Shown: piece by piece, positions 1-64,000 of the stretch
Layout: the number at the start of each line of letters is the position of its first letter
How positions within the stretch are numbered: the stretch's first letter is position 1
NCBI GenBank assembly: GCA_903896925.1
Contig: CAITZM010000018.1
Location: 1-64,000 of the forward strand
Direction: 5' to 3'
Origin: an uncultured Lentisphaerota bacterium
Lineage (GTDB): Bacteria > Verrucomicrobiota > Kiritimatiellia > CAIQIC01
Length of the DNA stretch: 64,000 nucleotides
The notes under the pieces: model-generated
What the model saw: only the letters and a program-made list of their open reading frames with translations
Database searches by the model: none
Told to the model about the DNA's origin: nothing
Position numbers and translations under genes: made by a program

Positions 1-17
1 CACATCATCACTCACAA

Positions 18-68
18 AAAAAGGGGACATTCTAATCGAGCGCAAAAAGGGGACATTTTAAACGAGCG
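18..68. repeat. Tandem pair of 25-bp direct repeats
   Basis: Two 25-bp copies at 18-42 and 44-68 (period 26) share the core AAAAAGGGGACATT followed by a CGAGCG end and differ at two positions. The second copy supplies the stop codon of the leucine-rich-repeat gene that reads leftward into it. Such GGGGACATT strings can accompany REP-type or insertion elements, but no transposase is visible because the window ends here. Confidence 0.75.
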
Positions 69-2043
69 TTGACACCGTCAGGTTGGTCTTGCCAGCAAAC
101 GCACTGAACCCGATGCTGACGACCCCATAGCCATTGATGCTGGCGGGGATGGTGACCACGCCGCCGGCGCCCCTGTAACCGGTGATCGTGATGGCCGCGC
201 CATTTGTCACGAAGAGAAAATCGCTCGCCGGTGCATAGCTGACGACCGTCGGCCGGCCGTCAAACAGCGCGCCCCAGCCGGACGTTCCGGAGAGATAATA
301 GACGCTGGCCAGGTTATCTCCGGAGAAGACGCTGGTATCCGTGCCCGCACCGGGCGCATTCCCTTGAAAATAGACACCGGTCAGATTGCTGCAGCCCTGA
401 AACGCGGCCTCCGCGATGGTGCTGACGCTGGCGGGAATAACGATGCTCGTCAAACTGGTGCAGTTCTCAAAGGCCCCCAGCACACCCCAGTAAGAGACGT
501 GCCCGCCCCCTATGGTGGTGAGGCTGCCGGGGAGCGTGATGCTCGTCAGGCCGGAGCAACCGCCGAAGGCATCGGTCCCGATGCTGGTGACTCCGGTGCC
601 GAACGCGACGTTGGTCAGAGTGCCGCAGAGAAAGAACGCCTTGTCTCCGAGGTTGGTGACGCTGTTGGGCAGGGTGACGCTCGTCACGCTGCTGTACTGA
701 AAGGCCCCGACGAACCCACCGTCCCCGTTGATGCCGCCGATGCTGGTGACCGGCAGGCCGTTGATCGTCCCGGGAATGGCCACCACGTTATTCGTACCGG
801 TGTAGCTCGTGATGGTGATCGTGCCGTTGTTCGTCGTGAACGTGTACGGAACGCTCGCCAGCGGAACGGTGGGCAGTCCGTCAAACGTCGCGCCCCAGCC
901 CAAGGTCCCCGGCAGGTAGTAGACCGTGGCCAGGGTGTCGGCTTGGAACACCGAGGTGTCCGTACCGGGGCCGGGTGCGTTACCCAGGAAGTAGACGCCG
1001 GTCAAACCGGTACACCCAATGAACGCCGCGCCGCTGAGACTGGTGAGGCTGGCGGGGAGCGTGATGCTCGTCAGGCCGGAGCAACCGCCGAAGGCATCGG
1101 TCCCGATGCTGGTGACTCCGGTGCCGAACGCGACGTTGGTCAGACTGCCGCAGAGAAAGAACGCCTTGGCCCCGAGGTTGGTGACGCTGTTGGGCAGGGT
1201 GACGCTCGTCACGCTGCCGTACTGAAAGGCCCCGACGAACCCACCGTCCCCGTTGATGCCGCCGATGCTGGTGACCGGCAAGCCATTGATCGTGTCGGGG
1301 ATCGTCACCACACTATTCGTACCGGTGTAGCTCGTGATGATGATTGCGCCGTTGTTCGTCGTGAACGTGTACGGAATCGTAGGGGTCAGAGGCACCGCCG
1401 GCAGCCCGTACCACGGATTGGTCCAACCCGTGGTCCCCTCCAGATAAAAGACCGTCACATTGGCGGCAGCATAGTTGAACACCCCGGTCCCCATGCTGGG
1501 CGCGTTACCTTGAAAGTAGATAGTGGCGAGGTTGGTGCAGGGGGCGAACGCCCAATTCCCGATATTGGTGACGCTGCCCGGAATCGTGACGCTCGTCAGA
1601 CTGCTGCACAGGGCGAACACCTGCTGTCCGAGGCTGGGAACGGGGGGTATGGTGACGCCCGAAAGTTTGCTGCAGGCTTCAAACGCCCAACTCCCCAGAT
1701 AGGTAACGCTGCTGGGGATCGTGATGCTGACCAGGTTGCTGCAGTACATGAACGCAGAAGTCCCGATGCTGGTGACGGTGTCGGGGATGATGACACTGGT
1801 CAGGTTGGCCTGCTCCAAGAAGGCACCGGCCCCAATGCCGGCGACGGCGAAGCCATTGATGTTGGACGGGATGGAAATTGCGCCGCCGGCACCCGTATAG
1901 CCGGTGATGGTGCATGTGCTGCCGTTGATCTGGTAGCTGTATTGGGCCTGTGCTACCGCAGGCCACCATAAACACAGCAGCGCGAGCCGCAGGACGCGGG
2001 CAGCACGGATGCAGCAAGCTTGAACAGTAGAAGTCCCCATCAT
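58..2043 (-). CDS. Secreted BspA-type leucine-rich-repeat protein
   Basis: The product of about 660 residues has a signal peptide (hydrophobic RLALLCLWWPAVAQAQ) followed by many repeats of the type LTSVTIPxSVTxIGxxAFxGC, the LRR_5/BspA signature of surface or secreted proteins thought to bind proteins or matrix. Longer linkers of the type YTFTTNNGxIxITSYTG separate LRR blocks. The open frame extends to a GTG at 2106, but an ATG at 2043 preceded by GAGG fits the signal peptide better. The last repeat stops at AGKTNLTVSTLV, where the frame runs into the 25-bp tandem repeat, so the native C-terminus may have been lost. It carries a large internal duplication (518-850 and 1043-1375). No catalytic domain is visible. 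The family call is firm; the function is not known. Confidence 0.85.
   Translation of the reverse strand: MMGTSTVQACCIRAARVLRLALLCLWWPAVAQAQYSYQINGSTCTITGYTGAGGAISIPSNINGFAVAGIGAGAFLEQANLTSVIIPDTVTSIGTSAFMYCSNLVSITIPSSVTYLGSWAFEACSKLSGVTIPPVPSLGQQVFALCSSLTSVTIPGSVTNIGNWAFAPCTNLATIYFQGNAPSMGTGVFNYAAANVTVFYLEGTTGWTNPWYGLPAVPLTPTIPYTFTTNNGAIIITSYTGTNSVVTIPDTINGLPVTSIGGINGDGGFVGAFQYGSVTSVTLPNSVTNLGAKAFFLCGSLTNVAFGTGVTSIGTDAFGGCSGLTSITLPASLTSLSGAAFIGCTGLTGVYFLGNAPGPGTDTSVFQADTLATVYYLPGTLGWGATFDGLPTVPLASVPYTFTTNNGTITITSYTGTNNVVAIPGTINGLPVTSIGGINGDGGFVGAFQYSSVTSVTLPNSVTNLGDKAFFLCGTLTNVAFGTGVTSIGTDAFGGCSGLTSITLPGSLTTIGGGHVSYWGVLGAFENCTSLTSIVIPASVSTIAEAAFQGCSNLTGVYFQGNAPGAGTDTSVFSGDNLASVYYLSGTSGWGALFDGRPTVVSYAPASDFLFVTNGAAITITGYRGAGGVVTIPASINGYGVVSIGFSAFAGKTNLTVSTLV
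518..850 (-). repeat. Internal duplication, copy 1
   Basis: About 333 bp nearly identical to 1043-1375 at an offset of exactly 525 bp (175 codons). It encodes a block of LRR units plus one FTTNNG linker. The near-identity at DNA level points to a recent in-frame duplication or gene conversion. Confidence 0.85.
1043..1375 (-). repeat. Internal duplication, copy 2
   Basis: This is the partner of 518-850, differing at only a handful of bases. Together they make two near-identical halves in the LRR protein. Confidence 0.85.
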
Positions 2044-2334
2044 TAGCCTCATTCCCATCTGGACTGAGGCTAAGCCGGTTGACGATACCCCTTCGACTTT
2101 GCACACATATCCAGCGGGATTAATAGCAGCTTAGAGGCATCATGTCAGGGTTTTATACTGTTCTGGCGGCAGACGGCAGGCGTTTGAGCCTCAATTTGTG
2201 CGCCGGAACCGTTGGCCCACAAGCCCGACGGAAAACGAACCGCGGTCACCCAGGCCGTGCTGCCAGAGCAAGTCGCAGCCCCATCGGCATCGATATCCAC
2301 CATGCAACGTTTATGACAGCTGTTGCCGGCAAAA

Positions 2335-3030
2335 TCAGTGTGGCTCGTGGTGCTGGGCGTCAAGGCGGGCGTTGAGTTTACGGACGGCCTGGCGGAGTTC
2401 CTGGATCTCCGCCTGCAGGCGCGCGACCTCCGCGCCACCCTGCGGCGCGTGCAGTTGCTGCTGCATATGCTCGGCTTCCTGGGCCAGCCGCTCGGCCGGC
2501 TCGTGGAGACCCGCGGCGTGCAGATGACCGACGGCTTCGCGGAGGTGCTGCAGGCGCTGCTCCGGCGAGACCTGTTCAGGATGCTGCATCGGGCCGCGCT
2601 CGCGCTCGGAGCGCTGTGGGCGGGGCGCGAGTTCCGTTTCGAGCTTGTGGATGCCGCGCTGCAATTCTTCCGCGCGCTCCTTGTTTCCGCCCTCGCGCGC
2701 CTCCTTCAGTTCGGCCCGCGCGTGCTCAAGCTTCTTCTGGAGCTCCACGCGGCGGTCATCGCCAGCGGGCTGCTCCGCATGGCGTTCCTTGGCCATGTGC
2801 GTAAACTTCTCGCGCAGTTCCTGCATCTCGTGACGGACGGCGTTGGCCTGGTCCTCCTGGCCGGCGGCCTGGAGTTCCTTGGCCTTCTGTTCCAGCTTGC
2901 GCATCTGGTCGCGCACCTGCTCCGGGCGCGGCTCGTCGGCCTGCGCCACGGATACGAACGTCATCAAACCCGCCGCGGCCACGCCAGCCGCCAGCCACCG
3001 CATCCCGCCGTTCAATTTGCGCGTCTTCAT
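2335..3030 (-). CDS. Exported coiled-coil protein
   Basis: The product is 231 residues. The start is the ATG at 3030 (MKTRKLNGGMRW), which has a GAGG upstream and directly begins a signal peptide ending near SVAQA; an upstream in-frame ATG at 3084 would bury the signal. The rest is almost entirely charged heptad-like helix rich in Glu, Lys, Arg, Gln and Leu (for example EQKAKELQAAGQEDQ), predicted to form a long coiled coil in the periplasm or at the cell surface. It ends in a His-rich tail (LDAQHHEPH). It stands alone, 508 bp from the sulfatase run. I do not recognise a named family; similar low-complexity exported proteins are common in Planctomycetes and Verrucomicrobia. Confidence 0.75.
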   Translation of the reverse strand: MKTRKLNGGMRWLAAGVAAAGLMTFVSVAQADEPRPEQVRDQMRKLEQKAKELQAAGQEDQANAVRHEMQELREKFTHMAKERHAEQPAGDDRRVELQKKLEHARAELKEAREGGNKERAEELQRGIHKLETELAPRPQRSERERGPMQHPEQVSPEQRLQHLREAVGHLHAAGLHEPAERLAQEAEHMQQQLHAPQGGAEVARLQAEIQELRQAVRKLNARLDAQHHEPH

Positions 3031-3538
3031 GTTGTCCTCGCTTTCAGTATTCACATTTTCGGACAAATCCGGTCGTCCTGTCAATCCGCAACCTCAGACT
3101 TCGCGACCTCATGACCTCTGAGGATTCGACAGAATCATGGCGAACAGAATCATTGGTTATGGGGTGTGAGCCCGCCGCCTCGACAGAAACAAGGCTGACC
3201 TCACGACCCCATTCGACCGACATACGCTCCGATCTCTAATGATTCTGCCGTAGATCTGCAACCTCACGCGGAGCGTGAGGACTACTTTGCTCAGCGTTCA
3301 CCGCGGCAACGGCGTCACGCCGCTTTTCCAGGATACGCGGCGGGACGCCGCGTCCACGACAATCCATTTGCAGGCGCAGGGAGCACCGCCCCCGGCTACT
3401 GAGCTGCGGAAGTTCAAATGAGGGCAAAGGTTACGTTGAGATCTTTGGCCCTTTTGTGACCAATCCCCCTCTGCTGTCTTTCACTCCGCCCATCCGTGTA
3501 ATCGTCGTAATCTGTGGATGGTCGTCTCCGCCTGCACG
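3031..3538. other. Gene-free stretch with hairpins
   Basis: No convincing gene is seen in these 508 bp. The notable content is the triloop hairpin group at 3262-3353. It separates the coiled-coil gene from the end of the first sulfatase operon. Confidence 0.6.
3262..3353. repeat. Triloop hairpin cluster 1
   Basis: Three perfect inverted repeats lie close together: 3262-3280 (8-bp stem CCTCACGC, loop GGA), 3310-3322 (5-bp stem CGGCG, loop TCA) and 3335-3353 (8-bp stem ACGCGGCG, loop GGA). The stems differ but the loops are the same class as those at 20804-20842 and 61266-61384. Confidence 0.7.
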
Positions 3539-4846
3539 TCACTCCGGCTTCCACCACGCGTCCAGCTTGCGCTTCAGCGCGGCGACGGTTTCCGCCTGCT
3601 GTGCGGCAAGGTCGGTCTGCTCGTGCGGGTCGGCGGCGAGGTCATACAGCTCGGCCTCGCCCTTGCCGTGCGGCACGATCAGCTTCCGGTGCCCGTCGAT
3701 GAGCCAGCGCTGCTCCAGGTTTTTGATCGGGCTGTTCAAATCCACCGCCGTGTGGACAAAGCATTCGCCGTAGATCGTCTTGCGTTTGGCGACGGCTTCG
3801 GCATCCAGCAGGTTGAGCCCCTGCATCGCGGGCGTGGGCTGCTCGCCGACCGCCGCGAGCACCGTGGGCACGAGGTCTATGGACATCGCCAACTCGTCGC
3901 TCATCTGCGGCTTGATCCTGCCCGGCCAGCGCACCATGAGCGGCGTGCGCAGCCCGGAGTCGTAGGGTGAGAGCTTGGAGCGCAAATGCCGCGGTGTGCT
4001 GGGCGCCTGGACCCAGCCGTTGTCGGTCACGTAGATGACGAGGGTGTTTTCCGCGAGGCCTTCCCTCTCGAGATGGTCGAGCACCTGTCCGCAGGTCTCG
4101 TCGAACCAGTCCACCATCGCCCAATACTTGGCGACGAAGAGCGAGTCGGTCTTGCCCTTGTACTTTTCGAGGATGCGGTCCGGCGGCGTGTGCGGGTCAT
4201 GCGGCATCATCGGCGCGTACCAGACGAACCACGGCTTCTGCTCCTTGCGGGCGGAAGCGATGAAGTCGTAGATCGGCTGCAGCGTCTTGCGCCCGATGTC
4301 GAGGCCCTCATCGCCGTGGCGCTGGCCCTTGGTCATGCCGTGCGTGAAACCGCCGCTCGAAAAATGCCCCTGCCACCACTTGCCGGTCTGGAGGCTCATA
4401 TAGCCCTGCCTGGCCAGCAGGCGCGGCAGCGTCGCCGCCGCCTCCATGTGCTTCGTCATCACCGCGCGGCCGGCGGTAAACGCGGCCTGGTCCTGCGGCG
4501 TCCGCTTCTTGCCCGGCGGCGGGCCCGGGGGATCGTTGCACGTGATCAGGTTCTGGTGCGGATAGAGGCCGGTGACGATCGCCGCGAGGCTCGGGCAGCA
4601 AAGCGACGACGGCACATAGCCGCGCCGGAAGGTCAGCGACTGCGCCGCGAGCTTGTCGAGGTTCGGTGTCTTGACCTGCGGGTGGCCCATGAAGCCGTAA
4701 TCGGTCCAGCCTTGGTCATCGGAGATGATAAAGAGGATATTGGGCTTGGGTTTGTCCGCGGCCCCGGCATCCAACGCAGTCCCCAGTACCACGCCAGCCG
4801 TAACCAGCCCGGCCCGCTTCAAGAAATCACGCCGCCCGATGTTCAT
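3539..4846 (-). CDS. Sulfatase-family protein with altered active site
   Basis: This 435-residue exported protein has a Tat-type leader (MNIGRRDFLKRAG) and a type I sulfatase fold (NILFIISDDQG metal-binding start; VTDNGW near the C-terminal metal site). The canonical CxPxR motif, whose Cys becomes formylglycine, reads C83-C-P-S-L87, with CTC where CGC would encode Arg. The usual GKWH motif reads GKWWQG (155-160), so a second catalytic residue is also changed. The ATG at 4846 overlaps the TGA of the upstream sulfatase (ATGA), indicating translational coupling; an in-frame extension to 5071 lies inside that gene and is rejected. It is the last gene of a five-sulfatase run. Two coordinated replacements in an otherwise intact frame suggest a divergent subfamily rather than decay. 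Confidence 0.9.
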   Translation of the reverse strand: MNIGRRDFLKRAGLVTAGVVLGTALDAGAADKPKPNILFIISDDQGWTDYGFMGHPQVKTPNLDKLAAQSLTFRRGYVPSSLCCPSLAAIVTGLYPHQNLITCNDPPGPPPGKKRTPQDQAAFTAGRAVMTKHMEAAATLPRLLARQGYMSLQTGKWWQGHFSSGGFTHGMTKGQRHGDEGLDIGRKTLQPIYDFIASARKEQKPWFVWYAPMMPHDPHTPPDRILEKYKGKTDSLFVAKYWAMVDWFDETCGQVLDHLEREGLAENTLVIYVTDNGWVQAPSTPRHLRSKLSPYDSGLRTPLMVRWPGRIKPQMSDELAMSIDLVPTVLAAVGEQPTPAMQGLNLLDAEAVAKRKTIYGECFVHTAVDLNSPIKNLEQRWLIDGHRKLIVPHGKGEAELYDLAADPHEQTDLAAQQAETVAALKRKLDAWWKPE

Positions 4847-6357
4847 GGCCGCCCCTTCGCTTTGGACTTTGCGGCTTTGTTCTGCTGTTTGGCGCCGGCG
4901 ACAGCGGCGTTCATGCCTTTGCGCCATTCCCAGATCTGCTGCCACTCGGCGTCGGTCGCCGTGAACGGATGGAACCGGCTGGAGTCCACCGCTTGGTAGA
5001 GCACGCGATATTTCTCCGCATCGAACGCCGGGTTCGGCCGGTTGCTCTGCGTGTTGTTCGCCTTGCGCCACACGTCGAGCGCGGCGCGCATTTTGGCCAC
5101 ACGCTCCGGTTGCTGGGCGGCGAGGTCGCGCGTCTCGCCGACGTCATCTGCGAGGTTATAAAGCTCGGCCTTTTCCTCATCGTAGAACTCGACCATCATC
5201 CACGGACCGTCGCGCAGCGCGCCGCTCGGGCGGCCGCCCTGGTTGTTGTAGTGCGGGAAGTGCCAGCAGAACTGGCGTTGCGGGAACGTGCCCATGCCGG
5301 TCAGGCCGGCGGCGAAGCTGACGCCATCGAGGCCGGTCGGCGCGGGCTGGCCGGCGAGTTCCAACAAGGTCGGGATCCAATCGGTGTTGAGCACCGGTTC
5401 CGCGGTGACCTTGCCCGCGGGCACATGGCCCGGCCAACGCACGATCAGCGGGATGCGCAGGCCGCCTTCGTAGACGTAGCCTTTGCCCGCGCGGAACGGC
5501 GTGTTGTGCGTGATACGTGCGTGCGTCAGTTCCGGTACGTGCAAGCCGCCGTTGTCGGAGGTGAAGATGAAGATCGTGTGCTCCGCTAGCTTCAACGACT
5601 CCAACTTCGCCATCAGTTTCCCGACGGTGTCATCGAGCGTCTCGATCACGCCGGCATAGACCGGCTCGAAGGCGCCGTTGTTGTTGGCGATGCGTTCCTT
5701 CTGCGCGTCGTAGGGGATGTGCGGCGTATTGTGCGCCAGATAGGCGAAGAACGGCTGCTCGCGATGGGCTTCCATGAACTGCATCACCGCGGCCGTCAGA
5801 TCATATTCGCCCTTGCCGCCCTCGGTCGCCGAAGGCTGCGTGTTCGCCTGGCCGGGATGATAGGAATCGAAGCCGTGCTCCAACGGGCCGAAACCTTTGT
5901 TGCCCACATGCCACTTGCCGAACGCGCCGCAGGCATAACCCGCCGGCTTGAAGTAACGCGGCAGCATCTTCTCCGTCAGCGGCACCTGCATCTCGATCTC
6001 CGGGTGCAACACCTTTTGCGCCGCGCAGTCGGGCCGGCCGGGCAGATAGGTGGTCAGATGCAAACGCGCCGGATTTTTCCCGGTGAGCAGCGCCGCACGC
6101 GAGGGCGAGCAGATCGGCTGCCCGCAGTACGCGGAGGTGAACCGCGTCCCCTGCCCCGCCAGCTTGTCGAGATTCGGCGTGTGGTGATCCTGCCTGCCGT
6201 AGCAGTGGAGGTCGTTCACGCCAAGGTCGTCGCAGAGGATGAATACCACATTGGGCGGACGAGCCGCGGTTTCCGCCCAAGCGGGACCAACCAAGGCCAC
6301 GCAAATGGCGACCCATCCGACCAATCCCAACCAACTTCGCCGCGCTTTCGTTGCCAT
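4843..6357 (-). CDS. Arylsulfatase A-like sulfatase
   Basis: This 504-residue exported type I sulfatase hydrolyses sulfate esters, probably on an extracellular glycan. The start at 6357 has AGGAG upstream and gives a Sec signal peptide (WLGLVGWVAICVALVGPAWA). It has the metal-site motif FILCDDLGVND, the formylglycine motif C83-S-P-S-R87 followed by AALLTG, then FGKWHVG and TSDNGG. Unlike most sulfatases here it lacks a twin-arginine leader. The tail is lysine-rich (GAKQQNKAAKSKAKGRP), as in two other sulfatases of the window. It overlaps the following gene by ATGA and follows the preceding one by 38 nt. The family is certain; the substrate is unknown. Confidence 0.95.
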   Translation of the reverse strand: MATKARRSWLGLVGWVAICVALVGPAWAETAARPPNVVFILCDDLGVNDLHCYGRQDHHTPNLDKLAGQGTRFTSAYCGQPICSPSRAALLTGKNPARLHLTTYLPGRPDCAAQKVLHPEIEMQVPLTEKMLPRYFKPAGYACGAFGKWHVGNKGFGPLEHGFDSYHPGQANTQPSATEGGKGEYDLTAAVMQFMEAHREQPFFAYLAHNTPHIPYDAQKERIANNNGAFEPVYAGVIETLDDTVGKLMAKLESLKLAEHTIFIFTSDNGGLHVPELTHARITHNTPFRAGKGYVYEGGLRIPLIVRWPGHVPAGKVTAEPVLNTDWIPTLLELAGQPAPTGLDGVSFAAGLTGMGTFPQRQFCWHFPHYNNQGGRPSGALRDGPWMMVEFYDEEKAELYNLADDVGETRDLAAQQPERVAKMRAALDVWRKANNTQSNRPNPAFDAEKYRVLYQAVDSSRFHPFTATDAEWQQIWEWRKGMNAAVAGAKQQNKAAKSKAKGRP

Positions 6358-6395
6358 AGCTTTTCTCCTGTGTTTAGCGGCCCGGCCGCGCCCTG

Positions 6396-7952
6396 TCACT
6401 CGTGATAACCCTTGCGCTTGCGCTCGATGACGAACCCGCGCGTCTTTTCAAACAACGCCATCTCGCCGGTGCCGCGCGGGTCCTGCGTCGCCCGCTGATA
6501 GGCTTCCAACCGCGCGCGCAGCTTCTCTTTCACGGCCGCGAACTCGGGTTTGTCAGCAAGATTGTTGAGTTCAAAGGGATCGGCGACGCAGTCATAGAGT
6601 TCCTCGCGCGGCCGCGGGCCCTGGACGAGCGGAACGAACCGCTTGACCGCCGGGTGTTCGGGATGCGCGGCCAGCAGCGCGGACACGTCATAGGTCGTCG
6701 CGTTTTTCTCGAAGTCGCTGTCGGGCTGCGGTCCCTTGGCACTCAACGCGAAGCGCGGGCCGGCGCCGTAGTTGACGATGTACTGGAAGCGCTCGTCGCG
6801 GATCATGCGCGAAGACTGGTTGCACGGCGGCAGTTCGCCATGCCACTCCAAGCCCGCCGCCGTAAAGTCGCGCGCGGCATCCACGCGGCCGGACGCGGCG
6901 GAGAGCAGCACGTTGAGCGCGCTGCGTCCGCTCATCTCGCGCGGCACGGGAACACCTGCCGCCTCGAGGATGGTCGGGGCGAAGTCGGCAAAGTTGATGA
7001 AGTCATCCACCTTGCGCCCGGCCTGGACACGGGCCGGCCACATCATCGCCAGCGGCATACGCACGCCCCAGTCGTAGACGTTGGCCTTGGCGCGCGGCGC
7101 GGGCGTGCCGTTGTCGGCCGTCACGATCACGAGCGTGTTCGCCAACTCGCCGCGCTCCTCCAGCACCTTGAGCAGCGCGCCGAGCGTGCCGTCGGCATGC
7201 CGGACCTCCCAGAGATAGTTCGTGCGGTGACGCCGCACGCCCGGCGTGTCCGGCAGGAAACCCGGCACCTTGATGGCGGCGGGGTCCATGCCCGGCTGCT
7301 TGTAGTTGTCCTTGCCGTGCGGATGGTGCGGTTCCAGCAGCCCCGCCCAGAAGTAGAACGGCTGCCCCTTGGGCCGCACGTCGAGGAACTTTGCAAAGTT
7401 GGTGGCGTAGTCGAAAGCGCTGACGCCCTCCGGCGGCGACTTGATCTTGGCGGCATTAAACACGTTCCCCGCCGGGTTACGCTTGCGGCCGGACTCCGGC
7501 AGCAGGCCCGGCCCCCACCCTTTGCCCGTGTAGCCCGCGTGATAACCGGCGGCCTCCAGCAGGTCCGGCAGCACGGGGAATTTCGCCGGCAGCCACGCCT
7601 GGATGAACGCACCCTGCTCCAGCTCCCAGAAATTGCGGCCGGTCAGCAGCGCGGCGCGCGAGGGCGCACACGACGGCGCGGAACAGTAGGCGTAATTGAA
7701 CAGCACACCGTCGCGCGCCACACGGTCGAAGTGCGGCGTAGGGACCGACGCATTGCCGTACGCGCTGCACTCCAGCCAGCTTTGGTCATCGTTGATCACC
7801 AGCAGGATGTTGGGCCTGCCCTGCGCGGATTTTACCGGGGCTTGGACGGCGGGATCGGCGGTTTTTCCAGGTTCTGGAAAAGCCAGCGTCGCGCCGGCTG
7901 CGCCGAGGCCGGCCAGCTTCAGGAAATCACGCCGGGCCAGTTTCGTTCTCAT
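6396..7952 (-). CDS. Sulfatase (heparan N-sulfatase-like)
   Basis: This 518-residue Tat-exported sulfatase has the leader MRTKLARRDFLKLAG, metal-binding LLVINDDQSW, formylglycine motif C95-A-P-S-R99 followed by AALLTG, and a GYTGKGWGPG segment. The last resembles the N-sulfoglucosamine sulfohydrolase-type branch more than arylsulfatase A. The C-terminal part keeps TADNGTP. A perfect palindrome (7863-7881) encodes FPEPGK immediately after the hydrophobic leader core. It sits 14 nt after the upstream sulfatase and 38 nt before the next. Activity on N- or O-sulfated sugars is possible; specificity cannot be read from the sequence. Confidence 0.93.
   Translation of the reverse strand: MRTKLARRDFLKLAGLGAAGATLAFPEPGKTADPAVQAPVKSAQGRPNILLVINDDQSWLECSAYGNASVPTPHFDRVARDGVLFNYAYCSAPSCAPSRAALLTGRNFWELEQGAFIQAWLPAKFPVLPDLLEAAGYHAGYTGKGWGPGLLPESGRKRNPAGNVFNAAKIKSPPEGVSAFDYATNFAKFLDVRPKGQPFYFWAGLLEPHHPHGKDNYKQPGMDPAAIKVPGFLPDTPGVRRHRTNYLWEVRHADGTLGALLKVLEERGELANTLVIVTADNGTPAPRAKANVYDWGVRMPLAMMWPARVQAGRKVDDFINFADFAPTILEAAGVPVPREMSGRSALNVLLSAASGRVDAARDFTAAGLEWHGELPPCNQSSRMIRDERFQYIVNYGAGPRFALSAKGPQPDSDFEKNATTYDVSALLAAHPEHPAVKRFVPLVQGPRPREELYDCVADPFELNNLADKPEFAAVKEKLRARLEAYQRATQDPRGTGEMALFEKTRGFVIERKRKGYHE
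7863..7881. repeat. TTCC-GGAA palindrome inside a signal peptide
   Basis: A perfect inverted repeat with 8-bp arms TTTTCCAG and CTGGAAAA around GTT. It is in frame in the sulfatase leader and is read on the coding strand as part of FPEPGK. It belongs to the same family as the elements at 12503, 20638, 28969, 37079, 40979, 45336, 54498 and 57598. Confidence 0.75.
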
Positions 7953-7966
7953 ATGCAGGTTCTATA

Positions 7967-10009
7967 TCAGGGCGCGTTGCCGCTGTAAATCCTCACGGAC
8001 TCGATCAGGCCGCTGAAATGCGGCTGCGCTTTGCCCAGCACCTGGCTGCCGAGGTCGGTGCCGATCTGCAGGATGTCGTGCGGCGGCTGCGTGATGCCCT
8101 CGCGCAGCGTGGACTCGGCCTTGTCGTCGCCGGCGGCGAGCGTGATGCGCCCCGCGACCCAGCGCGCGGTGACGGTGACCCACTCGCCGGTGACCTTTTG
8201 CTTCAGCGCGACGCGGCTCGCGGTGTGGTTGGCGACGACCGTGAACACCAGCCGACCGCCGTCGAGCGAGAGGCAGTAGCCGTTGGTCTCGCCGCCGTGC
8301 GCAAGCAGGATGCCCTCGGGCGCGTCACTCTTGAAGGCAACTTCCACCGTCCAAGCGGCCACGCCGGGATTCAGGCTGTCGGACTTGGCGACGCTGATGC
8401 TGCCCGCGCCAGCGAAGCGCCGCGCCTTGTGGCCCGCGCGCCCCTCGGCAAGCGGCACGCCCTTGGCCGTGCCGTGATTCTTGAGGCTGGATGCATCCAC
8501 AACCTTGTCGCCTTCGTCGTGGTCGAAGCGGTAGTCGAGCACCCACGCGCGGAGCGGCTTGCTGTGTTCCGGCTTTTCCTTCTCTTTGGCCTGCCCAGGC
8601 TGGTCGGCGTAGTCCGGCACGCGGAAAGCAATCGCCGCCAGCTGCTTCTCGTACTCGGCCTCGAGCTGCTTGCGCAGTTCGGCCGCTTCCGGCTTGGCCC
8701 ACAGGTTGTTCATTTCGAACGGATCGGCGGCAAGGTCGAACAGCTCGGTCCACTCGGCGTGGCCGGGATAGCGCACCAGCTTGGCCGTATCGGTCCGCAC
8801 GGCGGTGATGAACGGCGTGCCAAAGCCGCGCTCGTAGAAATAGGCATAAAAGAACGCCTTGCGCCAGTCGGCGCCGGCCTGCTGTTCCACCAGCGGCCGC
8901 CAGCTGCGGCCGTGCATCGCCGGCGGCACCGCCACGCCCGCGAGGTCGAGGAACGTCGGCGCCAGGTCCACGTTCAGCACCATGCGATCCAAGGTCTGCC
9001 CGCCGCGCACACGCCGCGGATAGCGCAACAGCATCGGGATGCGCAGGCTCTCGTCGTAGGCCGACCGCTTGTCGCCGAGCCGGTGTTCGCCGAGGTAGTA
9101 GCCGTTGTCGCCCGCGAAGACGACCACCGTGTCCTCCGCCAGGCCGAGTTCGTCGAGCGTCTTGAGCAGCCGTCCCAGGTTGTCGTCGGCGGCGGTCACG
9201 CAGCGGAAGTACCCTAGGTTGACCTTGACCGCGCCATCGGTGTCCGTGGTCGCCACGGCTTTCTTCGCCGGTTTGGAGGCGTCGTGATAGATCGCCGTCG
9301 TGGCGAGGTTCGGCACCGGCCGCGCGGTTTCGCCTTCGTAGTCCTGCTCGCGGCGCGCCGGCGGCGTGAACGGCCCGTGTGTGGCCTTGAAACCCACGCA
9401 CAGCAGGAACGGCTTGTCCTTGTTCCTCTTCAGAAAATCGATGGCGTAGTCGGTGCCGACATCGTCCACCCAGCCGGTGCTCGGCTTCGTCTCGCCGTTG
9501 ACCACGATCGGACAGTCGAAATACTTGCCCTGCCCGAGGAAGCTGGCGGCGAAGTCGAAGCCCGGCCGCTCCACCTGCGAACCCATGTGCCACTTGCCAA
9601 CATAGCCCGTCACATAGCCCGCGGCGCGCAGCTGCGAGGCGTGCGTCACGTTCGTCAGCGGAAAGGGCGTGTGGTTGTTGGTGACGCCATTGACGTGGCC
9701 GTAGCAGCCCGTGAGGAACGTCGCGCGGCTCGGAGCGCACAGCGAGTTCACGACGAACGCATTGCGGAAGCGGACGCCTTCCGCCGCGATGCGGTCCATG
9801 TTCGGCGTCTTGAGCCACGGGAACCGCGCCTTGTCACCCTGCTCCTTCTGGACGCAGCTCATGATGTCCCAGCGCTGGTCATCGGTGTAGACGAAGAGGA
9901 AGTTCGGCCGCCGCCCCTCGCCCGCGCGCGCCAGCGACGGCACCGCCACCGCCGCCACACCCAGCGCAGCCCGCTTCAGGAAATCGCGTCGTTGCATGGT
10001 TGCTTTCAT
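7967..10009 (-). CDS. Sulfatase with C-terminal LamG-like domain
   Basis: This 680-residue Tat-exported enzyme starts at 10009 (MKATMQRRDFLKRAAL), where the ATG overlaps the TGA of the upstream sulfatase (ATGA). The sulfatase domain (about 35-500) has FVYTDDQRW, the formylglycine motif C91-A-P-S-R95, VGKWHMG and GDNGYY, and resembles iduronate-2-sulfatase or choline-sulfatase-like branches. After a Lys/Glu linker, residues from about 505 form a concanavalin-like LamG/laminin-G-type domain (VLDYRFDHDEGDKVVD ... GLIESVRIYSG), a likely carbohydrate-binding or spacer module. The open frame extends upstream to 10294, but that part is inside the neighbouring gene. It is the longest sulfatase of the window because of the added module. 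Confidence 0.93.
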   Translation of the reverse strand: MKATMQRRDFLKRAALGVAAVAVPSLARAGEGRRPNFLFVYTDDQRWDIMSCVQKEQGDKARFPWLKTPNMDRIAAEGVRFRNAFVVNSLCAPSRATFLTGCYGHVNGVTNNHTPFPLTNVTHASQLRAAGYVTGYVGKWHMGSQVERPGFDFAASFLGQGKYFDCPIVVNGETKPSTGWVDDVGTDYAIDFLKRNKDKPFLLCVGFKATHGPFTPPARREQDYEGETARPVPNLATTAIYHDASKPAKKAVATTDTDGAVKVNLGYFRCVTAADDNLGRLLKTLDELGLAEDTVVVFAGDNGYYLGEHRLGDKRSAYDESLRIPMLLRYPRRVRGGQTLDRMVLNVDLAPTFLDLAGVAVPPAMHGRSWRPLVEQQAGADWRKAFFYAYFYERGFGTPFITAVRTDTAKLVRYPGHAEWTELFDLAADPFEMNNLWAKPEAAELRKQLEAEYEKQLAAIAFRVPDYADQPGQAKEKEKPEHSKPLRAWVLDYRFDHDEGDKVVDASSLKNHGTAKGVPLAEGRAGHKARRFAGAGSISVAKSDSLNPGVAAWTVEVAFKSDAPEGILLAHGGETNGYCLSLDGGRLVFTVVANHTASRVALKQKVTGEWVTVTARWVAGRITLAAGDDKAESTLREGITQPPHDILQIGTDLGSQVLGKAQPHFSGLIESVRIYSGNAP

Positions 10010-11508
10010 TTCGTCCCTTTTTTCTGCACGGCCGGATACGGACACCCGGCGCTCAGTTTCTTTCCATCGGAAAAACCTTCGGGCCGGCCGGCCAGCCGCT
10101 GCACGAGGCGCTGCCGCCACGGCTCCACCGCGGCCGTCCTGGCGAGATCGCGTTCCTCGCGCGGGTCCTGCTCGAGGTCGAACAGTTGCTCGGCGCCATC
10201 CTCCGGCCTCCAGATGTATTTGAAGCGCCCGTCCGTGAGCGCATGAAACGCCTGGGCCTTGCTGTAGCAGGGCGCATGCTCGAAGTGCAGCCACGCGCGC
10301 GCCACGCCCGCTTCGCCGCGCAGCACCGGTCCCAGATTGAGGCCATCGACGCCCTGCGGGATCTTGACATGCGCCAGCGCCAGCAGCGTCGGCAGGAGGT
10401 CTTCCAGGCAGACCGGCTGGCCGTTGCGTCCGCCAGCTTTGATACCCAGCGCGGGCGATCCGGTGATGATGAACGGGATGTTGGCGGAGCCCTCATAGGG
10501 CTCGCATTTGCGGAAGTAGCCGTGATCGCCCAGCAGCTCGCCGTGATCGGAAGTGACCACAATGACCCACGCCCTACCGGCCTGCTCGCTGCGCGCCTTG
10601 AACTCGGCGACCAGCGGGCCGACCTGCTCATCCAGGTGCTCGATCAAGCCGAAGTACCCGGCCTGTGCGCGGCGCAGTGTCTCGCCTTCCAGCAGCACAC
10701 GATGCCCGCCCTTGTCGCCCGCCTGTGTGAGCGCCGCCCAATTCACCCAGTCGCCATGCGCGGGCGGCGGCAGCGTTTTCTTCAGGTAGGACTCGAAATA
10801 TTTCGTCGGCGGGAACAGCGGCGGATGCGGCGCGTAGAACGATGTCGTCAGGAAGAGCGGCTGACCGGCCGGCGTCGCCGCCACCACCTGCCGGGACTGC
10901 TGAACGATCCACGCGGTGGGATGCCACTCCTCGGCATACGGCCACGGCGCGGCGGGCCACAGGTTGCAATTCAACTGCAACTGGCCGATCACCTTCCGGA
11001 TACCGCCGGATTCGGGTACGGCCTTCTTCAGGGCATTGTCGTAATCGTCGTCGCCGACATAGGTCGAGCCCAGGATCTGCTTCTGGTAACCGCAGGTGCC
11101 GCTCTTCGGACCCTGGTGCATGTTGCGGCCGACCAGAATCGTCGCGTAGCCGGCTTCGGCCAGCGCGCACGGCAGCGTCGGCGTCGTGATCGGCGGCGCG
11201 GCAAAGCCTACCGACCCGCTGGTCTGCGGCGCCAGTCCGGTCAGCAGCGCGAAGCGCGCCGGGATGCACGAGGGCACGGTGGCATAGGCGCGCCGGAACA
11301 GCATCCCCTGCTGCGCGAGCGCGTCGAACTGCGGCGTGCGGATGACCGGATGCGAGAGCGACGAAAGACAATCACCCCGCATCTGGTCCGGCATGAGCAG
11401 CAGGATGTCCGGCTGCGCCGCGGCGCCCGCGGCCGCCGGCAGCCACGCCACCGCCGCAGCACCGAGCCCGGCCTGACGCAAGAAATCCCGCCGTGATGTC
11501 GCCCGCAT
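10006..11508 (-). CDS. Sulfatase, first gene of a five-sulfatase run
   Basis: This 500-residue Tat-exported sulfatase (MRATSRRDFLRQAGLG) has metal-site ILLLMPDQMRGD, formylglycine motif C81-I-P-A-R85 and the segment VGRNMHQGP in place of GKWHxG, followed by TSDHGELLGDHG. The DQMR and DHGE features are typical of the choline-sulfatase/phosphonate-monoester-hydrolase-like branch. It is followed by the next sulfatase with an ATGA overlap. The 216-bp gap upstream holds a candidate promoter at 11565-11573. The in-frame extension to 11562 lacks any leader feature and is rejected. Confidence 0.93.
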   Translation of the reverse strand: MRATSRRDFLRQAGLGAAAVAWLPAAAGAAAQPDILLLMPDQMRGDCLSSLSHPVIRTPQFDALAQQGMLFRRAYATVPSCIPARFALLTGLAPQTSGSVGFAAPPITTPTLPCALAEAGYATILVGRNMHQGPKSGTCGYQKQILGSTYVGDDDYDNALKKAVPESGGIRKVIGQLQLNCNLWPAAPWPYAEEWHPTAWIVQQSRQVVAATPAGQPLFLTTSFYAPHPPLFPPTKYFESYLKKTLPPPAHGDWVNWAALTQAGDKGGHRVLLEGETLRRAQAGYFGLIEHLDEQVGPLVAEFKARSEQAGRAWVIVVTSDHGELLGDHGYFRKCEPYEGSANIPFIITGSPALGIKAGGRNGQPVCLEDLLPTLLALAHVKIPQGVDGLNLGPVLRGEAGVARAWLHFEHAPCYSKAQAFHALTDGRFKYIWRPEDGAEQLFDLEQDPREERDLARTAAVEPWRQRLVQRLAGRPEGFSDGKKLSAGCPYPAVQKKGTK

Positions 11509-11564
11509 AGAATGAATCCCGAAGCCACAACGCCGCTCCCTAACCCAACGGCCAGCCCGCACAG

Positions 11565-11573
11565 TTTATTGCA
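11565..11573 (-). promoter_or_regulatory. Candidate promoter motif TGCAATAAA
   Basis: Minus-strand TGCAATAAACTGTGCG lies 57 nt upstream of the first gene of the five-sulfatase run. The same motif with the same downstream CTGT bases occurs at similar distances ahead of genes at 56211 and 62998, and a weaker form ahead of 20716. It resembles an extended -10 (TGnTATAAT). No clear -35 is seen. Confidence 0.4.
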
Positions 11574-11724
11574 CTTCGCCACACCACAACCCCGCCGCCC
11601 GCGCCGCGGAAATACATGACGGACAAAACCGCGGGACATTCGCTCCGTTGCCGCAACGTTTGAAGGCACCGATCTGCAGATTTCTCGCGTGAGCCGGTGA
11701 CATGATTGGTCGGGCATCGCACAC

Positions 11725-12198
11725 TCATTGAGGATCGGGCATGGGGACGTTGGGTGCGACGTATGTGCAAGTGGTCAACTCTGGCGGAATAGTCGTGGCC
11801 TCACCGATGATGACCTGAGCGCCATAAGTTGCCGTCGTTCCTCTGATGCCAAGCTTACCGGCGAAATTCACGTAATAGGATATACCTGCTTCAACAGACA
11901 ATATCGCCGTCTTGCTCAATGGCGGATTGTTCAGGAAGCCCCAATCGGTTTTGATCGCATAGGTTCCCGGCTTTAACCTCAAAACCGTATAACTATCCGT
12001 TGGCAAGGCTGCAACTGCGACGTCTCTGACTTTGATATCTGGCTTAAGCATAACCGGCGGAGTGTGGAGTCGGTAGACATAGACAACCGCCATATCAGGC
12101 GGGCATTCCACCACAGAAAACCCTGGCCCGGTTGGAACTGACGCGCACCCCGCCAAGCAGCCAAGCAGTGCGAGCAAAACGCATCGCGAGGTCAGCAT
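11725..12198 (-). CDS. DUF2846-like lipoprotein
   Basis: This 157-residue product has a lipoprotein signal peptide (MLTSRCVLLALLGCLAGC) with lipobox LAGC, so it should be lipidated at Cys18 and membrane-anchored. The mature part contains AVVYVYRLHTPP, a PTDSYTVLRLKPGTYAIKT block and VEAGISYYVNF, a pattern like DUF2846-type small lipoproteins. It lies alone between two sulfatase operons with its own gaps of 216 and 393 bp, so it is probably a separate unit. The function is unknown. Confidence 0.8.
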   Translation of the reverse strand: MLTSRCVLLALLGCLAGCASVPTGPGFSVVECPPDMAVVYVYRLHTPPVMLKPDIKVRDVAVAALPTDSYTVLRLKPGTYAIKTDWGFLNNPPLSKTAILSVEAGISYYVNFAGKLGIRGTTATYGAQVIIGEATTIPPELTTCTYVAPNVPMPDPQ

Positions 12199-12419
12199 AT
12201 AGAGGCCCGAGAGTATGTATTGAACTTACTTTTCACTCGTGTTTGCCCTCCGGGACACACGCCCGTCGATGATGCAGGCCAGCCGCTGCTGTCTCTCCAC
12301 TTCATCTTTCAAGCCTCGCAACGGTGCGCAGGGTAGCTGCGGGATTTGGGCTTGTCCAGCCACGACTGCGGGTTTGGGCTGGCGGTTGTTCCAGCCGCGG
12401 CCGCTGTTGGGGACCGGCA

Positions 12420-12499
12420 TTCACCGCCAAGATGCCAAGAGCGCCAGGCGGCGGCGGAGTCTTCTCCAATCTTGGCGTTCTTGGCGTCTTGGCGGTGAA
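12420..12499. repeat. Inverted pair of CGCCAAG-type repeats
   Basis: The left arm (12420-12447) and right arm (12470-12499) form an approximately 28-bp inverted repeat with two G/T-compatible mismatches. Each arm is built of CGCCAAGA units repeated every 9 bp. Related sequence is at 51966-51994. Dispersed repeats of this type are seen in many bacterial genomes and are often mistranslated as HRQDAKNAK. Confidence 0.75.
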
Positions 12500-12502
12500 A
12501 CA

Positions 12503-12549
12503 TTTCCAAGGCTTGGAAAAATACGCATTCCGGTTTCCAATCCTTGGAA
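12503..12549. repeat. Bipartite TTCC-GGAA element, full copy
   Basis: The first palindrome TTTCCAAGGCTTGGAAA and the second TTCCAATCCTTGGAA are separated by a 16-nt spacer. It is one of five full bipartite copies in the window (12503, 28969, 37079, 40979, 45336). Confidence 0.8.
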
Positions 12550-12591
12550 GAGGGCACCACTGAGGTTATTTTCGCTATCGTGCGCCGCGGC

Positions 12592-14172
12592 CTATTCGCC
12601 GTCGCTGGCGGCTTTGTTTTTCTTGCCGCCTTTTTTGCCTTTGCCGACCTTGCCTTTGCCCTCGCCGCGGGCGGAGCCGGCGCGGCAACGCTTTTCGGTT
12701 TCGTCGGGATGCTCGCGCAAGTCCTTGAGCAGCGCGGCGTGCAGCGCAGCAACTTTGTCGGCGTGCGCCGGGTCGCCGGCGAGGTTCTTCAATTCGCCGG
12801 GATCGGCCTGCAGGTCGTAGAGCTCGCGCTGCGCGGGATGCTGCTCGTCGGCCGGCGTGTGATAGACGTACTTGAAATGGCCCTGGCGGATCATGACGTA
12901 GCCGGAGGCGATGTTGTGCGCGTAATACTCGGTGATGGCGGTGTCCTTCCACGACGCGTCGGCGCGGTCGAGCCAGCCGAGCATCGAGGTGCCGTCCCAG
13001 TTCACAGGCGCGGCGCCGCCGCCGGCCTCGACGATGGTGCGGGCGACATCCACCAGCGAGCACGCGCCGGCGCGACGCGCGCCACCGGGCCAGCGACGCG
13101 GCCAGTGGACGATCAGCGGGATGCGCGCGGCGGTGTCGAAGACGCAGTTCTTCCACCACAGACCGTGCTCGCCCATGTTCTCGCCGTGGTCGGTGGTGTA
13201 AATGATGATGGTGTTCGCCGCGTGTGGGCTGGCGCGCAATGCGGCGAGCACCTGCCCGATCTGCGCGTCCACCCACTCGGTCAAACCGTAGTACAGCTCG
13301 CGGCCTTTCTTCACGGTCTCCGGCGGGACGTGTTCCATCTGGAAGCCGGCGCGCAGGTGCTTGTAGTTCAGCGGCAGCTTGTCGAGGTAACCCTCCGGTA
13401 TGGTCGGCATGGGGACGCGCCCCTCGTAGTGCTGCCAATATTCCTGCGGCACGATCAGTGGGAAGTGCGGTGCGAGGTAGCCAACCGTCAGGAAGAACGG
13501 CTTCGCGCCTGCAGGGCGGCTCTTCAGGAAATTCACCGAGCCTTCCGTCACCGCGGTGTCGTGCTGGAGGATGCCCGACTTGTTGCCGGTGTGGAACTCG
13601 GTGAAACGCTCGGAGAGCCCCTGGCCGGGCAGGTCATCGGGCTCGCGGCGGCCGACGTGGCCGGTCTTCACGCTTTTGTTGAAGTTGCCGCCGAGGTCCG
13701 TGTAACCGTAGCGGCGGTCGGCGGCGAGATGCATCTTGCCGCACAGGAACGATTCGTAGCCCGCGGCGTTCAGCAGGCTGGGCACGGCGGGGATGTCGGC
13801 GCGCGGCAGCTCGCAGGTGTTGTTCCAGACGCCGGTGCGGCTGACGTACTGCCCGGAGAGGAACGACTCGCGCGACGGCACACAGAGCGGCGAGTTGCAG
13901 TAGCACGCATCGAAGCTGATGCCGCCCGCGGCGAGCGCGTCGAGATGCGGCGTGCGGATGATTTTGTTCCCGTTCGCGCCGAGCACGGTCGCGTTGTGCT
14001 CATCGGACATGATGAACAGGATGTTGGGCCTGCCCTGACCCGTGGTGAGCGCAGCCGAGCCAGCGGAGTCAAAGGGTTTGCCCGCCTCCGCTCCTGCGAT
14101 CACCCTTGGGAAACCCAGCGCGGCGCCGGCCGCGCCCACGCCCGCAAGCTTCAGAAATTCACGTCGTTGCAT
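12592..14172 (-). CDS. Sulfatase with lysine-rich tail
   Basis: This 526-residue Tat-exported sulfatase (MQRREFLKLAGVGAAG) has ILFIMSDEHN, the formylglycine motif C97-V-P-S-R101, CGKMHLAAD and TTDHGENMGEHG. The GKMH and DHGENMGEHG features resemble the choline-sulfatase-like branch. Residues about 33-50 (DSAGSAALTTGQGRPN) are encoded by a 55-bp DNA repeat also found in the sulfatase at 61520. The tail is strongly basic (GKGKVGKGKKGGKKNK), which may bind polyanionic glycan or the cell surface. It starts 17 nt after the upstream sulfatase's stop with AAGGA upstream, and ends the second operon-like run. Confidence 0.93.
   Translation of the reverse strand: MQRREFLKLAGVGAAGAALGFPRVIAGAEAGKPFDSAGSAALTTGQGRPNILFIMSDEHNATVLGANGNKIIRTPHLDALAAGGISFDACYCNSPLCVPSRESFLSGQYVSRTGVWNNTCELPRADIPAVPSLLNAAGYESFLCGKMHLAADRRYGYTDLGGNFNKSVKTGHVGRREPDDLPGQGLSERFTEFHTGNKSGILQHDTAVTEGSVNFLKSRPAGAKPFFLTVGYLAPHFPLIVPQEYWQHYEGRVPMPTIPEGYLDKLPLNYKHLRAGFQMEHVPPETVKKGRELYYGLTEWVDAQIGQVLAALRASPHAANTIIIYTTDHGENMGEHGLWWKNCVFDTAARIPLIVHWPRRWPGGARRAGACSLVDVARTIVEAGGGAAPVNWDGTSMLGWLDRADASWKDTAITEYYAHNIASGYVMIRQGHFKYVYHTPADEQHPAQRELYDLQADPGELKNLAGDPAHADKVAALHAALLKDLREHPDETEKRCRAGSARGEGKGKVGKGKKGGKKNKAASDGE
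14021..14075. repeat. 55-bp repeat inside a sulfatase gene, copy 1
   Basis: This matches 62793-62847 with six mismatches, including the conserved GGTGAGCGCAG and CCAGCGGAGTC blocks. It encodes the linker between the Tat leader and the sulfatase domain. The outer bases also encode the conserved GRPNIL start of the domain, so part of the match reflects protein homology; the linker part does not. Confidence 0.7.
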
Positions 14173-14189
14173 GATCAGGTTTCCTTCTG

Positions 14190-15674
14190 TTATACGCGGC
14201 TGCGTCCCTTGGTTTTGATCTGCTCCAACATATCGCTCAACCGTTTGACGACTTCAGGATTTTGATCCCATACATTCGTGGCCTCCGCCGGATCCTTGGC
14301 GAGGTTGTAGAGCTGGTTCTTGTTTTCCAGATCGGGCCTGGCCTTCTTGGCGCCCGGCTGCGGCGGCACATCTGTCTTCGCAATCAGCTTCCAATCGCCG
14401 GAGCGGATGGCGAATACACCCGACGCGGAATCGAGCACGACGCTCTCGCGCACGCTCGCGCCCGGCGCGCCCTGCCACGCGGCGAGCGCGCTGAAGCTGT
14501 CCTCGCCCGCCTTGGCGGGCAGTTGATCGCCGAGCAGCACGGCGCACGTGGCGAGGATGTCGGTGTGGCAGAGCAGCGTGTCGCTTTGCGTGCCGGCCGG
14601 CACCTTGCCTGGCCAGCGGACGATATAGGGCACACGAAAGCCGCCCTCGTAGACACTGTGCTTGCGGCCGCGGAGCGCGCCGCAGATCGCGTGGCCGGCC
14701 TGCTTCGCCTGCCACTGCGCCGCCAGCCGCTCGTTCTCCGCCACCACGCCGCCGTTGTCGCTCGTGAACAGGATCACCGTGTTGTCGAGCACACCCGCTT
14801 TTTCGAGCGCCGCGCGCACCCAGCCGACATGCATGTCGAGTTCCTGGATGAAGTCGCCGTACGGCCCGCAGGCGCTCCGGCCGAGGCACTCCATCGCAGG
14901 CGTGATGTTGTTGTGTGTGATGTTCGTCGCGAGGTAGAGGAAGAACGGCTTGCCCTGCGCGCGCTCGATGAACTCCACCGCCTTCTTCGCGATCACGCCG
15001 GCGACGAGATCTTCCTTGTACTCGGCGTCGGGACTCCACGGCTTGATCTCGGCTCGGCCGACCATCTCCACCTTGTCGCCGGGCTTGCGGCCGACAAAGC
15101 GATGATTTTCGATGAAGATGCGCGGCGCATTGCCGACGTTCGCCGCCATGCCGTAGAAGGAGTCAAAGCCGACCTCGCACGGGCCCGGTTTCATTTCCTC
15201 CTGGCTCCAGTCGTAGCGGTAGGAAGGTTTGTCGCCCACGCCGAAGCCGAGGTGCCACTTGCCGACCGCGCCGGTCACATAGCCGTGCTTCTGGAACAGC
15301 CGCGCAAGCGTCACGCGGTCGAGATCGAACAGCAGCGGCCCGCCGGGAGCGTGCACGCCCGTGGGATGATGTCGCGGTTCGCGCCAGAAATAGCGGCCCG
15401 CCATGATGCCATAGCGCGTCGGCGAACAGACCGAGCCGGGGCAGTAGGCGTTGGTGAAGCGCCGGCCCTCCTGCGCGAGCCGGTCGATGTTCGGCGTCTT
15501 GAGCTTCGTCGCGCCGTAGCAGCCCACGTCGCCATAGCCAAGATCATCGGCGAGAATCAGGATGAAGTTCGGCTTGGCGGCTGTGGCGCAGCGGCCAAGA
15601 CCCGGGAATAGCGCGGCACCTGCCGCGCCGAAGGCGAGACGTTTCAGAAAATCACGACGAGGGATGGTTGGCAT
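14190..15674 (-). CDS. Arylsulfatase (Tat-exported)
   Basis: This 494-residue type I sulfatase has the leader MPTIPRRDFLKRLAFG, metal-site LILADDLGYGDVGCYG, formylglycine motif C83-S-P-T-R87, AVGKWHLGFG and FTSDNGG. All key residues are standard. The leader ends in FPGLGR, encoded by a degenerate form of the TTCC-GGAA palindrome. The start at 15674 has GGGAG upstream; the in-frame extension to 15704 is not needed. It lies 31 nt after the beta-helix gene and 17 nt before the next sulfatase in a continuous operon-like run. Confidence 0.95.
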   Translation of the reverse strand: MPTIPRRDFLKRLAFGAAGAALFPGLGRCATAAKPNFILILADDLGYGDVGCYGATKLKTPNIDRLAQEGRRFTNAYCPGSVCSPTRYGIMAGRYFWREPRHHPTGVHAPGGPLLFDLDRVTLARLFQKHGYVTGAVGKWHLGFGVGDKPSYRYDWSQEEMKPGPCEVGFDSFYGMAANVGNAPRIFIENHRFVGRKPGDKVEMVGRAEIKPWSPDAEYKEDLVAGVIAKKAVEFIERAQGKPFFLYLATNITHNNITPAMECLGRSACGPYGDFIQELDMHVGWVRAALEKAGVLDNTVILFTSDNGGVVAENERLAAQWQAKQAGHAICGALRGRKHSVYEGGFRVPYIVRWPGKVPAGTQSDTLLCHTDILATCAVLLGDQLPAKAGEDSFSALAAWQGAPGASVRESVVLDSASGVFAIRSGDWKLIAKTDVPPQPGAKKARPDLENKNQLYNLAKDPAEATNVWDQNPEVVKRLSDMLEQIKTKGRSRV

Positions 15675-15705
15675 GGTGTTTACTCCCGAATATCCGCATT
15701 TCATA

Positions 15706-18081
15706 TCATTTCAGCTGCAACCAGCCGGCCTGGTCGAGTCGCCAATTTTCGTGCAGCGTGCCTTCGAGACAGCGCCAGTTGCCGGCTTCGGAACGGTAGG
15801 CGGCGAGGTTGGCGGCGAATTTCAAACCGGCGGCGGGTTGCAGGCCGAGCGCGCTCCACGGCAGCGCCCATTCGCTGCGCCAGCCACCTTGGGTCTTGCC
15901 GAAGGGTTTGGCGGCAAAGCGGACCGCCTGGCCGAGCCGTTCCGCATCCGCGGCCGGCGCGCCCGCCACGCTCACACTCTGGACCGCGCCGCCCGCAAAA
16001 CCATGGAGCACGAACGTCGCCGGTTGGCCTGCGGCCGTTTTCCCGGCGAGACAGATCTCCACGCCGTCGTCCTGACCCCACGCCGTTCCCGTGCGGAGCT
16101 TGCCAGCCTCGAACATCGCGACCGTCAGGGCGACATAGAGGCATTGGTCGTCGTAGGCCAGCTTCACGAAGACCGGCGCGCCGCTGCCGGGGTCGCGCGA
16201 GGGCTCGCGGTCCAGTCCCTGGCTCCGGCCGGGCCATTCCTCGGCGCCGAGTTCGCCATCGAGCTTGGGCGGCTGCGCGCACCGCAGCGCGGTGAGCACG
16301 TTCGCCTTGTGCTCCGGCTTGGGCGCAGGCGGCATCGCATCATCCCGCGCCAGTACTGCCACGGCGCCGGCGGCGGGCGGCGCGCCGTGTATGATGGCGT
16401 TGTGGGTCCACGTCTTGAGCGCGCTGGGCTGGCTGATGGAGAGTTGGCCCGGCACGTAGAGCGTGTTGTTGCTGAAGGCGCAGTGGGCCGAGCGCTGGAA
16501 GCTCAAGACCATGTTCGTCGTGGCGCTGAAGATGTTGTCGCGGATGACCAGGTTGCGCGCAATGTGGTTGTGCACGGGCCGCTCGACGCCCAGCGAGAGG
16601 TTGTGTTCGACAATACAGTCCTGTGCGCCCTCGTCGAGGTAGTAGGACGAGACGCCGTAGCCTTCGCCCATCTTCACCACATCATGAACGATGTTGCTGC
16701 GCAGGATGCACCCGGACATGCCGCCATAGATCGCACCGCCGTCGTGCAGTTCGCGCATGACACGGGAGATCACGTTCGCCTCGAACAGGTGGTTGCCGCC
16801 GCCGCCGATGATCCCGCTGTAGGGCGTGTCGTGGATCTCGTTGCGCAGGACGCTGAAGCCCTTCGTGCCGGGCGTGCGCCAGGCATAGGTGGAAACGCTC
16901 AGGGCCACGGCGCTCGGATAGAAACAGCCGATGTGGTGGATGTGATTGTCCGCAATCAAGGTGGCTGTGCCGTCGGCCTTGATGCCGCACGCGCCGATGT
17001 CGTGGATGTGGCTGCCGACGATCTGACAGTCCTTCACCTGCGTGGCGACGAGGCCCTGCCCGCCGACGTTGCAGATCTCCAGCTTTTCCAGCACGCACTG
17101 CCGGGCGCGCTCCAGGCGGAGCGCGCCATTGAACGCAGAAGCGCCGAAGCCGCCGGATTTCAACGGGGTCGTGGCCGCCTGCAGGCTGAGCCCGCGCAGC
17201 GTAATCTGTTCGACAGGTTGTTTGGCGGTCCCGGCGATCTTGAGGACGCACTCCAGCCGCGGCGCGACGACCTGGGCCTTGGCCATGTCCTCCCCCGGCA
17301 GCGGCCAGTAGACGATCCGACCGGCGGCGCGGTCGAGGTACCACTGGCCGGGCTGCGTCAGTCCTTCGCGCGTGTTGAAGATCACATACTTCTTCACACC
17401 GAAGGCGCCCGGCGGCGCGATGGCCGCGGCTTTGAACGTCAGGGCGTGCCGCTGCACATCGTTGCTGGCCACGCCCAACAGGGACTCGTCCCACATGTGA
17501 TAGACCCGTACCTCGGCGTTCTGCACAGCGAGCGTCGCGGGCACGTCTTTTTCGTCGTAAAGCAGCGTCGTCAGTTCCTCCGGCGTCGGCTTGCGCTCCC
17601 AGCCGCCGCCGACTGACGACATCCAGCGCACATCGAACACGCTCTTGTGGGTGAAGGTGCCGGCCGCCGGCAACCGCGCGCGTTCCGGCAGCCGGCCGTT
17701 GACCACGAGCGCGCGGAAATCCCACGTACCCTCCTTCACGCCCGGCACATCGGCGCACCAGAATTTCCCGCCGTCGCGCCGCCAGCCGGTCACCGGCGTA
17801 CCGCCGTAGAGCACGGCCTTGCCCGGCTCGACCGCCTCGAGGGTCAGCCCGTTGTCGCGCGCATCCAGTTCCAGCGTCTTGGTCAGGAAGTAAGCGCCCG
17901 GCTGCACGACAATGCGGTGCGGGCCCGTCCCGGCCTTCCGTGCCGCATCCCGCGCCGCTTCCAACGAGGCAAAAGGTTTTCCGGTGGCATCATTGCCGTT
18001 GGGCGCCACGGTGAACGTGGCCGCGCGGGCGAACCCGCCCAGCGCGAGGACTCCTGCCATCAGGCGAAACGTGATATGCAT
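15706..18081 (-). CDS. GH141-like right-handed beta-helix glycosidase with CBM9-like C-terminus
   Basis: This 791-residue secreted protein begins with a signal peptide (MHITFRLMAGVLALGGFARA). The N-terminal block TFTVAPNGNDATGKPFASLE followed by AARDAARKAG is typical of GH141-type beta-helix enzymes, a family with alpha-L-fucosidase and xylanase members. Residues about 290-560 carry parallel beta-helix repeats (NHIHHIGC, NEIHDTPYSGI, SNIVHDVV, DNIFSATTN). From about 590 there is a separate CBM9-like/DOMON-type domain (LDGELGAEEWPG ... VFVKLAYDDQCLYVALTV). The start has AAGGAG 8 nt upstream. It follows the GH28-like gene by 17 nt. Glycosidase function on a deoxy-sugar glycan is inferred from the family resemblance. 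Confidence 0.8.
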   Translation of the reverse strand: MHITFRLMAGVLALGGFARAATFTVAPNGNDATGKPFASLEAARDAARKAGTGPHRIVVQPGAYFLTKTLELDARDNGLTLEAVEPGKAVLYGGTPVTGWRRDGGKFWCADVPGVKEGTWDFRALVVNGRLPERARLPAAGTFTHKSVFDVRWMSSVGGGWERKPTPEELTTLLYDEKDVPATLAVQNAEVRVYHMWDESLLGVASNDVQRHALTFKAAAIAPPGAFGVKKYVIFNTREGLTQPGQWYLDRAAGRIVYWPLPGEDMAKAQVVAPRLECVLKIAGTAKQPVEQITLRGLSLQAATTPLKSGGFGASAFNGALRLERARQCVLEKLEICNVGGQGLVATQVKDCQIVGSHIHDIGACGIKADGTATLIADNHIHHIGCFYPSAVALSVSTYAWRTPGTKGFSVLRNEIHDTPYSGIIGGGGNHLFEANVISRVMRELHDGGAIYGGMSGCILRSNIVHDVVKMGEGYGVSSYYLDEGAQDCIVEHNLSLGVERPVHNHIARNLVIRDNIFSATTNMVLSFQRSAHCAFSNNTLYVPGQLSISQPSALKTWTHNAIIHGAPPAAGAVAVLARDDAMPPAPKPEHKANVLTALRCAQPPKLDGELGAEEWPGRSQGLDREPSRDPGSGAPVFVKLAYDDQCLYVALTVAMFEAGKLRTGTAWGQDDGVEICLAGKTAAGQPATFVLHGFAGGAVQSVSVAGAPAADAERLGQAVRFAAKPFGKTQGGWRSEWALPWSALGLQPAAGLKFAANLAAYRSEAGNWRCLEGTLHENWRLDQAGWLQLK

Positions 18082-18098
18082 GGGACAAACTCCTTAAT

Positions 18099-19427
18099 TC
18101 AGGGAATACCAATGTAGAGGTTGGTGATTTTGACATTACGCAGGAACTGCGGCCCGGAGGCGCTCACAACCGCCTCGTTCGTCGGGCCGGAATGCACGAT
18201 GTGGTCGAGGACCGAGTCGCAGAGCGAGCCGCCAATCAGCACCGCAGTCTTCGCCACGCTGTTGATGTTGCTGATGACGATCCGGCTGGTCGTGCCCAGC
18301 GGCGCGATGCCGCCGCCGTAGACGCTGTCACCGATCTTCACCGCCGCACGGCACAGCTTGCCCGTCGGCGAGTCGTCCACCAGGCCATAGAGTAGAATAT
18401 CGTGCAGCCCCACCCCGGGCGTATTAAGGAAGCGCACGATGTGGTGCCCGCCTGCGCAGTAGCCGCGGATGTCTTTCAGGGTGACGTTCCGGATATCGTC
18501 CGCGTCCGGCGGGCCGACCACGCTGCCACTGACCTCGGTGGCGCCCAATATGCCGGCGACTTTGTGCTTATGCGGTATCGCCGTCAGCGCAATGAGGTCA
18601 TCGCCGGTATGGCCGGTGATGTTCTCGATGGTGATGTCGTGACAGCCGAGGCGCAGGTCAAGGCCGTCCTGGTTCAGGATGAGTTGCGGCGCGCCATCGA
18701 TCACACGGCTCTGGGTCGACGCAAAATGGAGGTGGCGCAGCGTGCCGCGGGCGCAACGCTCCAAGGAGATCGCCCAGGCATGTGAATCGTTGATATAGAG
18801 GTGCTCGATGCTGAAGTCCTCGACCGACGCCAGCAGGATGCCGATGTTCCGCCAGTCACCGGTCTGGCTCTCGCCCGCGACGCCCGCATCGGTGCCATAG
18901 CTCTTCGGAATCCAGCGTCCCTGCGGACGGATCTGCTCCCCCTTGGCCAGCGTCTTGCCGCTATCGCCGGTCGCCCGCGGGTGGTCGGCACCCTCCAGCA
19001 CGGCATCGCCGATGCCGCGGATGTGGATCGCCTGCAGCGGCTGGATGTTGGTGATGCCCACCCCGCAGTTCGCGCTGCGCATGAAGTTGTCGCGACAGCG
19101 GTCCGAGAGCTTGAGGTGGCAATTATCCAGTTCCAGCGTCGTGTGGCTGCGCAGCAGGATCGCGGCATCGAGCAGCCAGACCGTTTTCCGTCCGGCATCC
19201 GACAGATTGATGCGCGGGATCACCACGCGGCCGCCCGCGGCGGCCGCGGCCTCGATGGCGCGATTGATGCGTTCCACGTCGGAGCCCTTGAACTCGTTCG
19301 GCGTGATGACCCGCGCCGGCGGTGGCGCGCCCAACCGGACCTCAGGACTGGAGGAGGTCGCAGGGACCTCGGCGGCGAGGGCGATCACGGCCACGAGCGA
19401 CAGGCTGAGGGCGAACTTTTTAATCAT
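18099..19427 (-). CDS. GH28-like (polygalacturonase-fold) glycosidase
   Basis: This 442-residue secreted beta-helix protein has the signal peptide MIKKFALSLSLVAVIALAAE. The centre reads LNQDGLDLRLGCHDITIENI then GHTGDDLIAL, matching the NTDGxD and GDDxIAx catalytic-Asp motifs of GH28 polygalacturonase-like enzymes. A LDNCHLKLSDRC block and KSYGTDAG upstream fit the helix coils. The ATG at 19427 overlaps the TGA of the preceding BNR gene (ATGA); the longer frame to 19535 lies inside that gene. It probably hydrolyses a uronic-acid- or rhamnose-containing chain, but beta-helix enzymes vary widely in substrate. Confidence 0.82.
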   Translation of the reverse strand: MIKKFALSLSLVAVIALAAEVPATSSSPEVRLGAPPPARVITPNEFKGSDVERINRAIEAAAAAGGRVVIPRINLSDAGRKTVWLLDAAILLRSHTTLELDNCHLKLSDRCRDNFMRSANCGVGITNIQPLQAIHIRGIGDAVLEGADHPRATGDSGKTLAKGEQIRPQGRWIPKSYGTDAGVAGESQTGDWRNIGILLASVEDFSIEHLYINDSHAWAISLERCARGTLRHLHFASTQSRVIDGAPQLILNQDGLDLRLGCHDITIENITGHTGDDLIALTAIPHKHKVAGILGATEVSGSVVGPPDADDIRNVTLKDIRGYCAGGHHIVRFLNTPGVGLHDILLYGLVDDSPTGKLCRAAVKIGDSVYGGGIAPLGTTSRIVISNINSVAKTAVLIGGSLCDSVLDHIVHSGPTNEAVVSASGPQFLRNVKITNLYIGIP

Positions 19428-20716
19428 GGCTGAATTACCGTGGCCGCCTTGAGGTCCGGCGCGAGGCGATTGGGCCGGCTCCAGCGGATGCGGGCCAGCA
19501 GCAGGTCGCCATGGATGCCGTTCTTTGGCTGCCACTCACCGACCGTCACCCAGGACTCGTCGGCGTTGACGTTCACCGGGTGGAAGTTGCCCATGATGGC
19601 CACCTTGTCGGGATCCTTCACGCCATCGCCGACGAGCGGCAGCACGACACGCTCGGTCGCGCGCAGCAGGCAGAGCCGCTGGGGGTCCACCTGTGCCATC
19701 CAGAGCGGCGAGCGCCAGCGCATAACGTTGAGGTTCGTGGCGTCCTGCCGTGTGTAGACCAGGAACAGCGCGTCGGAGTGCGTCAGCCAATGCTGCTGGG
19801 TGGTGGACATGGACAGCGGCTCGCCGTCATCGTAGGCCCACGCTTGCTTCGGCGACCAGGCCAGGCCGTCCGCGCTGGAGGAGACATAGCCGCGCTGGTC
19901 CTCGGCGCGCAGGGTCAGGAAAAAACGCCCACCAAACGCCGTCAGTGAAGGTTCCAGCAATCCGCGTCCCGCGGTGTGGGTGAGCGGCTCGCCCACGCGC
20001 TTCACCGCCAGCGTCTCGCCGTCGAAGGAACACAGCACGCCCGCCACCGAGCGCGGCTGCGCCTTGGTGCTGCCGAAGGTGAACGCGAGCAGGATATCGC
20101 CATCGGGCAGCACGACCCGCTGGCCGCAGTTGTTGGTGTAGATGAACGCGCCCCGCGGGTCAGCCCACTCCAGCTTGCGGCGCGGACCCCAACGGCCGTC
20201 GCGCCACACCGCATAGACCGGCCAGCGCGGCGGTTGGTCCCGGGAAAATTTTGGGCCGCGGTAGAAAACGTTGTGGCCGAGGGCGAGCACCGACCGTGTC
20301 CGCGGATGCCACTCGGGCACGACATCGCACACGCCTTCCTCGGCGCCATCGGCCTGCAACACACGCCCCAGCGGCGGGACGGGCTGCGGTTCGCTCCAAG
20401 CTTTACCGAGATCGTCGGAGGTCATCCAGTGCACGGGCCCGAAGTAGTCCGAGCCGGCGATCGTCTGGAGTGTCATGAAAGCCGTCGGGTCCTGAGTTCC
20501 GGGGATCATACAGGTGCGCGGATGGAACCACGTCGGCGCGCGCCCGTCGCGCCCGCTGCGCAGCGTCACTTTTTCGATCGAGGCGATCAACGGTGCCGCA
20601 CCGGGCTTTTCCGAAGCCATGACTGCGGGGGTTTCCGCTTTCCCAAGGCTTGGAAAACCGGCGGCCCAGCCCGCTGCGAGGCCACCCACCCGCTGCAAGA
20701 AATCACGCCGGAGCAT
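19424..20716 (-). CDS. Tat-exported BNR/sialidase-like beta-propeller protein
   Basis: This 430-residue product has a twin-arginine leader (MLRRDFLQRVGGLAAGW) and a sialidase-type propeller with modules such as MTSDDLGKAWSEPQ and SSSADGLAWSP and the block TNNCGQRVVLPDGDILLAF. These resemble Asp-box/BNR repeats of exo-sialidase-like enzymes. The leader ends FPSLGKAE, encoded by a TTCC-GGAA palindrome (20638-20657). The start has AAGGGG upstream. It is the first gene of the operon-like run down to 12592 and has a weak promoter-like motif at 20769-20777. True sialidase activity is not shown; many PVC propellers of this type are uncharacterised glycosidases. Confidence 0.75.
   Translation of the reverse strand: MLRRDFLQRVGGLAAGWAAGFPSLGKAETPAVMASEKPGAAPLIASIEKVTLRSGRDGRAPTWFHPRTCMIPGTQDPTAFMTLQTIAGSDYFGPVHWMTSDDLGKAWSEPQPVPPLGRVLQADGAEEGVCDVVPEWHPRTRSVLALGHNVFYRGPKFSRDQPPRWPVYAVWRDGRWGPRRKLEWADPRGAFIYTNNCGQRVVLPDGDILLAFTFGSTKAQPRSVAGVLCSFDGETLAVKRVGEPLTHTAGRGLLEPSLTAFGGRFFLTLRAEDQRGYVSSSADGLAWSPKQAWAYDDGEPLSMSTTQQHWLTHSDALFLVYTRQDATNLNVMRWRSPLWMAQVDPQRLCLLRATERVVLPLVGDGVKDPDKVAIMGNFHPVNVNADESWVTVGEWQPKNGIHGDLLLARIRWSRPNRLAPDLKAATVIQP
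20638..20657. repeat. TTCC-GGAA palindrome inside a leader
   Basis: TTTCCCAAGGCTTGGAAAA, in frame in the BNR protein's leader where it encodes FPSLGK. It is a single-unit copy of the family. Confidence 0.7.
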
Positions 20717-20768
20717 TGGCCACCCCTTCGATATCGGTCATGCAGTAAAAACGCACCATACGCCGTGC

Positions 20769-20777
20769 ATATTGCAT
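20769..20777 (-). promoter_or_regulatory. Candidate promoter motif TGCAATATG
   Basis: Minus-strand TGCAATATGCACGG lies about 53 nt upstream of the first gene of the second operon. It is a weaker match to the TGCAATAA motif at 11565, 56268 and 63052. Confidence 0.3.
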
Positions 20778-20803
20778 TGCGTATGGACCAAGAGCTTCAC
20801 GAT

Positions 20804-20842
20804 GGCGTGACGCCGCCTGCACCGGCACGCGTGACGCGTGCC
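20804..20842. repeat. Triloop hairpin cluster 2
   Basis: Two perfect inverted repeats with loop TGA: 20804-20814 (stem GGCG) and 20824-20842 (stem GGCACGCG). The second stem is the same as in the first hairpin of the cluster at 61266, but there the loop is TCC. Confidence 0.65.
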
Positions 20843-20899
20843 ACCACGAACCGCAAGTTTGATTCCACCACCAACTCGCCATCGCGAAATCCGGCACCG

Positions 20900-22699
20900 T
20901 TATTCCCATACGGCTTGATTCACCAGAAAGACGCGCCCCGCGGCGCCCTTCGCCCGCATCGTTAGCTCGGACGCTTTCACACCCAGCGTGCGCTCATCCT
21001 GGGCCGCGGGGTTGAGTCGGGACGGCGTCCAGCCCGTGCAGACCACCTGCAGGATGACCGTCTCAGCTTGGCTGGCCGGCAGTTCGACAGTCAGGGTTTG
21101 CTCCCCCGCCTTGATAGCCGCCAGCCGCTGGCCTGCCAGATAAAGCCCCGTGTCCGGCGCCACCGCCACAGACGGAGCATTCAATTTCACCGTGAGCGTG
21201 TAGGGTTCGCCAGGGACCACGGTCAACTTCAGCTGCGAGTCCGTCGCGGACCAGCGGAACGTGCGCTTCACCCCGGCCTCGTGCATCGTCTCACGCCCGT
21301 ACCAGCCCCGCATAAACAGCCCGTCGCCCGCCGTACCAACGAGGACGCGATAATGTTTTTTCGCCTCGGCGGTCCACTCCGGGGCGGCCGCTTCGTTGGC
21401 GCACAGCTGCGTCCGCTGCCCGGCCTGGTTCTCCGCGACCAGGCCGCGCGCGGCCTGGTTACCGACCAGCAGCGCGGAGGTGACCGGTTTCGCAACCAGC
21501 ACGTGCGGGCCCTCCTGTTCGAAGGTGCAGCCTTGGATGATCGCCCGGCCGGCATCCAGCTGGATGGCGGGGACCCCGGCGTTGCGCACATCCCAGTTCA
21601 CAAAATTACAGGCGCTCGCCGTGAACTGGCCCACCGGGCTGCGCATCCAGACGCAGCGGTCGATGGGACCCCAGAAGGAGCAGTTGACCAGGCTGACCTT
21701 GCCGGCGGCCTGCGGCCCGATCTCCAGACATACCGAATTCGTCCCGCTCCAGCGCCCGACAAACTCGCCGTTGCTGATCAGCAACCCCGGCGCCTGAGCC
21801 TGGTCGACGACGACCGCGCGCTCGCACGAATCGGCGCCCAGCCCCAGAAAGTTGCCGTTCGCGCTACCCGCTTTCGACTCGGAAAACTTGTAGCCAATCC
21901 CGTAGCCAAAGCAGAAGGTGTTGAAGACGTAGTGCCAGTCGGTGCGCGCGAGTTCAAAGGCAACACCTTGCGTGTTGATCCAGCGGCAGTAGGGATCGTC
22001 AGGCTTGTAGTTCACACCGAAGGGCCAGAAGTGGACATTCTCGATGTGGCCGATGTCGTAGCACTCGTCCACGTAGATGCCGCGCCTGCTCGGATAGCCG
22101 GTGACGTTGCGCACCAGGTGCCGGGCCGCGTGGACCAGCTTGATCGCCTCGTAGGGATTGAGGAAGAGGCACTCCTGGATGCCGACGTTCTCCGCATGCT
22201 CCGCCAGCACACAGGGCGGATACGGCACCGGCGGCACATCGGTCTGCTTCCATTCCGGATAGGTGATGACCAGCCCCGCGATGGCCGCATTGTGGCCCGC
22301 GAGCCGGATGAAGGGCTCGCCCTGGGCCTGGCCCCGGCCCGCGTAGGCCAGCAGCACGGAGCCGCCCAACTCGCGCGCGGCGTTGTGGTGGATGGTGGGC
22401 GGCACACGGAAAGTGCCCTGTAGCGTCACGCCGGCCGGCACCTTCAGGTTTCCTTTGAGCGCATAGCGGCCGGCGGGGACCTCCACCACGCCACCGCCCG
22501 CCCGGCCCGCCTCGTCAAGCAACCGCTGGAACACCGCCGTCTGGTCGGTCTGGCCGTCACCGACCGCGCCCGCCGCGCTCACATTCCAGCGCACCGGTAC
22601 CGGTGCGGCCGCGGGCTCGGCAGCAACACTCCCGCACAGGACGGCCAACAGCAGGGCCCCCAACCCCGGAAGACGGACAGGGAACACATTCATATTCAT
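20900..22699 (-). CDS. Secreted pectate-lyase-like beta-helix protein
   Basis: This 599-residue product starts at the ATG at 22699, about 9 nt after AGGAAGG; two further ATGs nearby are less well placed. It has a signal peptide (LGALLLAVLCGSVAAEPA). Residues 30-120 contain NVSAAGAVGDGQTDQT and GGGVVEVPAGRYALKG, the N-terminal signature of the pectate lyase 3/GH55-type superfamily. The remainder is beta-helix with Cys- and Asn-containing coils (VGIQECLFLNPYEAIKLVH), then a C-terminal beta-sandwich-like segment (YTLTVKLNAPSVAVAP). It probably cleaves or binds a polysaccharide. The exact class is unresolved. Confidence 0.75.
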   Translation of the reverse strand: MNMNVFPVRLPGLGALLLAVLCGSVAAEPAAAPVPVRWNVSAAGAVGDGQTDQTAVFQRLLDEAGRAGGGVVEVPAGRYALKGNLKVPAGVTLQGTFRVPPTIHHNAARELGGSVLLAYAGRGQAQGEPFIRLAGHNAAIAGLVITYPEWKQTDVPPVPYPPCVLAEHAENVGIQECLFLNPYEAIKLVHAARHLVRNVTGYPSRRGIYVDECYDIGHIENVHFWPFGVNYKPDDPYCRWINTQGVAFELARTDWHYVFNTFCFGYGIGYKFSESKAGSANGNFLGLGADSCERAVVVDQAQAPGLLISNGEFVGRWSGTNSVCLEIGPQAAGKVSLVNCSFWGPIDRCVWMRSPVGQFTASACNFVNWDVRNAGVPAIQLDAGRAIIQGCTFEQEGPHVLVAKPVTSALLVGNQAARGLVAENQAGQRTQLCANEAAAPEWTAEAKKHYRVLVGTAGDGLFMRGWYGRETMHEAGVKRTFRWSATDSQLKLTVVPGEPYTLTVKLNAPSVAVAPDTGLYLAGQRLAAIKAGEQTLTVELPASQAETVILQVVCTGWTPSRLNPAAQDERTLGVKASELTMRAKGAAGRVFLVNQAVWE

Positions 22700-22778
22700 G
22701 ACAGGCATCCTTCCTATGGCGCTGGCACAAGAGGCTGAACCGAGCACGTTCATAGTTTTCGAACAGCACATCGCCGGC

Positions 22779-22787
22779 AGATTAGCA
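22779..22787 (-). promoter_or_regulatory. Weak promoter-like motif TGCTAATCT
   Basis: Minus-strand TGCTAATCT sits about 80 nt upstream of the start at 22699, just before the preceding gene's stop codon. It loosely fits an extended -10 and the TGCAATAA group. Confidence 0.2.
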
Positions 22788-22792
22788 TTTCC

Positions 22793-25700
22793 TCACCGCC
22801 TGCGTCGCGCTCGCGGGTCAGCGGCCTTGGTGGCTGGCCCCGGCTGGCCCCCGAGCCCGCTGGCGGTGACGAGTGCCCGTCCCAGGTCGCGCCCGATCTG
22901 CAGCAAGGCGGGCGAGGTGAAATGAAACTGACCTTCCGCCAAGCCCTGCGATACCGCATACACGCGGCCGGTGGTTTCCGTCACGACGACCCGCGGCACG
23001 GCGGCGGCCACGGCGTCCTGCGCGGCCCGGACCAGCGCCCACTGCTCGCTCCGTTTCGCGTCGGCCGTGCCTTCGATCTGGTTCGGCGAGATCTTGGACA
23101 ACGCAAAGACGAGGTTCGTGCCGAACGTGAGACGCACGTCGGCGATGAAGTCCGTCAGGTGCTGTTGATACTCGGCGCCCTTGCCTTCCAGGGCGTCGGA
23201 CTCGCCCTGCACCCAGCCCATGCCCAGCACTTCCACCACATGGTCCGGATATTTCTTCTGCAGCGCCGCGATCCCGCGCCGGGCCGTCTCCTGGAAAATG
23301 CGATAGAGCCGGCCATCGGCGACGGCATTGGTGGTGCCGTCGGGCAGCCAGTTGGTCGGATTCCACAGGCTGCTGCCGCCCATGGCAAACTTGATCACCG
23401 CCACCTTGGCGTCGGGCGCGTGGATGCGGTCGCGCACGGTGCGGGCAAAGCTCAACTCCGGCCCGAACCGGCTGATCGGCGCGTTGGTGAGCGCCGGGTA
23501 GTGATTGGGCAGCGGTTTGACGCCGGGATTGGACGTACCCGATTGCAGCGGTAGCAGTTGGTCCTCGGGCAGAAAGCCTGTACCCGGAATTTCATAAAAC
23601 ATCTCCACATCGGCCTGCGGCAACCGCAGCGGGTCGCCGGTGTCTTGCAGATATTTCTGATAACCCCAGCCGAGCGCGTTGGACTGCCCGCCGAACAGCA
23701 GGACATAAACTTTCTTCGCCACCGTCGGCGCGACGACCGGTGCGTGACCCGTTTTGTCCACGACCTGGTCGGGACCGTTGGCGCCAGCTCCTTCCGTCTG
23801 CGCCGCGGTCGCTGCCGTGTCCAGACGGCCGGCATAGTCCGGCCCGCCTGCGGCAATGTAACCGTTGCTTGCGCCGGATCTGTCCGGGCTCACCCAGAAG
23901 GCGTAGAGCTTGCCACTGGTGAGATGAAAACGGAATTTCACGGCACGTCCGCACAACGCAGCGAGGTCGTCGGCGCCTTGCCACTGCACGGCCTGCTTGG
24001 TCTTGTCGGCGCGGACGGGTATGCAATGCTCCTTCGTGAAGGGCGCGATGACCGCGCCGGACGCGTCGAGAATTTCCACCCGCAGTTCCCCTTGCGGGCA
24101 GTCGGTGTTCACAAACAGATGCCTGCCGCTGAAGGTGAGGGGACGTGTGAGCACCGCCCCGGCTTGCTGCCCGGCATCGAGCGAGGCGAAGCCGTCGCGC
24201 CGCATGAACGCCACGCCCGTGCTGCCGCGGTCGTACATGCCATCCTTCTTGGCCTTCGCGGCATCGCCCTGAAATCCAATATAGTAAAACCAGAGACGGT
24301 CACCTCGCACCAGGCACAGCCCGCCGACCGACTGCACGTAGCCGCGGTCCCAGACGTCGCGGCGCGCAGCCGGGATGAACGGCGTGCGGTCGGGCCGATG
24401 CCAATGGAAACCATCGCGGCTGTAGGCCAGGTTCAACTCGGTGATTTTGGGCAAACCGGTCAGCGCACATTTATCGTTGTCCGGTCCAAGGTGTATCTGA
24501 TAGATGCCCAGCATGATGCTTTCGTAGGCGACCGCGTCGAGATTGTAGAGCTGCGGGCGGTCGCCGATGACGGGATCAACCGGATCGAGACGATCGGCGG
24601 CCGTCCAGAACACAGGCGTGGTTGCGCTCGGGCCATAGCGGAAATAATCCCACTTCGCGCCCGCCAGGAAATCCGAGTGCTCCCAGTAGTGGCGGCTGCG
24701 GCCCCGCACACCGGAGCGCAGGCTGTAGACCCACTTTTTGCGAAACGGATTGTAGAACATCGTGCTGCGGTCGCCGGTCAGACCGCTCTCGACCGGCTTG
24801 CTCCAGTGGATGCCGTCCGCCGAAACCATGCTGTAGCCGGGCAGGTCGCCACCCGGCGGACGCAGATACATTTTCCAGCGCGCGGCCGGATCGGCGCTGT
24901 CATAATCCGGGAAGACCGTCCACGAGTCCGGCTTGATCGCAGGATCGAGGATGCGGTTCGAGCCAGGATACACGTCGAGCTGCGGACGGTCCCAGTGCAG
25001 GCCGTCGCGGCTGGTCGCATAGCAGACGGTGTGCAGCCAGCCGGCCTCGTACCACATGCGGTACACCTGCTGGGCGGCATCCCACCACACGCCACCGCTC
25101 TTCGGCGACGCGATGGCGTCCTGCGGCTTGTTCAACTCCAACTCGGTCTGCGGCGCGAGCACCGGATTGCCCTCGTATTTCTTCGCCGCATAGAACAGAC
25201 GTTTCAGATCGGTCTGCTCGACGAGAAAATCGTCCACGAACAGTTGCCGGCCCACGTCAATCGGCAGCACCTGCGGCGGGTGGTCCAGATAGGGCACCGC
25301 CATCGGCTCCACCGATTTGGGTTCCTCCGAACGCGGCGGCCACTCCTTGGGCAGGCGGATGCCGTTATACAGCAACTCGCCATCATTCTCCGCCCAAGGC
25401 TTCGGCGGCGGGATGATCCACTGCGTGCACTGCTTGGGCCCTACCAGCAAAATCCACTTCCCCATCCGGAACTCTTCGCCTTGCGCCAGCCGCTTCTGAT
25501 AGATGCGCACCTGGTCGAATTCCGCCTGGCCGAACAGCTGGAAGGTCTGCGGCGTGGCGAGACGCGCGTAGCCGCGCGACTCCAGGGCCAAGGCCAGGCT
25601 GGCCGCGCGCGGATGCGCCGGGTCGGGCGTCAGGAGCGTCACCACGCCGGCCTTCGTGCATCGGAAACCCATGCGCTCCATGGCGCCACGGACAAACGCC

Positions 25701-25936
25701 TGTCCCTTGAGGCACTCCGGGATTTCCTTGAGCACATACCCGCGATCCGTGAACAGCTTCACGCCGACCTGCAGCGTATCCTGCTCGAACGCGTCCAACA
25801 CCGCGACCTCCGCGGGCGCATCGGCGGAAAGTTCCTGGATCATCCGCGCGTTGCCGGCAGGTGCCGGGGTCCGCGCGGCCCACAGCGGCCCGCCGAGACC
25901 GAGCAACGTCAGCAGTAAGCAAAGTTTTGTGTTCAT
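22793..25936 (-). CDS. Fusion of a GH32/GH43-like propeller and a sialate O-acetylesterase (SASA) domain
   Basis: This 1047-residue secreted protein has the signal peptide MNTKLCLLLTLLGLGGPLWA. Residues about 20-190 are an uncharacterised N-terminal domain. About 225-690 is a five-bladed-propeller glycosidase-like region (VDDFLVEQ, CYATSRDGLHWDRP, MVSADGIHWSKP, YSRDGFHWHRP). About 740-1020 is a SASA/CE6-type carbohydrate acetylesterase: VLLFGGQSNALGWG supplies the nucleophile Ser, GMGWVQGESDA is the third block, and FHFTSPALLQIG carries the catalytic His. The Asp expected in the usual DxxHFT is not seen (EGQFHFT). Having deacetylase and glycosidase-like modules in one chain implies an acetylated substrate. 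It precedes the pectate-lyase-like gene. Confidence 0.82.
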   Translation of the reverse strand: MNTKLCLLLTLLGLGGPLWAARTPAPAGNARMIQELSADAPAEVAVLDAFEQDTLQVGVKLFTDRGYVLKEIPECLKGQAFVRGAMERMGFRCTKAGVVTLLTPDPAHPRAASLALALESRGYARLATPQTFQLFGQAEFDQVRIYQKRLAQGEEFRMGKWILLVGPKQCTQWIIPPPKPWAENDGELLYNGIRLPKEWPPRSEEPKSVEPMAVPYLDHPPQVLPIDVGRQLFVDDFLVEQTDLKRLFYAAKKYEGNPVLAPQTELELNKPQDAIASPKSGGVWWDAAQQVYRMWYEAGWLHTVCYATSRDGLHWDRPQLDVYPGSNRILDPAIKPDSWTVFPDYDSADPAARWKMYLRPPGGDLPGYSMVSADGIHWSKPVESGLTGDRSTMFYNPFRKKWVYSLRSGVRGRSRHYWEHSDFLAGAKWDYFRYGPSATTPVFWTAADRLDPVDPVIGDRPQLYNLDAVAYESIMLGIYQIHLGPDNDKCALTGLPKITELNLAYSRDGFHWHRPDRTPFIPAARRDVWDRGYVQSVGGLCLVRGDRLWFYYIGFQGDAAKAKKDGMYDRGSTGVAFMRRDGFASLDAGQQAGAVLTRPLTFSGRHLFVNTDCPQGELRVEILDASGAVIAPFTKEHCIPVRADKTKQAVQWQGADDLAALCGRAVKFRFHLTSGKLYAFWVSPDRSGASNGYIAAGGPDYAGRLDTAATAAQTEGAGANGPDQVVDKTGHAPVVAPTVAKKVYVLLFGGQSNALGWGYQKYLQDTGDPLRLPQADVEMFYEIPGTGFLPEDQLLPLQSGTSNPGVKPLPNHYPALTNAPISRFGPELSFARTVRDRIHAPDAKVAVIKFAMGGSSLWNPTNWLPDGTTNAVADGRLYRIFQETARRGIAALQKKYPDHVVEVLGMGWVQGESDALEGKGAEYQQHLTDFIADVRLTFGTNLVFALSKISPNQIEGTADAKRSEQWALVRAAQDAVAAAVPRVVVTETTGRVYAVSQGLAEGQFHFTSPALLQIGRDLGRALVTASGLGGQPGPATKAADPRARRRR

Positions 25937-25973
25937 AATTTCGATGATAAGTGCCCGATCGGTTTCAGCAAGG

Positions 25974-28922
25974 TCATTCCACCCGCAAAGACGCGATCGG
26001 GATCACGGCCAGCTCCGCGCTGTTGTTGTTGCCGCCGCGGCCGCCGCTGTTGGAGTAGCCGACGTAGAGCTTGCCGTCGTGCTCGGTGGCGCAGGGATAG
26101 GAGAGCGAGGCGCGCTCGCTCGATTCGCCGGGGCCGGCAGGGAAGACGGCGGGGCGGATGACAAAGATCTTGCTCAACAACTTTTCACCGGGCCGGCTGA
26201 CGGCGATAGTCAGCGGGTTGCGCCGGCCGCCGCTGTCGGCCGTGGTGGTGCAGACAAGATAGCGCTGGCCGTTGCTCAGCAGTCCCGCACACGGTTTGCT
26301 GGTGGCCATCGGCAGATTGCCCGGCGCGGACGCGGTCCATGTGCGTCCGTAGTCCGCGCTCTCCGCCACAAGCGCCAGCGCCTTCGCGCCATAGCGCGCG
26401 ATGTTGGTCACGCGCGGGCCATCCACGATCACCGCCGACTCGCCCCACATCTTGAGACGCGCCGGCGCCGGAATGCTGACGAGGTTCCACTTGGAAAAAT
26501 CGTCGCCGTGACTGATCGCAACCGCGGCGGGATTTTCGTTTTGCTCGCCGATGACGCGCCCGCGGATGCCGGCCATGAGCCAGTTGCCGTCGCCCATCTG
26601 CACCGGCTGGTTCAGCGCCCAGAAGCCACCCTCGACCACCACGCCCTTCGGCTGCCATTTCCCGGTGGCTTCGTCGAGCTGGTAGGCACGCGTGTGGATG
26701 CGCTCCATGCGCCCGTAGAACGCGCCGTGAAAAGCCCACAGCGCGCCGCCGTGCGAGAGAAAGACGCCGTGGCTGATCGAAAGACCGGGCTCCTCGCCGA
26801 CGCCGATGGTGAAAGCTTTGCCGAACGTTTTCCCGCCGTCGCTGCTCACGCGACCGCGCGCCAACTCGCCCAGGCTGTTTTCCTCGCCCTTGTTGTTGCC
26901 GTACGACGCATACAGTTTCCCCGTGTGCCAACCGAGGCCCACGCCGTGCAACCACTTGTAGCCGTCCCGCTCCGGCTCGTTGGCCTTGATGACGTGAAAC
27001 TCTACGCCATCGAGCGCGGCCAGCTCGGCGCTCTTCGGCACCGCGGCGCCGCCCCAGATCTGTACTGGCGCAACAGCCTCGGGCGTGTGAGGCGTGGTCT
27101 GCCGGTCCGCCAGCGCGCGGATTTCCGCAGGCGTTAGCACGCCGCGATAGAGGGCGACCTCGTCGAGCGCGCCGCAAAAACTTTGCACCAGCTGCCGTCC
27201 GTCGTGCACACCGCCCAGCGTCACGGGCGCCTCGGTGGCGATGACGGACGTGCAGAGCTGGCTTTCCGCCTCCTGTTGGCCGTTCACAAAGAGACGCGCG
27301 AAACCTTGGTCCAGCGTGACGGCGACGTGATGCCACTGACCAACCTTCGGCTCCGTCTGCGAGCCGAGATGCTTCCAGCCTTTGTTCTGGACGTAGAAAT
27401 GAAAACGCTTGTCGCGGTCAATCATCAGGCCCCACTCACGCTGCTTCTCCGCATAAACATTTTTTCCGATGATCATCTGCTGCGCGTCGCTCAACTCATA
27501 GGGATTGACCCAGGCGGCGATGCTGAAGCTGGACTCGCCGAATTGCAGCGCCGGCACGCACGGCACGCTCACGCAGGAACCATCGAACCGCCACGCCTGG
27601 CCCTCGACGCCGGCGACCAGTTCCGGCGTCCCCTGCACCACGCCGGGCAATTTGCCGACAGCATCGGCGTTGGTCGCGCCGGGCTTTTCGTCAAACGTCC
27701 AGCGCGCTACTGGTGTTGCCGCATGGGCAACGGCCTTGGCGGGCGGCGCCCGTTTGCCCGTGGCCTGGTTGATCAGCACACGTTGCCGCGCCTGCGCTGA
27801 AACCCACTGTCCCTTGAGCACGTCTTCCTCGGTGAACGTCGCCATCAGGATCTGCTTGGCGCCGCTGCGATCAAAATCATAGATGACGTGGATCATTCCA
27901 TCCGCGGCCTGCACGCCATCGGGATAGGAAACCTTGTTGCGCTCGTCGAGCATCAGGCCGCCCTGCCACGTGCGGCCATCGTCCGGAGACAAAAATGCGG
28001 CCAGGTGCGAGCGGTCTTTCTTCCCTCCCGGCGGAGCATGCCGGACCAGCAGCAGATTGCCGCTGGCCAGCCTGCGCAAGAAAAAGCGCGTGGTCGAATG
28101 CGGAATCGCACTGGCCTGCACCTCGCTCCACGTCTTGCCGCCATTGGTGGAAACGCTCTCACCGAGGCCGTTGTATTCTTTTGCGCCCCCTGGGAAATGT
28201 CCGCGCACCAGCATCCACAGCGAGCCATCCTTGCGCTCGACGATCATATGCTCATCGGCGTTGCGGCTCCGCTTGTCCACGATATTCGCCGCGCCCAGAT
28301 CGGCAAAAGTGGCGCCGCGATCCGCCGACACCACCGCCCGCGCGCTGCCGTTCGTGAACCAGGTGGCCATCGGCAACAACCAGCGGCCGTCGCCCGTCAC
28401 GATGGGCTTGTTCATCATGACACCCTTGGAAATCGCGCGCGGGGCCGACCAGGTGGCGTCGGCCCGCGCAGGATCCGACGTCGCGATGGCGAAGCTCAAC
28501 GACACCCGGCCCGGATTCCCCGCGATTTCCTGCGACCAGAAGAGCCACAACTTGCCGGTCGGGTCGAGCCAGAGGCAGGGATCGAACGCGCGCACCGGCC
28601 CGGCGCCGTCCGGATCGAGCACCAGCACCCGCTGCCACGTCGCGCCGCCATCGCCGCTGGTATGGAGCAGGATGTAGTTATGCGCATCCTCGGTGACGCC
28701 GCCGCCGTACCACGTCGCCCACAAGCGCCCGTTCGCCGCCCGCTCGATGCCCGGAATGCCCTGGAACAGCCGAGCACTGTCCGCGCAGTCCGGCCCGGGT
28801 GCAAAGTTCGCCGCCGCCGGTACGGCCGCAGCGCTGTTCTCCGCAGCCGCCGCTACTCCGCCCATCAGCGCCACCAAGAGCAGACTGCCCAAGATCCCAG
28901 CCGACCAAAACATTTTCTTCAT
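25974..28922 (-). CDS. Sialidase-LamG-sialidase-type exported protein
   Basis: This 982-residue product has a signal peptide (FWSAGILGSLLLVALMGGVAAAA) and a start with GAGG upstream. Residues about 45-390 are a sialidase-like propeller with Asp-box-like repeats (TSGDGGATWQ, VSADRGATFAD, VSTNGGKTWSE, LSPDDGRTWQGG). About 410-600 is a LamG/concanavalin-like domain (VARWTFDEKPGATNADAVGK ... GALDEVALYRGVLTPAEIRAL). About 620-980 is a second propeller (VSSDGGKTFGK, ESADYGRTWTAS). Two propellers flanking a LamG module in one chain is an unusual order. The pattern suggests an exo-glycosidase, but the sialidase catalytic Arg triad and Tyr were not confirmed. It lies 37 nt before the acetylesterase fusion gene. 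Confidence 0.78.
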   Translation of the reverse strand: MKKMFWSAGILGSLLLVALMGGVAAAAENSAAAVPAAANFAPGPDCADSARLFQGIPGIERAANGRLWATWYGGGVTEDAHNYILLHTSGDGGATWQRVLVLDPDGAGPVRAFDPCLWLDPTGKLWLFWSQEIAGNPGRVSLSFAIATSDPARADATWSAPRAISKGVMMNKPIVTGDGRWLLPMATWFTNGSARAVVSADRGATFADLGAANIVDKRSRNADEHMIVERKDGSLWMLVRGHFPGGAKEYNGLGESVSTNGGKTWSEVQASAIPHSTTRFFLRRLASGNLLLVRHAPPGGKKDRSHLAAFLSPDDGRTWQGGLMLDERNKVSYPDGVQAADGMIHVIYDFDRSGAKQILMATFTEEDVLKGQWVSAQARQRVLINQATGKRAPPAKAVAHAATPVARWTFDEKPGATNADAVGKLPGVVQGTPELVAGVEGQAWRFDGSCVSVPCVPALQFGESSFSIAAWVNPYELSDAQQMIIGKNVYAEKQREWGLMIDRDKRFHFYVQNKGWKHLGSQTEPKVGQWHHVAVTLDQGFARLFVNGQQEAESQLCTSVIATEAPVTLGGVHDGRQLVQSFCGALDEVALYRGVLTPAEIRALADRQTTPHTPEAVAPVQIWGGAAVPKSAELAALDGVEFHVIKANEPERDGYKWLHGVGLGWHTGKLYASYGNNKGEENSLGELARGRVSSDGGKTFGKAFTIGVGEEPGLSISHGVFLSHGGALWAFHGAFYGRMERIHTRAYQLDEATGKWQPKGVVVEGGFWALNQPVQMGDGNWLMAGIRGRVIGEQNENPAAVAISHGDDFSKWNLVSIPAPARLKMWGESAVIVDGPRVTNIARYGAKALALVAESADYGRTWTASAPGNLPMATSKPCAGLLSNGQRYLVCTTTADSGGRRNPLTIAVSRPGEKLLSKIFVIRPAVFPAGPGESSERASLSYPCATEHDGKLYVGYSNSGGRGGNNNSAELAVIPIASLRVE

Positions 28923-28968
28923 CGAAATAACCTCATGACTTCAACTGCAGCTTTGCAACTCACCACGT

Positions 28969-29019
28969 GTTTCCAAGGATTGGAAACGGCACGCCTGAAC
29001 TTACCAATGCTTGGGAAAA
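28969..29019. repeat. Bipartite TTCC-GGAA element, full copy
   Basis: Unit 1, GTTTCCAAGGATTGGAAAC, has perfect 8-bp arms. A 16-nt spacer is followed by unit 2, TTACCAATGCTTGGGAAAA. Confidence 0.8.
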
Positions 29020-29050
29020 CGCAGTTAGATTGTTGATCGGGCTGGTCGAA

Positions 29051-29148
29051 GCGGCGGCACTCCAGCCACCGAAACGGCCATGCACGTGCTGCCCAAGCAG
29101 GGCTCGCGTGCGCCGTACTGGCTACGACGGCAGGAGTGCCGCCGCTCC
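29051..29148. repeat. Inverted pair of GCGGCGGCACTCC repeats
   Basis: GCGGCGGCACTCC at 29051-29063 is inverted at 29133-29145 within GGAGTGCCGCCGCTCC, separated by 69 nt. It belongs to the 24-bp palindromic family at 33684, 40830 and 40923. Confidence 0.75.
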
Positions 29149-29235
29149 GGGGTCTTCCAGCCCGGTGCGCGCTTTGCACAGCAGGGGACCGGTCGTGCCC
29201 GGGGGAGAGCGGTAGAGCCAGTGAAGGCATCATGT

Positions 29236-32200
29236 TCACCGGACGATGGCTTCCTCGCGCAGGCGGAAATCGGGCGTCAGGATCTGGCACTGCGCGACCT
29301 GCCCGAGGTCGGTGCCGGTGATTTTCCAGACGACACGCTTGTCCGGCGTCAGCTCGAAGATGTGCGCACCAATTTTGTCGCCGTTGTCGCGCGTGTTCCA
29401 GTTGCAGACGATGGTGTTGCCGTTGGGCAGCCTCTGCAGGCCGGCGGGCGTACCGAACTGGATCGCCGGCAGCCATTCCCCATCCACGCGCCAGACGATC
29501 TTGTTTTCGGCGTCATATTCGGTGACCGCGCCGCCGGCGGAGATCAGCGTATTGCCGTTGGGCAGGCGCAGTGCCACGATGGGGCCGGGCTCGCGCGGAA
29601 ACTCGCGAAGCAATTTGCCGGTGGCGTCGAACTCGCGCACGGCGCCCTCGGCGGTGAACGGCACGAGGTAGGTGCCCGCCGGCGTCTTGCGGCACATGCG
29701 GAACTGCGCATGCGGCTTCTGCTCCGTCGTCGCAAGCCGCACCTCGTGGACGATCGCGCCCTGGCGGTTCACCTCGATCAGGCGGCACTCGCCGACGATG
29801 CCGATCAGCACGTTGCCATCGGGCAGCGGCTGGCAGCAGGGAATCTCGTTCGGCTTTTCGGTTTTGTACTCCCACACGATTTGTTTGTCGCGTGTGACTT
29901 CGCGGACGCCTTGATAGTACGTGGTCAGGATGTTGCCGTTGGGCAGCAGCCACGCGTCCTGCGGGTGCGGCACGGAGTAGTCCCAAACCACTGTGCCGCG
30001 CTCATCGAGCAGCGCAACGCGATTGTGCGCGTGCTCGGTGATCAGGCAGGCGTAGGGGCCGCGCAGGTTCTCGTGCCAGAAGTTGCGCGCGAGCTGCGGC
30101 GCGGTGGTCTCGGTGCCGAGCGGATTGCGCGGGTCCACGTCAAGCACGGGCCAGACGAGTTCGCCGCGCAGCTGCGCCGCTTCGTCCTCGTAGGCGCCGA
30201 GGCGGAGCGAGTTGGAGTCGAGCCAGAGATTCACCGTACGCCGGTCGCTTTCCGAAACCGTCTTGAGATGCGCGGCGTTGGTGAGCGCGTTGCCAAGCTT
30301 GCAATAGTTCGCGCCGAACCGGCCGGGGATCGTGCGCGAGCCGCCGTGGATGCCGCTGTAGTCGCTGACCATGCCGCCGCTCATCGCGCCGGAGAACCAA
30401 AAGACGTCGTTGCGCAGCGCGGCGTAGCTCATGTCCTGCGGGCCCTTGTGCTCGCGCGTGTGGCAGGGCAGGCAGGCTTTTTCGAAGATGGGCTTGATCT
30501 GCCGGTAGTAGCTGACCGGCTCGATGCGGCCGAGCTCGGGCTGCAGCTTGGAGGGCGCGCGCCGCATCGCCAGCGGCGGCTTGGCGAGCTGCGGCGAGCG
30601 CTGCGTGGGCTCGTGGCAGCCCTGGCAACTCAGCTGTTCGCCGGGATGCACGAAGGCGACCGCGCGCATGGATTGCACCGCGCGAAAGTTTTCGTCGAGC
30701 ACCTGGAAGATGAGTTCCTTCGCCACCGGCGCCTCGAAGTAGGCGCTGCCATCGGCCTCCACCGGCACGATGCCCAGCGGGATGCGCGGCGTATTCTCGC
30801 GCTCGAAGCCGATCATCGGCTGGCCCATCTGGTGGTTTTCCTTGAGGATGTTCTGCGTAACACGCAGCCATTTGATCTTGGTGCCCGGAGGGAACGGCAG
30901 GTCGGAATCGTAGACGTTCATCACGGCAATGGTCGCGGGTTTCTTGCCGGTCGCGGCCGCGCCCTGCACGGTGCGCGGCGGTATGGCGGTGGGCACCGGG
31001 CGCGCGCGCAGCGGTATGGGCTGGATGAGGCGCAGGCGTTCGTCCTGCGCGCACGGCAGCAGCGCGTGCTCCGCGAACAGCTCCTTGTTGCCGAACCGGT
31101 CGAGCAGCACGAGGTTTTCCCACGCGTTGCAGAGCATGAAGTCCGCGGAGAGCGGCCAGGGCGTGCCGTATTTGTAGTGCCGCCGCGACGGCATCTCGGT
31201 CTCTGGGAACGGCTCGTCCGGCGTGAAACGCTTCACCTGCGCCATGTGACCATCGTCCGGCACGTTCAAATCGAGCAGGCCGATGGAGCCAAACCACTCG
31301 CCGTGATGCGGCGCGGCCGTGAAGGCGTAACGCGGCGAACCCGGAATCGCCCGCAAGCCCATCTCGACCAGAGGCGTGCCGTGACGGCTGTCCTTCCCCC
31401 CACCCTGCCACGGCTCGAAGCCGGTGAAGGTGTGGTAGGGCTTCGGATAGTTGCCGTGCGGCGAGCGCGGATCGGTGCCGTCCGGCCCGGAGATCCAGAA
31501 GCGCGTGCCAATGCAGTTCTCGCGGTCGGTATAGTCCCAGCGCGTGTAGACCAGCTGGCCCGCGTGGTTGACGCTCGGGTTCCACTCGGTGGTCTCGAAG
31601 TAGCTCAACGGCACGATGTCGGTGCCATCGCCCTTCATGGAAAACAACGTGTGGTTGCGCACCGCCAGCCCGCTGAAGCAGCGGATGTAGCCGCCGCGCC
31701 GCTCGGAGACGAACGCGATGCGGCCGTCCGGCAGCCAGCAGGGGCCGAAGTCGTCCGTATCACCCTCGGTCAGCTGGGTCAGCCCCGTACCATCCACGTT
31801 GACCTTGAACAGATGAAAGACGGTGTTCTCCGCAAACACCCACTTGTGCTCGCGGTTGGCCGTCCAAGCGAAGACGATCTGTCGACCATCAAACGAAAGG
31901 TCCGGCGTGGCGAAGGCGCCGTGATCGAGTTTCTGCCCCTTGAGCCGGCCGTTCTGTACGACCGAGTTGGCGACGATGTTGATAAACTGCGGCGCGTTTT
32001 TGAAATCCTTGACCGCGTAGAGGCCGCCGCCGGGCAACGCGTTGAAGCCGTAGAACTGCGTTGCGAAATGGCCGCCCTGCACATCCGCCGTCGAGGGATT
32101 GGAGCGTGCCGAGCCTTCGAAGCAGCCGCGTGCCACGCATAGCAACTGGTCGAAATTCAGCAGCGGATTTTGCAGCGCGAGGTGGCGGCGCAGAGTGCAG

Positions 32201-33399
32201 ACGGCGAGATAGGCGGCGATATCGTCCGCTGACCCCGGCGTGGTGTTCGCTGCCGTCACGCGGGTTTTCAGCGCGGCATAGTCGCTCGCCAGCGGCGCGA
32301 AATCCACGGCTGGATTTTCCTTCGTCAACCAGGCCAGCAATGCGCCTGTCCGCCGCAGCGCCGTGCCGAGCGGGCCGCCGTCCTCCGGCCAGATCAGCGC
32401 CTGTTTGTCATAGGCCTGCGCGGTGACCTGTTCTTTGTTGGCACCGGACACCGGACGCGACAGCGGATATTCCAGCTGACCGGGCGCGAGCGGATCGGCG
32501 CGCCAGTTTTCATACTCGGTCAGCCAATAGCGCAGCACGCCGTCGCGCGGCGCCACCGCCGGAACCGCCTTCAGACCGGCCGCAGCGATAAACGCCGCCA
32601 GCGCGCGCCGCTCGGCGCTCACATCCTTCGCCGGCGGCATGGGCAGGAACGCGGCCGACATCGTGCCCGGCATCGAGGAGGGCCAGATGCCGGTTGCTTT
32701 CGACGCCGCTGACGCCGTGTGCAGCACCATCTCGCCGTGCTGGCCGGAGAGATCGGCAACTTTTCTATCGCGCGCTTGCGCGAAATTCCACAAGCCGATG
32801 GTGGCGTCGTCGGCCTCCGGCGCAGTAGCTGTCAGCGCCTGGATGTCGCGCGCCACCTTGGAAATGCGCACCCACAGGATTTCGCCGTCGCTATCCAGCC
32901 CCTTGCCATCCAGCGCGCCGATGACCAGCGGCCCGGCCGCGCGCTGCCCGCCGTGCCGGACAAGCGCGCGTTCCCCCGCGAGTGCACCATCCACAAAGAT
33001 CCGGCCGCGTTGCTCTTCCAGTACCAGCGCAAAGTGATGCCACTTGCCGTCGGCCAGCTTCAACTGCGTCGGCAGCGTGTTGGGCTGGTAGCCCGGCACA
33101 TAGGCGTGCAGCAGCCCGCTCTTGGGCAGGGTGAACAGCTCCCAGTGACCGCAGGAATTTTTTGGCTCATAGGAAAACAGGATATTGTACGCGGCCCGGC
33201 TGTTCATCCGCGCGTAGCACTCCACGGTCAGCGGCCGCTGGCCGTAGAGCGGATTCGCGGCCACCAGGGCGCTCTGTTGCGGCGTCACCAGACCCACCGC
33301 GTTCGTCAGCGCCACCGCGTGAAGCTGCAGGGACAGCACACCCCACGCCGCCGCCAGGATAAACTGTTCACGCATGGACTTGTTCATCGCACGGTTCAT
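29236..33399 (-). CDS. LamG / HzsA-like propeller / di-haem c / PQQ-like propeller protein
   Basis: This exported protein of about 1390 residues contains, in order: a signal peptide (QFILAAAWGVLSLQLHAVA), a LamG domain (about 30-190), a TolB/PD40-like propeller (DLSFDGRQIVFAW, WLPDGRIAFVSERRGGYIRC) with similarity to the hydrazine-synthase alpha-subunit-like (HzsA) family, two haem c motifs CQGCH and CLPCH (about residues 925 and 975), and a C-terminal PQQ-like propeller with LPNGNxL repeats. Haem attachment implies a periplasmic location and a redox or binding role. Such proteins are abundant in PVC genomes and need not make hydrazine. The start is uncertain: ATGs at 33399, 33387 and 33375 lack a clear ribosome site. 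Confidence 0.8.
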   Translation of the reverse strand: MNRAMNKSMREQFILAAAWGVLSLQLHAVALTNAVGLVTPQQSALVAANPLYGQRPLTVECYARMNSRAAYNILFSYEPKNSCGHWELFTLPKSGLLHAYVPGYQPNTLPTQLKLADGKWHHFALVLEEQRGRIFVDGALAGERALVRHGGQRAAGPLVIGALDGKGLDSDGEILWVRISKVARDIQALTATAPEADDATIGLWNFAQARDRKVADLSGQHGEMVLHTASAASKATGIWPSSMPGTMSAAFLPMPPAKDVSAERRALAAFIAAAGLKAVPAVAPRDGVLRYWLTEYENWRADPLAPGQLEYPLSRPVSGANKEQVTAQAYDKQALIWPEDGGPLGTALRRTGALLAWLTKENPAVDFAPLASDYAALKTRVTAANTTPGSADDIAAYLAVCTLRRHLALQNPLLNFDQLLCVARGCFEGSARSNPSTADVQGGHFATQFYGFNALPGGGLYAVKDFKNAPQFINIVANSVVQNGRLKGQKLDHGAFATPDLSFDGRQIVFAWTANREHKWVFAENTVFHLFKVNVDGTGLTQLTEGDTDDFGPCWLPDGRIAFVSERRGGYIRCFSGLAVRNHTLFSMKGDGTDIVPLSYFETTEWNPSVNHAGQLVYTRWDYTDRENCIGTRFWISGPDGTDPRSPHGNYPKPYHTFTGFEPWQGGGKDSRHGTPLVEMGLRAIPGSPRYAFTAAPHHGEWFGSIGLLDLNVPDDGHMAQVKRFTPDEPFPETEMPSRRHYKYGTPWPLSADFMLCNAWENLVLLDRFGNKELFAEHALLPCAQDERLRLIQPIPLRARPVPTAIPPRTVQGAAATGKKPATIAVMNVYDSDLPFPPGTKIKWLRVTQNILKENHQMGQPMIGFERENTPRIPLGIVPVEADGSAYFEAPVAKELIFQVLDENFRAVQSMRAVAFVHPGEQLSCQGCHEPTQRSPQLAKPPLAMRRAPSKLQPELGRIEPVSYYRQIKPIFEKACLPCHTREHKGPQDMSYAALRNDVFWFSGAMSGGMVSDYSGIHGGSRTIPGRFGANYCKLGNALTNAAHLKTVSESDRRTVNLWLDSNSLRLGAYEDEAAQLRGELVWPVLDVDPRNPLGTETTAPQLARNFWHENLRGPYACLITEHAHNRVALLDERGTVVWDYSVPHPQDAWLLPNGNILTTYYQGVREVTRDKQIVWEYKTEKPNEIPCCQPLPDGNVLIGIVGECRLIEVNRQGAIVHEVRLATTEQKPHAQFRMCRKTPAGTYLVPFTAEGAVREFDATGKLLREFPREPGPIVALRLPNGNTLISAGGAVTEYDAENKIVWRVDGEWLPAIQFGTPAGLQRLPNGNTIVCNWNTRDNGDKIGAHIFELTPDKRVVWKITGTDLGQVAQCQILTPDFRLREEAIVR

Positions 33400-33683
33400 C
33401 GCATGTTCGGGATTTGCTCGTCGAGCCAAAATCCGGCCATCCGACGGTGGCGTAACGCTGACTCACGACCCAATCCAGCCGACGATGCGCACCCCTCGAC
33501 TTGTGCGGGCAGGGAGAAATGCCTCTGCTTACCGCACCAAAAAACCGGCCTCAAAAAACCCCGCCCGTTCGTCGAAGCAGCGGCCGGCGGCCCTCAGCGG
33601 CAAACGTCCGATACCTCGGATACCGAGGTATCGGGGCCATCCGTCGCACGCACGGGCAAAGCCCGGGTTGGCGGTGGCTGCTC

Positions 33684-33707
33684 CGGCGGCAGGAGTGCCG
33701 CCGCTCC
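33684..33707. repeat. 24-bp GGAGTGCC palindromic repeat
   Basis: Identical over 24 bp to 40923-40946 and, inverted, to 40830-40853. The centre is GGAGTGCC between CGGCGGCA and GCCGCTCC. Confidence 0.85.
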
Positions 33708-33732
33708 CAACTACCCGTACCCCGCCCCGCCT

Positions 33733-33757
33733 GTAGCCGCGTTCGTGAGCATGCGGC
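33733..33757. repeat. GCCGC-GCGGC hairpin repeat, copy 1
   Basis: GTAGCCGCGTTCGTGAGCAT then GCGGC forms a hairpin. The first 17 bases recur at 33948-33964, and an inverted copy is at 34168-34193. Confidence 0.7.
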
Positions 33758-33776
33758 GCACGCAAGCAGACACCAA

Positions 33777-33820
33777 CTGGGAGCGGCGGACCCGCCGGGG
33801 CGGGTCCGCTGCAGAGGAGG
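33777..33820. repeat. CTGGGAGCGGCGG repeat, copy 1
   Basis: About 44 bp matching the reverse complement of 52152-52195, including CTGGGAGCGGCGG and CCGCTGCAGA. Its ends overlap the composition of the 24-bp and 78-bp families. Confidence 0.7.
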
Positions 33821-33842
33821 CGTCGGATGTGGGTATTGCCTA

Positions 33843-33920
33843 CGGGTCTGCGGCTACGGCACGGCGATTACACTATGCGGGGCGGTGAGGACACCGCCCC
33901 TCCCAGCTAGTCAGACAACC
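33843..33920 (-). repeat. 78-bp inverted repeat, left copy
   Basis: Inverted relative to 37200-37279 with about seven mismatches. The core is a perfect 9-bp hairpin, GGGGCGGTG-TCCT-CACCGCCCC, next to TGACTAGCTGGGA. It flanks the URO-D and rhamnosidase genes. Confidence 0.85.
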
Positions 33921-34167
33921 TCTCGGCCAAACGCCACATTTGGCGATGTAGCCGCGTTCGTGAGAGCGCGACACACGCGCTCAAACAGCATTCGCAGAAA
34001 TGCGGCTGCGCAGAAAACCATGCCCCGGGCTTTCTTCGTGGGCGGGGCTTCCAGCCCCGCGAGCCCTCCCAAAGCAGATGCATGCGGAAAGCAGGACGCC
34101 AGGAAAAAACCACCGGCCCCCTCCCTCCTTCTCATTTGTCTGGCCAGAAAACTGCCGCGCACACCCA

Positions 34168-34193
34168 TAAGCCGCATGCTCACGAATGCGGCC
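34168..34193. repeat. GCCGC-GCGGC hairpin repeat, inverted copy
   Basis: Reverse complement of the 33733-33757 element (GCCGCATGCTCACGAATGCG core), next to the end of the URO-D gene. Confidence 0.7.
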
Positions 34194-34212
34194 ACAACGG
34201 AGTAGCCAGCCC

Positions 34213-35241
34213 TCAGCGGGCTTGGTAGACGGCGAGGATGTTTTCCGGCGGGACATCGGGCTGGAAGAGGTGCGCGGGGGCGAGGATGTAGCCGCCGTTT
34301 TCTCCGAGGACATCGCAGTAGTGCTGCGCGCCGGCGGTGACGGCGGCGGGCGTGCCCTTGGGCAGCAGCTCCTGCATGTCGATGCCACCGTGGAAACACA
34401 GCCGGTCGCCGAACTCGCGCTGCAAACTTTCCGGCTGCATCTCCGGGCCGGTTGGCTGGATCGGGTCAAGCACGTCCACGCCACACGCGATCAGGTCGGC
34501 GATGAACGGGCGGATGGTGCCGCAGCTGTGGTAGAGCGCGCGGCCGCCGAGGCCGTGGATCAGCGCGGTCATCTCCCTGAGATAGGGCGCGATGAACTCA
34601 CGGAACATGGCGGGGGAAATGAGCGGCCCGCGCTGCGTGCCGAGGTCACTGATGACGAGGTAGAGGTCGATGCGCCCGTTTGTCAGCTCCGCGGCGCGGG
34701 TGTAGTCCTCGAGGTAGAAGTCGGTGAACTTGCGCGCGAGGAAGTGGACCCAGTCGGGCTGTTCGGCCATGTCGAGGAACATGCCCTCCCAGCCGCGCAC
34801 GAGCGCGGGCCGCTGCCAGATGTCGGCAAAGCCGTAGAACAGTGCGCGGTCGGCGTGACGTTTGCACTGTGCCGCAAGCTGCGAGCGGTCAAGGCAATCG
34901 GGCGAGGGCCAGGGGAATTCTTCAAGCTCGGCCAGGTCGACCGCCCCGGCAAGCGCGCCCTTGGCATCCTCGCGCATCGGCCCCCACGGCGTGGCGTTGA
35001 AGACGTAGCGCTCGCCCCAGAAATTCTGGAACAGGCCACCGCCCAGCTCGCGCTCCGGCGGCGCGGGCGCATCCAGGTGACGCACGTCCACGTCGAGCGC
35101 ATCGAGCAACCTGTCCTTGTCGGTGTGCCCGACATGCGCGAACAGCCGCTGCAGCGCCGGTGGCTCCGCCCAGAAGTCGCGCGGCGTACGGTCGGGCCGT
35201 TGATGCTGCAAGGCGGCGAGAACCCGTTCGCGTGAAGTCAC
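34213..35241 (-). CDS. Uroporphyrinogen-decarboxylase-family protein (MtaA/corrinoid methyltransferase-like)
   Basis: This 342-residue cytoplasmic protein lacks a signal peptide. It begins MTSRERVLAALQHQRPDRTP, the usual start of the URO-D superfamily subgroup found beside glycan-degradation loci in PVC bacteria. Later blocks DLYLVISDLGTQRGPLISP, ALYHSCGTIRPFIADLI and CFHGGIDMQELLPKGTPAAV fit this subgroup; the HSCG motif is typical of its metal-binding, methyltransferase-like members. Haem synthesis is unlikely given the context. The start is GTG at 35241 with AAGGAG upstream. It follows the rhamnosidase gene by 15 nt and both lie between the 78-bp inverted repeats. The physiological substrate is unknown. 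Confidence 0.85.
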   Translation of the reverse strand: MTSRERVLAALQHQRPDRTPRDFWAEPPALQRLFAHVGHTDKDRLLDALDVDVRHLDAPAPPERELGGGLFQNFWGERYVFNATPWGPMREDAKGALAGAVDLAELEEFPWPSPDCLDRSQLAAQCKRHADRALFYGFADIWQRPALVRGWEGMFLDMAEQPDWVHFLARKFTDFYLEDYTRAAELTNGRIDLYLVISDLGTQRGPLISPAMFREFIAPYLREMTALIHGLGGRALYHSCGTIRPFIADLIACGVDVLDPIQPTGPEMQPESLQREFGDRLCFHGGIDMQELLPKGTPAAVTAGAQHYCDVLGENGGYILAPAHLFQPDVPPENILAVYQAR

Positions 35242-35256
35242 GGCGACTCCTTTTCC

Positions 35257-36975
35257 TTACTCTCTCACAATCTTGACGCCGTCCGGAGCTTGGATGTCGC
35301 TCTTGACGCTGCCATCGGCCTGCCGTTCGTGGCGTACCCGGATCACGCCCAGCGGCGTCGGGAAACTGCCTTCCGCCCATGGCAAGTCGCCGAGGTAGGG
35401 CTTCACGCGCACGGTCTTGCAGCCCACCTCGACCGGCTGGATGCCGAGCACGTGCGCAATCAGCCATGCGGCCGGACCGGACGACCAGCCATGGCAGAGG
35501 CTGTGGCGGAAGCCTTTGTAGCAGAACTCGCCGTAATCGCCATGAATGTCCTTCTTGCCCGCCACCGGCAGTTCGTCGATGCGAAACGCGTTGTTGGTCC
35601 ACGCCACGTTGAAGTCCTCCCAGAAGCTGGTGGCCCCCATGTCGAGCATCCCGCCCCAGTAGTCGCGCACCGTATCGATGCCGCGCTGCACAGCGCCCGC
35701 CTTGGCCATGGCCTCCAGCATGTAGTAACCGTAAAAGGTCGAGACGCCCTGCACGCCGTCCTTGGCCAGCACCTGCGCATCCATCTCCTTGGCCTCGCGC
35801 AGGCCCGACAGCGCCAGCAGCGCCGCCACCTGCTTGCTGCCTTCCGGAGCAGGCTTGTACTGACCCAGCCGCGCCGCGCCCGCCTTGCACCGGGCCCCCA
35901 GCTCCGCGTCGCCCAGGGCCGCGGCCAGCCGCGCACCGTCCTCGAAGGTCATCAGCATCAGCGCCTGCATGCCTGCGGCGACGGCCTTGGGGTTGTGCTG
36001 CGTGGGCCAGTCTAGAAAGCCGCCCATCGTGCACCGGTTGTCGGGACCGATGTACTTCACCAGGTTGGCAAACACGGCTTTAAGATAGGCGTGCTGCGCC
36101 TTGAGGTAGTCCAGATCGCCGGTGTAGCGGTACCAGTCGTGCTGACACCGGATCCACCACAGCGTGTACGCCGGCATGGTGTTCATCCATTTCGCAGGCG
36201 GCGTCGTTTCACGCATGTAATCGAGCGAGGTGGTCAGCACGTCCTGCTTGCCGAACACGGCCATCAGGGACGACACCTCCGGATGCATGTCGCCCATCCA
36301 CACCAGCCGGTCGCGCTTGATGCCATCCCAGAGGTAGTCCTGACAGCAGAGGTGCAGCGTGCGGGCGGCCGTCGCCCACACCCGGTTCAACCGTTCGTCG
36401 CTGCTCTTGAACGAACCGAGCTGCTGCATCGGGCGCATCAGCGAGACGGCGCGGATCGATTCCAGGCTCAGCACGCCTTTCGAGACCAGATCGATGCGCG
36501 CGAAACGGAAACCCGAGTTGCCGATCTCGCGCATGCCGAGCCACGGCAGATCGATCACGCCGTCGCGGATGGCATGATCGTTGCACGCGCCGCGCTCGCC
36601 GAGTTCGGCCATGGCCTCGGCCACCGACTCGCCGAAGCGCACGCGCACCTTCACATCCCTGCCGCTGGGGCCGCCGGAGGCGAGCTGCACGCCGCCGTGC
36701 AGTTCGCGCCCGAAATCGACCAGCACCGACGCGGGTGCGCCTTTGTTTTCCAGGCGGCAACCGGAGCCTGCCAGAAAGAGGCCTTCCGGCACCTGGCCGT
36801 GTTTCTCCTTGAGCAATAGGTCCGCGTTGGCCACCGTCGACTGGCCGCTCTGCTCCGAGCACCAGACGACGCGGGTCGGCATGACCAACGTCCGCACCCG
36901 CGGGTCGGTTTGATCCACCGCGCTGGCCCCCACCCCCGTCAGCACCGCCACCGCCATCAAACAAAGCGTCTTCAT
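35257..36975 (-). CDS. GH78-type alpha-L-rhamnosidase
   Basis: This 572-residue secreted enzyme (signal MKTLCLMAVAVLTGVGASA) releases alpha-L-rhamnose. A beta-sandwich region (about 80-185) is followed by the (alpha/alpha)6 catalytic domain. The segment QDYLWDGIKRDRLVWMGDM (212-230) matches the GH78 region carrying the catalytic Glu/Asp residues, and WMNTMPAYTLWWIRCQHD, GATSFWEDF and the C-terminal beta-sandwich (VKPYLGDLPWAEGSFPTPLG) complete the pattern. It is shorter than many GH78 enzymes because extra N-terminal modules are absent. The upstream GAGAGGG is a likely ribosome site. It is probably co-transcribed with the URO-D gene 15 nt downstream. This is the best pointer to a rhamnose-containing substrate. 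Confidence 0.87.
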   Translation of the reverse strand: MKTLCLMAVAVLTGVGASAVDQTDPRVRTLVMPTRVVWCSEQSGQSTVANADLLLKEKHGQVPEGLFLAGSGCRLENKGAPASVLVDFGRELHGGVQLASGGPSGRDVKVRVRFGESVAEAMAELGERGACNDHAIRDGVIDLPWLGMREIGNSGFRFARIDLVSKGVLSLESIRAVSLMRPMQQLGSFKSSDERLNRVWATAARTLHLCCQDYLWDGIKRDRLVWMGDMHPEVSSLMAVFGKQDVLTTSLDYMRETTPPAKWMNTMPAYTLWWIRCQHDWYRYTGDLDYLKAQHAYLKAVFANLVKYIGPDNRCTMGGFLDWPTQHNPKAVAAGMQALMLMTFEDGARLAAALGDAELGARCKAGAARLGQYKPAPEGSKQVAALLALSGLREAKEMDAQVLAKDGVQGVSTFYGYYMLEAMAKAGAVQRGIDTVRDYWGGMLDMGATSFWEDFNVAWTNNAFRIDELPVAGKKDIHGDYGEFCYKGFRHSLCHGWSSGPAAWLIAHVLGIQPVEVGCKTVRVKPYLGDLPWAEGSFPTPLGVIRVRHERQADGSVKSDIQAPDGVKIVRE

Positions 36976-37078
36976 GGATGCCCTCTCGTTTGCAAACCGC
37001 TATTTTCCACAGGACTTTCGGCCCACGCCCAGCGCAACCCTGCCCTATGACCTCGGTTGCGACCGATGCGGGCCACTC

Positions 37079-37124
37079 TTCCAGACCTAGGAAAAAGCGC
37101 AAGCCGTTTCTTCCAAGGCCTGGA
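37079..37124. repeat. Bipartite TTCC-GGAA element, full copy
   Basis: Units TTCCAGACCTAGGAA and TTCCAAGGCCTGGA, with a 17-nt spacer. Confidence 0.75.
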
Positions 37125-37199
37125 CATTGCGCCCCAACGGGGGCGGCTTGGCATCGCATAAAGTGAGTGCCCGCCCTGTGCTCAGCGCCCAGCGAGGAC

Positions 37200-37279
37200 A
37201 TTGTCTGACTAGCTGGGAGGGGCGGTGTCCTCACCGCCCCGCAAAGTGTCACCGCCATGCCCTGGCCGCAGACCCGTGT
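37200..37279 (+). repeat. 78-bp inverted repeat, right copy
   Basis: Partner of 33843-33920 in opposite orientation, about 91 per cent identical by eye, with the same 9-bp hairpin GGGGCGGTG/CACCGCCCC. Confidence 0.85.
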
Positions 37280-37695
37280 GCAGCGTCCCCACCCTCAGCC
37301 ACAGCTGACACCACTTGGGCGGGCGCTACCAAAGTGCCCACGGAACAGCGCCATTCCCACTGTAGGCTGGGTCACCGACCCGGCGGTCCCTGCCCAACGC
37401 AAATAACTTTGGGCGGCTCCACCGAGCCCCGCCCTGCCTTCACACCGCCATGCCAAATGAAGTCCATGCGGCTGCCTGAAGACATGATTTACGCATGAAA
37501 AAGGTCGCCCCGCTGCGTCCTGATCACTTATTTAGGCCGAAGACTCACTTGAGATTAATGGCCAGGGCCGTCGCCACCTTGGGCATCCAGGCGCTGACCG
37601 GGGTCTGCTGCCCCGCAGGCCCGGCAGCCCGCGCAGGCGCCGGCGCGCTCGCCTTCCGAGAGAGGGGTCATTCAGGCGTGGGCCATCCCGTCAGC

Positions 37696-40600
37696 TCACT
37701 TGGCCCTGTTTAGCTCCGGCGGACGCAGGGCGCCGGGTGGTGTGTGCTCCAACAACGGGCGGATGACCACGTCGGAGACGAGCAGCGTGCCCTCCTCCAC
37801 CCAGATGCCGAGCTTGTCGCCTTTCGGGTTCCAGAAATAATTGGCGAGCGTATGGCGTCCGTCCACTTCCACATCCACGATGTCGTGGCGACAGATCACA
37901 TCGAGGCGGATGGGTTTATCGAGCCCGCGGAGGCCGCTGATCGCGTGCCCGCCCACGAGCGGACCACCGCTGCCGCTGTGCGTGCTGTGCGAATAGGACC
38001 CGCGGGCGGCGCGGGTGTCGAGGCGGAAGTCCGTGCCGTCGTGTTCGCCATCGCTGGTGCGCAGGCGCACGCCATAGGCCTTCACCGCGCCCTGCGGGGC
38101 GAGTGTGAGTGTGATCCGTGCGTCGTTCGGGATGCCGCTTAACAGGATTTGTTGACGGCCCTGTTTGGCTTCGAGGCGCGCGTTGCGCTCCTTTTTCTTC
38201 AATACGATGGGTGCGCCGCACGGCGGCATCAGTTCCGGCACAAACCGCGTGCCGAGCGCGCCGTCATCGAACTGCACCATGTCGCGCAGCACGAGGTTGC
38301 CGCCAAAGCCGTTGTCGGCCATCCAGCCCGCGAAAAGGCGGCGGTTGCCGGTAAACGCGCCGACCTTCGGCACGGCGAGCGAATCCACGCGATCGGGCAC
38401 CTGTAACGTCCACGGTCCGTACGGCTGCCGCGACCGCCAGACGTGCCCGCCGCCGCCGAGGAAGTAATACCAGTCGTTCCACGGGAACCAGTTGGGACAC
38501 GTCGCCGCGTGCATGCTCTCCTCGGTCACCAGGAATGGCTCCGGCAATTCCTTCCACGTCTTGAGATCTGCCGACACCCAATGCGCCAGCGTGGCTTTCC
38601 GGCCGGCGCTCACGAGGCGGGCGGTCGCACCATCGAGCACAAGTTGGCCCTCGCGCACCGCCGCCGTGCCCTCGAGTTCGGCGGGCGCGAGCCGGCCGGC
38701 ACGGTCGCTGGCGTTGCCGGCCTTGAAATCGAACCAGACGAGCGGCTTCGGCCCGGTGCCCTCGTGCGGCTTCAGTCCGGCGATCTGCGCCTCGGTCAGC
38801 GCCACGTTGTAGACGCGGGCATCGGCAACCGCCCCGTGAAAATGCGCGGCGGGACTGTCGCGGCGGTCGAGATGCCGCAGGCCCACGACAACCCGTCCGC
38901 CCGGCGCGATGTCCAGCGGCTGCTCGACTTGATACCGGGCATAGCGCGCGCCGTTGCGGTAGAGCGTGACCGTAGGGCCCGCGTAGGTCGCCGCAATCTG
39001 CACCCACTCGCCGGGTTGCGCGGTTTCCGCCGCGTTTTGCGCCTGGCCTTTTTGCGTGCGATGGAGGCCATCGCTGCCCGCCATCCAGCGCCGCGGCGCG
39101 CATTCGCCAAGCACCAGCGAGTCGAACCGGCCGCCCTCGCCCTCCACCGTCAGCACGCCGGCGCCATGCTGGTCGAGGTCGGCGGGCGAGACCCACGCCA
39201 CCAGCGTCTTGTCCTTCAACTGCGGCAGCGTGCCGCCAAAACTCTGGCCGGCCTTGATCATGTGGAACAGCTTCTTGGTCGGGTCGGGATCAGGAAAGAC
39301 CTCGCAGTCACCGCCGGGCAGGAACGGATGCGGCGCCTGTTTCGTCCACTGTTCCCCGTCGGGGCTGGTGACGAGCTGGATGCCGCCGTGGCCGGAGTAG
39401 TAATCCGGCGTCGGATAGAACATCCAGTACTTCCCGTCGTGATACACAGCCGCGCCGGTGCCGTTCCACGCTTCCCACTGCTCGGAGATCGGTGCGACGA
39501 CCGGATGCTGCCGCCAGGTCTGCAGGTCGCGCGTCGAGGCGTGGAGAATTTCCAGCGCGCCGTGTCCGCCATCCCACTTGCTGTGCATATTGCGCCGCAG
39601 CACGAGATAGAACAGATGAAACGTGCCATCGTGGAACCACGGGATGCAGTCGCCCGGCTTCAGGTTATGTCCCGCCGGCCGGTAGTACTGCATGTTCGTC
39701 GGCGGCGCGCCGAGCACCGCCAGCTTACGTTGCCTCGCCATTTCCGCGCCGCCGCTCAACGCAGAGATTTCGTCATCGCCGAGCGCGCGATGCCACAGCG
39801 CCGCATGATCCATCTGTCCGCGAAAGCCGGACAGCAACTTCCCATCCGCCAGTTGCGCCGCGCCGAAAAACCTCGCCGCGGTCGCCGGTCGCGTCGTGCC
39901 CAGCGGAAACTCCTCGTCGAGCAAAACGCCATCAATCCACAGCTGCAAGCGCGGCCCGGTACCGCGTACGATCACGTCGTGCCAGTCGCGCGGGCCCAGC
40001 GGCTCCAGCGGGAACATGAGGCGCATGACCGCGTTCTTGGCGTCGCTGTAGAGCGACACCGATTCCAGATCCGGCACCTTTTTCGGCAACATGTTCCATT
40101 TTTCGAACGGCGCGGGCCGGTTCGTCGCGCCCCAGAGGAACTCGAGCACGCCACGCGAGCCGTGGATCGCGCGCGGCCCTTCCGGCCAGCCGAACATCCA
40201 TGCTGCCGGCGTGGACATGGGCCCGCCGACGTAATTCCGGTCTTCGCGCGGCAACGTCGCGCCATCCACACCGCGCAGATAGAGGCTCGCCGCGCCATCG
40301 CCGCCGTAGCTGCCGAAGAGCGGCGCGTTCCACTCGCCCTGCGGATCGCGTACGCGCAGCAGCAGCGTGAACTCCGCGCCCGGCGGATCAAAGGCCGGTC
40401 CGCCGATCTCCAGATGGCCGCCCTCGAACTGCGCCACCTTCCCATCGCCCCCGCGCGCCAGCGACGCCGAGCGCTCCGCGCCGGTCAGTTCGACGCCGAG
40501 CTTCACCTCACCACGAGCGGTCAGTGTTTTATCTGCGCCATCGAATTTCCAGACGGCGTCGGCGTCGCCGAACGGGTCCGCCGCCAGCGCGGGCCAAACC

Positions 40601-41040
40601 GCGAGCACAGCGAGCAAAATAGGTTTCCAAAGGTTGGCCGCCAAGGGCTGCCCGTTTCGGAAGGCTCGGCTGGAAAAAGCCGCCGCAGATTCACCAAGGC
40701 CCCTGAAAGCCGAAGTTGGCCAGAACACATACAGATGGCAGTTTCTTTCCAACCGCGTAGGCGCCGGTAGTTGCCTGAAGGTGCAACCTGCTCTGTTTCT
40801 TGCGTCGCGCGAACCGACAGGACTGGCCCGGAGCGGCGGCACTCCTGCCGCCGTGGATAGAGCGCCAAGCGCGGGCCTTGCTCTTGTTGCGCGTGCACGT
40901 TCGTAGAGGGTTGTGGCTCGTTCGGCGGCAGGAGTGCCGCCGCTCCGAAGCAACCAAGCCAGCAACCCACCTGCGGCTTTCAGGAGGCTTGGAAAACTTT
41001 CCGTCGTTTTTTCCGAGGATTGGAACAGTCTGCTGTTCAT
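37696..41040 (-). CDS. GH32-like glycosidase with LamG domain nested in its propeller
   Basis: This exported protein of up to 1114 residues starts most likely at the ATG at 41040, which overlaps the TGA of the upstream pseudogene as ATGA. A hydrophobic segment (LWKPILLAVLAVWPALAADPF) that looks like the true signal peptide appears only after about 130 residues of repeat-derived sequence. Next come LamG 1 (DAVWKFDGADKTL), propeller blades with WFHDGTFHLFYLV and GDCEVFPDPDP, an inserted LamG 2 (DKTLVAWVSPADLD ... ARVYNVALTEAQIAGL), and the remaining blades (HWVSADLKTW, ATCPNWFPWNDWYYFLGG), ending in a GH32-type beta-sandwich. The nucleophile position is less conserved than in true fructosidases. 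The leader region is disrupted by two repeat families. Confidence 0.75.
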   Translation of the reverse strand: MNSRLFQSSEKTTESFPSLLKAAGGLLAWLLRSGGTPAAERATTLYERARATRARPALGALSTAAGVPPLRASPVGSRDARNRAGCTFRQLPAPTRLERNCHLYVFWPTSAFRGLGESAAAFSSRAFRNGQPLAANLWKPILLAVLAVWPALAADPFGDADAVWKFDGADKTLTARGEVKLGVELTGAERSASLARGGDGKVAQFEGGHLEIGGPAFDPPGAEFTLLLRVRDPQGEWNAPLFGSYGGDGAASLYLRGVDGATLPREDRNYVGGPMSTPAAWMFGWPEGPRAIHGSRGVLEFLWGATNRPAPFEKWNMLPKKVPDLESVSLYSDAKNAVMRLMFPLEPLGPRDWHDVIVRGTGPRLQLWIDGVLLDEEFPLGTTRPATAARFFGAAQLADGKLLSGFRGQMDHAALWHRALGDDEISALSGGAEMARQRKLAVLGAPPTNMQYYRPAGHNLKPGDCIPWFHDGTFHLFYLVLRRNMHSKWDGGHGALEILHASTRDLQTWRQHPVVAPISEQWEAWNGTGAAVYHDGKYWMFYPTPDYYSGHGGIQLVTSPDGEQWTKQAPHPFLPGGDCEVFPDPDPTKKLFHMIKAGQSFGGTLPQLKDKTLVAWVSPADLDQHGAGVLTVEGEGGRFDSLVLGECAPRRWMAGSDGLHRTQKGQAQNAAETAQPGEWVQIAATYAGPTVTLYRNGARYARYQVEQPLDIAPGGRVVVGLRHLDRRDSPAAHFHGAVADARVYNVALTEAQIAGLKPHEGTGPKPLVWFDFKAGNASDRAGRLAPAELEGTAAVREGQLVLDGATARLVSAGRKATLAHWVSADLKTWKELPEPFLVTEESMHAATCPNWFPWNDWYYFLGGGGHVWRSRQPYGPWTLQVPDRVDSLAVPKVGAFTGNRRLFAGWMADNGFGGNLVLRDMVQFDDGALGTRFVPELMPPCGAPIVLKKKERNARLEAKQGRQQILLSGIPNDARITLTLAPQGAVKAYGVRLRTSDGEHDGTDFRLDTRAARGSYSHSTHSGSGGPLVGGHAISGLRGLDKPIRLDVICRHDIVDVEVDGRHTLANYFWNPKGDKLGIWVEEGTLLVSDVVIRPLLEHTPPGALRPPELNRAK
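40830..40853. repeat. 24-bp palindromic repeat, inverted copy
   Basis: Perfect reverse complement of 40923-40946, 69 nt away. It lies in the open leader frame of the GH32-like gene. Confidence 0.85.
40923..40946. repeat. 24-bp palindromic repeat
   Basis: Identical to 33684-33707. It forms a perfect 24-bp inverted pair with 40830-40853. Confidence 0.85.
40979..41025. repeat. Bipartite TTCC-GGAA element inside a gene start
   Basis: The degenerate unit TTCAGGAGGCTTGGAA and the unit TTCCGAGGATTGGAA have a 16-nt spacer. Read on the coding strand, directly after the ATG at 41040, it encodes FQSSEKTTESFPSLLK. Confidence 0.75.
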
Positions 41041-41415
41041 GGCTTCGCCCCGTTTGCGATGGTCTGCAGCAAGGCCACCGCCGTATCCACCAGCGTCTGG
41101 ATGCCGGCGGGTGCCACAAAGTTCACGCCGGCCAGCGGCTCGTAACCCTCGTGCGCAAAGGGCCTGCACGGTGGGTTCGTAGCCAATCCAGTCATCGGTG
41201 AGTTCGGCCACGATGGTGTAGGGTAACGGCGAACGTTTTTTTATGTCCAAGCCCCACTCCACAAAGAGCTCGCCGGGATTGGTCGCGATGTCCACCCGGC
41301 CGAAGCCGATCTGCAGCGCTGCGCTGTCCGCGGCGGACGCAGCAGTCACGAGCATAAACAGGGCCGCAAACGGCGACAGGAGCAGGCGGGCGGGAGGTGT
41401 GAGAGTCGGTTTCAT
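41037..41415 (-). pseudogene. Remnant of a ceramidase-like gene (deleted and frameshifted)
   Basis: The frame starts at 41415 (MKPTLTPPARL, AAGGA upstream) with a signal peptide, continues to QIGFGRVDI and then jumps directly to ATNPGELFVEWGLDIKKRSP. These match the beginning (GAGVVDITP) and the end (IVTNPAELFCEIGLSIKQHSP) of the intact paralogue at 43434, so roughly 300 codons including the active site are missing. A one-base indel in the GGG run at 41160-41162 then shifts the frame; restoring it gives QAFAHEGYEPLAG and the ending LLQTIANGAKP with a TGA at 41037, overlapping the next gene's ATG. The gene is non-functional but recent enough that both ends are readable. Confidence 0.8.
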
Positions 41416-41442
41416 AAGAGGTTTCCTTGTCGCCATTTCGGC

Positions 41443-43365
41443 CTATTCTTTTTTGAAATCAAGAGCCAGATCCTCGTATCCCGGATGGCGGATCAGCGCC
41501 TGGGAACTACCGTGGACCATCGACAAGAACGGCGATTCGAAAGTTTTCGCAGGATTGAGATTCACTTCGGTTCCGTTGATGCGCGGCGGCTGCAAGCCCT
41601 TCGCCCAAACCTCGTAGGTGTCCTTGGCTGCGGACACATACGTGAGCTTGCCGTCTTGATACTCAAAGCGGTTACCCTTCACGGCAGCGCAGAAATCCGC
41701 GAAGCTCTTGTAGTCGCTGGCGCGGCCCATCTGAATCACAACAGGTGCCCACAGGTCGTTGAGTTCGAGAAAATGGCCGCTCTTTTCCACAATCTCCTTC
41801 GTTGTGATTTGGTTGGGTAGGTTGACTTGGGTGGAAGATTTGTCGGTGACTTTAAAGCCGCCATCCGCCACACGAATGGCCGCGTAGGCGTCACCCGTAC
41901 GCGTGAAAAACCAGCCGGAGTTGTCTTCGGCGCGGTTTTTCCAGAGGTTGCCATGGCTGACAAACACACGGGTGCCGTTGCTCACAAACCGGTTGCCATG
42001 GCCGACCTTGGCGTTCGGATCGCGCGCGATGATGGAGACAGCTTTGCCGGTAATTCCACTCGTCGGGCGTGAGCAATAAAATCCGGTTCCCATGACGACG
42101 ATGCGGTCGAGGCGGCTCGAGGGGAAAGTCGCGCCCATCATCGGGGTCAGAGTCACATCGGTGGTGTAACTCCGCTTGGGATCGGTCGTCAGCGTGCCGA
42201 GCGCATAGTCCGGAGTGTAATAGATATCGCGGCGGAAATGGGAATCGCCATTTTTGTCCACCATGATTCGCGGCTGCCCGCCGTCGTCCGCACGATAATT
42301 AGTTTTCGTCACTTCAATCCCATCGCCACCCGTCATGCCGGGCCGGCGGCTGGAGGCCAGATAACAACCACGATTCCGGTCGCGCGCGATGGCCGTCACG
42401 ATGGCGGGAGGCTGATAGCTGCTGGCGAGAAACGGCACCTGTCCAAGCGAAGGGCTGCCATCGTCGTTGTCATGCCACTGGTAGACGTACAGAAGGGGGC
42501 GTGCCCAGAATGGCCGGGAGCCATCGTAGTGGGCCCAGCGGGTGGTGGCCATGCCGAGGCGCTCGCCGGTCTGCGGATCGAATTCAGCGGCAACCTCCGC
42601 CCAGAACAGCGCGAGGAAATTTCCGGCGAGCCGGCGCAGTTCGGGATCGTCCGCGAGATCGAACAGATCGTACATGACTCCGACCGTGCATTCCCCGTAA
42701 GATGACGGATGTGCGATGTCCATGTCCGTCCCTTCATTGGGAAAGATGTGGAAGAACTTGATCAAAAAACGATTCCAGGCCTGGTAGTGATTCTCAATCG
42801 TGTCGCCCTCGATTTTGGCTGTCGGCCCGTAACGCCCGGCCTTGCGAACGATCTGCAAGGCCAGAAAGTAGCGCCGCCACTTATCCGTCTGGCCGTTGTT
42901 GGGCAGGAGGAAATGGGCCAGTTCGGCTTTCTCGACGGTATCCCGCGACATGCCGAGAGGATACTTGGTCAAAAGTTCCCAGGCGAAGTCCTCGATGGCC
43001 TCACGGGCCTCCTTGCTCAGCAGTTTGTGGGTGCGTTCCAGCAGATAAATCCGCAACAGCGTCTCACAGCGGTTCTTGGGCACCAATTTCCCGACGTATT
43101 TGGTCAACCGGCTCCCTCCGCAACTCTCAAGCACCATGCGGTTGGCCTCGTCCCTCTTTTCATTCTTGAACAGGAGCAGCAGCGCCATGTGTTGCTTGAA
43201 GTCCACATTTTTCTCAGGATCAGGCGACGGCTTCTTATGAATGTTGGCGAGTGCCGCATCGCGGCGCTGCGCGCAACTCGCTTCGCTGGGCTCCACTGCC
43301 ATGGAAACGACAGACTGGGAGATAAGGAGCATAGCTAGAAGAAAGAATATGGCGGGTGTTTTCAC
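41443..43365 (-). CDS. Unrecognised exported protein
   Basis: The product is about 640 residues if it starts at GTG 43365 (VKTPAIFFLLAMLLISQSVV), which makes the hydrophobic segment a signal peptide; an ATG at 43446 overlapping the previous gene is the alternative. Residues about 30-330 are helix-rich (IEDFAWELLTKYPLG, KWRRYFLALQIVRKAGRYG), compatible with an alpha/alpha toroid. Residues 330-640 look beta-rich (PMMGATFPSSRLDRIVVMGTG, GHGNRFVSNGTRVFVSHG). A two-domain toroid plus beta-sandwich layout is seen in polysaccharide lyases of the heparinase/chondroitinase type, but I see no defining motif and assign no function. Base composition is slightly less GC-rich than its neighbours. Confidence 0.7.
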   Translation of the reverse strand: MKTPAIFFLLAMLLISQSVVSMAVEPSEASCAQRRDAALANIHKKPSPDPEKNVDFKQHMALLLLFKNEKRDEANRMVLESCGGSRLTKYVGKLVPKNRCETLLRIYLLERTHKLLSKEAREAIEDFAWELLTKYPLGMSRDTVEKAELAHFLLPNNGQTDKWRRYFLALQIVRKAGRYGPTAKIEGDTIENHYQAWNRFLIKFFHIFPNEGTDMDIAHPSSYGECTVGVMYDLFDLADDPELRRLAGNFLALFWAEVAAEFDPQTGERLGMATTRWAHYDGSRPFWARPLLYVYQWHDNDDGSPSLGQVPFLASSYQPPAIVTAIARDRNRGCYLASSRRPGMTGGDGIEVTKTNYRADDGGQPRIMVDKNGDSHFRRDIYYTPDYALGTLTTDPKRSYTTDVTLTPMMGATFPSSRLDRIVVMGTGFYCSRPTSGITGKAVSIIARDPNAKVGHGNRFVSNGTRVFVSHGNLWKNRAEDNSGWFFTRTGDAYAAIRVADGGFKVTDKSSTQVNLPNQITTKEIVEKSGHFLELNDLWAPVVIQMGRASDYKSFADFCAAVKGNRFEYQDGKLTYVSAAKDTYEVWAKGLQPPRINGTEVNLNPAKTFESPFLSMVHGSSQALIRHPGYEDLALDFKKE

Positions 43366-43433
43366 AGGGTGGCTTTCAGCAGATTGGCGATGTGGGTGGC
43401 GCTTGCCTCGCAATGCAATTTCCAGGATGCGTT

Positions 43434-44753
43434 TTATGGCCTGCATTCAGCATGCTTCAAGTTTTTTAGGATATCCAGCGATTCCTTTTCGACGATCTCG
43501 CCGGCGCGCGTGGTGAGATAGGAGTGCTCGCCGAACCAGGTTTCGTAGCTGCCGCCGGCGAAGGCTTTCGCCGTGGGCACGTAGCCGTGCGCGCCGTTGG
43601 TCTGCTCCGCGACCATGGTATGCTTGAACGGCGAATGCTGCTTGATGCTCAGGCCGATTTCGCAGAACAGCTCGGCGGGATTGGTGACGATCGCGAAGGC
43701 ATCGCCGAGACGGATGCCGGTGATGAAAAATCGGTACGTCGGTCTTTCCCGTTTCTTCATCTCGGTGTAGGCGGTTCGATAATGTTCGAGTTGCCCCGGC
43801 CACCGTTGGGCAACCTCCGCTTCCTTGAACTCCGGCTGCTCACGGCCCGGCATGTGCAGTTCGCGTCTTTCCAGCGCCAGCGTCGGCTTGGCGATGGGTT
43901 CGAGTTGCCCGAGGCAGCGCATAAGTTCGCCGCCGAGCTTTTCGCCAAAGAGCGCCCGTTGCTCCCCAGGGACGGGATTCACATCGCCGCACGCGCCCGT
44001 CAGAAACAGCGCAGGCACGTCGTAGCCAAGATGTTGTTGGACGTACTGCTGGGTATCGCCGGGGAAATCGGCGGAGACGGTGAGGTCGCGCGAGTTGGCG
44101 GCGTGACAGGCGAAGTTATAGACGAAGGCCTTGTATCTTCCGTCCTTGCCAAGCACCGCCAGCACATCGAGCACGGGATCGGAGGGTCCTTCGGCCGGAT
44201 ATTTGTTCTGCTCCGCAGGCGGCAACTGCCACCGGTTCCAGGCCTGGCCATCCTTGATCACCCGGCGGCACTCGCTCACGCCCTCGGCCTTGCCCCGCGC
44301 GGTGGCCAGCCTGCAGGGCGCGAGGTCACGCACCGCCAGCGCCACCGCTTCCGCAATGGGCGTCACGAGTTGATCCTTGTAGTAACTCCACAGCGGGCCC
44401 CGGTGCGTGTGGGAGGCGCAGATGATGACGTTGCTGGCAGGTATGCCGGTGGTCTGCCCGACCTTCTGCCGCGCCCGTTCCACGCATTCCACGGGATATT
44501 TCAACGTGTCCAGGGTGACGATCGCCACCTTCTGCTTGTCCGTCGCGAGCACCAGCGCCTTCGCATACAGCCGCGTGCCCACCGCCTCCGACTTCAGCCG
44601 CGTCGGCGAGCCCGCCAGTATGACCGGCTCGGTCGGCGTAATATCCACGACACCGGCACCCGCGTGGAGGCCAGCGTTGGCTAACGCTCCGTCCGGCTGT
44701 GCCATCGCGGCATAAACCGCGAGCACAGCGAGGAGTGTGAAGGCGCTTTTCAT
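43434..44753 (-). CDS. Neutral/alkaline ceramidase-family exported protein
   Basis: This 439-residue product starts at 44753 (MKSAFTLLAVLAVYAAMA), 11 nt after the preceding stop. It carries the ceramidase N-terminal-type pattern: HAGAGVVDITPTEPV, an IICASHTHRGPLWSYY block with likely zinc-binding His residues, VYNFACHAANS, and LTGACGDVNPV. PVC bacteria have many such proteins in sulfatase-rich loci, where ceramide is an unlikely substrate and an amidase or glycan-related hydrolase role is suspected. A truncated paralogue lies 2 kb downstream (41037-41415). The C-terminus (VAEQTNGAHGYVPTAKAF) was used to reconstruct that pseudogene. Confidence 0.83.
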   Translation of the reverse strand: MKSAFTLLAVLAVYAAMAQPDGALANAGLHAGAGVVDITPTEPVILAGSPTRLKSEAVGTRLYAKALVLATDKQKVAIVTLDTLKYPVECVERARQKVGQTTGIPASNVIICASHTHRGPLWSYYKDQLVTPIAEAVALAVRDLAPCRLATARGKAEGVSECRRVIKDGQAWNRWQLPPAEQNKYPAEGPSDPVLDVLAVLGKDGRYKAFVYNFACHAANSRDLTVSADFPGDTQQYVQQHLGYDVPALFLTGACGDVNPVPGEQRALFGEKLGGELMRCLGQLEPIAKPTLALERRELHMPGREQPEFKEAEVAQRWPGQLEHYRTAYTEMKKRERPTYRFFITGIRLGDAFAIVTNPAELFCEIGLSIKQHSPFKHTMVAEQTNGAHGYVPTAKAFAGGSYETWFGEHSYLTTRAGEIVEKESLDILKNLKHAECRP

Positions 44754-44764
44754 TGGATTTTGAT

Positions 44765-45283
44765 TCAGAAAATCCCGGCCAGCGTGTCCAGTCCCGCTTG
44801 CGAGATTTTGACATCCGCTTCTGAAGGGCCACCGCTGAAGGCGGCAATAAGATAGCCGGTTTTGACCTTCTTGATCACGCCACCTTGCCAACCGTATTCG
44901 CCGGTCAGCGGCTTGCGCCCCGCCTGTCCACTGTTCTGCAAGGTCTCTGCCATCTCTGCGGCTTTTGCATAAGCAATCCCCAGCAGGTTCGCGCCTTTAC
45001 TTTTCTCGGTGGGCGGGTTGGTCAGCTCGCCGATCACGGCCATTTTCGATGACCACCCTCTGACCGCTTCGCCCTCCGCATACGCCACCACCGCCACCCC
45101 TTTGACGTTCAGTTCCGTCGCCCGCCGGGCCATGGCCTGCAAGGCAGCCTCTGCGATCGGATCAAAACCAGCCCCCGCTTTGGCGGGTAACCCAACATCA
45201 ACGCGGCCTGACTGGTCTGCAGCGTGTAATACGATGAGCGGGGCGAGCAACAGGCCGGCGAGAAGTATGAGCTTGAGTTTCAT
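44765..45283 (-). CDS. GlcG/HbpS-like exported protein
   Basis: This 172-residue product has the signal peptide MKLKLILLAGLLLAPLIVLHA and AAAGGA before the start. The mature part has ALQAMARRATELNVKGVAVV and ends FSGGPSEADVKISQAGLDTL, which matches the GlcG/HbpS family (haem-binding or small-molecule-sensing PAS-like fold), where GGxxxxxDxxIAxAG is conserved. It is immediately followed by the ceramidase-like gene, suggesting co-transcription. The ligand is unknown. Confidence 0.75.
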   Translation of the reverse strand: MKLKLILLAGLLLAPLIVLHAADQSGRVDVGLPAKAGAGFDPIAEAALQAMARRATELNVKGVAVVAYAEGEAVRGWSSKMAVIGELTNPPTEKSKGANLLGIAYAKAAEMAETLQNSGQAGRKPLTGEYGWQGGVIKKVKTGYLIAAFSGGPSEADVKISQAGLDTLAGIF

Positions 45284-45335
45284 GTTGTTCCTTTCATTTC
45301 CCGATCAGGTCCAAGGCCCGGAAAATTTCATCCGT

Positions 45336-45386
45336 TTTTTCCAAGGCTTGGAAAAACCACCAGTTCCGGCTTCCAATCCTTGGGAA
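45336..45386. repeat. Bipartite TTCC-GGAA element, full copy
   Basis: Unit 1, TTTTTCCAAGGCTTGGAAAAA (10-bp arms), a 17-nt spacer and unit 2, TTCCAATCCTTGGGAA. A further half unit precedes it at about 45310-45327. It lies between the GH32 gene end and the GlcG-like gene. Confidence 0.8.
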
Positions 45387-45397
45387 TTTTTCATAGC

Positions 45398-48247
45398 TCA
45401 ATATGCATTGCTCGGCGCCATCTGCCACGCCTTTACCTGTTTCACCTTAGCGGCGCCGCCGTTGGCGAAGACGGACACGCCAACGCTGTCGGGGCGGGCG
45501 GGGTAGATGCGCCGCGTGATCGCCTGCCGGTCGTTCGCGAAGACCTCGACGACGGAACGGTCCACGAACACGCGCAGCGTCAGCAGTTCGCCGGATTTCA
45601 GGACGAACGGCGCGACCTCGACCACCTTCCGGCCCTCGGCGAGTCCGGACTTGTTGGAATCCACCTTCAATTTCTGCTCCGCCACGTCGTAGCTGATGAG
45701 CGTCTCCTCCTCGCGGTCCGGCGAGCGGCAGACTTTCACGCCAACCTGTTTCGCGTCCTGCACTTCGACCTCAAATTCCAGCTCGATGGTGTTGCCGGAA
45801 ATCTTCTGCAGCACCACTTCCTTGTCGGCGGCGACGGCGATATCCTGCTGCGACTGCCCGCTATGGCGGAGGCGCTGCAGTTCCACGACGGGTCGCATTC
45901 GCAGGCGATTGTCATCGCCGAGAGCGAGCACCCGCGGCAGCGCGAGTTCGCCGGACCAACCGCTGGCGTGCTTGGTCTTGCCATCGCGCTGGTCGAAGAT
46001 CCAACCCCACAGAATACGGCGACCATCGGGCGCCTCGAGCGACTCCGGTGCGAAGTAGGTGTTGTCCACCCAGCTCAACCGCTCGTGGACCTCGGGAACG
46101 AACTGCTCGTTCTGCCACTCGCCGACGTAGTAGCGGTTGCCGCGGTTGTGCGCGATGCAGACCAGCACGCGCTTGCCGCCAAGCTTGAAGAAGTCCGGGC
46201 AGGAGATGTCCTCGTTCGTGGCTACATCCGGCATTTCGTGGTGCAGGAACGGGCCGACGTATTTCCAGCCGTCGAGCTCGGTCGCCTTGAACACCGACGC
46301 CGGCTTGCCGCTGCGCGGCGAGCCGCCGAACAGGGCATAGTAGGTGTCGTTCTCGACCCAGCCGTGCGGATCCCACGAGGTGAAAGGCTCGCCGTTTTCG
46401 GGATTCGGGATGATCGGATTCGACGGCAGCTTCGTCCAGTGATCGAGCTGGTCATCGCTGCTGGTCGCGATGCAATTGCCCGCGCCAACGCCGTGGAAAA
46501 GCATCGTCGCCTCGCCCTTTTTGTTGATGAAGCAGTTGCCGCTGAACATCCCGCGGTCGGCGCTGCCCTCGGTGGGATAGAGCGGCGTCGGATGTTGACG
46601 CCAATGAACGAGGTCCACGCTGGAGATATGGCCGAAGCAATGCACGCGGTTTTCCTGATAGATGTAGAAGAGATGATATTGCCCATGCCAGTAGATTGCG
46701 CCATTGGGATCGAACGGCCCGGCGTAGTCCTCGGGAATGGCGAAGTGATAGGTCGGCCGATACGGATCGGCAAGCAGGTGATTGCGGAAGCGCCGCGCCG
46801 TGGCGATGTCCTCGGGCAACTTCGGCAGCGTCGAGAGCGAGGGCGGCAACGGAGGCGGGCTGATGACGCCCAACGCGTCGGCGGTCTGCCCGGCAGAAAA
46901 GGCCGCATGCTGGCCGTCGAGGCACAGGCGTCCGCCGGCCACCTTCGCGCCGCCGAACAGGCTCGTGGCGGCGAAGTGTCCGGCGCGGTCTGCGCAAGCC
47001 GCATCGTCGAAGGTCCACCACGCCCACGGCTTCGGCTCGGACTCCACGTTCGGTTTCAGCGTCGCAATGAGTTCAGCGGTCAACGCGCGATCGTAGATGC
47101 GCGCGTCATCAATGGCGCCGGCGAAAAAGTCGGTATTGCCCACATGCCGCGGGCCGATGACGACCACGCTGTCCGGGCCAAAGCTCAAGGGTTTCTTGAT
47201 CGTGTGGCGCGAGTATTCCTTACCGTCGCGATACGTTGTGACCACTTTGCCGTGATAGACCACCGCGATCTGCACCAGCGTGTTCGAATCGGCGGTCTCG
47301 GCCGGCCACGCTTCCTGCTTCAGATCTGTCCGCTGGTAATGATCGCTGCCGGCCATCCAGCGCGCCGCCGCGCGCTCGCCAAACACGACGCCGTCGAAAT
47401 GCGACTGGCGGTCGTCCAGCGTCAGCACGCTACCGCCCTTTTGAGTGAGATTGGCGGGCGCGACCCACGCGACGAACGTTTTATCGGTGAGCGTTGTCTG
47501 CGGCTTGGCGCTGCCGGGCGGCGCGGCGATGACGACCGCCGGCTTGATGATCTTCAGTTGGATGTCCTTGAACTGCGCAACGGTCGGCGGGCCGGTGTGC
47601 AACTGCATGGCGAGAATACCCTGCGCCGCGAAGCGGACCGGATCGTTGTCGGTGACTTCCGCCATCAGCTCGCCGTTGACCTTCAGCGTCAGGTGCCGGC
47701 CGATGCAGATGAGATGATACTCGCACCACTCATCCAACTTGAAGCCGGCGGGCCCCTGTCCCTCGGCGATTTTCTCCTTTGCCATCTTGCCGTGCTCATC
47801 AATCACCGTCCGCTCGCCACGCCACGCGAGCGTATGGCGGCCATGCTCCTCGTAGAGCCGCACGAGCCACGGCGTGTCGAGGTTGTTGTCCATCTGGTAG
47901 CCCATGAGGTCGTGGTTCGTCAGCTCCTTGCTGCGGAACTGGAACCCGTTGTTGATCTTCGGCGAGCCGAAGACGCGCGACTTCAGCTTCAGCTCGAAGT
48001 CGGCCAGCTCCCCACCCTGCCAGATGAGGTAGAGGTTGGCCGGCAGCGGATGCTCCTTGGTGATCTTGGCCGTCAGCGCGCCGTCCTCGATCGACCAGAA
48101 GCTCATGTCGGCGGCCTTCCAGCCATCGAACGTCTTGCCGTCGAAGATCGGCTGGAAGCCCTCCTCCTGTGTAACAGCGGCGGATGCCACGAAGGTCATC
48201 AGCGACCCCACCAACCAGCTTCCGATTTGCGTCCATCTGCTTTTCAT
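45398..48247 (-). CDS. DUF1080-LamG-GH32 multidomain glycosidase
   Basis: This 949-residue exported enzyme starts at 48247 with GGAAGGAA upstream. Residues about 30-240 are a DUF1080/3-keto-disaccharide-hydrolase-like domain (EEGFQPIFDGKTFDGWKAAD ... FKDIQLKII). About 255-420 is a LamG domain (DKTFVAWVAPANLTQKGG ... DDARIYDRALTAELIATL). About 480-940 is a GH32 beta-fructosidase-like catalytic unit: FDPNGAIYWHGQYHLFY holds the nucleophile Asp, FTSWDPHGW stands at the RDP position, and EDISCPDFF at the EC motif with the acid Glu. RSVVEVFANDRQ in the C-terminal beta-sandwich is also typical of GH32. It probably hydrolyses fructoside-like or related linkages. The LamG resembles that nested in the neighbouring GH32-like protein. 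Confidence 0.88.
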   Translation of the reverse strand: MKSRWTQIGSWLVGSLMTFVASAAVTQEEGFQPIFDGKTFDGWKAADMSFWSIEDGALTAKITKEHPLPANLYLIWQGGELADFELKLKSRVFGSPKINNGFQFRSKELTNHDLMGYQMDNNLDTPWLVRLYEEHGRHTLAWRGERTVIDEHGKMAKEKIAEGQGPAGFKLDEWCEYHLICIGRHLTLKVNGELMAEVTDNDPVRFAAQGILAMQLHTGPPTVAQFKDIQLKIIKPAVVIAAPPGSAKPQTTLTDKTFVAWVAPANLTQKGGSVLTLDDRQSHFDGVVFGERAAARWMAGSDHYQRTDLKQEAWPAETADSNTLVQIAVVYHGKVVTTYRDGKEYSRHTIKKPLSFGPDSVVVIGPRHVGNTDFFAGAIDDARIYDRALTAELIATLKPNVESEPKPWAWWTFDDAACADRAGHFAATSLFGGAKVAGGRLCLDGQHAAFSAGQTADALGVISPPPLPPSLSTLPKLPEDIATARRFRNHLLADPYRPTYHFAIPEDYAGPFDPNGAIYWHGQYHLFYIYQENRVHCFGHISSVDLVHWRQHPTPLYPTEGSADRGMFSGNCFINKKGEATMLFHGVGAGNCIATSSDDQLDHWTKLPSNPIIPNPENGEPFTSWDPHGWVENDTYYALFGGSPRSGKPASVFKATELDGWKYVGPFLHHEMPDVATNEDISCPDFFKLGGKRVLVCIAHNRGNRYYVGEWQNEQFVPEVHERLSWVDNTYFAPESLEAPDGRRILWGWIFDQRDGKTKHASGWSGELALPRVLALGDDNRLRMRPVVELQRLRHSGQSQQDIAVAADKEVVLQKISGNTIELEFEVEVQDAKQVGVKVCRSPDREEETLISYDVAEQKLKVDSNKSGLAEGRKVVEVAPFVLKSGELLTLRVFVDRSVVEVFANDRQAITRRIYPARPDSVGVSVFANGGAAKVKQVKAWQMAPSNAY

Positions 48248-48331
48248 CGGCAGTTCCTTCCTTGAATACACCCCCACAACGGCCAGCTTCCTGGACATAT
48301 TGTGTCCCAATTTTTTGCAACCGGTCTGCGC

Positions 48332-49963
48332 TTATGGTTCCAGCAAGGCTTCCAGCCAGACCACCGTTTGCGCCTGGCCCTGCGCGAGGGTCAGCTCCAC
48401 CGTGTTGTAGCCGCGTGCGACCGCATTCAACGGCGCCTCGAACTGCAACAGGCGCGGCGCCACCTCGCAGGTGTTCTGCCGCGGCAGCTCCAGCCGCAGT
48501 TCCGGCTTCGCGGGCGCGGGCATATCGGCCAGCGCGCGGCAGGCGCTGCCGTTGAGGCGGAGGTCCAGTTTTGCGGCGGCGAGGCCGTCCGCCTGGTTCA
48601 GGCCGACGCGCAGGACGTAGCGGCCCGTCGCCGGCTTCGGGCCGGTGTGCAGCTTGAACGTCAGGAACTGCTGCGGCGCGAGCGCGGCCGGCAGCGGCGG
48701 GCGATAAGCGCTCTGGTCTGGAATCTGGTCGTGCAGCGCGAGCGCGTGGACCCGCGGCGAGGCGATGGCGGCCGCCGGATCGCCGGCGGCGCGCAACAGG
48801 TCGCCCTGAGTGCACTCGTTGAACGTCTGGCCCTCTGGCGTGCGGGCCTTGATGTTGAACTGCACCGGCGCGAAATGGTTGAACAGATAGAGCCCGTCGG
48901 CGCCGCGGTCGAACATCGCCGCGACAAAGCCGCGCATCGCGGCCAGGTTGCGATCCATCATGAAACCCTTTTTGGTGCAGGCATAGGTGCAGGCCGTACC
49001 GGGTACGATCTGGCATTCCCCGGCGGCGGCCCCGAGTTGCGTGCGCCACTCCTCGACGGGGATGTCTTCGAAGCCGTTCCACCAGCCGCTCGGAATGATC
49101 ATGTCCACGAGCCCCTCGCGCGCCCAGCCGGCGGCATCGAAGCCCATCCCGAGCGCGAACTCCGGCGTGTCCGGCACGCGCACCGCAAGCCGCACCGGAT
49201 GGCCGCGGCGGCCGGCGGCGGCCTGCGTCTCGCGCCGCGCGGCGCGCACGAACTCCGTGAGGCAGGCGCGGCCGCGCTCCCGCTCGGCGGCCTCGAACCG
49301 GGGCGGCGTCCGGACCCAGTCGAGCTCGAGCCCATCCACGTCGTAGCGCTGCAGGACCTCGACCAACAGCTTCAGATAAAACTCGCGCACTTCCGGACGC
49401 GTATAGTCCCACAACCCTTTCCCCTTGTTCGTGCGCAGCTCAGGATGCATGCGGAACAGCTCGCTGACGCAGGTGGGGTTGCCGGTGTAATGGTGGTCGT
49501 TCATCCGCAGCGAAATCCACGGCGAGATGTGCTGCTCGCGGCAGCGCGGGATGACCACCGCGAAGATATCGTCGATGCCCAGCTTGTGCAGCTCATAGTA
49601 GCTGCGGGGCCAGCTGCTGATGTTCTGCTCCGGATCGGGATCGTCCCAATAGCTGGGCCAGACCGCGCTGCGATAGCCAACGCGCTGGTAGTTGACATTC
49701 CAGAAAATGTGCGTGACGCCGAGCCCTTGGTACTGGTCCACCAGCAGGGGCATCGCGGCCTCCACCATCTCCTTCGTGGCGCCCTGCCCCAGCCGCTGCT
49801 CCAGCTTGAGGTAGTTGACCACCGCGTCTGCCGCCTGGTTGACGATCACCGGCTTCCGGCCCGCCGCCGCCAGACCGGCTGCCGCAGTCTCGGCCGCACC
49901 GCAGGCCAAACCGGCCAGCGCCGACACACCCGCCACCAGGCGCAGCAAATAGAGTTTTCGCAT
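48332..49963 (-). CDS. GHL10-like glycoside hydrolase
   Basis: This 543-residue exported protein (signal LYLLRLVAGVSALAGLACGAA) contains a TIM-barrel-like region with GVTHIFWNVNYQRVGYRS, HISPWISLRMND, VLQRYDVDGLELDWVRTPP and LVDMIIPSGWWNG. The DGLELDW block resembles the catalytic strand of hypothetical glycosidase families such as GHL10 (DUF187). The C-terminal about 150 residues form a beta-rich domain (LRLNGSACRALAD). The ATG at 49963 begins the leader; the frame extends to 49999 without support. The substrate is unknown. Confidence 0.78.
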   Translation of the reverse strand: MRKLYLLRLVAGVSALAGLACGAAETAAAGLAAAGRKPVIVNQAADAVVNYLKLEQRLGQGATKEMVEAAMPLLVDQYQGLGVTHIFWNVNYQRVGYRSAVWPSYWDDPDPEQNISSWPRSYYELHKLGIDDIFAVVIPRCREQHISPWISLRMNDHHYTGNPTCVSELFRMHPELRTNKGKGLWDYTRPEVREFYLKLLVEVLQRYDVDGLELDWVRTPPRFEAAERERGRACLTEFVRAARRETQAAAGRRGHPVRLAVRVPDTPEFALGMGFDAAGWAREGLVDMIIPSGWWNGFEDIPVEEWRTQLGAAAGECQIVPGTACTYACTKKGFMMDRNLAAMRGFVAAMFDRGADGLYLFNHFAPVQFNIKARTPEGQTFNECTQGDLLRAAGDPAAAIASPRVHALALHDQIPDQSAYRPPLPAALAPQQFLTFKLHTGPKPATGRYVLRVGLNQADGLAAAKLDLRLNGSACRALADMPAPAKPELRLELPRQNTCEVAPRLLQFEAPLNAVARGYNTVELTLAQGQAQTVVWLEALLEP

Positions 49964-50014
49964 GGCAGCGAGTATCCAGACCGCGGGACGGCGGCGCAAG
50001 CGCAGAAATGGCGG

Positions 50015-50168
50015 ATGTCCCTGGTCAGTGGTCAGTTGTCATTGGTCACGTGGGGCGTGACAGGACGGATCCGACCGATCAGTCGGATTTTCTACGGCGC
50101 ATTCACAGGGGCATTGGACAGACGACTCGCAAGCTCTCAGGCAACAAATGACAAAGGACCAAGGACAT
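50015..50168. repeat. Imperfect inverted repeat of TGGTCAGT-type sequence
   Basis: The left arm 50015-50049 (TGTCCCTGGTCAGTGGTCAG...) is partly complementary to the right arm 50141-50168 (CAAATGACAAAGGACCAAGG...). A small 7-bp hairpin, ATCCGAC/GTCGGAT, with a following T run lies between them. The right arm reaches the stop codon of the FAD oxidoreductase gene. Confidence 0.55.
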
Positions 50169-51889
50169 TACTTCGAGTGCCACTCCAGCACCTGTCCATC
50201 CTGCTTCAAGCGCGCGGCCAGCTTCGCGTAGTCCACCTGCTGCACCGGCGTCTGCGCGTCCAAAGCGAGGCAGGCGGCGGTCGCCGCCGACTGGCTCAGG
50301 ACCATGAACACCGGCTCCATGCGGATGCTGCTGAACGCGGTGTGGCTCGCCGAGAGCGCAAAGGTGACGAACAGGTTTTCGCACTCGGCCGCCTTCGGCA
50401 CAACCGCGCCGTAACCGATGGCATAGGGCGGCGCGCCATCGCGCCCGCCGGCGGTCTTGCCCTCGCGCGCCACGACGCCGTCCTTGACGATGCGGCGGAT
50501 TTCGTGCGTGTCGGTACCGTAGGAGCCGAGGCCGACGGACTGCGGCGCGACCTGCCGCCCAAATGTGTGGTGCTCGGTCATCACCAGATCGCTGACCATC
50601 CGGCGCGCCTCGCGGATGTAGAGCTGGTGCGGCCAGCCGCCGTTGTCGATGAACTCGTCGCGCGGCAGTCCGAAGCGGCCCAGCTGCTCGCGCACCTTCG
50701 CCGGCACGCGCGGGTCGGTGACGAGGAAGTACAGCAGGCCGCGGTGATAGTACTCATGCGCCTTCGCGATCTCGACGCGGCGTGCATACGTTGCCTCCGG
50801 CCATTCCCAGCTCGCACCGGGCAGGTTGCCACCGAAGGTCGCGGTGTTGAAATCCCATTTCCCGTGCGGCAGCGGATCGTACTTGGAGAACCAGCGCAGG
50901 TCCATGTCGTCGCCCATTGCGAGGCAACCGGTGATGAAGCGCGCGACCAGTTCGTAGCGCTTCGGGTCGTAGTCCGGCGGAGGCGCAATGGCTAGACGGT
51001 CGGCGTTGGTCGTCAGGCAGAGCCGGTAGCAGTAGGCCTGCACGCCGGGTGCGGGATTGCCTGGCGTGCCCGGCTCTCCCGCCTGTACGAGCGGCAGCAG
51101 CCCGCTCTTGGGGTCGCCGGCCACCACGTACGGATCGAGCGGCAGGTCGCGGTCCCAGACGCCCTGCCCGCCGGGCACGCGGCCCGAGGGCCCCGGCTTC
51201 TGGTGGTTCGTGCGCGGCCGGTATTTTTCGGTGTAATGGATGCCGTTGTAGGTCTCGCCGTATTTCGCGTTACCCTCGCGGGTCAGCGTGCAGCTCACGC
51301 CGGCCTTGGCCAGCAGGTCGCCCTCGTAGGTCGCATCGATGAACATGCCCGCGCGGACTTTTTCGCCGGCGGCGGTCGCCAGTTCGACGATGCGCGCGCC
51401 CTGCTTCCGGACGGTGGCGAGCCGGGCGTTGAAATGCACGGCCACACCGGCGTCCTTGGCCATGGCGTCGAAGACCTGCTCCGCCGATTGGGGCTCGATG
51501 GCGAAGGCGCCGCCGGTTGCGGGCCCGCCGCCCTTGCTCACGAAGGGCTTGTCCCAGGCCAGCTTCGTCCCTGCGGTCGCCGCCAGCCGCGTAAAATATT
51601 CCCGCGCCAGCCCGCCAACCGAGCGCGGATCGCCGATGTCCACGGCGCTCAGTCCGCCCGCGGTCATGCCGCCCAGGTGCCGGCCCGGCTCGAGCAGCAC
51701 CACCCGCTTGCCCATCCGCGCCGCCTGCACCGCCGCGATCACGCCGCCCGAGGTGCCCCCGTAGACGCACACCTCCGCGGTCAGCTCAGCCGCGCCGGCC
51801 ACGCGACCGGGCGCATCCGCCGCCACAGCCGTCCCGACACCTCCGCCCAACAGCACCAGCGCCAGAATAAAATGACGTCCGACATGCAT
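50168..51889 (-). CDS. Exported FAD-dependent oxidoreductase
   Basis: This 573-residue product belongs to the FAD_oxidored family common in planctomycetes. The start at 51889 (MHVGRHFILALVLLGG) gives a signal peptide; a longer GTG-started frame to 52066 covers only repeat sequence. The dinucleotide-binding start reads CVYGGTSGGVIAAVQAARMG, followed by VVLLEPGRHLGGMTAGGLS, and MFIDATYEGDLLAKAGV is typical of the family. Further blocks include TDTHEIRRIVKD and SASHTAFSSIRMEPVFMVL. It probably oxidises a sugar or polyol released by the locus; that role is an inference from context. Confidence 0.85.
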   Translation of the reverse strand: MHVGRHFILALVLLGGGVGTAVAADAPGRVAGAAELTAEVCVYGGTSGGVIAAVQAARMGKRVVLLEPGRHLGGMTAGGLSAVDIGDPRSVGGLAREYFTRLAATAGTKLAWDKPFVSKGGGPATGGAFAIEPQSAEQVFDAMAKDAGVAVHFNARLATVRKQGARIVELATAAGEKVRAGMFIDATYEGDLLAKAGVSCTLTREGNAKYGETYNGIHYTEKYRPRTNHQKPGPSGRVPGGQGVWDRDLPLDPYVVAGDPKSGLLPLVQAGEPGTPGNPAPGVQAYCYRLCLTTNADRLAIAPPPDYDPKRYELVARFITGCLAMGDDMDLRWFSKYDPLPHGKWDFNTATFGGNLPGASWEWPEATYARRVEIAKAHEYYHRGLLYFLVTDPRVPAKVREQLGRFGLPRDEFIDNGGWPHQLYIREARRMVSDLVMTEHHTFGRQVAPQSVGLGSYGTDTHEIRRIVKDGVVAREGKTAGGRDGAPPYAIGYGAVVPKAAECENLFVTFALSASHTAFSSIRMEPVFMVLSQSAATAACLALDAQTPVQQVDYAKLAARLKQDGQVLEWHSK

Positions 51890-51965
51890 ATGTTTTATCT
51901 CTGAACTTTTCGTAGCACGGACGTGTTTGGGGGTCAAGTGCTCCAAACCCAGGAGGGAGAGGAAT

Positions 51966-51994
51966 TTAACCGCCAAGCCGCCAAGTTCGCCAAG
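51966..51994. repeat. CGCCAAG-type tandem repeat
   Basis: Three CGCCAAG units at 9-bp steps (TTAACCGCCAAGCCGCCAAG then TTCGCCAAG). It is related to the inverted pair at 12420-12499. Confidence 0.7.
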
Positions 51995-52151
51995 AAAGGC
52001 AGCCCGTGAAACCGGTGCCCGCTCTTCAGGTAGGAGCCGAACCCCTGCTCGGCGACCCACCCACACCTCGCCCGGCAGGGACCGGGTTCCTATAAACAGA
52101 GCGCGGCGCCGGAGACATTGCGAAACCCGGCTGCAGTGCCCAAGCCCGGCG

Positions 52152-52195
52152 GCTCATCTGCAGCGGTCCCGCCGCGGCGGAACCGCCGCTCCCAG
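52152..52195. repeat. CTGGGAGCGGCGG repeat, inverted copy
   Basis: Reverse complement of 33777-33820 with a few mismatches. It ends in CCCAGCTAGT, shared with the 78-bp repeat family. Confidence 0.7.
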
Positions 52196-52275
52196 CTAGT
52201 GCCTGTGCGGAGCACCTCGTTCTTTTCGCCTTTTTATAGAACGTTCGCCTTGGCCGGCGGTAAGACGCCAACGGA

Positions 52276-52635
52276 TCACCGTACGGGCGGCGACGTTGTT
52301 GGGAGCCTCTCCAGTTTCCGTTTAAGGTCCTTCCTGTTCAGGATTTCAATGCCGGTCACTCGCCTGAAGTTGTCAGTGTCCAAAACCACCATGCCGGCTG
52401 AAGCTTCGATCTCGATGCACTCGCCATGCCGTGCGACGATCACGGTCTGCTCAACGAGATTGAGGACCCTCTGTCCGGCGAGGTAAACGTAGCCCGCATC
52501 CGCATCTGTGTCGTACGTCCAACGAGAGAGAGTGAGATCCGCGAATTGGTCCGCGATGTCCCTTCTCCCTTCGGCCACAAGGAATTGCCGAATCTCTTCG
52601 ACCAGTTCAGGGAGGGCCTCGGCGATCCGCATCAT
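52276..52635 (-). CDS. DUF2283-like small protein
   Basis: The product is 119 residues if started at the ATG at 52635 (MMRIAEALPELVEEIRQFL), which follows AAGGGTAGG; the frame extends to 52698. The N-terminal half is helical (ELVEEIRQFLVAEGRRDIADQF). The C-terminal half, TYDTDADAGYVYLAG ... GMVVLDTDNFRRVTGIEIL, matches the DUF2283 pattern of small beta-rich proteins, sometimes toxin-antitoxin associated. Usual DUF2283 proteins are shorter and lack the helical extension. It lies just after the end of the sulfatase at 52735 but has no leader, so it is cytoplasmic. The function is unknown. Confidence 0.75.
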   Translation of the reverse strand: MMRIAEALPELVEEIRQFLVAEGRRDIADQFADLTLSRWTYDTDADAGYVYLAGQRVLNLVEQTVIVARHGECIEIEASAGMVVLDTDNFRRVTGIEILNRKDLKRKLERLPTTSPPVR

Positions 52636-52734
52636 TACAATGGGCCTACCCTTCATCCCAATGATTCTGCCGTCCATGATTCTGTCGCATCTTCTCAAGG
52701 CCGTAGCAGGTCGTTCGACTGTAGCGGCTCAAAA

Positions 52735-54585
52735 TCACTTGTGACCATCCAGGGTCAGCACGATCTGCCGCACGTCCATCACCTGGGCGCCGGGCTTGGA
52801 GAGCGCGCGCAGCGTCAGCAGGCCGCGCCCCGGCTTGAGATCCACCGGGCCGAAGCGCAGCGGCTTGAAGTCCTTGACCAGCGATTCGCCCTTGCGCGGC
52901 ACGCGGTCGTTTTCCGCACCGCGCAGCGGCGGATCGAAGGCCTCAGCCACCTGCGCCGTGACGCGGCTTTCGCCGAGGCTCAGCTCGACCGTCGCGCCCA
53001 CATCGGCCGCAGCGCAGGTATAAAGGACCTCCGCCGTGTAGCGGCCGGGCGTTTCGACCACCACATCCCATGTAATGGAATCCCCGGTGCTCTTCCAGTT
53101 GGTGAAGAAGGAGCAGTTCGGCGCGTGCGCACTGCGCTGGATGCCGCCGTGGGCGACGCCGTCGCGCGCAGGCAAGGTCGTGAGCGGGAAATCGGGGTAG
53201 CCCACGGTGAACGGACGGTCCGTTTCCTTCAGCCCGGCGAGCACATCCTTCCGCCACTGCGCCACGGCGGCCCGCAAGCGGGCGGCGGTTTCCGGCTGCG
53301 CGGCGGAGACGTCGCGCGTCTGGCCGGGATCGCTCTGCATATCGAAGAGCTTGCCCTCGGTATCGAGGCGATACTGCTGCGTACGGACGCTGACCTTGCC
53401 GGCCCAGTGCGAGAAGATCATACGATCAGCCCAATCTGCATCAAGGCCGCGCAGCAGCAGCGGCTTGAGGCTGATGCCGTCGAGCGGCTTGTGGTTCGCG
53501 ACCGGCACGCCCGCGAGGTCGGCGAGCGTCGGAAGCAGGTCGATCGCGCCGGCGATCTGCGGCACGCGCGAACCCTTCGGGATGTGGCCCGGCCAGCGCA
53601 CAAGGAACGGCACGCGCACGCCGCCCTCGTCGGTCGAGCCCTTGATGCCTTTCATGCCATCGTTCCAGCGCTGGCCATTCGGACCGTTGTCGCTGAAATA
53701 CACCACGATGGTGTTGTCGCTCAGGCCGAGCTCTTCGAGCCGCTGCAGGATACGACCGATGTTCGCATCCATGCACGCGCACATGGCGAGCGCGGCGCGA
53801 GTGTGCTGGATATCTTCCGCCGCCGCCTTGGTCCCGCGCAGCGTCAGCTCGCGGCCGGCATATTGCGCCCAATACTTGTCGGGCACCTGCATCGGCGAGT
53901 GCGGCACGTTGAACGGCACATAGCAAAGGAAAGGCTTGGCCTTGTTCTGCTCGATGAACGCGAGCGCGTGATCGGTGAGGTCGTCGATGATATAGCCGCG
54001 CCCCTGCACCGCCCGGCCGTTGTGCTCCAGCGGCGGATCGAAGTAGGTGCCCCAGTGGCCGGAGCAGAAGCCGTAATACTCGTCGAAGCCGCGGGCGTTC
54101 GGGTGATAGGGCCACTGCGTGCCATTGTGCCATTTGCCGAACGCGCCGGTCGCATAGCCGGCGGCCTTGAAGCATTGCGCCAGCGTCTGCTCGTCAAGGT
54201 TCAGCCGCTCCTGGCCGGTCGAGACGCCGCTGACGCCGCCGCGCGGATGGTAGCGGCCGGTCAGGAATTCCGCGCGCGTCGGCGAACACACCGGACAAAC
54301 ATAGAAGCGGTCGAACAGCGCACCGTCGCGCGCGAGCGAATCGATCTGCGGTGTGGAAAGATTCCTGTTCCCATGACAACTCAAGTCCCCCCACCCCTGA
54401 TCGTCCGCGAGCAGAATCACGATGTTCGGGCTCACCTTCTTGTCCGCCGCCGGCTTGGCGGAGGCGGCTTCCATGGGCAAGAAAGTGGAGGGGGCTGTTT
54501 TTCCAACCATTGGGAAAAGCAACGCAAAGCCGGCCAAACCAAGGCCGAGCCGCTTCAGAACATGGCACCGCAGGGTTGTCTTCAT
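52735..54585 (-). CDS. Sulfatase with C-terminal carbohydrate-binding-like domain
   Basis: This 616-residue exported sulfatase starts at 54585 (MKTTLRCHVLKRLGLGLAGF) with GGAG upstream. Its leader has no clear twin-arginine pair (a Sec-type leader is likely) and ends FPMVGKT, encoded by a TTCC-GGAA palindrome. The catalytic region has IVILLADDQGWGDLSCHG, C100-S-P-T-R104, AFGKWHNG and FSDNGPNG. After about residue 470 a beta-sandwich resembling CBM6/CBM35 follows (CSFFTNWKSTGDSITWDVVV, GRYTAEVLYTCAAADVG). It begins 39 nt after the propeller gene at 54625 ends, so the two are probably co-transcribed. The substrate is unknown. Confidence 0.93.
   Translation of the reverse strand: MKTTLRCHVLKRLGLGLAGFALLFPMVGKTAPSTFLPMEAASAKPAADKKVSPNIVILLADDQGWGDLSCHGNRNLSTPQIDSLARDGALFDRFYVCPVCSPTRAEFLTGRYHPRGGVSGVSTGQERLNLDEQTLAQCFKAAGYATGAFGKWHNGTQWPYHPNARGFDEYYGFCSGHWGTYFDPPLEHNGRAVQGRGYIIDDLTDHALAFIEQNKAKPFLCYVPFNVPHSPMQVPDKYWAQYAGRELTLRGTKAAAEDIQHTRAALAMCACMDANIGRILQRLEELGLSDNTIVVYFSDNGPNGQRWNDGMKGIKGSTDEGGVRVPFLVRWPGHIPKGSRVPQIAGAIDLLPTLADLAGVPVANHKPLDGISLKPLLLRGLDADWADRMIFSHWAGKVSVRTQQYRLDTEGKLFDMQSDPGQTRDVSAAQPETAARLRAAVAQWRKDVLAGLKETDRPFTVGYPDFPLTTLPARDGVAHGGIQRSAHAPNCSFFTNWKSTGDSITWDVVVETPGRYTAEVLYTCAAADVGATVELSLGESRVTAQVAEAFDPPLRGAENDRVPRKGESLVKDFKPLRFGPVDLKPGRGLLTLRALSKPGAQVMDVRQIVLTLDGHK
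54498..54518. repeat. TTCC-GGAA palindrome inside a leader
   Basis: TTTTTCCAACCATTGGGAAAA, in frame, encoding FPMVGK at the end of the sulfatase signal peptide. Confidence 0.75.
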
Positions 54586-54624
54586 CCTGTTACTCCCATT
54601 TATCTCAAAAGTTTTCATCCGCCA

Positions 54625-56211
54625 TCACGGCGCAAACCGGAGCGCAAACACATCGGCATCTTTCATTACGAAGCGCAGGCGCACCGTATGTCCGGCGAGC
54701 TTCGATAGGTCGCTGCCGCCCTTCCAACCCACCGCCCATTCCATCCGGTTGCCGAAAATCTCGATGCTATCGGCAGCGCCGTAGCCGGGCAACGGTTGGC
54801 CATCCGCGTCCTGGATTTCCACGCGGAGGCTGCCCGCTGCCGAGGTGGCGAAGTTGAGCAGGAGCCGGCGTCCTTCGAAGCGCAGCGGCTTGGTCACGAA
54901 CTCGCCGCCCGCGTAGGGCGCGTTCACGGAGGCGAAACCGTCGAGGCGTATGGTGTAGCGGCGCAGGTGCGCAGTGGGCTGGGTGTAGTCTTGGTTCACG
55001 TAAAGCGACATTTCCTCCGGTCCCGTCTGCACCACGTTCAGCGCGGGATAGCCGGTGCGGGAAACCCATTCGTTCGGGCGCAGGCCGGGCCGGATGAGCG
55101 CCTCGCGGAACGTTTGCTGGTAGGTACGGCCATCGCGCGAGGTCAGTAGGACCGCGTCGGACGCGTCCTTGACATAGCCGGGGCTGGCCTGGATCTGCTG
55201 CGCCTCAGCCCCGGTAAGGGCCTGGCGCCCGGGCATGAAGCGCGCGGCGGTGGCGATGAGGAGGTGTGGCGCGCGGAAGTAGGGATGCGTCTGGGTGGTA
55301 TAGAGGTTGACCTCCTGCGCCGGTTCGAAGCGCATCGGCTCCGGCTCGGTCCAGTGGATGAAATCGGCGGAGGTCACCCGGGCCACGGTGCGCAGGCTGG
55401 GCGGCTTCTTCCCCGCCACGGTGACGGGACCGGGCGCGAAGATGCGGACATAACAGACATAGCGCTGCTCGGTGCCTGACCAGAAGGCGACGTTCTGCGA
55501 ATCAAACGCGCCTTGCGTGATGACGGGGCTGTCGTGAAAGGGTTTCCAGTGCAAACCGTCGGCCGAGACCAAGGCGTGCAGGCCGCTGGCCGGGTCGTTT
55601 TTTTCCTTCACACCGCCCAGCGCCTTGAAACGTTCGGCCGGCGGCACGCCGGGCCGCATGTCGAGGAAGGGGCTGAAGTTGTGCGTCACGCCCGCCGTCG
55701 CCAGCACGATGTTGTTTTCGCGTGAACCCGCGGCCTCGAACAGCCCCAGCTTGGGCTTGGTCCAATGAATGCCGTCCTGGCTCTCGGCGTAGCAGGTGAC
55801 CTCGCCGACGCCATCGCGCGCCGAAACCACTTTGCCGCGGTAATAGAGCCGGAAGAGCGCACCATCCTGAATGACCGTATTGTAGGCGCAGAACGGACCT
55901 TCCCACGGCTGGTCGTAGCGCAGCACCTCGCCCTCGTCGCGAGGTTCGTGCAGTTTCAGGCGCACGTGGTCGAGCCGGTCGATAAGATAACGGTCCACCA
56001 ACAGTTCGCGGCGCGCACCGATATCCAGCACCGCCCCGGCCCGGCTGCTGCTGCTGCCGGAGGCCAGCAGCAACAAGCCTACAAACGCGCTTATCCAAAA
56101 CCGCGCAGAAAGTGGCGCCCGGCTGTGTCCTGCAGCAACGTCGAGGCAGACCGCCGCCGCCACGCCCCCACCCATATGCTTCAGACCAGAAAGCCGTGTT
56201 GAAATCGTCAT
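54625..56211 (-). CDS. Secreted GH43/GH32-like five-bladed propeller protein
   Basis: This 528-residue product starts at 56211 after AGGAACAGG. A hydrophobic stretch (ISAFVGLLLLASGSSSSRA) after about 40 residues is the export signal. The body shows the clan GH-F/GH-J-like propeller pattern also seen in the acetylesterase fusion at 22793: ELLVDRYLIDRLDHV, YNTVIQDGALFRLYYRG, CYAESQDGIHWTKPK, LVSADGLHWKPF, TSADFIHWTEPEP. The C-terminus is beta-rich (LRFEGRRLLLNFATSAAGSL). It is probably a glycosidase; catalytic carboxylates were not verified. It is first in its run, with a TGCAATAAA motif 57 nt upstream. Confidence 0.78.
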   Translation of the reverse strand: MTISTRLSGLKHMGGGVAAAVCLDVAAGHSRAPLSARFWISAFVGLLLLASGSSSSRAGAVLDIGARRELLVDRYLIDRLDHVRLKLHEPRDEGEVLRYDQPWEGPFCAYNTVIQDGALFRLYYRGKVVSARDGVGEVTCYAESQDGIHWTKPKLGLFEAAGSRENNIVLATAGVTHNFSPFLDMRPGVPPAERFKALGGVKEKNDPASGLHALVSADGLHWKPFHDSPVITQGAFDSQNVAFWSGTEQRYVCYVRIFAPGPVTVAGKKPPSLRTVARVTSADFIHWTEPEPMRFEPAQEVNLYTTQTHPYFRAPHLLIATAARFMPGRQALTGAEAQQIQASPGYVKDASDAVLLTSRDGRTYQQTFREALIRPGLRPNEWVSRTGYPALNVVQTGPEEMSLYVNQDYTQPTAHLRRYTIRLDGFASVNAPYAGGEFVTKPLRFEGRRLLLNFATSAAGSLRVEIQDADGQPLPGYGAADSIEIFGNRMEWAVGWKGGSDLSKLAGHTVRLRFVMKDADVFALRFAP

Positions 56212-56647
56212 GTTGCCTGTTCCTGCCACCCGGAGCGTACCAGCCCACCAACGGCGAAAGCGACAGCTTTATTGCAGCTGTCCGGCCCGATGAGCCGCCC
56301 CGCGCAAGGAACGGATCGCCAGTGCCGCCACGTGGTCGTTATGTAAATTGTCTTTAGCATCCTGCGCCGCTTCTGCATAAAGACCTCTTCATCCGCAAGA
56401 GAAAAAAGGAGAGCGGGATTAAGACTTGCCAAGCAATTCGCTTTTCGACTTGGCATACCCAGGCCGCCTGCTTATCGTGCCGCTGTGATGAAAAATAGAT
56501 GACTGCATAAAGACAACTTTTTGTTCGTTCACTCATACTGTTCGGCGAAAGAGAGGAAAGACGGCACTGGTAAAATGTGGAATGGCGGAAACAAAATATC
56601 AACATCGGCCGCGTGGTGAAAGCTTACCACCAAAAGGAACCGTGAAC
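56212..56647. other. Divergent intergenic stretch
   Basis: 436 bp between the minus-strand enzyme locus and the plus-strand small-gene group. Besides the motif at 56268-56276 I see no gene. The part from about 56340 to 56580 is noticeably AT-richer than the rest and probably also carries the promoter for the plus-strand genes, but no clear -35/-10 pair stands out. Confidence 0.5.
56268..56276 (-). promoter_or_regulatory. Candidate promoter motif TGCAATAAA
   Basis: Minus-strand TGCAATAAAGCTGTCGC lies 57 nt upstream of the propeller gene start, matching the motif at 11565-11573 in sequence and distance. Confidence 0.4.
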
Positions 56648-56986
56648 ATGAAAGACACTCTTCCATTCGTTGCGTTCAGCCTCATGGGACTTGGACTCGT
56701 CCTGGTGATTCTTGGCGTGGCCATCGAAGCCAATCGTAGCGCTGGAGCCACCCCCCCGCGCGACTCGCGTGGCCGCCTGCTCGGGTCGCGGAAATTCATC
56801 CTTGTGGGCGGAGCTTTTCTGGGCAGCGGCAGTCTGCTGATGTTCGCTCCTGGCAGCGCAAGGTTTGGGCTTGGCGACTGGTGGGCAGGCGCGTTTTTCG
56901 GTTTCATCCTGTGCTCTTTCATTCATACGGCCACGAAAATCCGGAGCGGACTGGCAGCCACCCGACAGCAGGAGCCAAAAACATGA
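56648..56986 (+). CDS. Small integral membrane protein
   Basis: This 112-residue product starts at 56648, 8 nt after AAAAGGAAC; an in-frame start at 56582 is less likely. It has a first hydrophobic segment (FVAFSLMGLGLVLVILGVAIE), a second (FILVGGAFLGSGSLLMFAP) and a third (WWAGAFFGFILCSFIHTA), suggesting three membrane spans. No family is recognised. It opens a group of six short plus-strand genes unlike the enzyme locus next to it. Confidence 0.7.
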   Translation: MKDTLPFVAFSLMGLGLVLVILGVAIEANRSAGATPPRDSRGRLLGSRKFILVGGAFLGSGSLLMFAPGSARFGLGDWWAGAFFGFILCSFIHTATKIRSGLAATRQQEPKT

Positions 56987-57044
56987 CGAAGAAGGTGTTC
57001 TTCTCGAAGGGGCCAAAGTTTGAACGGCGCCACGGACCTTGCAG

Positions 57045-57120
57045 ACAGGTTCCCGACCTGTGAAAGTGAAATAGCCGAACAAAGCGCGGCACCACTAACT
57101 TTGGCCCCGCGGACGGGGCC
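57045..57120. repeat. Two small hairpins between short genes
   Basis: 57045-57061 has 6-bp stem ACAGGT with loop TCCCG; 57103-57120 has 7-bp stem GGCCCCG with loop CGGA. No T run follows, so these are not obvious terminators. They may be dispersed palindromes. Confidence 0.5.
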
Positions 57121-57167
57121 ATCGGAGGGCGCGCGCTGACGTTGGGCAAATCATGAAAGGAAAACAA

Positions 57168-57524
57168 ATGAAAACGCAAATTGGACAGTTGATCATCATA
57201 GTCTGCGCCATCACCCTCGCGGGCTGTGGCTTGGAAGTCACCACAATGTGCTTGGAGGAGGGTGGGATCACCTACGAGATGCCGGCTCAAAAACAAATAA
57301 AGCCCTCCCCTCCGAGTCTCGAAATCCTCCACGGGACCGACGGCACTTCGAAGACAAACAACTTTGGTTTCTCCTTTTTCGGCGAGAAGTACACGATCAA
57401 GGAGCTGGATGGGAACCTCACGATTAATGGCAAGGATTACGGTTCCGTGAAGAAGGGCGACCAGGTTCGCATTGACAAGGCAGGCAATGTGTCGGTCAAT
57501 GGCGCTCCGCGACCACCCAAGTGA
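57168..57524 (+). CDS. Small lipoprotein
   Basis: This 118-residue product starts at 57168 (MKTQIGQLIIIVCAITLAGC), where AAAGGA precedes the second of two close ATGs. LAGC is a lipobox, so the mature protein is probably lipid-anchored. The mature region ends in a compact beta-like repeat: YTIKELDGNLTINGKDYGSV then GDQVRIDKAGNVSVNG. That motif resembles short domains of unknown function in other bacterial lipoproteins. No enzymatic motif is seen. Confidence 0.75.
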   Translation: MKTQIGQLIIIVCAITLAGCGLEVTTMCLEEGGITYEMPAQKQIKPSPPSLEILHGTDGTSKTNNFGFSFFGEKYTIKELDGNLTINGKDYGSVKKGDQVRIDKAGNVSVNGAPRPPK

Positions 57525-57597
57525 AGCCCAACCACTCGCCGGCCTTTACCCGCGCCATCTGGGGCGCTTCCCATGGTTGAAGGGATGAGCAAGGCCC

Positions 57598-57614
57598 TTT
57601 TCCAAAGATTGGAA
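57598..57614. repeat. Single TTCC-GGAA palindrome
   Basis: TTTTCCAAAGATTGGAA, followed by a partial second unit (ATGGGAAAA). It lies between two short genes, outside coding sequence. Confidence 0.65.
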
Positions 57615-57693
57615 CTCGTCGGCATGGGAAAAGTCAGCAGGGATGAACCGCATCCACAGCCATTCAAAGACAGCCGAAAGGACTTATTGAAAA

Positions 57694-57912
57694 ATGAAAT
57701 GGTGGAAAAAAGCACTCATCACATCAGGAGTTTGGGTGGCCTTGACCATCGGCGCAGGCATCGTCCACACCAACGTCATCTTGGCTGGCAAGCTCACACC
57801 TGAGCAAGACGAGAGGATCAGTGGCTTGTACGGCATAGTCTGTGGTGGCGGTCTCGTGGCTACCTGGTATCTATTTTACCTGCGCCGGAAACGGAACACG
57901 GCACGGCCATGA
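57694..57912 (+). CDS. Two-span membrane protein
   Basis: This 72-residue product (MKWWKKALITSGVWVALTIG) has hydrophobic segments at about 7-32 and 44-62, separated by a charged loop (KLTPEQDERI), and a basic C-terminus (YLRRKRNTARP). An AAAGGA lies about 13 nt upstream. The lysines near the start place the N-terminus inside. No family is recognised. Confidence 0.65.
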   Translation: MKWWKKALITSGVWVALTIGAGIVHTNVILAGKLTPEQDERISGLYGIVCGGGLVATWYLFYLRRKRNTARP

Positions 57913-58011
57913 GCAACCCCACACGTCATCGCAGTGTAACCTTTGCCCCGCATGGAAGCTGAACGGCAAGGTCGGTCGTCGCAGAGCAAGGCCCCTGAAA
58001 CGGCCGAATTC

Positions 58012-58491
58012 ATGCTTTGCCCAAAGTGCCAGTCGCCTCACGTCCTCCTGTGCCAGGATGCGGCGTGTCTGCGGTCCCCGCTTCCGCACAGGTCTGGCAA
58101 ACCTGCGACGCCCACACTGGAGCGCTTGGCCTGCCTGGAGAGCCGCCGACATGCCCCGGGCGAACCTCCTCCCAAGATATATCGCGCGCCTCCATGGGCG
58201 CGGGACTCGGCACCGCCTCAAGTTTATCTGGACTTCGTCAGCGGGGCCGTTGGGTGCCTGGTCGTGCCGTTGACCATCGCAGGACTATGCGCCTTGATCC
58301 TGTGGCTTGAGTTGCCCGACCGGGTTAGTTTCCTCGCCGGCATCTGTGCCGTCTTTGGGCCCTCGGCCACAGCCGCCATCATCATGCGGTCGCTGCGCCG
58401 CAAGACGCTTGCGAAACGCATGCGTGAAGAGGACGAGTGGGAGCGCACCTGGATTTGCACCGAGTGTCTGCACAAATGGATGCCCGGATAA
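58012..58491 (+). CDS. Membrane protein with split zinc-ribbon-like cysteines
   Basis: The product is about 159 residues if started at 58012 (MLCPKCQSPHVLLC); the open frame reaches 57943. CPKC at the N-terminus and CTEC at the extreme C-terminus (WICTECLHKWMPG) could form one zinc ribbon joined by two membrane spans (GAVGCLVVPLTIAGLCALIL and FLAGICAVFGPSATAAII). Placing the two knuckles on either side of a membrane hairpin would bring both to the cytoplasmic side. Its stop is 1 nt before the next start, so the pair is probably co-translated. Confidence 0.65.
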   Translation: MLCPKCQSPHVLLCQDAACLRSPLPHRSGKPATPTLERLACLESRRHAPGEPPPKIYRAPPWARDSAPPQVYLDFVSGAVGCLVVPLTIAGLCALILWLELPDRVSFLAGICAVFGPSATAAIIMRSLRRKTLAKRMREEDEWERTWICTECLHKWMPG

Positions 58492-58492
58492 C

Positions 58493-58825
58493 ATGAAACG
58501 TATCCTCACCCTGCTGCTGTGGGCGGCGGCTTCGGCCGTCCTCGCCGGAGGCTGCGCGTGGCTCATCTCGACGCAGCTCGTCCCGCGCTCCTTCGCCAGT
58601 GTTTTTGTGCCCTGCCTCATCGGCACCGTGCTGGCCACGATCCTCTTCGTCACCTTCAATATCATCGAGGCTGCCTTGCAATGCGCCATTTACCTTGCGC
58701 TGGCCGTCTTTTCCATTCCCATCGCGGCTCACTTCCATGCCCCCGCCTTCCCCTACGTGGCCGCCGCCTCATTCATCGCCGGCTTCGCAGCGAGCCGTAT
58801 TCTCCGCACCAGGTTCTTCTTATGA
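58493..58825 (+). CDS. Multi-span membrane protein
   Basis: This 110-residue, very hydrophobic product begins MKRILTLLLWAAASAVLAGG. Four predicted spans (about 4-22, 37-55, 57-78, 86-103) leave only short loops. It starts 1 nt after the stop of the zinc-ribbon membrane gene. No family is recognised; as a pair the two could form one membrane complex. Confidence 0.65.
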   Translation: MKRILTLLLWAAASAVLAGGCAWLISTQLVPRSFASVFVPCLIGTVLATILFVTFNIIEAALQCAIYLALAVFSIPIAAHFHAPAFPYVAAASFIAGFAASRILRTRFFL

Positions 58826-58931
58826 CCCGCGCACAACCAGCGCCTGACCACGCTCTGCCACGAACGGCTCCGGCTATCGCTGCGCGTGGGATCGTCTCGC
58901 ATGTCGGGAAGCAAACCAGCAGGTGACTTCG

Positions 58932-59396
58932 ATGAAAATACCCGCGATAAAAGACTCCTTGGTGTTACGGACCGATTTTGCGGATGAGGCTGCGTGGCTC
59001 GCTGTCTGCACTGCCCTGCAACAACCTTCAGGAGGCTTCAAAGTCCATGTGGACATCATCAACGACCCCGCCTTCGCGGGTGTCGAAGCGCAACAGCTCC
59101 CGGCTCTGCCCACGGAGGCGCCGCACCGCACGCATGCCTTTATCGTAGACCACGTGGCCCTCCACCATCCGGAAAAAGCCATTCTGGTGGTGGATCTGCT
59201 CCACGAGCCGGGCCGCACCTTCCGGGTAATTCCGTCCGAGGTAGGCGCCGTGGCAGTCAACCTCGCGCTCGCCAACATGGACTTCTGCGACTTTGCCGAT
59301 GCCGTTGATCAGGACGGCATCTTTCGTGGGTTCCCTGCGATGCCGCAGCTGCCGCCGTCACCAAAGCCATCGTTCTGGAAACGCCTGTTCCCATGA
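58932..59396 (+). CDS. DUF6924-like cytoplasmic protein
   Basis: This 154-residue product starts at 58932 after CAGGTG. It begins MKIPAIKDSLVLRTDFADEA and contains FIVDHVALHHPEKAILVVDL and RTFRVIPSEVGAVAVNLALA followed by NMDFCDFAD, a pattern I associate with the DUF6924 family. It has no leader or membrane span. Small genes of this kind often sit in arrays of accessory hypotheticals. It ends 13 bp from the convergent sulfatase at 59410. The function is unknown. Confidence 0.7.
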   Translation: MKIPAIKDSLVLRTDFADEAAWLAVCTALQQPSGGFKVHVDIINDPAFAGVEAQQLPALPTEAPHRTHAFIVDHVALHHPEKAILVVDLLHEPGRTFRVIPSEVGAVAVNLALANMDFCDFADAVDQDGIFRGFPAMPQLPPSPKPSFWKRLFP

Positions 59397-59409
59397 GACC
59401 CGGAAAGGC

Positions 59410-61095
59410 CTAATCCTCACGCTTGGCGGCGGGACTTTTCCCCTTCTGCTTTTTCCCTTTGCCCTTTTGACCGGGCTCGGGCGGGCCGGCCTGCCGGCGG
59501 AAATCGGCCTCCAGTTTTTCCCAGCGCGCGGCGAGTTCCTTGAGCTTCTCCGGCTGCGCGGCGGCGAGGTCGTGCTGTTCACAGCGGTCGGTGGCGAGGT
59601 CGTAGAGTTCCCACGGCGCTTGCTCGCCGGAGCGGACAAGCTTGAGATCGCCGACGCGCAGCGCGCTGTTGCCGATGTGATGGAAGTAGATGTAGTCGCG
59701 TGGCACGGCACAGTCCTTCGCGAGCGCGGCGGCGAAGCTGCGGCCGGCGAGCGGGGGCGCGTCCGGCGCGGTCAGCACGGTCTCGGGCCGGCCGCCCGCG
59801 AGTTCAACCACGGTCGGCAGCACGTCCACAAAATGTCCGGGGGCGTGGCGCAGTTCGCCGCGCGCGGCGATGCCACGCGGCCAGTGGACGATCAGCGGCG
59901 ACGAAACTCCGCCCTCGTGGACCCACGACTTGTGTTTGCGGAACGGCGAGTTCGCCGCGCTCGACCAGCCGGGGCCGAGGCAGAGGAACGACTGCGCCGA
60001 ACCGGGCACGGACTGCTTGTCGTGCTTGTCACCGCGGATGATCTGCTCCGCGCTCGCGCCGTTATCGGAGACGAACAGGATGACGGTGTTGTCCAGCGCG
60101 CCCATCTGTTTGACCCGCTCGACGACGCGGCCGATCTCGCGGTCCATGCGGTCGATCATCGCGGCGTGGACCTCCATCTTCGACGCCTGGAAGCGGCGCT
60201 GCTCATCGCTCAAAGTTTTCCACGGCACAGAGCGCGGCGCCTCGCCGGCGCTGATCTGATTTTTGAGCTCGTCGGGCGAGAGATTCCACGGCGGCACGCA
60301 ATCGGTCTCCAGCGGCGCCAGCGCGCAGTTGACGATCCCGTCCTTCTTCAGGCGCTGCCAGCGCGCGTCGCGCGAGACGTCCCAGCCGGCATCGAACTTG
60401 CCGCGGTAGCGCGCGATGTCCCCGGCCGGGGCCTGCAGCGGGAAATGCGGGACGGTGTAGGCCAGGTAGAGGCAGAACGGAGCGGCCTTGTGCTGCGCGG
60501 TGTGCTCGCCGAGAAACTCCAGCGCGCGGTCGGTGAAGGCCGTCGTCGTGTAATAGCCGGAGCCGGGCGCGACCGGCGGCAGCGGCTGGTCATCGAGCTC
60601 ATGCTGATGCGGGTGGAAGTTGCGGTTGTGATCGTGCAGCACATAGGAGCGGTCGAAGCCGCCATCGGCGCAGGGCTTGGGCGCGCCATTGACGTGCCAC
60701 TTGCCGGAGTGATAGCAGCGGTAGCCGAGCGGCTTGAGATGGTGCGGCAGCACGCGCGCCCACTTGGGGAACAACCCCTGCGGCGGATCCGCGCGCAGTT
60801 GCTGGGCATAGTAGCCGGTCATCAGGCAAGTACGCGACGGCCAGCAGCGGCCGGTGGAATAGAACTGCGTGAAGCGCAGTCCGTTCGCGGCGAGGCCGTC
60901 GAGGTTCGGCGTGGCGATGTCGCCGCCGTAACAGCCGGCGTCGGAAAAGCCCATATCGTCGGCGACGATGATGACAAAGTTGGGCTTGCCCGCGGCCGCC
61001 GTTTCCGCCGTGCCGCCGAGGCGCGGCCAAAGCGCGAGGCCCGCCGCGCCGAAGCCGATATGCTTGAGGAAGTCCCGCCGTGAGGTCGTCTGCAT
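59410..61095 (-). CDS. Sulfatase with lysine-rich tail
   Basis: This 561-residue Tat-exported sulfatase starts at 61095 (MQTTSRRDFLKHIGFG) with AGGAG upstream. It has VIIVADDMGFSDAGCYGGD, formylglycine motif C84-W-P-S-R88, HSGKWHVNG and FVSDNGAS, all standard arylsulfatase residues. A His-rich insertion (HDHNRNFHPHQHELDD) follows the GKWH block. The tail GQKGKGKKQKGKSPAAKRED is strongly basic, like those of the sulfatases at 4843 and 12592. It converges with the plus-strand small-gene group. The family is certain; the substrate is unknown. Confidence 0.94.
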   Translation of the reverse strand: MQTTSRRDFLKHIGFGAAGLALWPRLGGTAETAAAGKPNFVIIVADDMGFSDAGCYGGDIATPNLDGLAANGLRFTQFYSTGRCWPSRTCLMTGYYAQQLRADPPQGLFPKWARVLPHHLKPLGYRCYHSGKWHVNGAPKPCADGGFDRSYVLHDHNRNFHPHQHELDDQPLPPVAPGSGYYTTTAFTDRALEFLGEHTAQHKAAPFCLYLAYTVPHFPLQAPAGDIARYRGKFDAGWDVSRDARWQRLKKDGIVNCALAPLETDCVPPWNLSPDELKNQISAGEAPRSVPWKTLSDEQRRFQASKMEVHAAMIDRMDREIGRVVERVKQMGALDNTVILFVSDNGASAEQIIRGDKHDKQSVPGSAQSFLCLGPGWSSAANSPFRKHKSWVHEGGVSSPLIVHWPRGIAARGELRHAPGHFVDVLPTVVELAGGRPETVLTAPDAPPLAGRSFAAALAKDCAVPRDYIYFHHIGNSALRVGDLKLVRSGEQAPWELYDLATDRCEQHDLAAAQPEKLKELAARWEKLEADFRRQAGPPEPGQKGKGKKQKGKSPAAKRED

Positions 61096-61519
61096 ACTTG
61101 TGCTCCTGTTCATACGTTGCTGCGTTTATACCAAGCTCTGTCCGGCACGCAAGGCGGCGCTTTATGGCCCGCCACCATCCAACGACTTTTCCCCGTTCTC
61201 GTCCCCATGGCGCGTTCCGTTCCGCACATTTTTTGCGGGCGTTTCCCCTGCCGCGTCGATGTGGAGGCACGCGTCCCGCGTGCCGGTGACGGCGGCGTCC
61301 CGCCGCCGTGATTTATTTCATCGGCCACTTGGTCGCGATCCGTCGGGCGGGACGCCCGACGCACCGGCAGGCGTGACGCCTGCCTCCACACTGCTGACTT
61401 GCCGCATGGCTTGTATCGCAAGCGAACCGCCGCGGCGCCTTGCTCATCCTTCGTGCTCACTCTTCCCCGGCCTCTTATCGAGGACGAACACAAAGAACGA
61501 CGGCGAGGAGCGGCAGCCC
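61096..61519. other. Gene-free stretch with hairpins
   Basis: 424 bp with no supported gene. It contains a TTGGTATAAA sequence (minus strand, 61125-61134) that could be a -10 for the sulfatase at 61095, and the triloop hairpin cluster at 61266-61384. Confidence 0.5.
61266..61384. repeat. Triloop hairpin cluster 3 (four hairpins)
   Basis: Four perfect inverted repeats lie in 119 bp: 61266-61284 (stem GGCACGCG, loop TCC), 61289-61309 (stem ACGGCGGCG, loop TCC), 61341-61361 (stem CGTCGGGCG, loop GGA) and 61366-61384 (stem GGCAGGCG, loop TGA). Stem sequences differ, but each stem ends in GCG next to its triloop. Confidence 0.8.
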
Positions 61520-62998
61520 TTATGGCGCCGGCGCCTGCCACGGCACCGCGCCACCTCGCTGGACCTGCCGGCGCAGCGCGGCGGAAAGCTCCTGGAACAA
61601 CTTGCGGTTGCGCGTAACGAGGTTCGTCGCCTCGAGGGGGTCGCTTTTCAGGTCATACATTTCGAGCGGCGCGAACGGGCTGTCCTGGAGCAGCTTCAGA
61701 TCGCCGCGCCGCAGCGCCTCGATCGTCTTGCCGCCATAGGCCGGCCCGCCCTCGCGGCGGACGAAATAATAGTCGCGCTCCTGTGCCGGCTCGGCCGCGC
61801 CGCGCAACGTCGGCAGGAAGCTAGCGGCGTCGATCCCCGCGGGCGCGGCCACGCCGGCGGCGGCGCACGCGGTCGCGAAGATGTCCATCGTCAGGGTATA
61901 GCGCGCGGTGCTGCGGCCGGGCTGGACCACGCCGGGCCAGCGCGCGGCGCCGGCGACGCGCAGGCCGCCTTCATAGACGTGGCCCTTCTCGCTGCGCCAC
62001 GGACCGTTGTTCGCGCCGTTCTTGAGCACACCACCGTTGTCGCTGGTGAAAATCACGAGCGTGTTCGCCGCCAGCCCCGTGCGGTCGAGCGTCGTCAGCA
62101 CCTGGCCGATCCCGTCATCAAGGTGCTCGATCAGCGCGACGAGTTTGGCGCGCGCGGGTGACTGCGTCGGCTCGCGCTGCTGCACCTTCGCGAGCCACTC
62201 GGGCTTCGGCTGGACAGGGTCGTGCGGCGCGTTGTAGGCCAGATACAGGAAGAAGGGCCGGTCCTTCTGCCGCGCGCGGTCTTGCAAATAGTCACACGCC
62301 CAGCCGGTGAAGACATCCGTCGCGTGGCCCTCCGGCGCGACCACCTCGGCATTGTGACGCATGAAGTTGTGGCCATGGCGCAGGTGCGTCCAGTAGTCGT
62401 CCATCATGTCGCCCAGAAACCCGTGGAAAAGATCGAAGCCACGCTCGCCCGGCGTATTCGGCGAGGTCAGTCCGAGGTGCCACTTGCCCACCAGCGCGGA
62501 GTGGTAGCCGGCGGGCTTGAGCGCCTGCGGGAGGAGCACCGCCTGGGGCGCAAGCCAGCCCCAGGAATCAGCCGGGGTCTCGTCGCGGATCACGCCCGGC
62601 ACGCCGACACGGTCGGGATGGCAGCCCGTCAGCAGCGCCGCACGCGTCGGCGAGCAGACCGGGCTGTTGGCAAAAAAGTTGTCGAACGTCAGCCCCTCGC
62701 GGAACAGCCGGTCCATGTTGGGCGTGCGGATGTCCGGCGTACCGAACGCGCTGTAATCCCCGCGGCCGAGGTCATCAGCGAGGATCACCAGAATATTGGG
62801 CCTGCCCTGACCTGTGGTGAGCGCAGTCGAACCAGCGGAGTCGGAGGACCTGGACGTATCCAAGACCGGGAAACCAGCCGGGGCACTTTTCCCCGGCCTA
62901 GCCTGCCCCGGGCAACGTTGGGGGGTGGAAGCCAGCGCGGCGCCCACAGCGCCCCACCCGATACGCTTCAGAAAATCCCGCCGCGATGTACTGGTCAT
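61520..62998 (-). CDS. Arylsulfatase (Tat-exported)
   Basis: This 492-residue sulfatase starts at 62998 (MTSTSRRDFLKRIGWG); no strong ribosome site is seen. It has ILVILADDLGRGDYSAFG, formylglycine motif C115-S-P-T-R119, VGKWHLGL and FTSDNGGV, all standard. The linker between leader and domain is unusually long, about 45 residues, and includes DSAGSTALTTGQGRPNIL encoded by the 55-bp repeat shared with the gene at 12592, plus FPVLDTS from a degenerate TTCC-GGAA element. A TGCAATAAT motif lies 54 nt upstream. The gene stands alone between two repeat-rich gaps. The substrate is unknown. Confidence 0.94.
   Translation of the reverse strand: MTSTSRRDFLKRIGWGAVGAALASTPQRCPGQARPGKSAPAGFPVLDTSRSSDSAGSTALTTGQGRPNILVILADDLGRGDYSAFGTPDIRTPNMDRLFREGLTFDNFFANSPVCSPTRAALLTGCHPDRVGVPGVIRDETPADSWGWLAPQAVLLPQALKPAGYHSALVGKWHLGLTSPNTPGERGFDLFHGFLGDMMDDYWTHLRHGHNFMRHNAEVVAPEGHATDVFTGWACDYLQDRARQKDRPFFLYLAYNAPHDPVQPKPEWLAKVQQREPTQSPARAKLVALIEHLDDGIGQVLTTLDRTGLAANTLVIFTSDNGGVLKNGANNGPWRSEKGHVYEGGLRVAGAARWPGVVQPGRSTARYTLTMDIFATACAAAGVAAPAGIDAASFLPTLRGAAEPAQERDYYFVRREGGPAYGGKTIEALRRGDLKLLQDSPFAPLEMYDLKSDPLEATNLVTRNRKLFQELSAALRRQVQRGGAVPWQAPAP
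62793..62847. repeat. 55-bp repeat inside a sulfatase gene, copy 2
   Basis: Partner of 14021-14075 with six mismatches. It encodes the leader-domain linker of this sulfatase. Confidence 0.7.
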
Positions 62999-63051
62999 GC
63001 CGGTCGCTGCCTTCTGTGTGTAGACACGACGACCAACGAGACGGCGCACAG

Positions 63052-63060
63052 ATTATTGCA
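63052..63060 (-). promoter_or_regulatory. Candidate promoter motif TGCAATAAT
   Basis: Minus-strand TGCAATAATCTGTGCG lies 54 nt upstream of the sulfatase start at 62998. It shares TGCAATAA and CTGTGCG with 11565-11573. Confidence 0.4.
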
Positions 63061-63273
63061 AGCGCGGCGCTGGAGGCACGCGCGCACCAAGCCTTCCGCC
63101 AACCTGGGATGATTACTCGAAAGAGACTACATTATTGTATCTTCGCTGCTTTAGGATGTATTTAATTGTAAGATTACAGCTTTTCAAAATCTCTTTTTGA
63201 ACGCCACGCATTTTAGCTATCGCCTTGTTTTGTAATTACCTGCACCTACCGACGCCCGCGTCACCGGCCCGTT

Positions 63274-63289
63274 TGGCATAGGGTCTGCT
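63274..63289 (+). promoter_or_regulatory. Sigma-54-like -24/-12 promoter
   Basis: TGGCATAGGGTCTGCT has GG (63275-63276) and GC (63287-63288) spaced by 10 nt, as required, and matches TGGCA and TGCT of the consensus. It would place a transcript start about 50 nt before the ammonium transporter ATG. Sigma-54 control of amt genes is well known in other bacteria. Confidence 0.45.
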
Positions 63290-63348
63290 AAATTCCGCGC
63301 GTCTGGCGACAATAAGGCCGCCGGCATAACCATTGGAGGGCAGGTTAT

Positions 63349-64000
63349 ATGCAGCAGCGATTCATGTTCGCTGCGCTGGTGGCGTTGGCCGTGTTGGCCA
63401 TGACCACGGGCGCACCGGCACAGCAGGCGGCCGCGGGGGCGGCGCCGGCGGTGCTGACGGCCAAAGACGTCAGCGCGGGCGACACCGCGTGGGTCAGCAT
63501 CAGCACCGCGCTGGTGCTGCTCATGACCATCCCCGGCCTCGCGTTTTTCTACGGCGGCCTCGTGCGCCGGAAAAATGTGCTGTCGGTGCTCATGCAGTGC
63601 TTCATGATGATGTGCCTGGTCTCGGTGCAGTGGGCGCTGTTCGGATACAGCCTCGCGTTCGGACCGGACGTGAAGGGGTTGATCGGCAACCTGTCGTGGG
63701 CCGGCCTGCAGCAGGTCAGTTCCTCCGTGCCCAGCCCCTATGCGCCGACCATCCCCCACCAGTTGTTCATGATGTTCCAGATGATGTTTGCCGTCATCAC
63801 GCCCGCGCTCATCGTCGGCGCGTTCGCGGAACGCATGAAGTTCGCCGCCTTCGTCGTCTTCTCGCTCCTCTGGGCCACCTTCGTCTATGACCCGGTCTGC
63901 CACTGGGTCTGGGGCAAGGACGGGTTCCTCAATGTGATGGGCGTGCTCGACTTCGCCGGCGGCACGGTCGTACACATCAACGCGGGCGTCGCAAGTCTCG
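63349..64000 (+). CDS. amt: Ammonium transporter (AmtB family), partial at window end
   Basis: The first 217 residues are visible. The start at 63349 follows GGAGGGCAGG. A cleavable-looking signal ([20 protein letters not shown]) precedes the conserved body, as in some bacterial Amt proteins. [20 protein letters not shown] then [12 protein letters not shown] is the Amt signature, followed by [37 protein letters not shown] and [19 protein letters not shown]; its His belongs to the twin-His pore pair. It imports ammonium across the inner membrane. The rest of the gene, and probably a glnB/glnK neighbour, lie beyond the window. It has a sigma-54-like promoter, which suggests nitrogen regulation. 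Confidence 0.97.

Follow-up and report, generated by a model that had tools for sequence, protein, structure and literature searches.

Sulfatases, and the formation of formylglycine in them, are by convention recognised from the motif CxPxR, which is used for genome annotation, for the SulfAtlas patterns and for aldehyde-tag design. The Arg of this PROSITE-type signature is 99% conserved in S1 sulfatases. In AtsA, Arg55 stabilises the formylglycine, and His115, the His of the GKWH motif, is the base that releases the sulfo-enzyme (PMC5066984). Among the 4058 sulfatases surveyed by Barbeyron et al. 2016, 11 lack the motif Arg; in nine of these, which come from Lentisphaerae and Planctomycetes, Leu or Ile takes its place, and the authors suggested that they may be inactive (PMC5066984).

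The protein described here is encoded in a stretch of 64,000 nucleotides from an uncultured Lentisphaerota bacterium (the window). Among solved structures, carrageenan sulfatases of S1_19 and S1_16 come closest to it. Both motifs are altered, but the same alterations are strongly conserved among its many relatives, so that we probably have before us not a broken copy but a functional, if unusual, enzyme acting on sulfated sugars of the seaweed type.

The protein and its active site

The gene lies on the minus strand at positions 3539 to 4846, from the ATG at 4846-4844 to the TGA at 3541-3539, and codes for 435 amino acids. Pfam Sulfatase (PF00884) matches residues 35-334 with an E value of 1.4e-52, the AlphaFold2 model has a mean pLDDT of 94.0 and a pTM of 0.93, and Foldseek matches S1_19 and S1_16 sulfatases with E values of about 1e-30. 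Fold and descent place the protein among the S1 formylglycine sulfatases. A putative Tat-like export signal, recognised by eye, is encoded at 4754-4846 (minus strand; MNIGRRDFLKRAGLVTAGVVLGTALDAGAAD), the N-terminus reading MNIGRRDFLKRAG.

At the CxPxR site (4586-4600, minus strand), codons 83-87 are TGC TGC CCG AGC CTC, which give C83-C-P-S-L87 within the stretch SSLCCPSLAAIVTG, with Leu (CTC) where Arg is expected. The GKWH site (4373-4384, minus strand) reads G155-K-W-W158 within the stretch LQTGKWWQGHF. The initial annotation had reported both replacements, and had regarded the gene as otherwise intact; the codons and the uninterrupted 435-residue ORF bear this out. It had also described an ATGA overlap with a normal sulfatase, which is indeed present at 4846-4843. 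The upstream neighbour concerned (4843-6357, minus strand; Pfam Sulfatase, 2.3e-53) is a canonical S1 sulfatase with CSPSR and GKWH. Variation of the second motif is common in the window locus: the next sulfatase (6396-7952, minus strand) combines CAPSR with GKGW, and another one (10006-11562, minus strand) has GRNMH and likewise keeps the first-motif Arg.

We compared 58 subfamily relatives with 52 ordinary sulfatases, the latter mostly from the same genomes. The metal ligands D43 and D44 (4715-4720, minus strand) and D275 and N276 are each present in 58/58 relatives, and so are K156, H216 (4199-4201, minus strand) and K291 (3974-3976, minus strand), the active-site equivalents of AtsA Lys113, His211 and Lys375. 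The nucleophile C83 is invariant in the same relatives (58/58) and in 30/30 members read from the motif-blind search described below; the Cys/Ser of the (C/S)x(P/A)xR pattern is retained and its Arg is absent. Position 87 is Leu in 58/58 relatives, as opposed to 51 Arg and one Lys among the 52 controls, and position 158 is Trp in 58/58, as opposed to His in 39/52 controls. Erosion of the catalytic residues is not observed, as two positions are changed, each to one fixed residue, and the rest are invariant. The emphasis that had been placed on the His to Trp exchange is too strong, although the exchange itself is real, since this His is often missing: it is absent from 13/52 ordinary sulfatases of our set, and His115 was 81% conserved in an alignment of 4058 sequences (PMC5066984). 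Of the two replacements, the loss of the Arg is the rare one.

The subfamily has in addition gained a series of invariant or nearly invariant residues that are not shared with the 52 controls, namely Q153, R176, H177 (56/58), G178, D179 and I184, followed by G185, R186, W209, W278, R380 and W381. Its hallmarks are RHGD, IGR and DNGW. The first two lie in the subfamily-specific block R176-H-G-D-E-G-L-D-I-G-R186 (4289-4321, minus strand), in which R176, G178 and R186 are found in 58/58 aligned relatives and H177 in 56/58, and all four in 30/30 motif-blind members. The third, D275-N-G-W278 (4013-4024, minus strand; 58/58), joins two metal ligands to a Trp at a position that is usually Gly. Two alignments disagree on where R176 falls against ordinary sulfatases. 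Ser150 of human arylsulfatase A, considered as a counterpart of R176, was abandoned because the two alignments conflict at this place.

Family extent, descent and selection

A degenerate DNA pattern for QTGKWW was found at 15 places in 13 of the 289 genomes of the phylum. Three of these places (L035, L036 and L042) lie outside any sulfatase ORF and were discarded; the other 12 are inside sulfatase ORFs, all of which contain CxPSL. A scan of genome contigs gave at least 585 candidate stretches and at least 572 confirmed relatives, the best 80 of which belong nearly all to Planctomycetota, Verrucomicrobiota and Lentisphaerota (MAGs as well as isolates), with one MAG labelled Acidobacteria. As both searches relied on GKWW or a neighbouring motif, the 289 genomes were searched again with a profile of the whole family, blind to the motif. 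Members scored at least 380 bits and ordinary sulfatases up to about 207 bits; the sole intermediate score, 213 bits, comes from G278, where the profile partially matches the part of the divergent member L037 that follows its GKWW motif. This search places the family in 24/289 genomes. In the members read from it, Cys83, Leu87, Lys156, Trp158, Arg176, His177, Gly178, Arg186, His216, Asp275, Asn276, Trp278 and Lys291 were each found in 30/30.

Leu87 and Trp158 occur together in 58/58 aligned relatives, in 6/6 divergent or gammaproteobacterial relatives and in 30/30 motif-blind members, much more often than chance would give. Two further members, located on alteromonad plasmids, have identities of 51% and 48%, and across the family both replacements are fixed at identities from 35% to 94%. 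No intermediate combining CxPSR with GKWW, or CxPSL with GKWH, was found among the members read, and the one apparent case, in L112, turned out to be the canonical half of a two-domain fusion. The alignment of relatives, proposed as a check in the initial annotation, shows both changes to be conserved family-wide, and the homologues with normal motifs that would have pointed to a local mutation were searched for and not found. All six Leu codons are used at position 87 across 113 distinct genes, a set that was picked for Leu and is informative for codon spread only.

Some variation was seen within the family. A subclade (L195-L198) has GKLW and RHGG instead of GKWW and RHGD and keeps Leu87, Trp158, R176 and H177. 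Three members lie in tandem at G212:C2:989458-993586, suggesting local amplification. In G224, one copy (L188, G224:C1:3993612-3994862) resembles a pseudogene, with two in-frame TAG codons; the other copies of this genome have no in-frame stops.

A tree of 114 proteins, made with a quick method and with SH-aLRT rather than bootstrap support, separates 62 CxPSL proteins from 52 ordinary sulfatases by one branch (SH-aLRT 100, stem length 1.4). Close family pairs show dN/dS values of 0.08-0.20. The family is one clade under purifying selection. Given the single clade, the low dN/dS and the six Leu codons, the joint replacement therefore arose once or very early and has been held by selection. One alternative is that an ordinary sulfatase has mutated locally or is decaying, and a single base change (CGC to CTC) would be sufficient at the Arg codon. 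This is at odds with the fixation of both replacements at 35-94% identity under purifying selection. We consider it extremely improbable, and it was ruled out by the relatives from the contig scan, the clade in the tree and the 30/30 motif-blind members.

Genomic context, maturation and likely activity

Judged from its genes, the window is a sulfated-polysaccharide locus. It codes for a GH78-type alpha-L-rhamnosidase (35257-36975, minus strand; Pfam Bac_rhamnosid6H, 1.3e-15), several sulfatases, GH141-like, GH28-like and GH32 proteins, a SASA esterase and BNR proteins. It also codes for a protein of 1397 residues (29236-33429, minus strand) with a hydrazine synthase alpha middle domain (PF18582, 7.5e-17) and Mala_s_1-like and Laminin_G_3 domains. 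On plasmid pAlt76 of Alteromonas 76-1, the member (WP_129740762.1) directly follows a GH88 and a BNR_4 protein, and rhamnosidases, sulfatases and a rhamnose mutarotase are nearby; according to its published description, this plasmid is a system for ulvan utilisation, and ulvan supports growth of the strain (PMC6431674). On a Catenovulum plasmid and in G226, which belongs to the window's own class, a GH78 rhamnosidase directly follows the gene on the same strand, and in L048:300-2927 an alpha-L-fucosidase domain (Pfam, 2.5e-81) and a CxPSL domain share one ORF. From this handful of loci, we infer that the enzyme cleaves sulfate esters of a glycan rich in deoxyhexoses (rhamnose or fucose), and that it may desulfate rhamnose- or fucose-containing oligosaccharides.

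With regard to sulfatase neighbours, the order of canonical sulfatase and CxPSL gene is repeated in the same-genus loci L046/L206 and in L047. Five planctomycete MAG proteins (L085, L106, L111, L112 and L119) are single in-frame ORFs of about 950-1030 residues, with an N-terminal CxPSL domain and a C-terminal canonical CSPTR/GKWH sulfatase. Among 53 same-strand neighbours, the sulfatase domain is the commonest (7/53) and the remainder are diverse. No conserved partner gene was found, so a fixed partner is not required.

These arrangements bear on the idea of a pseudo-enzyme, a dead sulfatase kept to bind sulfated glycans or to assist the canonical sulfatase to which it is coupled. The loss of two catalytic residues, the ATGA coupling in the window genus and the five fusions would agree with it, but the invariant Cys nucleophile, metal ligands and Lys/His/Lys set would be needless in a dead enzyme. 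The idea is also opposed by the many loci that have no neighbouring sulfatase and by L048, whose domain is fused to a fucosidase instead. We regard a pseudo-enzyme as quite unlikely. The initial annotation had offered a pseudo-enzyme, a partner protein or a subfamily with different chemistry; the subfamily is real, and different chemistry is possible for it. The invariance of all other catalytic and metal residues speaks against the pseudo-enzyme, and the many homologues that are not adjacent to a sulfatase speak against an obligate partner, even though five are fused to one.

The window genome, which is 94.75% complete, codes for one clear anaerobic sulfatase maturase of the radical-SAM type (anSME; TIGR03942, 489 bits, cut-off 349), and none of its 21 PF03781 matches contains the FGE-type double-Cys motif, which in other carriers reads GGSFLC....YC. 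Ten other carriers were examined. An anSME over the cut-off is present in G012, G213 and G226; in G066, G216, G218, G241 and G269, the GGS-LC....YC motif identifies an FGE and no anSME exceeds the cut-off; G226 has both, and G235 and G278 lack a clear FGE as well as an anSME that passes the cut-off. The 7.2 Mb genome G000 contains around 100 or more sulfatase-like loci (207 matching pieces) and a single anSME above the cut-off; an FGE double-Cys motif could not be recognised in it. Maturation of Cys83 would require that CxPSL is accepted by both kinds of maturase; without maturation, the family would be a different kind of enzyme.

The latter case would be an active enzyme of the same fold that works without formylglycine, through the thiol of Cys83 or in another reaction (phosphodiester or phosphonate cleavage, or sulfo-transfer), the loss of the recognition Arg then reflecting a loss of maturation. 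We judge this unlikely. In its favour, the lost Arg is the residue recognised by the maturase, genomes with family members may code for either maturase type or, like G278 and G235, for neither clearly, and a choline sulfatase with unmodified Cys does turn over, if slowly (PMC6189696). Nevertheless, carriers as a rule code for a maturase along with many CxPxR sulfatases, the surrounding genes point to sulfated glycans, and the metal ligands and sulfate-site Lys and His are those of sulfatases.

The most likely reading, which we favour with moderate confidence, is that of an active, formylglycine-dependent S1-type hydrolase with a rearranged active site. The protein would be an exported hydrolase of the S1 fold, from a monophyletic subfamily in which the active site has been rebuilt. 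Cys83 would be converted to formylglycine by the resident maturase (anSME in the window genome, FGE in other carriers); this maturation is suggested because the Cys is invariant while the following residue varies. The Arg at 87 and the His at 158 may have been replaced in function by Arg176, His177 or both, which would provide the charge needed to hold the diol of formylglycine and the base needed to release the sulfo-group. Sulfate esters of deoxyhexose glycans would be handled in series with glycosidases and ordinary sulfatases.

The active hydrolase is favoured by the family-wide fixation, the single clade, the dN/dS values, the invariant catalytic and metal positions, the confident fold, the maturases and the glycan context. 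On the other side, textbooks assign the Arg a role both in the motif recognised for formylglycine formation and in formylglycine stabilisation, the placement of R176 conflicts between two alignments, and rhamnosidases adjoin member genes in few loci only. The suggestion that Leu/Ile variants are possibly inactive (Barbeyron et al. 2016, PMC5066984) also counts against it. More specifically, we tentatively propose, at somewhat less than even probability, that the subfamily forms formylglycine without the recognition Arg and that the functions of Arg and His have moved to the separate RHGD loop. If this were true, the CxPxR rule for sulfatase annotation and formylglycine prediction would not be general.

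Comparison with known systems

The subfamily shares its fold, metal ligands, Cys position, sulfate-site Lys/His/Lys and SGSH_C-type C-terminal domain with the solved S1_16 (9fo1) and S1_19 (PsS1_19B, 6psm/6prm) sulfatases, at about 26-29% identity. In contrast to these, it has Leu for the CxPxR Arg, Trp for the GKWH His, and the extra invariant RHGD, IGR and DNGW motifs. Phosphonate monoester hydrolases, formylglycine enzymes of the same superfamily, likewise have another residue for the GKWH His; the motif Arg is retained in them, whereas the subfamily has lost it. No close similarity of the window protein to them was found, HdlasePehA scoring far below its cut-off.

In the open-licence PMC literature, we found no paper that treats the Leu/Ile variants as a clade, links them to GKWW or assays one of them; matches to the motif strings came from unrelated papers only. 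The odd Arg position is already known (PMC5066984). As far as could be checked in this literature, it is new that the variants form a conserved clade, that a second replacement is coupled to the first and that an invariant block has been gained, and the argument for activity is new as well. A widespread and conserved CxPxL clade would widen the range of FGE/anSME targets, or represent sulfatase catalysis with relocated residues or other hydrolase chemistry on the same fold. Like the nine variants of Barbeyron et al. 2016, some of which are probably members of the present subfamily, its proteins come from the same phyla and replace the motif Arg, by Leu here and by Leu or Ile there. However, those were treated as nine isolated exceptions, whereas the present proteins form a large clade that has invariant residues of its own and in which a second replacement accompanies the first.
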